Virus record (IMG/VR): IMGVR_UViG_3300042992_000765
Coordinates: 1-22,439 of that record
Strand: one strand, 5' to 3'
DNA length: 22,439 bases
Origin: a virus
Shown in pieces: positions 1 to 22,439 of the stretch. Within the stretch, counting starts at the first letter, position 1. Each line of letters opens with the position of its first letter. Both the position numbers and the translations under genes were made by a program. The notes below the pieces were generated by a model, which ran no database searches, was not told the DNA's origin, and saw nothing but the letters and a program-made list of their open reading frames with translations.

Positions 1-144
1 CGTCGCGCTCTGGGCGTTGATCACTCGATCCTGCGCTTCGAGGCGTGACTTCATGAAGTTCCACATGAGCGCGGCCAAGGTTGCGACTGCGCCCGAAAGT
101 GTGCCGATCGTGGCGAGTATCCATGCGATGGGGAGTTCGATCAT
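1..144 (-). CDS. Small membrane protein, N-terminal part (possible holin/lysis component)
   Basis: The reading frame starts with ATG at 144 and runs off the window edge after 48 codons. It begins MIELPIAWILATIG and has one hydrophobic segment at about residues 4-31, followed by a charged helical stretch (KSRLEAQDR) that could form a coiled coil. Its start overlaps the stop of the preceding gene as ATGA, so translational coupling is likely. A single membrane anchor followed by a polar helix at the end of a tail operon is typical of small phage membrane proteins such as holins or spanins. The class cannot be fixed without the C-terminus, and the lysis role is inferred only from position. Confidence 0.6.
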   Translation of the reverse strand, partial: MIELPIAWILATIGTLSGAVATLAALMWNFMKSRLEAQDRVINAQSAT

Positions 145-434
145 GACCAGAAAATGTTAGGTGTGGATTCGTCTGTGGGGCGTTGTTCGCCGGAGGTGGA
201 AGCCCAGTAGATAAACTGCTCGCCGCCTGCGGGAATCGGGATGCCGACTAGATCTCTGAATAGCACCCACCAGTCCGAGCCATTATGCTCACCAATGATG
301 CAAAGCGCATACTCATGGGACGCGAGGGTGATTTGTTCGTTGCCTTCGTCGTCGATTACAGCAAATCCGTTGGCTAGTCCGAACTGGACTGCGGTGGCGC
401 GGTCTGGGAATTTGAGGAGGTAGTCAGTGGTCAT
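141..434 (-). CDS. Small conserved-type phage protein of the tail-fibre region, function unknown
   Basis: This 97-aa acidic protein begins MTTDYLLKFPDRATA and has no signal peptide or membrane segment. Its pattern (YLLKF near the start, an ALCIIG motif in the middle, then a tryptophan pair in a DWW motif) resembles small proteins often encoded just after tail fibres in siphoviruses, but I cannot name the family. The start overlaps the stop of the large fibre gene as ATGA (434-431), and its own stop overlaps the next gene in the same way, so three genes form a coupled chain. A fibre-assembly or accessory role is possible from position only. Confidence 0.65.
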   Translation of the reverse strand: MTTDYLLKFPDRATAVQFGLANGFAVIDDEGNEQITLASHEYALCIIGEHNGSDWWVLFRDLVGIPIPAGGEQFIYWASTSGEQRPTDESTPNIFWS

Positions 435-1873
435 ACTGTTAATTGGGCTAACTTTGCGTTGGGGAGGCGTTTTTTGTAGTAGCGGATGGCTGCGATGTGA
501 CCGTTGAGGAAAGCTGAAGCACCATTACCTCTACTTCCAATGCTTAGTGAGGTGCTTATGTCCGCTTGTAAGGGGTCGCCGAATAACGTCTGACTAAGTG
601 AACCATTTAATGCAATCTGCTCCCCTGAAGTTAATGCGGTCTTGTTGATACTTGTGAGAGAAACAGAATCAGTGCCGCTGACTGCGTCAACCCTATTGAT
701 TGTCCCACCATGTCGGTATAGATTTCTTTGCTGATTTACCGCTAAAAACGAGACAGACATCCAACTAATTGCTGGTGAACCCTCTAAGACAACGGAGCCT
801 GAAAGAAAGTTTCTTACAAAGTATTCCGCCACCATAGTATCATTCCCAGCATTTGACCACCCAGCGGTCGTAATACTACACACATCCGCGCTACGCACCA
901 CGCTGCCAGTCGTCGTCGGGATGTAGGAGGTGGGGAAGGAACCGGCTTCGATCTGCGGTGTGTCGAAGCTGACGGTTTGACCTAATGTGGTGCTGTTTAA
1001 TAGAAATGCAATGTTTTTGCTTCCAGTTGCGCCTGTGGGTGTGTAAATTGCCGACACCAAAAACCAACCATCAATGTTAGGTGTCACTGTATAATTCGTA
1101 AACTCTACTGCCCCACCACTTGCAGTCCACTGGCCTGTTATAGGATTAAAGCCTCTTGATTGTTTTCCGTCTGTAAGGTCAGAAATGGCAACAGATGCAA
1201 TGGTTCCAGCCTTCACTCGCAACGATATCGCATATGCCACGCCAGTCGTTAGTGTCGCGCCCCTAACAATGTAAGCACCCCCAAGATCAGATATTGCAAG
1301 GGTAGTTGCTTGATTAGTTAGACCAATGCCAGTTATTGCCGTTCTGGTGACGCGAGCGGCTGTCCAATCATTTAAATTGGTAGAGCTAAACAAATTCGTC
1401 CTCGACTCCTCGATCAGCAAGCCACGGCACGCGAATGGAGATGTGGGATTGTGGTCGAAGCGGGGACCGCGATAGCCGATACGCCATGATGTGTATGTTC
1501 CCGTTCCGCTCGCGGTCGTCATGTTGCAAACCAGCGACTGCGTGGTGGCATCGTAACTGGTCACAGTCCCCGTCATGATGTTCGACCCACTCGATGCCTC
1601 AACCGCATCGCCAACGCGCCAGAATTGATCCTGTCCGGCGGTCGCTGCCAGCGTGAATGTTTTGCTCGCTGCGCTGATCGAGTTCGAGGTGGTCGAGGTA
1701 TCGATACCGTGGATCAGACCATCGCTGCCGATGTAGGTTGCGCCACTTCCTCGCGTAAAGGTTGGCGTTGGGCCGACGCGAGCGGTCAGCGATTTGGTCG
1801 CCGCAAACGGCAGATCGAGCGACAACTGGTCGTTGCTCGACAGGTTCGACCGCGATGTCTTGAGGATCATCAT
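431..1873 (-). CDS. Tail fibre / receptor-binding-type protein
   Basis: This 480-aa protein is probably a distal host-contacting tail protein. Residues 1-63 hold a phage motif of the form FTRGSGATYIGSDGLI. Residues 64-133 look like a beta domain common in phage tail proteins (KTFTLAA, GTVTSYD, GTGTYTSWRI). The sequence PRFDHNP (137-143) followed by LLIEESRTNL (152-161) is the hallmark of a widespread prophage tail-fibre family. Later come QIEAGSFPTSYIPTT and a C-terminal lectin-like region ending RYYKKRLPNAKLAQLTV. The start is coupled to the upstream collagen-like gene by an ATGA overlap; a second in-frame ATG follows immediately. The DNA for the first third is GC-rich, while the receptor part is visibly AT-richer, suggesting module exchange. 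Receptor binding is inferred from family and position. Confidence 0.8.
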   Translation of the reverse strand: MMILKTSRSNLSSNDQLSLDLPFAATKSLTARVGPTPTFTRGSGATYIGSDGLIHGIDTSTTSNSISAASKTFTLAATAGQDQFWRVGDAVEASSGSNIMTGTVTSYDATTQSLVCNMTTASGTGTYTSWRIGYRGPRFDHNPTSPFACRGLLIEESRTNLFSSTNLNDWTAARVTRTAITGIGLTNQATTLAISDLGGAYIVRGATLTTGVAYAISLRVKAGTIASVAISDLTDGKQSRGFNPITGQWTASGGAVEFTNYTVTPNIDGWFLVSAIYTPTGATGSKNIAFLLNSTTLGQTVSFDTPQIEAGSFPTSYIPTTTGSVVRSADVCSITTAGWSNAGNDTMVAEYFVRNFLSGSVVLEGSPAISWMSVSFLAVNQQRNLYRHGGTINRVDAVSGTDSVSLTSINKTALTSGEQIALNGSLSQTLFGDPLQADISTSLSIGSRGNGASAFLNGHIAAIRYYKKRLPNAKLAQLTV

Positions 1874-2253
1874 ATCAGGTTGCCGCTCAGGTTGTAGACG
1901 CCAGCGCCGACGCGCATGAGCGAGGCCGGTGCGTGCTGGCCTGCGGTTGCGAGTAGGTTGCCGAAGGAGTTGATCGTTGCGCCGGAGCCAGCGACGAAGG
2001 TCACGCGGCCTGTTCCCGCTTGAATGACCATGCAGCTAAACCCAGCAGCGAGCGTCGATGGAACGGTGATCGTCACGGCGGATGATGCTGTGCAGCGGAT
2101 CACGCGGTTGTTGTCGGTATCAGCGAGGGTGATCGCTGTCGCTGCGTTGTCGGCGATCGTCAGCGAGGGCTCTGGGCCTGTCGGGCCGGTGCTTCCGGTT
2201 GGTCCTGCTGGGCCTGTTGCACCAGTTACTTTTCCGAGATTGAGTGTAGGCAT
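1870..2253 (-). CDS. Collagen-like tail fibre protein
   Basis: This 127-aa protein has a short N-terminal segment (MPTLNLGKVT), a Gly-X-Y collagen-like run at about residues 11-28 (GATGPAGPTGSTGPTGPEP) and a beta-rich C-terminal domain. The C-terminal domain has the pattern common to small phage head or tail proteins: LADTDNNRVIRC, VTITVPSTLAAG, VIQAGTGRVTFVAG. Collagen repeats in phages normally form trimeric linkers in virion fibres. The gene lies between two other fibre-type genes and its stop overlaps the next start as ATGA. The upstream leader has no Shine-Dalgarno sequence but carries TTGACACC 17 nt before ATG (counted from TTGACA). A trimeric tail appendage is the best inference. Confidence 0.75.
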   Translation of the reverse strand: MPTLNLGKVTGATGPAGPTGSTGPTGPEPSLTIADNAATAITLADTDNNRVIRCTASSAVTITVPSTLAAGFSCMVIQAGTGRVTFVAGSGATINSFGNLLATAGQHAPASLMRVGAGVYNLSGNLI

Positions 2254-2270
2254 GTTCGTGAGTGATTAGG

Positions 2271-2276
2271 TGTCAA
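2271..2276 (-). promoter_or_regulatory. TTGACA motif before collagen-like fibre gene
   Basis: TTGACA (in TTGACACC), 17 nt before ATG 2253; it contains the upstream stop TGA. Confidence 0.6.
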
Positions 2277-2995
2277 TAGCTCATGAAGAGGTCGCCCCCC
2301 TCGATGTAGAAGGTGTAGGTGGGTGCTGGCGTGCCTGCTGGTCCTTGCTCCCCTTTCGCGGCGAGAAGATCCCAGAATGTGCTGCCAGCAAAAGGCGTGT
2401 CGCCTACATTGCCGCCGTTGGAGTTCTTCCGGTAGAAAAGCTCGCCGTTGTAGGTGACGACATCGCCCACGGCGTAGGATGCGCCGCCGCTGTAAGCGCC
2501 GGTGTAGTTCCACAAAGCGTCATTACCGGCTGGGCCTGTTGGTCCCTGCTGCCCGACGCTTCCGGTATCGCCTTTGAGCCCCTGTGGCCCCTGTGGACCC
2601 TGTGGACCAGTGAACGGCACGCCCGGTTCAATGGTGTGGATCTCGACACTGCTGGTCGTCTTGCGCGTGACATCACGCACGAGCTTGATCCCGCCCAGCG
2701 CGACGGTGCGAACCTCGCCGGTGCTGAGGCTTTGCGCTTGGATGTCCCAGATGTAGGTGGCTGAAGGCAGCGCCAGCGTGTCGGCCGGCACGATCTCGAC
2801 CTCGGCGGTGTTGCCGGTCACTGAGATGCCTGCACCTGTGACTTTCTGGAAGACTGCCGCGTCGTCTGAATCCTGCGCGCTGCGCTTGGCCGTGAAGATC
2901 AGCGACCACGCCTCGCCGGGCGTGAAGTTATCTCCAGCCCATGTGAGCGGTATCTCGTGGCTCGTGCTGTCGCCGATGTACTGGGTGAGCTGCAT
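2273..2995 (-). CDS. Baseplate/tail fibre protein: BppU-like N-domain, collagen repeats, CBM5/12-like domain
   Basis: A 240-aa modular virion protein. Residues 1-120 look like the N-terminal beta-sandwich of BppU-type baseplate proteins (IPLTWAGDNFTPGEAW, ADTLALPSATYIWDIQ). Residues 130-157 are collagen-like (GPQGPQGPQG onward). Residues 161-211 have the tryptophan and tyrosine spacing of a CBM5/12 chitin-binding-type module (LWNYTGAY, YAVGDVVTYNGELFY, STFWDLL). A second short collagen stretch (KGEQGPAG) and a YIEGGDLFMSY tail follow. An in-frame GTG at 3001 exists, but I chose ATG at 2995 because TTGACA then lies 16 nt upstream, as at other starts here. A role in adhesion through glycan binding is inferred from domain resemblance. 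Confidence 0.75.
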   Translation of the reverse strand: MQLTQYIGDSTSHEIPLTWAGDNFTPGEAWSLIFTAKRSAQDSDDAAVFQKVTGAGISVTGNTAEVEIVPADTLALPSATYIWDIQAQSLSTGEVRTVALGGIKLVRDVTRKTTSSVEIHTIEPGVPFTGPQGPQGPQGLKGDTGSVGQQGPTGPAGNDALWNYTGAYSGGASYAVGDVVTYNGELFYRKNSNGGNVGDTPFAGSTFWDLLAAKGEQGPAGTPAPTYTFYIEGGDLFMSY

Positions 2996-3011
2996 CCTCA
3001 CTCAAACAGCG

Positions 3012-3017
3012 TGTCAA
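3012..3017 (-). promoter_or_regulatory. TTGACA motif before BppU-like fibre gene
   Basis: TTGACA (in TTGACACGC), 16 nt before ATG 2995 but only 10 nt before the alternative GTG 3001, so it favours the ATG. Confidence 0.5.
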
Positions 3018-3025
3018 CGGGCATT

Positions 3026-3406
3026 TCACCACTTACCCAGCGGACATTTCTCGGAGGCCATCCTCAGCTTCGCCCAAGTAGCGCAGCCACACTTGCGACA
3101 GCGGCCGGTGCCATTAACAGCTTGAGCATCCCACATATCACAACCACGGCAGGTGGCCTCACGGCTCGCTAGGGTCTTTGGATCAGTGGTAGCAAAGCCA
3201 CTGCGGGCGAAGTTGGTCACAGCCTTCGATGCTGTCTTGATCATCTGCGACATTCTCGGGGGGGTCTGTGGCTCGATCCGAACATGTAGATTCTCACCGC
3301 GTGAGACGCACAGTTTGCAGACTCCAGCACTTGGCCTGCCGCCATAAAGGCCAAGGCCACAGGCATTGACTTGAGCGCTGATCGCGGTGGCGTGAGGGCA
3401 AGTCAT
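3026..3406 (-). CDS. Cysteine-rich zinc-ribbon-like phage protein
   Basis: This 126-aa protein has two cysteine clusters. The N-terminal cluster is C3, C16, C30, C33 (CKLC). The C-terminal cluster is C86, C89 (CRGC), C103, C106, C108 (CRKCGC) and C121, ending in CPLGKW. The C-terminal pattern CxxC-x13-CxxCGC...K.R...CPxGKW is typical of a small zinc-ribbon family often found in phage genomes near tail genes (DUF6171-like). Metal binding is therefore likely; its target is unknown. The start overlaps the stop of the large cysteine-repeat gene as ATGA. Its base composition matches the neighbours. It could be a virion-assembly factor or a regulator, and the sequence does not decide between them. 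Confidence 0.75.
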   Translation of the reverse strand: MTCPHATAISAQVNACGLGLYGGRPSAGVCKLCVSRGENLHVRIEPQTPPRMSQMIKTASKAVTNFARSGFATTDPKTLASREATCRGCDMWDAQAVNGTGRCRKCGCATWAKLRMASEKCPLGKW

Positions 3407-5250
3407 GAGATAGTGATGCTGCCGCTTGCAGGTGTGTTAACTGGCGGGTTCGAGTCTAACGGGTTATCACAGGTTTTTGTTCCAGTGAGGCTTATTGCAA
3501 TGGGCAAGGTGGTGTTGGCGCTTAGCGGAACCGAACCTTCTAGAGATGTGACACACTGCGTCCCAATTTCCTGCGCATTAACCAGCAACATGCAGACATT
3601 GTTTGTTTTTACTACGCTTATTCCGACGACTGAAGTCCATGTAGAGGAATTACTAGCGGAACATCCAGATCCTGACAAAACGCCTGACCTATTTAATCCA
3701 TCAATGGTCAACGCATAACCAAACGAAGTCGCTCCAAAAGTGTCTTGTAGTGACGGGCAACTATCGCAAAAAACGCACTCCTTTGGAAACTTGTCGGTCT
3801 GGACGGCGCTTGATTGAATCTTCTTGAGTGGAAGGTAGGCGTTAGCGCTGATATTAACATCTGCTCCGGGAGTTTGCTGAATTACCTCCGAGTAGCTGTC
3901 AGCGTCACCAGGGCTCATTCTGGTCCGTATGGTTTTTCGATTGATGCGTATCGTCACCCAGTAGATGCCGTCAGCGCATTTCTCCGCCTCTCCAAGACTT
4001 ACTGTGAATCCATAGGTGGCAGAATACGGAGGAGCTGTTCCGTCTTGAAAACATCCCGGCGATCTTGTGACCCCTTGAATGGATATTTGTGCTGGTTGGC
4101 ATGGTGGTTTTCTTGGCGGCCTTGGTGGGTCTCCGCCTCCGCCTCCGCCGCCTCCGCCGCCGCCTCCGCCGCCTCCGTCAGGATCGTCTGGCGGGTCGTT
4201 CGGGTCAACAGGTGGTTCGTCTGGGTCAACAGGTGGTTCGTCCGGGTCAACAGGTGGTTCGTCCGGGTCAACAGGCGGTTCGTCTGGGTCAACAGGTGGC
4301 TCGTCTGGGTCAACAGGTTGGCATTCAAAGATCGCGCAGCCATCCGCACTCACCCCGACTTGGTTAAGTGTCGAGCCTTCAGGGCAAACCATCGGATCAC
4401 CGCAAGGGGTGTCTTGTTTTTTGCAGGTGTAAGTAGGGCAACCTGCCGCATCGGGTTCACCAAAAACGGCAACATGCCCATCTGGGCATTTAATCACATC
4501 GGTGCATTCGAGAGGTTGGCAGATGTAAATCGGGCACCCTCTCGCATCCGATCCAGCGATCACCAACTTTGATGTGGTTGGGCATTCTGGAGGATCGCCA
4601 CAAGGTTGGACTTCTATTTTTTTGCATTCCCATTGAGGGCATCCGACTTCATCGTATCCAGTCTGCCTCACTCGATACCCATCAGGGCATTTTGCAGGAT
4701 CACCACAAAAGGTTGGTTGGCAGATATAAGAGCGGCAGTTGCATTGATCCCTGCCGGTTTCGACCAGTTTGAAATTCTCGCCGCATAGGGGCGGTGGCAA
4801 ACATGGGCCGCATGGTGGGGGTGGGTCTGCGCCTCCACCTCCACCTCCGCCTCCGCCTGGAGGCTTGATTGGCGGCACATCTGGGCATCCGCTGAAGTTG
4901 AATAAAGAAGAGAATGGGTCGTTGTAAGGCTCGTCATCAACATAGCCGGGGTACATCAGTTTGCCCTGTTGGGTGCCGCTGGAGACTTGGCAGCTTGTCG
5001 AGTAGACCGTCCAATCATTGGCGTGAAACTCAGAAACTCCGAAATCTGTGTTTCTCACCACCCGACTCACACTGCCGATGGTCGCCGTACTCGTTTGATT
5101 GATGTAGGTGAGGTGAAATAGCCCATTTTGATAGGTCACCCACCGCAGTGAGGATGATGCGTTGAACGGGCTTGTGACCGGGTTTGCCCAGCCGGCGCGC
5201 CTTACTGCCCAGCCGAGCTTGGCGTACTCGGCGGCAAGTGGCCAGATCAT
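3403..5250 (-). CDS. Multidomain tail-region protein: Tad2-like domain, five cysteine repeats, VDPDEPP and polyglycine linkers
   Basis: A 615-aa protein. Residues 1-90 (MIWPLAAEYAKLGWAVRRAGW to NDWTVYSTSC) are a close paralogue of the next upstream gene product and match the layout of the Tad2-like/DUF2829 family: aliphatic start, G.aVRR.GW, C-terminal A.DW.v. A glycine run (about 132-140) leads to five tandem repeats of about 33 residues (147-311), each CGDP..CP.G...G.D..GCP.Y.C, resembling antistasin-type cysteine knots. Then come six VDPDEPP-type heptads (313-355), a run of about 15 glycines and a C-terminal beta-rich domain with ten more cysteines. ATG at 5250 aligns with the paralogue; an in-frame start at 5307 would overlap the upstream gene by 43 bp. 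Probably an extended, disulphide-rich virion fibre; any anti-defence function is speculative. Confidence 0.7.
   Translation of the reverse strand: MIWPLAAEYAKLGWAVRRAGWANPVTSPFNASSSLRWVTYQNGLFHLTYINQTSTATIGSVSRVVRNTDFGVSEFHANDWTVYSTSCQVSSGTQQGKLMYPGYVDDEPYNDPFSSLFNFSGCPDVPPIKPPGGGGGGGGGADPPPPCGPCLPPPLCGENFKLVETGRDQCNCRSYICQPTFCGDPAKCPDGYRVRQTGYDEVGCPQWECKKIEVQPCGDPPECPTTSKLVIAGSDARGCPIYICQPLECTDVIKCPDGHVAVFGEPDAAGCPTYTCKKQDTPCGDPMVCPEGSTLNQVGVSADGCAIFECQPVDPDEPPVDPDEPPVDPDEPPVDPDEPPVDPDEPPVDPNDPPDDPDGGGGGGGGGGGGGGGDPPRPPRKPPCQPAQISIQGVTRSPGCFQDGTAPPYSATYGFTVSLGEAEKCADGIYWVTIRINRKTIRTRMSPGDADSYSEVIQQTPGADVNISANAYLPLKKIQSSAVQTDKFPKECVFCDSCPSLQDTFGATSFGYALTIDGLNRSGVLSGSGCSASNSSTWTSVVGISVVKTNNVCMLLVNAQEIGTQCVTSLEGSVPLSANTTLPIAISLTGTKTCDNPLDSNPPVNTPASGSITIS
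4131..4177. repeat. CCN-rich low-complexity tract encoding polyglycine
   Basis: The plus strand shows a run of cctccg and ccg units, read on the minus strand as GGN codons for about 15 consecutive glycines inside the cysteine-repeat gene. Mixed GGC and GGA codons suggest growth by slippage with later drift. A shorter tract of the same kind at about 4829-4862 encodes the first glycine linker of the same protein. Confidence 0.85.
4202..4318. repeat. Six-copy 21-bp tandem repeat encoding VDPDEPP
   Basis: The core gggtcaacagg begins at 4202, 4223, 4244, 4265, 4286 and 4307, an exact 21-bp period. On the minus strand each unit encodes the heptad VDPDEPP, an acidic proline-rich rod or spacer. Units differ at only one or two bases, mostly synonymous (tct/tcc, ggt/ggc), which indicates recent expansion. 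Being a multiple of three, copy-number change would alter the linker length without breaking the frame. Confidence 0.95.
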
Positions 5251-5264
5251 GCCATGTGCAGTGC

Positions 5265-5687
5265 TCAAGGCTTTTTGATGGATGGGTAGAGCGGGACTAT
5301 GGGACACGCCCCGTATTTCGAATTGGGGTTGAGCGGATCAACGACGATCGTCACATCCACCGGGCGCGGGTAGCGCTTTTTCCCTTGTTGGGTTGGATCA
5401 CTCTGCTGCGCGCTATTGGAACAGCTCGGCGAGAACACCGTCCAGTCTTCGGCGTAGAAATCCTCGACTCCAAAATCCGAGTTGCGAATCACGCGGGAGA
5501 TTTTGTTTTCACTGCCGGCCTGCCTGTACAACAACCAGAACAAGGAGTTTTGGTAGATCACCCAGCGCAGCGCCCTGCCGGTATCACCCAGCAAGTCGGG
5601 GTTATCCCATCCAATCCGCCTCACCGCCCAGCCACGCTTTGCGTATTCCGAGGCCAGTGGCCAGATCATGCCGGATCCGTAGGTCAT
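5265..5687 (-). CDS. Stand-alone Tad2-like (DUF2829-like) domain protein
   Basis: This 140-aa protein begins MTYGSGMIWPLASEYAKRG and contains GWAVRRIGW, a central LRWVIYQNSLF strand and FYAEDWTVF, the signature layout of the Tad2-like/DUF2829 family. Founding Tad2 members neutralise Thoeris defence by binding its cyclic nucleotide signal; many other family members have no known role. Residues 7-30 match the N-terminus of the downstream gene product at 20 of 24 positions, and the DNA is also similar, so the two arose by tandem duplication. After residue 98 a short tail (PTQQGKKRYPRPVDV) is also shared with the paralogue. The start overlaps the previous stop as ATGA. The family call rests on motif resemblance without a profile search. 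Confidence 0.65.
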   Translation of the reverse strand: MTYGSGMIWPLASEYAKRGWAVRRIGWDNPDLLGDTGRALRWVIYQNSLFWLLYRQAGSENKISRVIRNSDFGVEDFYAEDWTVFSPSCSNSAQQSDPTQQGKKRYPRPVDVTIVVDPLNPNSKYGACPIVPLYPSIKKP

Positions 5688-6433
5688 GCGTTTGGTACTA
5701 GATCGCGGTCGATAGCAATACGGAAGGTCTTGGATGAGCGGATCACCTCCTCAGCCAGCGCCCCCTCTTCCAAGTAGGTCACGCGCCACTCAAATTCAGC
5801 AATCGCGTCGAAAGTTGATTTGTAGTCTGACTGGTAATTTCCGAGGGCGTTCAGCAGTTCATCGGTGTCGAGATCCACCAGAATGCGGTATCGTTGCTTG
5901 TCACTGGTGCCTATGGCCTGCACGGCTCCATTCGACTCCACAAGGATCGTCTCGCCATCGAACTCACGGATGTTCATGACAATCGAGGAAACAGCCATGC
6001 TTTGAAGCTCGGTGCCTTTGAAGAAACCGAGGTCCAAGAACGCTTTATCGCCATGCTTTAGGTACATCACCGCTTGGCTTCCGCCTTGCCCGGACGACGG
6101 TGTAATGCCTGGCACTGATGCCGAACCAGAGAGCAGGTCGATGTTCACCTCGATGCCGAGGCCGTCATTGTAGTTGGAATCCTCGATGCCCATCGCAATA
6201 TCCAATGGGGTGGATGAGCCGTCACCATTAGTGGCTGTGACTTTGATCAGGTAAACCCCGGCCGATGTCGCTGTGCCGCTGATGAGTCCGGTGGAACCAA
6301 TTTCCATTCCGCTCGGCAGGCCGGTAGCCGCCCAAGATGTCGGCGTATTGGTGGCCGCCATCTGGTACTCAAAGTATTGACCCTTGCGGTAGCCGAGGAC
6401 GGATGTGGTGCTGGATATTACTGGTGCTGGCAT
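5684..6433 (-). CDS. Tail-region protein with N-terminal He-PIG-like putative Ig domain
   Basis: This 249-aa protein starts MPAPVISSTTSVLGYRKG. Residues 2-80 follow the He-PIG pattern: G..FEYQMAATNTPTSWAATGLPSGMEI, then TGLISGTATSAGVYLIKVTATN. This immunoglobulin-like fold is common in surface proteins of Verrucomicrobiota and related groups. Residues from about 90 onward form an acidic, probably beta-rich domain (VMYLKHGDKAFLDLGFF, RYRILVDLDTDELLNALG) that I do not recognise. The gene starts 5 nt after the stop of the 798-aa protein and is coupled by ATGA to the Tad2-like gene. No Shine-Dalgarno sequence or TTGAC motif is seen; the leader reads AAAATCTAAATACC. A tail appendage or baseplate component is likely from position. 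Confidence 0.7.
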   Translation of the reverse strand: MPAPVISSTTSVLGYRKGQYFEYQMAATNTPTSWAATGLPSGMEIGSTGLISGTATSAGVYLIKVTATNGDGSSTPLDIAMGIEDSNYNDGLGIEVNIDLLSGSASVPGITPSSGQGGSQAVMYLKHGDKAFLDLGFFKGTELQSMAVSSIVMNIREFDGETILVESNGAVQAIGTSDKQRYRILVDLDTDELLNALGNYQSDYKSTFDAIAEFEWRVTYLEEGALAEEVIRSSKTFRIAIDRDLVPNA

Positions 6434-6438
6434 GGTAT

Positions 6439-8835
6439 TTAGATTTTCGCAGTTCCGTATTTGATGTCAGATGTGCTTCCGCCGTCCTCGCCGAGTACCG
6501 CGTCCATTCCGTTGAACGCGACAAGCCCCCTTGGATCGGGTGAGTTGTTATCGGTGTCGAACCTCGCCAAGCGGCCGCGCACGATGAAGTTGGCCGTCGT
6601 AAGTTCGGTGTCGCTGGCCTCAGTCGCTCCATACAGCACGCGATCGACCTTGTAGACCGGAAGCAGGTTTTCGAGCTTCCTCGTCACGCGCAGCCCAAAG
6701 GAGTGAGCCGACGGTACGCTGGTGAGCATGAATGAGTGGTCGAGCGACGGTGGCAGGAAATTGACCTGGGCGATGTTACTTGGCGTCGTCGGGGTGCCCT
6801 GTGGAATCCCAATATCAATCACCACACCCCAATGAACCGAGGTATTAGAGTTGAAGACGGCAGAAACGAATGAGAAGTCCAGTGAGAGGGTTTTGCCGAC
6901 ACGGAGCTGCTTCTCGTTCACATGGATGCGGAATAGTTCGCGACTGAAGTCGGACGGGTAATAGACCGCCTCCGAGCTGATGATCTTCTCCACTTGGTAA
7001 AAACCTCGGCCATCCCATGCGTAGAATGCCGGGGCGGAGATGTTCTTTCCTTTTCGTCCAAGATAGCCAGGGATAACGAGTTCTTTGGTCGTGTCGGTGT
7101 AATGATAGACGGCGCTTTGGCTCGGGCTTGTCGGGATGGTGTTTGCCACCGTAAGCGAACCGGTGAGGTGCTTCGCAGGAAGTAGTCCACCGTTTCGCGG
7201 TAATTTTTCGACATCGATCGAAACCACATCGTCAGCATCCACCGTCGCGCGAGTGGGGAAAACCTCGAAGATTTTCGGCAGCTCCCATGAGGCCACGGTT
7301 GTTTGAGTTGTGGTCTTGTCAGAGTTAATACCAGTCGTCGGGACAAATGTCTCCAAAGTCTCCACACGGCTACCGAGGTCATCGAGAATCAGGTGCAGCC
7401 CCTCGATCTGCTCGATGGTGTGGCTGTGCGCTTGGAAGGCCGAGATCGGGCCGGCGGTGGTGATGGTCGCCACATACTGGTTAGCTGTCGGCGGCGTCTT
7501 GAACTTGATGGTGAGATCATCCTCGCTGTCGAGGGTCACGGCGTAGGAGACATAGAGGTCTTCGCCATCGACGGAAAACTGGCGATCGACGATGGCGGAC
7601 TCGCCATCGTTCTTTCTCAGGGTGACATGCAGGTCGCGGGTACCGAGGTTGTGGGTGAGCGTGTACTCGGTGTTGGTGCCATCGCCGATCGGGGCCACAT
7701 AGTGTTGGCTGCCGGTGATGATCTGATCCTCGGTGAACGGGATGTAGGTGCGACCATGTGGCGGGCGCAGCCAGTCGATATTGGCGGCGGTTTCCAGACC
7801 CTCCCAGTTGAGCTCGCGGATGATCCGCACTGGCACGCGGATCGGCGTGATGGTGTAGAGGGTGTCGGGATCGTTCTCGTCCTCGACGGTCATCTCAACC
7901 TCCAGCACCGCCGTGGTGATGGCATCGACGGCACGCAGCGCGTCGGCTAGTTCGGCGGTATTGAGGTTTAGGACGAATGTTGGATCGCCCGGCGGCGCTG
8001 AGAAGATCTCAACCTCCAATAGCTCCTGCGCCAGTCCGCCCATCGAACCACCAAATGTGATGTGGGCTGTGTTGTTGGAGGGGTTGCTTACGGTGAACCT
8101 GCCATCCTCATCAGCGAGCTTGGCGATGGCATCTTGGATTTCCTCCGCGCCATCCTCTATCGACAACTCACCCGAACGCTTATAGCCACGACGGAGCTGG
8201 TAGGTCCCACGAAAGAACGGGCTGATCTTGAGGGCTTGAATCTCATCCCATTCGGTCGTGTTGTCGTTGCCACCCGCCTGAATCCGAATTACCTCGGGCA
8301 TGGCTGGCAGGATGTTTGAGAAAATTGAGGTCGCTGCGAAGGGGGAGCGAATCAGGCGGATCTCATGGCGTTTCTTCGATCCTACTAGGTAAGAACGCAC
8401 CCGCACATGACAACTCGGCTCAAGGTTCACTGAGGTGCCGGTGATGGGTAGGTTTGCCTCGGTCGCATTGGCCACATCGACCAGCCATGAGCCATCTTTG
8501 GAAGTCACGGTGACGCTCGAAGTGTAAGCGGCATTGAGAGCTGCTTGGACTTGAGTAGCGGTCGCATTGAAAGCTAGCGGGGAGCCGACCGGGTCGCCAT
8601 CCACATGCAGTTGGAAGGTCCCGCCTGTCGGCCTGGCATCCACCAAGCCAATGCTGGCACGCAGCGAATTTAGCGTGCGGGGGACCTCGGTAGCCGTGCC
8701 TTCGATCTGCTCCGAAAAGCGCAGGCCGATGCGTATTTCGTCTCCCTGCACCAGTTCCGGAAAGGTCAGCGTGCTTCCCCCAAGGGTGCTGTTGAGTTTA
8801 CGGTTGGTGAGGTCGACGAATGCTAAAACTTGCAT
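6439..8835 (-). CDS. Large multidomain tail-tip / fibre protein
   Basis: At 798 aa this is the largest protein here. Residues 71-140 and about 208-275 each resemble a recurrent phage virion domain (GTFQLHVDG or GTYQLRR, then a helix such as TQVQAALNAA or EEIQDAIAKL, then a beta strand), so an internal domain duplication is likely. Residues 383-458 match another recurrent phage fibre domain (IGDGTNTEYTLTHNLGTRDL). Residues 469-497 (HSHTIEQIEGL to RVETLE) look like a trimerising coiled coil. The C-terminal 300 residues are unrecognised and beta-rich. Its place after the tail-tip genes and before the fibre genes suits a central fibre or baseplate hub, functionally like lambda J but not recognisably homologous. 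TTGACG lies 17 nt before ATG. Confidence 0.7.
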   Translation of the reverse strand: MQVLAFVDLTNRKLNSTLGGSTLTFPELVQGDEIRIGLRFSEQIEGTATEVPRTLNSLRASIGLVDARPTGGTFQLHVDGDPVGSPLAFNATATQVQAALNAAYTSSVTVTSKDGSWLVDVANATEANLPITGTSVNLEPSCHVRVRSYLVGSKKRHEIRLIRSPFAATSIFSNILPAMPEVIRIQAGGNDNTTEWDEIQALKISPFFRGTYQLRRGYKRSGELSIEDGAEEIQDAIAKLADEDGRFTVSNPSNNTAHITFGGSMGGLAQELLEVEIFSAPPGDPTFVLNLNTAELADALRAVDAITTAVLEVEMTVEDENDPDTLYTITPIRVPVRIIRELNWEGLETAANIDWLRPPHGRTYIPFTEDQIITGSQHYVAPIGDGTNTEYTLTHNLGTRDLHVTLRKNDGESAIVDRQFSVDGEDLYVSYAVTLDSEDDLTIKFKTPPTANQYVATITTAGPISAFQAHSHTIEQIEGLHLILDDLGSRVETLETFVPTTGINSDKTTTQTTVASWELPKIFEVFPTRATVDADDVVSIDVEKLPRNGGLLPAKHLTGSLTVANTIPTSPSQSAVYHYTDTTKELVIPGYLGRKGKNISAPAFYAWDGRGFYQVEKIISSEAVYYPSDFSRELFRIHVNEKQLRVGKTLSLDFSFVSAVFNSNTSVHWGVVIDIGIPQGTPTTPSNIAQVNFLPPSLDHSFMLTSVPSAHSFGLRVTRKLENLLPVYKVDRVLYGATEASDTELTTANFIVRGRLARFDTDNNSPDPRGLVAFNGMDAVLGEDGGSTSDIKYGTAKI

Positions 8836-8852
8836 CTTTTCACTCGCCCTCG

Positions 8853-8858
8853 CGTCAA
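8853..8858 (-). promoter_or_regulatory. TTGACG motif before large tail-tip gene
   Basis: TTGACG, 17 nt before ATG 8835; the TGA inside it is the stop of the 57-aa gene. Confidence 0.5.
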
Positions 8859-9028
8859 CTTGTTGGCTTCTCCTCCTCGGTTGTTAGGTTCTCGATGCCA
8901 AAGAAGTCGTATGGAAAAACCACCATGCGGTATGGAAAGCTCGGATTGATCTTCTCGGCCTCAACCTTTTTGGCCTCCTCCTCGTCGCTGCGTTTCTTGG
9001 CGAGTTTGGCTTGTTTGTCGAGACTCAT
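8855..9028 (-). CDS. Small charged protein, function unknown
   Basis: A 57-aa protein (MSLDKQAKLAKKRSDEEEAK onward). The first half is a highly charged helix rich in Lys and Glu; the second half contains FPYRMVVFPYDFFGIE, which has aromatic and hydrophobic residues but is too short to be a clear membrane span. I chose the ATG at 9028 rather than the in-frame ATG at 9037, because it overlaps the preceding stop as ATGA, the arrangement used repeatedly in this operon. The stop lies within the TTGACG motif that precedes the next gene. No family is recognised. It could be a small tail-tip chaperone or connector. Confidence 0.6.
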   Translation of the reverse strand: MSLDKQAKLAKKRSDEEEAKKVEAEKINPSFPYRMVVFPYDFFGIENLTTEEEKPTS

Positions 9029-10104
9029 AGCGACCAAAACCTCCCTGCTAGGTTGCGGCTTTTGAGAATTTGCAGTGCTGTGTTCAACTGGTTGTTGAGT
9101 GGGGCCAGAATGGTGGCAATAAGGATGTCGGCCAAACCACCGGCAAGCGCGGTAGTGAGTCGAATCGGCTCAATCGGCACTGAGTCGGGGATGCTCTGCG
9201 GCGAGTGGGCGAGGTTCCAAAAGTGATTGTATTCCACATAAGGCGTCCATGTGGCATCCAGCTCGGCGGCTGGCTCAACTCCCTCGGGACTCACGAAGTA
9301 GATGGTCGCCAGTTTCGTCAGGTCATATTCGGGGTCAGTGATGCCTTCGAGGAGCGCCATCTCGGACTCGGGTTCCGGCGGCGGCGAAAACTTCGAGCTG
9401 ATCTGCAGGTACGGGTTTTTCTTCATCCCGCCAGAATGGTTGTAGGTGATGTAAATCGATCCCAATGACCCATCCAGCAAGCTCCCAGGGTAGACTTCAA
9501 ACTTGGCCGATGGCCGGTCTTTCCATAGCGAGACATCGCAGGCCCGCAGGCGTCGTGCCGCCTTGGTGTCTTCCTGCCCATCGACAAAGCTGATGCCGCT
9601 GGTGATATTCCCGGTGATCTGGGTGTGGGCTTCAGTAACCCCGAGGTTTAAAAAGAACCTTGGGACCGGTTCGTAAGTAAACTTTATCCCTGCATTAGAT
9701 AGAGCGCTGCCAGCAATTCCACTGGGATCCGCGCCAGTCCCGATCACGCGCGTCGGGCCGATCTCCACGCTCGGCCATTCCGTTAGGAAAGCGTCGATCA
9801 TTCGCTCTGGGTCTTTGATGTCTTCTTTCGCCTCGGTCAGTCGGGCAATCGTGCGCGCGCTCGCGTTCTTCACGCGGGTGGGAATCGTCACCTCCACGCC
9901 ATTGACGAAACCCGGCTTGATCTTGAAAAGCCATTGACCCTTGCTTTCGCCCTCCACCCCCTCTTGCCATGACGGGGTGATTTTCCACGGGTGTGACCAC
10001 TTGCGGGGGTTGGGCCCAGCCTCGAAACGAATCGGCAACCTCCGGCCGATGGTATCCACCATCGAGTTCCATGTTTCATCGCGAATGACCGGAATTTTTT
10101 TCAC
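9025..10104 (-). CDS. Putative tail-tip protein, unrecognised
   Basis: This 359-aa protein starts with GTG in a GTGA overlap with the previous stop (10104-10101), giving MKKIPVIRDETWNSM. It has no signal peptide; near the C-terminus is a hydrophobic, alanine-leucine-rich helix (TTALAGGLADILIATILAP, about residues 319-337) followed by LNNQLNTALQIL, which looks like an amphipathic or trimerising segment. The central part is beta-rich (PRFFLNLGVTEAHTQITG, GSIYITYNHSGG). I see no catalytic motif. It sits in a block of consecutive genes between the tape measure and the large fibre, where siphoviruses encode distal tail and hub proteins, so a tail-tip role is inferred from position only. Confidence 0.65.
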   Translation of the reverse strand: MKKIPVIRDETWNSMVDTIGRRLPIRFEAGPNPRKWSHPWKITPSWQEGVEGESKGQWLFKIKPGFVNGVEVTIPTRVKNASARTIARLTEAKEDIKDPERMIDAFLTEWPSVEIGPTRVIGTGADPSGIAGSALSNAGIKFTYEPVPRFFLNLGVTEAHTQITGNITSGISFVDGQEDTKAARRLRACDVSLWKDRPSAKFEVYPGSLLDGSLGSIYITYNHSGGMKKNPYLQISSKFSPPPEPESEMALLEGITDPEYDLTKLATIYFVSPEGVEPAAELDATWTPYVEYNHFWNLAHSPQSIPDSVPIEPIRLTTALAGGLADILIATILAPLNNQLNTALQILKSRNLAGRFWSL

Positions 10105-10742
10105 ACCGGAAAGAAGAGGTGGCGGTTGCCGGTTGTTTCGCCCTCAGTCGATTTTCGCGCTTGGTACAGGTAGCGCATGTTGTGGTGGACGATCTGGAAG
10201 GTTTCCTCGACGGCCGTGGCGGACGCATTGAGATAGCAAAGCGCCAGCGGGTAGTAGCCAGCGCCATCCTTGAGACCCTCCGCTGTCGGTGTTTGAACGA
10301 TTCGCAGGTCGGTCTTTGGATCTTTGATCGTGCCAGCATCATTCGGCTTCACGCGCAGCGAGATGTAGAACTTGCCGCCCTCTTGATTTTTCAAATCCAA
10401 CTTCATCGCCGGCGCTGGCTTCTCTGGGTCGAACTTGTTGCCATCGTCGTCTCGGTTGTCGATGCGCCGCCAATTCTTGGTCGTGACATCGAGGATGTAC
10501 GGCGTTTGACCATTCACCGTTCCCGCCCGCACCGATGCGCTTACTTCACTCGCCCCAACCTTGAATGGGTGACTGTACGCTTGCCGCTTTTTCAGCACGG
10601 TGACGATCGTGCCTTTGGGCGTCTCGCGAACCTTCACTCCTTCGCCTGGCACCACCTTGAGCGTATCGACCCATCGCACCAATCGCTCCCACGCGGTTTG
10701 GATCCTTTCACCCTTCTGGACTTTGATTTCCTTGATATCCAT
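10101..10742 (-). CDS. Putative tail-tip protein, unrecognised
   Basis: A 213-aa protein starting MDIKEIKVQKGERIQTAWER. The N-terminal 50 residues (TAWERLVRWVDTLKVVPGEG then VRETPKGTIVTVLKK) resemble the helix-plus-hairpin opening of fibre-attached phage proteins; the middle has HPFKVGASEVSASVRAGTVN, followed by a beta-rich region with LRVKPNDAGTI and YYPLALCYLNASATAVEETF. No catalytic or metal motif is visible. It starts directly after the preceding TAA with no spacer, and its stop overlaps the next start as GTGA, so the three tail-tip genes are probably translated as a unit. Function is inferred from position only. Confidence 0.65.
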   Translation of the reverse strand: MDIKEIKVQKGERIQTAWERLVRWVDTLKVVPGEGVKVRETPKGTIVTVLKKRQAYSHPFKVGASEVSASVRAGTVNGQTPYILDVTTKNWRRIDNRDDDGNKFDPEKPAPAMKLDLKNQEGGKFYISLRVKPNDAGTIKDPKTDLRIVQTPTAEGLKDGAGYYPLALCYLNASATAVEETFQIVHHNMRYLYQARKSTEGETTGNRHLFFPV

Positions 10743-11504
10743 TTAGCTTAAATTGCCAGCGTTCCCGTCTTGATAGACCTCCTTCGGCCATTCATAGTAT
10801 TCGGAGAGCTTCCAGGATTCGGAAATCTGCCAGACATTTCCACGCTTGGAAATCTGCGGCGGCATCTTCATCCAGTTTCGATTACCTTTGTCGAGGCTGT
10901 TAAATTGCTCTGGGGCGTCTGGTACTGAGCGATACAGTTTCCCGATGTTGTCGATTACAGTCTTGGGTAAGGTTTTCTTGGTGTAGCTCACCGAGGCAAT
11001 GCAGTTCATCACGATGTAGGTTTTGACCCCCTTCATCGGGTTTTTGTTGCCTTTGCCGACTTTGCTTTTTCCACCAAGCCCGGATGAGGCTTTCGAGCCC
11101 GCTGGGAGTTCTTTAAGGAAGACCCAGTCCTCCTCGTTTTCTGCGTCTGCCCATTTGCCGCCGTAAACTTTTTTGATTTCCTCAAAGTTCCAATGGGCCT
11201 CAATCGGCTCCTCGGCCATCTCAAAATCAAGACTCCAAACGGTGCTTTCTTCGTCGCCGTAGGTGGCGTTGTTGGATTCGGCGCTGCCGCCCTCGTAGGT
11301 GACGGTCACGATGTAGGAAGGATCGGCGCCGTCATTGTTGCATGCCCATGTGCGCGAAACCTCTTGGCATTCTTCATAATCCTCTTTGCCGACAGTGTGT
11401 ACTTGAGCGATATTCGTTACATAGTAGGGAACCACCCATTGGATGACGCCTTCCTTGCTCTTTGAACCGGTGGCTCCTACGGTGATGAAATTACTGGTGC
11501 TCAT
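10743..11504 (-). CDS. Putative distal tail protein, unrecognised
   Basis: A 253-aa protein starting MSTSNFITVGATGSKSKEG, the first gene after the tape measure. In siphoviruses this position normally encodes the distal tail protein or lambda M/L counterpart, but no family signature is evident. Visible features are an acidic central region (EEPIEAHWNFEEIKKVYGG), a Gly/Lys-rich loop at about residues 140-160 (GGKSKVGKGNKNPMKG), and a C-terminal SESWKLSEYYEWPKEVY. There are four cysteines but no zinc-type pair. The leader is C/A-rich and lacks both a Shine-Dalgarno sequence and the TTGAC motif. Its base composition matches the other tail genes. Confidence 0.65.
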   Translation of the reverse strand: MSTSNFITVGATGSKSKEGVIQWVVPYYVTNIAQVHTVGKEDYEECQEVSRTWACNNDGADPSYIVTVTYEGGSAESNNATYGDEESTVWSLDFEMAEEPIEAHWNFEEIKKVYGGKWADAENEEDWVFLKELPAGSKASSGLGGKSKVGKGNKNPMKGVKTYIVMNCIASVSYTKKTLPKTVIDNIGKLYRSVPDAPEQFNSLDKGNRNWMKMPPQISKRGNVWQISESWKLSEYYEWPKEVYQDGNAGNLS

Positions 11505-11538
11505 GCGAAAACGGGTGGGGTGTTTGTTGATTCAGCTA

Positions 11539-13470
11539 TCACCCGCCAAAAACAGGGATGTAAACTTCGGGTGGGTTGGTCGTCTTAGGTTTGGTATTCT
11601 CCTTAATCGTCCGCAGCAGGGATGTCTGACGGCGGTTTTCTTCGAGGATGCCATCGTTGGCCGCGCGGCCCATCAAGACATTGGTCGCTTTGGCGACGCT
11701 GCCGAGTTGGCTCACACCGGCGCTTGGGCCGCCTTGTTGTTTCTTCTCGCGTGCCTTGTCGGCCTCATCAGCGGCAGCACGGGCATCGACCATCTTGGCG
11801 GCGGTGTCCTTGGCTTTGTCGCCGGTCATGCCGAGCTTGTTGAGCGCGACGATCTCTTCTTGGATTGCTTTCTGGCGTTCGAGATCGGCGATCTTTTTCT
11901 CATTACCGGCGATCCGCGCGCGGACCATCTCGGCTTCGAGGCGGTAGGCTTCTTGTTGGCTTTTAAGATCGATATTATTGGCTTTTTTATTTGCTTCGTG
12001 CAGTTCTTTTTTTAGCCTGATTTCAGACTCAAGCTGTTTCATTTCTTGCCACGATTTGTTATTTCGCTCATCAATAGAATTTATTTCGTTTTCGCGCTCT
12101 TTGATAATTTCCGAGCGTGCAGTTGATGCCGATTTAGAAAGCTCGCTGTGGATTTCAATCTCTTCTTTTATTGCCTCAATAGATTCGCGTGCTATACGCG
12201 CGTTGCGTTCTGCGTTCCTTAAAAGGGTTCCTTTTGAGCCAGCCTTGTTTCTTTCCTCTATTTCAACTTCTGCCTGTTTTAAGTTGGCTTTAGCGCCTGC
12301 GAGATTGACTCTTAACTCTCTAAGTTTTTTTGCGTCGATGTTACTGGCCTCGTCATCCTCATTGATCAATATCGAACGCCGGGTTGAAGCCCTAGATCCT
12401 CTATCATTCAGGTAATCCTGTTCAACTTTTAATAAATCTACCCTTTTCTGAATATCTTCAATTTCTTTCTTATTGGCCTCGTCGTTGATTTGTTGCTGGG
12501 TTTTTTTGCCTAACGATAAATCAATTTTAGATCTGACCTCATAAATTTCATCAAGAATGCTTTTTTCTTTTTCAAGCCCATCAATCTTTACGCGTTGGAT
12601 AGATGCAAAGTCTTGCCCAAGAGAATAAATCTGACGGTAGTTTTGCAGAGTCAAATCTGTAAGCTCTTTGAGCTTTTTAGCGGCAATGGTAGAGTTTAAG
12701 GCCGAGTTAGCGGCCTTAACTCCCTTTTCAAAAACTTTACCCCACTCATCCGCTGCCTTTTTGAGTATATCGTTATCGACTGCTGCATATAGCCTTTTGA
12801 TGACCGGGTACAGCGAGACCGCAGCTACCGCCGCCAGCGAGATCGCGCCGGCTAGGCCCATCGAGCCACCGAAGCCAAGGATCATCTGCGGGATGTTGTT
12901 GAGAACGCCTTTGATGCCATACTGGGCGTCTTCGACCGCCTGCGAGAACGCCAAGAAGCCCATGCTGGAGTTGCCCATCGCCCCAGTGAGGCGATTGAAC
13001 TTATTCCTAGCGTCCTGTGCGACAAATGCCGCACGCTCGGTTTGCTTTAGGTATGCGTCGGTTAAAGGGGCTTCTGGCAGACCTGCTGCTCTAGGATTGG
13101 ATAACAAAGCCGACTTTTTATCGGCGGCGGCTTGTGCCGAAGCGGAGTTTGCTTTTTGCGTGGCAATGTTACGCTCAAGTGTTTGCTGCTCACGGAGGAG
13201 TGCGATGGCTTTCTCTTTGGTAATGAGCCCACTTTTGGCGAGTTTGTCTGCTTGCGCCTCAATGGCCAAAGTCTGCTTCAAGGAAGTAGCGAGGCTATCG
13301 TAACCGGCGGCTTGCAGCTTGAGGACGCTGATATTACCTTCCAATCCCTTAATTGAATTGGCCGCGCGGCTCATCTCCTGATGATAATTGGAGGTGGCAG
13401 ATCGTGCCTTCTCAATGCCAGAGGTGAACCCGCTGGTGTTAAGGAACAAATTTGCCGTAAGAGTTGCCAT
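11539..13470 (-). CDS. Tail tape measure protein
   Basis: A 643-aa protein. The N-terminus (MATLTANLFLNTSGFTSGIEKA) is typical of tape measure proteins, followed by long heptad-rich helices, a hydrophobic glycine/alanine segment at about residues 195-228 (IPQMILGFGGSMGLAGAISL) and further coiled coil rich in E, K and R through residue 590. At about 0.15 nm per residue this implies a tail near 100 nm (estimate from the general rule). No lytic transglycosylase or peptidase domain is apparent. Tandem stops TGA TAG end the gene. TTGACA lies 16 nt before ATG. The central coil, about 11950-12700, is markedly AT-rich; a 60-bp sample at 12421-12480 counts 17 G+C, so this part may have been exchanged. 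Confidence 0.9.
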   Translation of the reverse strand: MATLTANLFLNTSGFTSGIEKARSATSNYHQEMSRAANSIKGLEGNISVLKLQAAGYDSLATSLKQTLAIEAQADKLAKSGLITKEKAIALLREQQTLERNIATQKANSASAQAAADKKSALLSNPRAAGLPEAPLTDAYLKQTERAAFVAQDARNKFNRLTGAMGNSSMGFLAFSQAVEDAQYGIKGVLNNIPQMILGFGGSMGLAGAISLAAVAAVSLYPVIKRLYAAVDNDILKKAADEWGKVFEKGVKAANSALNSTIAAKKLKELTDLTLQNYRQIYSLGQDFASIQRVKIDGLEKEKSILDEIYEVRSKIDLSLGKKTQQQINDEANKKEIEDIQKRVDLLKVEQDYLNDRGSRASTRRSILINEDDEASNIDAKKLRELRVNLAGAKANLKQAEVEIEERNKAGSKGTLLRNAERNARIARESIEAIKEEIEIHSELSKSASTARSEIIKERENEINSIDERNNKSWQEMKQLESEIRLKKELHEANKKANNIDLKSQQEAYRLEAEMVRARIAGNEKKIADLERQKAIQEEIVALNKLGMTGDKAKDTAAKMVDARAAADEADKAREKKQQGGPSAGVSQLGSVAKATNVLMGRAANDGILEENRRQTSLLRTIKENTKPKTTNPPEVYIPVFGG

Positions 13471-13486
13471 ATTACTTAAATTGGGT

Positions 13487-13492
13487 TGTCAA
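13487..13492 (-). promoter_or_regulatory. TTGACA motif before tape measure gene
   Basis: TTGACA (in TTGACAACCC), 16 nt before ATG 13470, in non-coding sequence after the previous stop. Confidence 0.6.
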
Positions 13493-13499
13493 AGTCCGC

Positions 13500-14162
13500 T
13501 CAAAACTCCCTGCCGATTTTCTTATAGAAGTCCCTAGTCTTGTTATTTATTTTTCTCGTCTGTTTGCGCAGGGCTGCATTGATCCTTGCCCGCAAGCCAT
13601 AGACCGTATCGGCCCACTCGACCGCATTGGTGATCGAGGCTGAGATCCCGTCAGGCACTTCCTTGATGGTGCTGGAGCCAGGTGCAGAATGGCGCTTGAT
13701 CCAGCCAGGCACGCGCACTGAGCCCACTTTGATGGCCGCCATCGCCCATGCTGAAGCTAGGTATCCAACTTTTTTTTGCTTCTTTTTAATGTACTGAGCG
13801 ATCAGCGCCGATGGAGCTTTAACTCGTATTTTCTTCGGTGTGGCGCGAATGCTGCCGGGACGGCGGCTTGCTTTCATCACTTTGCTCATTTCCGAGAATG
13901 AAGAAACCTCCGGCTGCTTCAAGTTCTCGCCCCTGAATACCGCTCGTACATCGGCGGCAATCGTATTCTCGCCAGCCTTCTTTGCTTTTATGCCAGTAAC
14001 GCTACCACGGTTTGGTGGCGTTAGTATGAACAACTCACGAATCACGCCTCGTACCTGCTCCTTCATATAGGCTTTACCCTCCCTTTTGGAATAGGCAAAT
14101 GCCCGATCAGCAGCCTTTTGAAATTCCGCGAGGTGAAGATCAAATGAGTGATTGTTTCCCAT
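13500..14162 (-). CDS. Basic neck/tail completion-like protein (gp10/Z-like, tentative)
   Basis: This 220-aa protein is strongly basic (KKAGENT, RPGSIRATPKKIRVK, QYIKKKQKKVGYL, RKQTRKINNKTR). The N-terminal pattern AFAYSKREGKAYMKEQVRGVIRELFILTPPNRGS, a long helix ending in a threonine-double-proline-glycine turn, resembles HK97 gp10 or lambda Z-type tail completion proteins, but I am not certain. Its place is odd: in lambda-like orders such proteins precede the tail tube, whereas this one sits between the tail assembly chaperone and the tape measure. It starts two bases after the stop of the frameshifted chaperone, and TTGACT occurs 13 nt before its ATG. A tape-measure-associated role is an alternative. 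Confidence 0.65.
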   Translation of the reverse strand: MGNNHSFDLHLAEFQKAADRAFAYSKREGKAYMKEQVRGVIRELFILTPPNRGSVTGIKAKKAGENTIAADVRAVFRGENLKQPEVSSFSEMSKVMKASRRPGSIRATPKKIRVKAPSALIAQYIKKKQKKVGYLASAWAMAAIKVGSVRVPGWIKRHSAPGSSTIKEVPDGISASITNAVEWADTVYGLRARINAALRKQTRKINNKTRDFYKKIGREF

Positions 14163-14164
14163 AT

Positions 14165-14814
14165 TTAATACTGAGAGTCAACAAGTCCATCGATGTAACT
14201 AAGAAGGGAATCAGGCACCATTTCCTGAATCTTCTGGGAGGTCATTGGCTCAAGTGTCCAGAGATTCGCTGCCTGCAAGGTGCAATGGTAATACTGCATG
14301 GCTCGGGACAAAGGGATCTCCCAAAGGATATGCCTTTCCGTCCAGCCAGTTTCCTTTGCAATGGCAAATACCGCGCTCGCCAGCCATCCGGGATTTAAGA
14401 CTTTCCCGGCGGAACCTCTTCTTCGGTGGACTTATACTTGGATTCCACGCGCACCTCATTTGCCGAGATTTGATCGCCAATTTTATTCACCTCGGCCAGC
14501 AGATCAGGAAGGTCGGCAAGGTCGATATTGAGGGAGAATTTCAACACTTCCGTTTCTGCGGTACCATTGGTGACAGCACGGATCACCTCATCTTGAGGGG
14601 CTGACTGCATCCACACAAATGTAGAGATTTGCCTTTGAATCTCGCGCTCTGTTACTTCGGCTTGAGTCGCGCCTGTAAAAAGGCTGAGATTCAGCAAGTA
14701 AGCCAACTGCAATGATCCATACGAAAAAGACCTCACATTGTATTTGGCGATCTTTTTGGTTTCTTGCTCAAGCATGCTGTGAGCTAGAGTGGTTTGGCGT
14801 TTGATTTCGTTCAT
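14165..14814 (-). CDS. Tail assembly chaperone, frameshifted GT-type fusion product
   Basis: The zero-frame gene (14395-14814) reaches G GGA AAG at 14407-14401, the same heptamer that lambda uses in G/GT. A slip of -1 after codon 138 continues the frame from 14401 as VLNPGWLASAVFAIAKETGW and on for 78 codons to TAA at 14167-14165, giving a 216-aa fusion. I translated this second frame by hand; it has no internal stop, no suitable start of its own before the protein-like part, and contains GWTERHILWEIPLSRAMQYY, the pattern of T-type domains in other phages. Such fusions normally bind the tape measure and recruit tube subunits. The gene order (tube, chaperone, tape measure) fits. Confidence 0.85.
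14176..14181 (-). promoter_or_regulatory. TTGACT motif before basic neck/tail protein gene
   Basis: TTGACT, 13 nt before ATG 14162, inside the last codons of the frameshift frame. Confidence 0.4.
14395..14814 (-). CDS. Tail assembly chaperone, zero-frame G-type product
   Basis: A 139-aa protein (MNEIKRQTTLAHSMLEQETK onward) ending PPGKS before TAA. It is mostly helical with an acidic stretch FSLNIDLADLPDLLAEVNK. In lambda, the G product coats the tape measure as the major chaperone form, with the longer GT form made by frameshifting in a few percent of passes; here the same arrangement is inferred from the slippery heptamer at 14401-14407, nine bases (in-frame TCT TAA follows) before the zero-frame stop. 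The gene starts four bases after the stop of the 155-aa gene with no Shine-Dalgarno or TTGAC motif; the leader is A/T-rich (ATTCTAAAATT). Confidence 0.8.
   Translation of the reverse strand: MNEIKRQTTLAHSMLEQETKKIAKYNVRSFSYGSLQLAYLLNLSLFTGATQAEVTEREIQRQISTFVWMQSAPQDEVIRAVTNGTAETEVLKFSLNIDLADLPDLLAEVNKIGDQISANEVRVESKYKSTEEEVPPGKS
14401..14407 (-). promoter_or_regulatory. Programmed -1 ribosomal frameshift slippery site GGGAAAG
   Basis: Minus-strand bases 14407-14401 read G GGA AAG in the zero frame, matching X XXY YYZ. The zero-frame stop TAA is at 14397-14395. An inverted repeat CCGGGA (14409-14404) and TCCCGG (14393-14388) brackets the last six codons and overlaps the slip site itself, so it cannot act as a classic downstream stimulator without being partly melted. 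Confidence 0.85.
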
Positions 14815-14818
14815 AATT

Positions 14819-15286
14819 TTAGAATATCGAAAGGATCTTTTCGCGCTGGGCTTTGCTCTCTGGGTCGTTGCCTGATGGAACGATTGCGAGGCGCTTGCCC
14901 TTGCGGATCAGCAGCATCGGGCGCATGGTCTTGATCTTATCGACAAGCCGGTTGTAGGCGTCCGACATGGCGCGCATGTAGGCGATGGGGTGATCGGGGT
15001 TTTCCTCGCACCATTCCTGCGAATCAAATCGCTTTTGAAGCTCGACGAAGGTTAGTTCCTCCTCTTTATCGATCGGCGCGAACTTAACCTTCTTTGCACC
15101 ATCCATCATCCAAGTGACCGTGCGCTTAGGATTGCCGCCGACATCTTCGATGGTGTCGGAAAACGCCTTTTCGGTACCAAACTCGCAGCCAGAGGCGATA
15201 GCAGCGGCAATCAACCGCGTGTTGCGGCTTTCAATGGGTGGCGTGTCGAAGTCGCGCACGATGGCGACCGTGGATCCTTGTCTCAT
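14819..15286 (-). CDS. Tail-region protein of unknown function
   Basis: A 155-aa protein starting MRQGSTVAIVRDFDTPPIES. Visible features are a mixed N-terminal half with RLIAAAIASGCEFGTEKAFSD and KRTVTWMMDGAKKVKFAP, and a helical, charged C-terminal half (FVELQKRFDSQEWCEENPDH, MSDAYNRLVDKIKTMRPM, NDPESKAQREKILSIF). I recognise no family. It lies between the tail tube-type genes and the tail assembly chaperone; a position normally empty in lambda. A short GGCTC...GAGCC stem separates it from the tube genes. A role as an additional tail assembly factor is possible but unsupported. Confidence 0.65.
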   Translation of the reverse strand: MRQGSTVAIVRDFDTPPIESRNTRLIAAAIASGCEFGTEKAFSDTIEDVGGNPKRTVTWMMDGAKKVKFAPIDKEEELTFVELQKRFDSQEWCEENPDHPIAYMRAMSDAYNRLVDKIKTMRPMLLIRKGKRLAIVPSGNDPESKAQREKILSIF

Positions 15287-15300
15287 GGTTGATTTTAGGT

Positions 15301-15314
15301 GGCTCTTACGAGCC
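15301..15314 (-). other. Short perfect stem-loop in gene junction
   Basis: GGCTC (15301-15305) and GAGCC (15310-15314) form a 5-bp perfect stem with a 4-base loop between the stop of the second tube-type gene and the start of the 155-aa gene. There is no U-run after it on the minus strand (it is followed by ACCTAAAATC), so it is not a typical intrinsic terminator. It may stabilise or process the mRNA end of the tube genes. Confidence 0.5.
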
Positions 15315-15316
15315 GG

Positions 15317-15661
15317 TTATTGGACGATCGCTGCCGCGTCCGGGAAAACGGTGCCGCTGATCTCGAACTCGTTGAAATCGTCGTTTTTCTCGCTTAGTTT
15401 CACCGAGGTAATGACAGTCACACCACCAGTCGGAATGTAGTCGGGGATGTACCCAGAGGCACTCGTGTCACCGGCATCAACGCTGGTCGTGCCACGGCCT
15501 TTGACCGTGAACTCGTAGGTGGGGTCGAAAGTCTTGGCCGCGCCAAATCCGCCCTCTGTGGACATGATCATCTTCGACTCCATGTTTTTGGTCGACTCGA
15601 CGCTCTCGATCAGTTCGGCGGTGACCGACTGAACTCCGATTTGGTTGAAAGTGATTGCCAT
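15317..15661 (-). CDS. Probable tail tube-type protein, paralogue B
   Basis: A 114-aa, beta-rich acidic protein beginning MAITFNQIGVQSVTAEL. Its C-terminal half contains VTVITSVKLSEKNDDFNEFEISGTVF, closely matching ITSVKQSESNEDFPEFEIQATIY in the gene just upstream, so the two are tandem paralogues. Small beta-sandwich proteins in this place, between the tail terminator and the tail assembly chaperone, are usually major tail tube subunits. No Shine-Dalgarno sequence is present; the leader is TAATCATTCAAAGCC. The two copies might form a mixed tube or one might be a head-tail or decoration protein. The tube role is inferred from position and fold-like pattern. Confidence 0.65.
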   Translation of the reverse strand: MAITFNQIGVQSVTAELIESVESTKNMESKMIMSTEGGFGAAKTFDPTYEFTVKGRGTTSVDAGDTSASGYIPDYIPTGGVTVITSVKLSEKNDDFNEFEISGTVFPDAAAIVQ

Positions 15662-15673
15662 GGCTTTGAATGA

Positions 15674-15988
15674 TTAGATTTCGTCGTAGATGGTCGCTTG
15701 GATCTCGAACTCGGGGAAATCCTCGTTGCTCTCGCTTTGCTTGACGGAGGTGATCATTGCTGCGCCCAGGGTAACGGTGCCGGCGACGACTGCTTCGATG
15801 TCGGCGTCGCCCTTGCCAGTGATTGTGACATTGCGTGTGATGAGCTTGCGCGGTCCGGCAAAGACGGTGACGCCCTGCTCGTCGCGAATGGTTGCAACCT
15901 CGACAGAGGAGTCCTTGCTCGACTCGCTCACATGTCCGGTGTTCGGAGAGAGGCCGTGTGTGTTATTGACTCCAAAAGTCGCTGCCAT
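15674..15988 (-). CDS. Probable tail tube-type protein, paralogue A
   Basis: A 104-aa protein starting MAATFGVNNTHGLSPNTGHV. The central and C-terminal part (VTITGKGDADIEAVVAGTVT then ITSVKQSESNEDFPEFEI) shares its pattern with the following gene, although the N-termini differ. It lies directly after the tail terminator-like gene. The start follows a hairpin that ends 3 nt before the ATG, and TTGACACCC lies within and just beyond it (TTGACA 16 nt before ATG). Tail tube or tube-like function is inferred from gene order; which copy is the main subunit is not decided by the sequence. Confidence 0.65.
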   Translation of the reverse strand: MAATFGVNNTHGLSPNTGHVSESSKDSSVEVATIRDEQGVTVFAGPRKLITRNVTITGKGDADIEAVVAGTVTLGAAMITSVKQSESNEDFPEFEIQATIYDEI

Positions 15989-15991
15989 GAT

Positions 15992-16007
15992 ACACCCGCG
16001 TGGGTGT
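15992..16007 (-). other. Stem-loop abutting a start codon
   Basis: ACACCC (15992-15997) and GGGTGT (16002-16007) form a 6-bp stem with a 4-base loop. On the mRNA the stem ends 3 nt before the ATG at 15988 and includes the CACC part of the TTGACACC motif. It would hide the initiation region unless opened, and could tune translation of the tube-type gene. Confidence 0.5.
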
Positions 16008-16010
16008 CAA
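16005..16010 (-). promoter_or_regulatory. TTGACA motif before tube-type gene A
   Basis: TTGACA (in TTGACACCC), 16 nt before ATG 15988, continuing into the start-proximal hairpin. Confidence 0.6.
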
Positions 16011-16012
16011 CT

Positions 16013-16411
16013 TCACAAGCGAGTGACGCCGATGAGTGCCTCAATCGATGTGACCCAGCGGCCATCGTCTGACACAGCGGCGGTGTGATTGGTGATGTGG
16101 AATCCGCGCACCTCGATGGCGGTGATGCCGAGGCTCTGGGCTGAAGGCAGCGGCTCAGTAAATGCCTCTCTCACCTCGTCCACAATATCCATGTGGGCGC
16201 TGCGGGTGCTGCCGTCTGCCGGCGATGAGATGGAAACTTTGACCGTGGCTTTGTAGAGGCTGCCGACGACGCCTTCCACCTGGTCGGCGAGCACCAGCAC
16301 CGCGTGTGATTCTGGCGTGCGGACATCCGAGCTGGTGCCGGTGAAGACCTCGATGTCATTGCCGAGGTTGCCGACGAGCTCGGCGAGATAGTCTTCGATG
16401 TGTTGGTTCAT
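16013..16411 (-). CDS. Tail terminator-like protein (lambda U / HK97 gp10 region type)
   Basis: A 132-aa protein (MNQHIEDYLAELVGNLGNDI onward). A helical start is followed by EVFTGTSSDVRTPESHAVLVLADQ, then strands YKATVKVSISSP and a helix DIVDEVREAFTEPL, ending in WVTSIEALIGVTRL. This helix-strand layout, with a core SS.AD...R.AH segment, is that of minor tail or tail terminator proteins that cap the tube before joining to the head. Its position between the attachment protein and the tube-type genes supports this. The start lies 5 nt after the preceding TAA, with leader TTAATCACC and no Shine-Dalgarno sequence. Confidence 0.7.
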   Translation of the reverse strand: MNQHIEDYLAELVGNLGNDIEVFTGTSSDVRTPESHAVLVLADQVEGVVGSLYKATVKVSISSPADGSTRSAHMDIVDEVREAFTEPLPSAQSLGITAIEVRGFHITNHTAAVSDDGRWVTSIEALIGVTRL

Positions 16412-16416
16412 GGTGA

Positions 16417-16725
16417 TTAACGGCGGGCAACTCGGTATTCGATGACGCCAGCACCGGGCTTGAGCATGATCTCTTCGACCTTGTAGCGCAGATCGCCGAT
16501 CGTCATGGCGCTGTTCTGTGCCGGTGCTGGATCTGGTAGGTGCGCGACCAGCATGCGGACGCTGAGTGATCCGTCCTGGGAGAATCCTCCTTCTTCCAAA
16601 TCGATCTGGACGCCACCCATCGAGATCGCGGCGACATACTCCTCTTCACCGATGGTGATTGGTACGCCGATGTCTTCGAGAATCGATGCGAATGCCTCGG
16701 CGGCGGCTTCTTGAATTAGGTTCAC
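16417..16725 (-). CDS. Head-tail attachment protein, lambda FII-like
   Basis: A 102-aa protein with start codon GTG at 16725 (MNLIQEAAAEAFASILEDIG). The layout is N-terminal helix, VPITIGEEEYVAAISMGGVQ, then VRMLVAHLPDPAPAQNSAMT, GDLRYKVEEI and a closing GVIEYRVARR. This matches the small beta-barrel of phage FII-type attachment proteins that seal the portal vertex. It is the first gene after the intrinsic terminator at 16743-16779; TTGACG lies 13 nt before the GTG and supports that start. Read-through of the terminator or an unseen promoter would be needed for expression. Family assignment is by pattern. Confidence 0.7.
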   Translation of the reverse strand: MNLIQEAAAEAFASILEDIGVPITIGEEEYVAAISMGGVQIDLEEGGFSQDGSLSVRMLVAHLPDPAPAQNSAMTIGDLRYKVEEIMLKPGAGVIEYRVARR

Positions 16726-16738
16726 GCTTCACGCGCGG

Positions 16739-16744
16739 CGTCAA
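16739..16744 (-). promoter_or_regulatory. TTGACG motif before FII-like gene
   Basis: TTGACG, 13 nt before GTG 16725; it shares its first two Ts with the terminator U-run. Confidence 0.5.
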
Positions 16745-16779
16745 AAAAGCCCCACCCGGAAATTTCCAGATGGGGCTTT
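16743..16779 (-). terminator. Intrinsic terminator between head and connector genes
   Basis: AAAGCCCCA (16746-16754) and TGGGGCTTT (16771-16779) pair perfectly over nine bases, with a GGAAATTTCC palindrome in the loop. On the minus strand the stem is followed by six Ts (16748-16743), giving the classical GC stem plus U-run. It lies 28 nt past the stop of the 85-aa gene and probably makes capsid transcripts more abundant than tail transcripts. Confidence 0.85.
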
Positions 16780-16806
16780 CTCCTTAGACGCTACCAATGA
16801 AACAAA

Positions 16807-17064
16807 TTACTTCTTGACCTTCTTCGGCTCGGGTGTCTCTGCGGCTTCCGGCTCGATCGGCTCGATCACTGCGGCGGCTGCTTTTTTCGCATACCGCTTG
16901 AGCGTGTCACCGTTCGACCAGATTTGCACCTCATCAGCACCACCGAAATCGCCGGTCACTTTCGCGGCCTTGAAATCGGCAAGCTGGTCGGCCAACGTCA
17001 CACTCGGAAGGTGCTTAACCTTCCAAGTGTCGCCATTGCGGGTTAGTGTGATGGCGCGGCGCAT
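16807..17064 (-). CDS. Small head-region protein with lysine-rich tail
   Basis: An 85-aa protein starting MRRAITLTRNGDTWKVKHLP. The body (TLADQLADFKAAKVTGDFGG then ADEVQIWSNGDTLKRY) is followed by an Ala/Pro/Glu stretch and ends KKVKK. Similar short proteins often lie just after the major capsid gene in phages, but the family and function are not established; a head-decoration or connector role is possible. The gene starts 2 nt after the capsid stop (TAATCATG), so the two are probably translated together, and it is the last gene before the terminator. Confidence 0.65.
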   Translation of the reverse strand: MRRAITLTRNGDTWKVKHLPSVTLADQLADFKAAKVTGDFGGADEVQIWSNGDTLKRYAKKAAAAVIEPIEPEAAETPEPKKVKK

Positions 17065-17066
17065 GA

Positions 17067-17972
17067 TTAGGCGGAGACGATCCGTTTGAGGGCTGCGGCG
17101 TGGCCGAGGGCGAAACCATAGTTGACCTCGATGACCGATTTCTCGGTGTCGGTGTCAGGGTCACCCCATGAGCGGTACTCGATGGTGAGGCCGGTCTCTG
17201 GGTCGGTGACGGTCTCGTAGTTAGTGAGGCTGGCGCGGACACCCGAGGAAGGAGTCACGGGCGAGAATGCCACGAGGATCGCTTCTGGGAGTGCCACCAT
17301 GCCGACGAGGTTCTGCGAGTTGCCGGGGATGAGGTTGGTGCCGATGACATTGAAGCCAGCGATGCTTGGAAGCAGGCCGTTTTGGATCGCCGAGGCGGTG
17401 CCAACTGCGGCTGCGTTCTTGATGCCGGCGTCCTTGAGCAGCGCGCCTTCGTAGGCGTTGTCGAGGATCATCGTGCGGCTCGATTTTGCCCACTTGGCTT
17501 GGTCGAGTGCGGTCTTGATGGTGATCACATCATCCGAATCAAACGCGGAGGCCGCGCTGGTAAGGACAGGTGCGCCGTAGTTGGCGGTCGTCACAACACC
17601 GAGGATGTCCTTGATGATGTCTTCGGCGAGCTTGCGACCCTTCAGGAAACCGAGTTGCTCGGGGTTGAAGTAGGGTTGACGAGCGAGTTCGCTGGAGGTG
17701 AAGGAAAGCGCTTGATACTTGCGCTTGTTGACGGTGATTTCGCGGCTGTTGATCGCATTCGTGTCGCTGAATGCGTAGGTGCCGTTGAAATCAACTGTGG
17801 CGTCCGTTGCCAATGGGAAGAAAGGCACGGAAACTTTGTCAGTGCCTTGAAGCGGGACCGAGTTGTACACGGTGCTGAAGGCATTGATGGGAAGAAGCGC
17901 CTCGCGAAGTGCAACAAGCGCACTGTCGAGGACGACATTCAGTTTGAGTTCATTGCTGATGGTGGTTGCCAT
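17067..17972 (-). CDS. Major capsid protein, HK97-fold type
   Basis: A 301-aa protein beginning MATTISNELKLNVVLDSALV. Features typical of phage coat proteins include KVSVPFFPLATDATVDFN, SFTSSELARQPYFNPEQL, the spine-helix region FLKGRKLAEDIIKDILGVV and the A-domain-like GFNVIGTNLIP. Length is right for a P22/HK97-type coat. It lies directly after the protease/scaffold gene and before a small head gene. Its 47-nt leader has no Shine-Dalgarno sequence and only two Gs, so it should be unstructured, perhaps to allow strong translation of this abundant protein. Confidence 0.9.
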   Translation of the reverse strand: MATTISNELKLNVVLDSALVALREALLPINAFSTVYNSVPLQGTDKVSVPFFPLATDATVDFNGTYAFSDTNAINSREITVNKRKYQALSFTSSELARQPYFNPEQLGFLKGRKLAEDIIKDILGVVTTANYGAPVLTSAASAFDSDDVITIKTALDQAKWAKSSRTMILDNAYEGALLKDAGIKNAAAVGTASAIQNGLLPSIAGFNVIGTNLIPGNSQNLVGMVALPEAILVAFSPVTPSSGVRASLTNYETVTDPETGLTIEYRSWGDPDTDTEKSVIEVNYGFALGHAAALKRIVSA

Positions 17973-18019
17973 GATGATTGGATGAGTTCGTTGTGGTTAA
18001 TTCGGGTTGGTTTTTGGTT

Positions 18020-18478
18020 TCAAAGTTTGGCCGCGTGGGCTTCGAGTTCCTTGCGGTGAGCCCTGAAAATTCGGGTTTTCTCTGCGCCAGAAGCGTTCTT
18101 CCACTGGTCGTAGATGCTCTCGCTGCTCTGTGCGTCCGGTGAGACATTCACGGGTGCGCTGGAGCTGCGGCTGGCGATGGCGGCGGCCTTGGCGGCTACT
18201 GCTTCATCGATGGAAAGTTGGTTGGCCTTCAGTGCGGCGATCTCGCCTTGCAGCGATGCCAGAGTTGCCTTGAGGTCGCCGATGATCTCGGTGGCGGACT
18301 CTTCCTTGGGCTCCTCAGCAGGCGCGCTTTCGGTTTCTCCTTCTGGTGCGGATTCAGGAGCTGCCTCTTGCTCACCTTCCGGTGCGGATGGGGCGGCTTC
18401 GTTGGCGATTTCCGCAACAACGGTCTCGACCGATGCGACGACTTCTTCGGATGGGGTGCTGGCGACTTGTTCGCTCAT
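18020..18478 (-). CDS. Nested scaffold protein from internal start (lambda Nu3-like), predicted
   Basis: In frame within the protease gene, ATG at 18478 (Met278) would yield a 152-aa protein beginning MSEQVASTPSEEVVASVETV. It is acidic, low complexity, then coiled coil, like a procapsid scaffold. Two signals support internal initiation: TTGACA at 18498-18493, 14 nt before the ATG, as for other genes here, and GGAAG five nt before it, the best Shine-Dalgarno-like site in the window. In lambda, Nu3 arises in the same way from within C. Independent expression is inferred. Confidence 0.6.
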   Translation of the reverse strand: MSEQVASTPSEEVVASVETVVAEIANEAAPSAPEGEQEAAPESAPEGETESAPAEEPKEESATEIIGDLKATLASLQGEIAALKANQLSIDEAVAAKAAAIASRSSSAPVNVSPDAQSSESIYDQWKNASGAEKTRIFRAHRKELEAHAAKL

Positions 18479-19309
18479 GCCATCTTCCGCAGTGTCAACT
18501 GCGCGAAGCGGAGAGGATCCGGCTTTGCCTGCTTGCGAAGCACTGCGCACCACGGTGGCGAGGCCCAGCGACTCGGCTTGCGGGCCGTAGAATGTCTGCC
18601 CTTGCATCGCCTCGGCGGGGATCTTCCGACCTTGGCGCGTGACGGCGGATTTGAACTCGCCGAAGACTTGATCGATGCGCTCTTGGATCAACTCGCGTTG
18701 CGACTCGGTGAGCGAGGTGCCAGGGAAACCAGCGGCCTTGAACTTGCCGGTGGTGAAAAGTTCGACCTTCACGCCGAGCATCTCCGCGCGTTTGCTCTGA
18801 TCGATGTGCGGGACCATCACGCCGATGGATCCGACCGATGCCGAGCGTGTCATCGAGATGCTGGTCGCTTGCGATCCGAGCCAGTAGGCGGCGGATGCCA
18901 TCGTTCCGGAGGTGTGCGCACGCACCGGCTTGACCTTGCTGGCTTCGTAGATTGCATCGGCGGCCTCGGGGGTGCCGCGAACGGTTCCGCCAGGAGAGTC
19001 GATGTTGAGGACGATCGATGTGACCGCTGGATCAGCGGCGGCGCTTTCAACGGTGGAGCGGACTTCATCGAGACTCGTCGCCCCGAGCATCACGCGATCG
19101 AACTCGTCGGTGGTCGGAAGAAGTGGTCCGGTGATCGAGATTGTGGCGACGCCATCGGCGACGCTCATGATCGACTGCGGTGCCTCGCTCTGCGGCAGGG
19201 TGAATAGTTTGCCGGCGGCCATGTCCATGGCCAAACCGATGATGCCGTCCATTGCCTCCGGGGCGATGGCCCACGGCTCCTGTGTCAAAATGAGATCGCG
19301 TGCGTTCAC
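18020..19309 (-). CDS. S49-family head maturation protease (lambda C-like) with C-terminal scaffold region
   Basis: A 429-aa protein. Residues 50-255 form a SppA/ClpP-type serine protease: LNIDSPGGTV (101-110), catalytic Ser139 in SGTMASAAYW, and catalytic Lys191 in TTGKFKAAGFPGTSL, by comparison with SppA. It matures the procapsid by digesting internal proteins. Residues 278-429 are Ala/Glu/Pro-rich and then coiled coil (EIIGDLKATLASLQGEIAAL), ending RKELEAHAAKL, as in fused protease-scaffold genes such as lambda C/Nu3. Start is GTG at 19309: an in-frame stop lies just upstream, the N-terminal region (EPWAIAPEAM) is family-like, and TTGACA occurs 13 nt before. It follows the portal gene and precedes the capsid gene, the usual order. 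Confidence 0.9.
   Translation of the reverse strand: MNARDLILTQEPWAIAPEAMDGIIGLAMDMAAGKLFTLPQSEAPQSIMSVADGVATISITGPLLPTTDEFDRVMLGATSLDEVRSTVESAAADPAVTSIVLNIDSPGGTVRGTPEAADAIYEASKVKPVRAHTSGTMASAAYWLGSQATSISMTRSASVGSIGVMVPHIDQSKRAEMLGVKVELFTTGKFKAAGFPGTSLTESQRELIQERIDQVFGEFKSAVTRQGRKIPAEAMQGQTFYGPQAESLGLATVVRSASQAGKAGSSPLRAVDTAEDGMSEQVASTPSEEVVASVETVVAEIANEAAPSAPEGEQEAAPESAPEGETESAPAEEPKEESATEIIGDLKATLASLQGEIAALKANQLSIDEAVAAKAAAIASRSSSAPVNVSPDAQSSESIYDQWKNASGAEKTRIFRAHRKELEAHAAKL
18493..18498 (-). promoter_or_regulatory. TTGACA motif before nested scaffold start
   Basis: TTGACA (in TTGACACT), 14 nt before internal ATG 18478, inside coding sequence where no motif is needed for the full-length product. 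Confidence 0.5.
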
Positions 19310-19322
19310 GCGATGCGTGGGG

Positions 19323-19328
19323 TGTCAA
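19323..19328 (-). promoter_or_regulatory. TTGACA motif before S49 protease gene
   Basis: TTGACA (in TTGACACCCC), 13 nt before GTG 19309; it supports this GTG as the true start. Confidence 0.6.
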
Positions 19329-19335
19329 TTCCCCA

Positions 19336-20760
19336 TCACTTCGCAGGCCCAGTCGGCGCTTCGACCGGCGGGGTGGCAACTCCCGATGCGAACAGCATCT
19401 GAAGTGGGATGTCGTATTTCTTGGCGAGTTCTTGAAGGTGCGCGATGTCGCGAGCGCGGCGTTCGGCTTCCTCCTCGAAGTCCATGCCCAGCTCGGCGAA
19501 GTGATCGGACAAGGTCTTGAGACCGGCCTTCACATCCTCGCGGTTTTGCAGCGACTCCCGACCGGCATCGACGGTGACACGGCGCGGGGTGACGACGGAA
19601 ATCTTCCACCATCCTGCAATCAGCGGGATCTCGCCACGAGTGATGGCGTCGCCGATGACGAACTTCCAGACGGGCGTGAGAAAGCGGCGGATGAGGATGT
19701 TTTGCCTGTGGGAGAATCGGCGATCGGCCTTGGCAACCACCATACGGACTCCGGCGCCACCGATCTTGCTTGAATCTGCGGTGAACTCGTACGGCACCAC
19801 ACCCAGCGCCGAATCGCGGCGAAGGTGATCGAGAAATCCAGTGAAGGTGGGCGATGGGCGGTTGCTCTCGAAGGGTTTGAGTTCTTCGCCCGGCTTGAGT
19901 GCCACCCATTTGCCGCCGACGATCTTTTGTAGGGCGGTTGGGTCGCTATGCGGATTGTCTTCGGACTTGCCGGAGTCGATGTCGAGTCCGCCAAAGCCAT
20001 CATTGCTGTCGATCTCGCCATTCTGCGTGGTGATCGCGAACGATTTGTCGGCATGATCCTTGAGCGCGTGCTTTTCGAGCGCGAGCAATTCCATCTCATC
20101 GCGGATGTGATTGATCGAATGTGCCAGCGATGGCACGCCACGAGCCGATGATGCGCGCTCTGGATCGAAGATATGCAGCACCGAGTAGGCCGGCAGCTCG
20201 ATGAAACTGCCATCATCCTGCTTCACGCTATACGAAACTGGTCGGCCATAGCCGTCGAAACGGATGCCATCGACCGTTCCGTCGTTGTTCCCGCCGCTCA
20301 CGCGGTGGCTTTCGATGAGTTGGATCACCGGGCGGCCTTCGACGCGGGTGAGATGGACAAAAATATCACCGTCTTCGTCGATCGCGCGGCAGATGAGCAT
20401 TTCGCACTCGGAGAGGGAGAATCGTCCCGTCACCTCGCACTGATTTGACCATTCCTCCCAGTAGTCGAGCGCGCCGGCAATCCATTCGCGGTCTTCGGTC
20501 TTTGGCTGGATCTTGAGACCATCGCCGACCGAGTAGACGGCCATGTCGAAGACCATTTCGCGGGCAAACCCGCTGTTTTTCATCAAATACCGGCTACCTT
20601 TGATGAGTTCGTTGCGTACCAGTGGCGTTGCCTCCTTGCGGTGGTCTTGCGGAGCTGCGGCGGGCAGGCGTTGGCGAACGGGCGATGGGTTGACGCTCTC
20701 ATACGGCGACCATCCGAAGGCTAAAGCGGCGGACTTGGTGATTTTTTGCAGCAGGTTCAT
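19336..20760 (-). CDS. Portal protein, lambda B type
   Basis: A 474-aa protein that forms the dodecameric ring through which DNA is packaged. Lambda-family portal motifs include RQRLPAAAPQDHR, LVRNELIKGSRYLMKNSGFA, a wing/stem region with VIQLIESHRV, VLHIFDPERASSARGVPSL, the clip/stem helix GFLDHLRRDSALGVVPYEF and the VRMVVAKADRRFSHRQNILI helix. The start is ATG at 20760 (MNLLQKITKSAALAFGWS), one base after the preceding TAA; an upstream in-frame extension to 20871 would overlap the small connector gene and reads as low-complexity, so I rejected it. No Shine-Dalgarno or TTGAC motif is present here, perhaps because reinitiation after the neighbour suffices. Confidence 0.92.
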   Translation of the reverse strand: MNLLQKITKSAALAFGWSPYESVNPSPVRQRLPAAAPQDHRKEATPLVRNELIKGSRYLMKNSGFAREMVFDMAVYSVGDGLKIQPKTEDREWIAGALDYWEEWSNQCEVTGRFSLSECEMLICRAIDEDGDIFVHLTRVEGRPVIQLIESHRVSGGNNDGTVDGIRFDGYGRPVSYSVKQDDGSFIELPAYSVLHIFDPERASSARGVPSLAHSINHIRDEMELLALEKHALKDHADKSFAITTQNGEIDSNDGFGGLDIDSGKSEDNPHSDPTALQKIVGGKWVALKPGEELKPFESNRPSPTFTGFLDHLRRDSALGVVPYEFTADSSKIGGAGVRMVVAKADRRFSHRQNILIRRFLTPVWKFVIGDAITRGEIPLIAGWWKISVVTPRRVTVDAGRESLQNREDVKAGLKTLSDHFAELGMDFEEEAERRARDIAHLQELAKKYDIPLQMLFASGVATPPVEAPTGPAK

Positions 20761-20761
20761 G

Positions 20762-21007
20762 TTAGAAATTACCGGCAGTTGACTGACAGGTGCGGCGGGT
20801 CTTGCCGTAGGTGATCGGGTCGAGCTTGCGGAGAGCGTGCTGGCAGGCCGCGATGATCTCTTTTGTATCATCGAGGCGCTTGTAAGTGATCTGCGATCCA
20901 GACTCTTGGAAGCTGATCATCAGCTTCTTGAGTGTCTTTTTGTTCTCTTCGAGGATCTCAACCACTTCTTCAGTGGAAAATCCTGTCGTCATGTCGAGGG
21001 CCGCCAT
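20762..21007 (-). CDS. gpW-like small head-tail connector
   Basis: An 81-aa protein starting MAALDMTTGFSTEEVVEILE. It has a helix, a short hairpin (GSQITYKRLDD) and a second helix (TKEIIAACQHALRKLD), the alpha-beta-alpha layout of lambda gpW, which stabilises packaged DNA at the portal. Its position between terminase and portal is the gpW place. An open frame extends to 21160, but that part overlaps the terminase and lacks family-like sequence. I chose ATG at 21007 because TTGACA lies 14 nt upstream, overlapping the terminase stop; ATG at 20992 (MTTGF) is an alternative. Confidence 0.7.
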   Translation of the reverse strand: MAALDMTTGFSTEEVVEILEENKKTLKKLMISFQESGSQITYKRLDDTKEIIAACQHALRKLDPITYGKTRRTCQSTAGNF

Positions 21008-21021
21008 GCCCTCTGACAAGT

Positions 21022-21027
21022 TGTCAA
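21022..21027 (-). promoter_or_regulatory. TTGACA motif before gpW-like gene
   Basis: TTGACA, 14 nt before ATG 21007; it overlaps the terminase stop TGA. Confidence 0.6.
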
Positions 21028-22439
21028 TCTTCGGCGGCTTCCTGCTCAGTCTCGCGGCCAAGGATTTTGAGCATGAAGGCAAACACGGTCGCCATCGCCT
21101 CGCAGTCGAGAAGGTGGTTCGGTCGTTTTTGGATCCGCGTCCATTGCCAGCGGTCGCCATCCTTGATCCGCATCTCGGATTCCAGTTGGCTTAGGTAGGC
21201 GATTTTCTTTTCGTCGTTATCCGCCTCGGTGAAGGCGTCGGTAGGAACCTCCCATGTCGGGCCGCGTGCCGGATCTTGATTGCGCCGAATCCGAGCCATC
21301 GCGTCCTTGATGTTGAGGTTGCTCCAATAAAACATCTGCGCGGTCTTGCCGGCGGCGACATGAATTGACCTCTTGGGCGAGTAAAATCTCTCCAATGACT
21401 TAACCCGGACGCCGACGCCGAGGCGCTGCTTGAGTCGGTGAGTCCATGTTGCCTTGCGGTCACCCATCAACGCCACCCAGCCATGCTCGGCGCATCGCTG
21501 ATAGACCTCGTAGCTGTTGAATCCGGCATCGACGCCAACCAATGAGGACGAAACGCCGTATTTTTCCTGCTTTTCCTGCAACTCTTCCCAGGTGTGAGCT
21601 GTGCCCCAGTCGATCCGGCGACTCGATCCATCGGGGCTCCATTGGGTGATCAACCACCAAAAGTGATCCATTTGAACATCCACCGTCATCACGCGCAGCC
21701 GCACCGGAGGCTCATCGTCCTCATCGGGCAGGCGGATCTTGCCAGCGATGATCGCGCCTTCCTTACCCCAGAGCAATTCGCCTCTTGCATACCCGCTATC
21801 AGTCGGCTTGATCGAGAAATCCTCGGTGTATTCCGTGAATGGGAGAGCTAGTCGCTTCTGCCAGAAGATTTTCAACTGATCGATGTCGCCGTACCTTGCT
21901 GACGCCTTCGCCCGGAGGTAAATCTCGGCGAGGTTGCCCCATGATCCAGCGCATAAACCGTTCCAGTGAAAACCAACATTCGATTTCGCCGCTCCGGGAT
22001 TTTGCACGACATAACGCGCGCCGTTACGAGGGTCGTTCAGCTCACGGCGTGATCGGTCGGCGTCCGGGAATCTCTTCCCACACTCGCAGAACATTTCGGT
22101 GGTCTCGCGCACCCTTTCAAAATCCCACCCACCATCATCAAGTTTGGCGTCCTTGCTCCACTCGATGTTTTCCCACCTCCAAGGCTGCGTCGTCCCGCAA
22201 CTTGGACAGCGCCAACACCACTCGCGCTGGTCGGTCGATTTGAATTTCCGATCGGTGTCGTCATCGGTCTCGCCGGCCTGCGACACGAAGAACCTTTTGC
22301 CCAGCCACCCGAAGGCGGTGACCCGCGCCTCGGCCTCGGCCATGTGACCCGATGGCCAGCGCCAGGTCTCATCGCCGATCAACCAGCGGATCGATCTCCT
22401 TTGAAGGTTGGTCTTGGAGTGAGCACCGAGCACCCAGCC
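21024..22439 (-). CDS. Terminase large subunit, GpA type (5' end outside window)
   Basis: The 471 visible residues run from the window edge to TGA at 21026. GpA family features are a Walker B-type WLIGDE near visible residues 19-24, a zinc-finger-like set C75, C78, C81 and C118, C120 (CPSCG, CECG), the LPFTEYTEDF linker, and nuclease-domain acidic motifs TVDVQMDHFWWL, LVGVDAGFNS and NHLLDCEAMA. The protein packages DNA into the procapsid using ATPase and nuclease activities. About 150-250 N-terminal residues, with Walker A, lie beyond the window (family length comparison). The GTG at 22433 is internal, not a start. The stop overlaps the TTGACA motif for the gpW-like gene. Confidence 0.92.
   Translation of the reverse strand, partial: GWVLGAHSKTNLQRRSIRWLIGDETWRWPSGHMAEAEARVTAFGWLGKRFFVSQAGETDDDTDRKFKSTDQREWCWRCPSCGTTQPWRWENIEWSKDAKLDDGGWDFERVRETTEMFCECGKRFPDADRSRRELNDPRNGARYVVQNPGAAKSNVGFHWNGLCAGSWGNLAEIYLRAKASARYGDIDQLKIFWQKRLALPFTEYTEDFSIKPTDSGYARGELLWGKEGAIIAGKIRLPDEDDEPPVRLRVMTVDVQMDHFWWLITQWSPDGSSRRIDWGTAHTWEELQEKQEKYGVSSSLVGVDAGFNSYEVYQRCAEHGWVALMGDRKATWTHRLKQRLGVGVRVKSLERFYSPKRSIHVAAGKTAQMFYWSNLNIKDAMARIRRNQDPARGPTWEVPTDAFTEADNDEKKIAYLSQLESEMRIKDGDRWQWTRIQKRPNHLLDCEAMATVFAFMLKILGRETEQEAAED

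Follow-up and report, generated by a model that had tools for sequence, protein, structure and literature searches.

The window analysed here comprises the 22,439 nucleotides of IMG/VR virus record IMGVR_UViG_3300042992_000765, and carries on its minus strand a run of four genes in the order HePIG, D1, D2 fibre and g126 (Table 1). Each gene shares 4 bases with the next, and the overlaps read ATGA between HePIG and D1, TTGA between D1 and D2, and ATGA between D2 and g126. Further tail genes lie downstream, among them one that matches phrog_5939 (2.6e-37) and another, a collagen-type tail fibre, that matches phrog_5073. An earlier sequence-only reading of this DNA had placed two adjacent genes, D1 and D2, at this site, and both were found there on the minus strand. 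It described the second as a fibre-like protein of 615 aa; the gene stands as located, but its product probably has 621 aa, as the TTG at 5268 is preferred over the ATG at 5250 because it fits better the MS(I/V)GHGMIW start of the related proteins.

Table 1. Genes and features of the D1/D2 locus (positions in the window)
Feature	Position	Strand	Basis
HePIG, He_PIG (Ig-like) tail gene	5684..6433	-	Pfam He_PIG 3.3e-9; phrog_8763 tail 1.7e-7
D1, stand-alone gene, 140 aa	5265..5687	-	ORF; D2 paralogue; kept in relatives
Tad2-fold core of D1 (modelled)	5421..5675	-	AF2 pLDDT 85.3, pTM 0.74; VIA-align Z 8.9-9.9
D2 fibre-like gene, 621 aa (TTG) or 615 aa (ATG 5250)	3403..5268	-	ORF, junction sequence
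Tad2-fold core of D2 (N-terminal fibre domain)	4990..5250	-	52% identity to D1; member of profile A5
Cys-rich shaft repeats, C.DPP.C....KL...G.D..GCP.Y.CQP	4319..4815	-	Read from sequence; boundaries approximate
21-bp tandem repeat, 5.6 copies, in-frame, (VDPDEPP)n	4202..4318	-	Sequence
Poly-glycine linker	4131..4177	-	Sequence
C-terminal fibre part, faster-evolving, beta-rich by eye	3406..4100	-	dN/dS; boundary approximate
g126, CxxC-rich gene, 126 aa	3026..3406	-	phrog_13558; junction; synteny

Beyond its N-terminal domain, the D2 product has the look of a fibre. The Cys-rich shaft repeats, with a unit of about 35-40 aa, have no match in Pfam. Their number varies among relatives: a rough pattern count found about nine in L008 and none in L035. 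The many cysteines of the fibre would suit an extracellular position. At about the place of the 21-bp repeat, relatives carry poly-Gly (up to 44 residues) or poly-Pro tracts, so slippage may vary the length of the shaft.

The protein encoded by D1 and the N-terminus of D2 share 52% identity over 129 aa (E 3e-36). The 20 identical residues out of 24 at the start of both proteins, reported earlier, are exact when counted from MIWPLA, and the domain seen as common to the two genes was confirmed by this identity and by the conservation of the tandem pair. The likeness extends beyond the Tad2-like core into an extension of about 45 aa (QQGK..YP..VD...CP.VP), which in D1 is C-terminal and has two cysteines conserved within the close group. 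The pair is kept in relatives, and in pairs with unsaturated dS both domains showed dN/dS values of 0.04-0.17, indicating strong purifying selection; D1 and D2 are thus neither chance similarities nor spurious reading frames.

A relationship of this domain with the anti-defence protein Tad2 was examined with profiles and structure models. The Pfam profile of the Tad2-like family, PF11195 (DUF2829), has a gathering score of 25 bits; D1 reached only 12.3 bits, the fibre gene gave no match, and the best of the relatives obtained 16.0 bits (E 0.018), and none of the 15 records examined passed the cut-off. These sub-threshold matches nevertheless keep the register, and in some relatives they extend almost from end to end. 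When 177,635 PDB sequences were searched with profile A5, a family profile built without any Tad2, seven Tad2/AcrIIA7 chains ranked at the top, each of them weakly (E 0.011-0.11). Alignment by hhalign with a Tad2 set made up of SPO1 gp34.65 and seven Verrucomicrobiota Tad2-like sequences gave a probability of 91.8%, over only 27 N-terminal columns. SPO1 gave a second weak Tad2 match, in a lysine-rich gene adjoining the portal gene (L081), which was read as a chance hit.

Structure prediction with AF2 gave a usable model of D1 when the core was trimmed and a diverse alignment was supplied (pLDDT 85.3, pTM 0.74); prediction of the full 140 aa from a narrow family alignment yielded a pLDDT of 48, and its fold matches were meaningless. 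With VIA-align, the model of the core matched ten solved Tad2/AcrIIA7 entries with Z 8.9-9.9 and 1.6-1.8 A over 63-67 residues, whereas the best unrelated chain had a Z of 4.7. The two top matches in a BFVD search were Tad2-like proteins. A plain Foldseek search against the PDB had no Tad2 among the best matches listed, and VIA-align of the Foldseek candidates put Tad2 first. As modelled, the D1 core was shown to have the Tad2 fold, and common descent of the tail domain and Tad2 is very likely. The Tad2/DUF2829 likeness proposed by the sequence-only reading thus holds for the fold and for the ranking of PDB chains, weak as the E values of the latter are, but not at the level of the Pfam profile.

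The tandem D1/D2 pair was identified in 12 other IMG/VR contigs, and also in metagenome-assembled genomes (MAGs) whose titles name Verrucomicrobia, Akkermansiaceae or Akkermansia. On one further contig (L013/L028), the sequence includes no more than the first part of D1. Phages bearing these genes infect Akkermansia-like bacteria. More distant relatives were found by means of alignments (L026, L027, L029-L032, L054, L057-L059, L061, and L087). A tblastn search of 50,697 phage records yielded no convincing relative, and PADLOC and NCBIfam gave no match. In the loci examined, and as far as each contig reaches, the gene order TMP-like/g253/g213/g359/g798/HePIG/[D1]/D2-fibre, usually followed by g126, is maintained at identities down to 24-35%. 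The TMP-like gene, g213, g253, and g359 were named by position and sequence look, with no match in the family libraries tried. The same tail context was judged by eye to be present in L087, from another Verrucomicrobiota genome. HePIG lies directly upstream of the domain gene in relatives as in the window, and g126 (phrog_13558, CxxC-rich) stays downstream of the fibre in most of them.

In nearly all loci the domain forms the N-terminus of a longer protein, in which a Gly/Pro linker and distal domains follow it. Many relatives have the fibre copy only, directly behind HePIG, and thus the arrangement does not depend on D1. Two copies of the domain each occur in L030, L054, and L059. The two L030 copies cluster together in the tree (91/80), apart from the copies of the window group, so at least two tandem duplications of the domain seem to have occurred. 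In L030, a separate protein of about 300 aa, encoded between HePIG and the fibre (L030:7338-8333), carries D1 at its C-terminal end; the protein appears Ig-like by eye, with no Ig-like match in Pfam. In L054 (4950-5414), the usual fibre is missing after D2, its place being taken by a GACC...GGTYYGDGTVC motif and poly-Pro. A D1/D2 copy of an Akkermansiaceae MAG (L034:6052-7345) has apparent frame disruptions, and the L034 copies were excluded as intact examples because they look frame-shifted. A 696-aa frame around D1 in L003 was rejected as a fusion, being merely a long stop-free frame.

The two ends of the fibre evolve at different rates, the shaft and tip diverging several times faster than the domains. 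Between the window and L002, dN/dS was 0.08 for D2 and about 0.35 for the rest of the fibre, with dN values of 0.041 and 0.277, respectively. A slow domain joined to a fast distal part matches the expectation for a fibre whose anchor stays fixed; slow evolution of D1 and D2 is also unlike that expected of an arms-race protein.

Strict synteny within the tail module, fusion to the fibre, the 4-base overlaps and the contrast between a slow N-terminus and a fast distal part speak for a recruited fold with a structural task in the virion, which was one of two readings offered earlier from the sequence. The Tad2-fold domain was probably recruited as a structural tail or fibre-attachment module. D2 would anchor a fibre or adhesin at its N-terminus, and D1 would be its stand-alone partner, probably an adaptor joining the He_PIG tail protein to the fibre. 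Through homotypic contacts, or contacts between D1 and D2, the oligomer-forming surfaces of the fold may hold the fibre to the tail, while the Cys-rich repeats, the Gly linker, and the C-terminal part point outwards. Presence in the virion, contact between D1 and D2, and the role in attachment are what we infer from this arrangement.

A structural tail domain might still bind a small ligand, such as a sugar or a cell-wall component, and help in receptor recognition rather than in attachment. Ligand pockets of Tad2 sit between protomers (PMC12043709), and a position in the tail would fit contact with the host; such a function is nonetheless unlikely, as the domain changes slowly compared with the rest of the fibre, which is not the behaviour of receptor-binding parts, and sits N-terminally, adjoining the tail gene. 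Less probable still is that D1 and D2 are chaperones or assembly factors and not stable parts of the virion, D2 being cleaved off or only transient. Many fibre assembly genes are small and adjoin the fibre gene, as D1 does, but in nearly all relatives the fibre includes D2 as a covalent part, and D1 can be lacking.

A working sponge of the Tad2 type, whether produced late or carried by the virion, that sequesters Thoeris or CBASS signals would share its fold with D1, which is also small and stand-alone like Tad2, and Tad2-like genes over the Pfam cut-off do occur in 7 of 289 Verrucomicrobiota genomes. The gcADPR pocket of Tad2 is formed by the loops beta1-beta2, beta3-beta4, and beta4-alpha3, strand beta4, and helix alpha3, and cyclic dinucleotide (CDN) binding involves an insertion after beta2 (PMC12043709). 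The WNGK loop, present in six of the eight members of the Tad2 set, and the [PA]SQx[DE] motif, present in seven, were found in none of the 21 tail-family relatives; this comparison concerns motifs, not contact residues, and the motifs were defined here from the Tad2 alignment and do not occur in every Tad2 (ModTad2 has PSVSD). The CDN-binding insertion, too, is missing from every relative examined; alignment A5 lacks it, and in the AF2 model its place is taken by a tight hairpin with a 2-residue turn between strands 38-42 and 45-51. Structure prediction upheld the Tad2 fold suspected from the sequence, with this hairpin instead of the CDN-binding insertion. The domain gene follows the He_PIG gene in a tail operon of strict synteny, not among variable accessory genes, and is usually fused to a fibre, unlike the small, non-structural Tad2; its domains are under strong purifying selection, and the copies of a fibre per virion would presumably be far below the stoichiometric need of a sponge. 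The STALD domain of ThsA was detected in 2 of the 289 sampled Verrucomicrobiota genomes, a sample that covers the ThsA type of Thoeris, and was not found in G013, a genome carrying D1/D2-type loci; this scarcity argues only weakly against an anti-Thoeris role. An anti-defence domain carried in the virion, the other reading proposed from the sequence, found no positive evidence, and a sponge of either kind is highly improbable. It is just as improbable that the virion-borne domains keep a nucleotide pocket of altered specificity, a structural tail protein thereby doubling as an anti-defence sponge.

In the literature searched, Tad2 has so far been described solely as an anti-defence protein, and no earlier description of a fibre bearing a Tad2-like domain was found among the open-access publications searched. 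As a conserved building block of tail operons, the Tad2 fold would perform two quite different tasks, and a shared ancestor in phages is suggested for the sponge and the tail module. A Tad2-like annotation by itself would then not imply anti-Thoeris activity. The fibres of Akkermansiaceae phages would also gain a named anchor domain.

The tail domain resembles the Tad2/DUF2829 proteins (PF11195; SPO1 gp34.65, SptTad2, ModTad2) in the order of its elements (alpha1, beta1, beta2-beta3-beta4, alpha3, beta5), in a conserved Ala in alpha1, and in the R-x-(G)-W and A-x-D-W motifs. It differs from them by the absence of WNGK, [PA]SQ, and the insertion after beta2, by a Cys-containing extension, by its tail-operon location, usual fibre fusion and sub-cut-off Pfam score, and, in the Akkermansia group, by a longer beta1-beta2 loop. 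Tad2 is a homotetramer of V-shaped dimers; the model of the tail domain covers the monomer. AcrIIA7/HgmTad2 (8kbi, 9kzr) has the same fold (Z 9.6 for 8kbi) but is a small anti-defence protein, from which the tail domain differs by the same motifs. Tandem DUF2829 genes are known from phage SpaA1, gp60 and gp61 (PMC3398947), and are likewise two adjacent small genes of this superfamily, although they are listed with hypothetical genes at the genome's far end and are not fused to a fibre. With modular phage tail fibres the D2 protein shares a conserved N-terminal domain, a low-complexity linker, a divergent C-terminal part, and tail-gene neighbours; what sets it apart is that the putative anchor has a Tad2 fold, with a stand-alone paralogue often encoded alongside.
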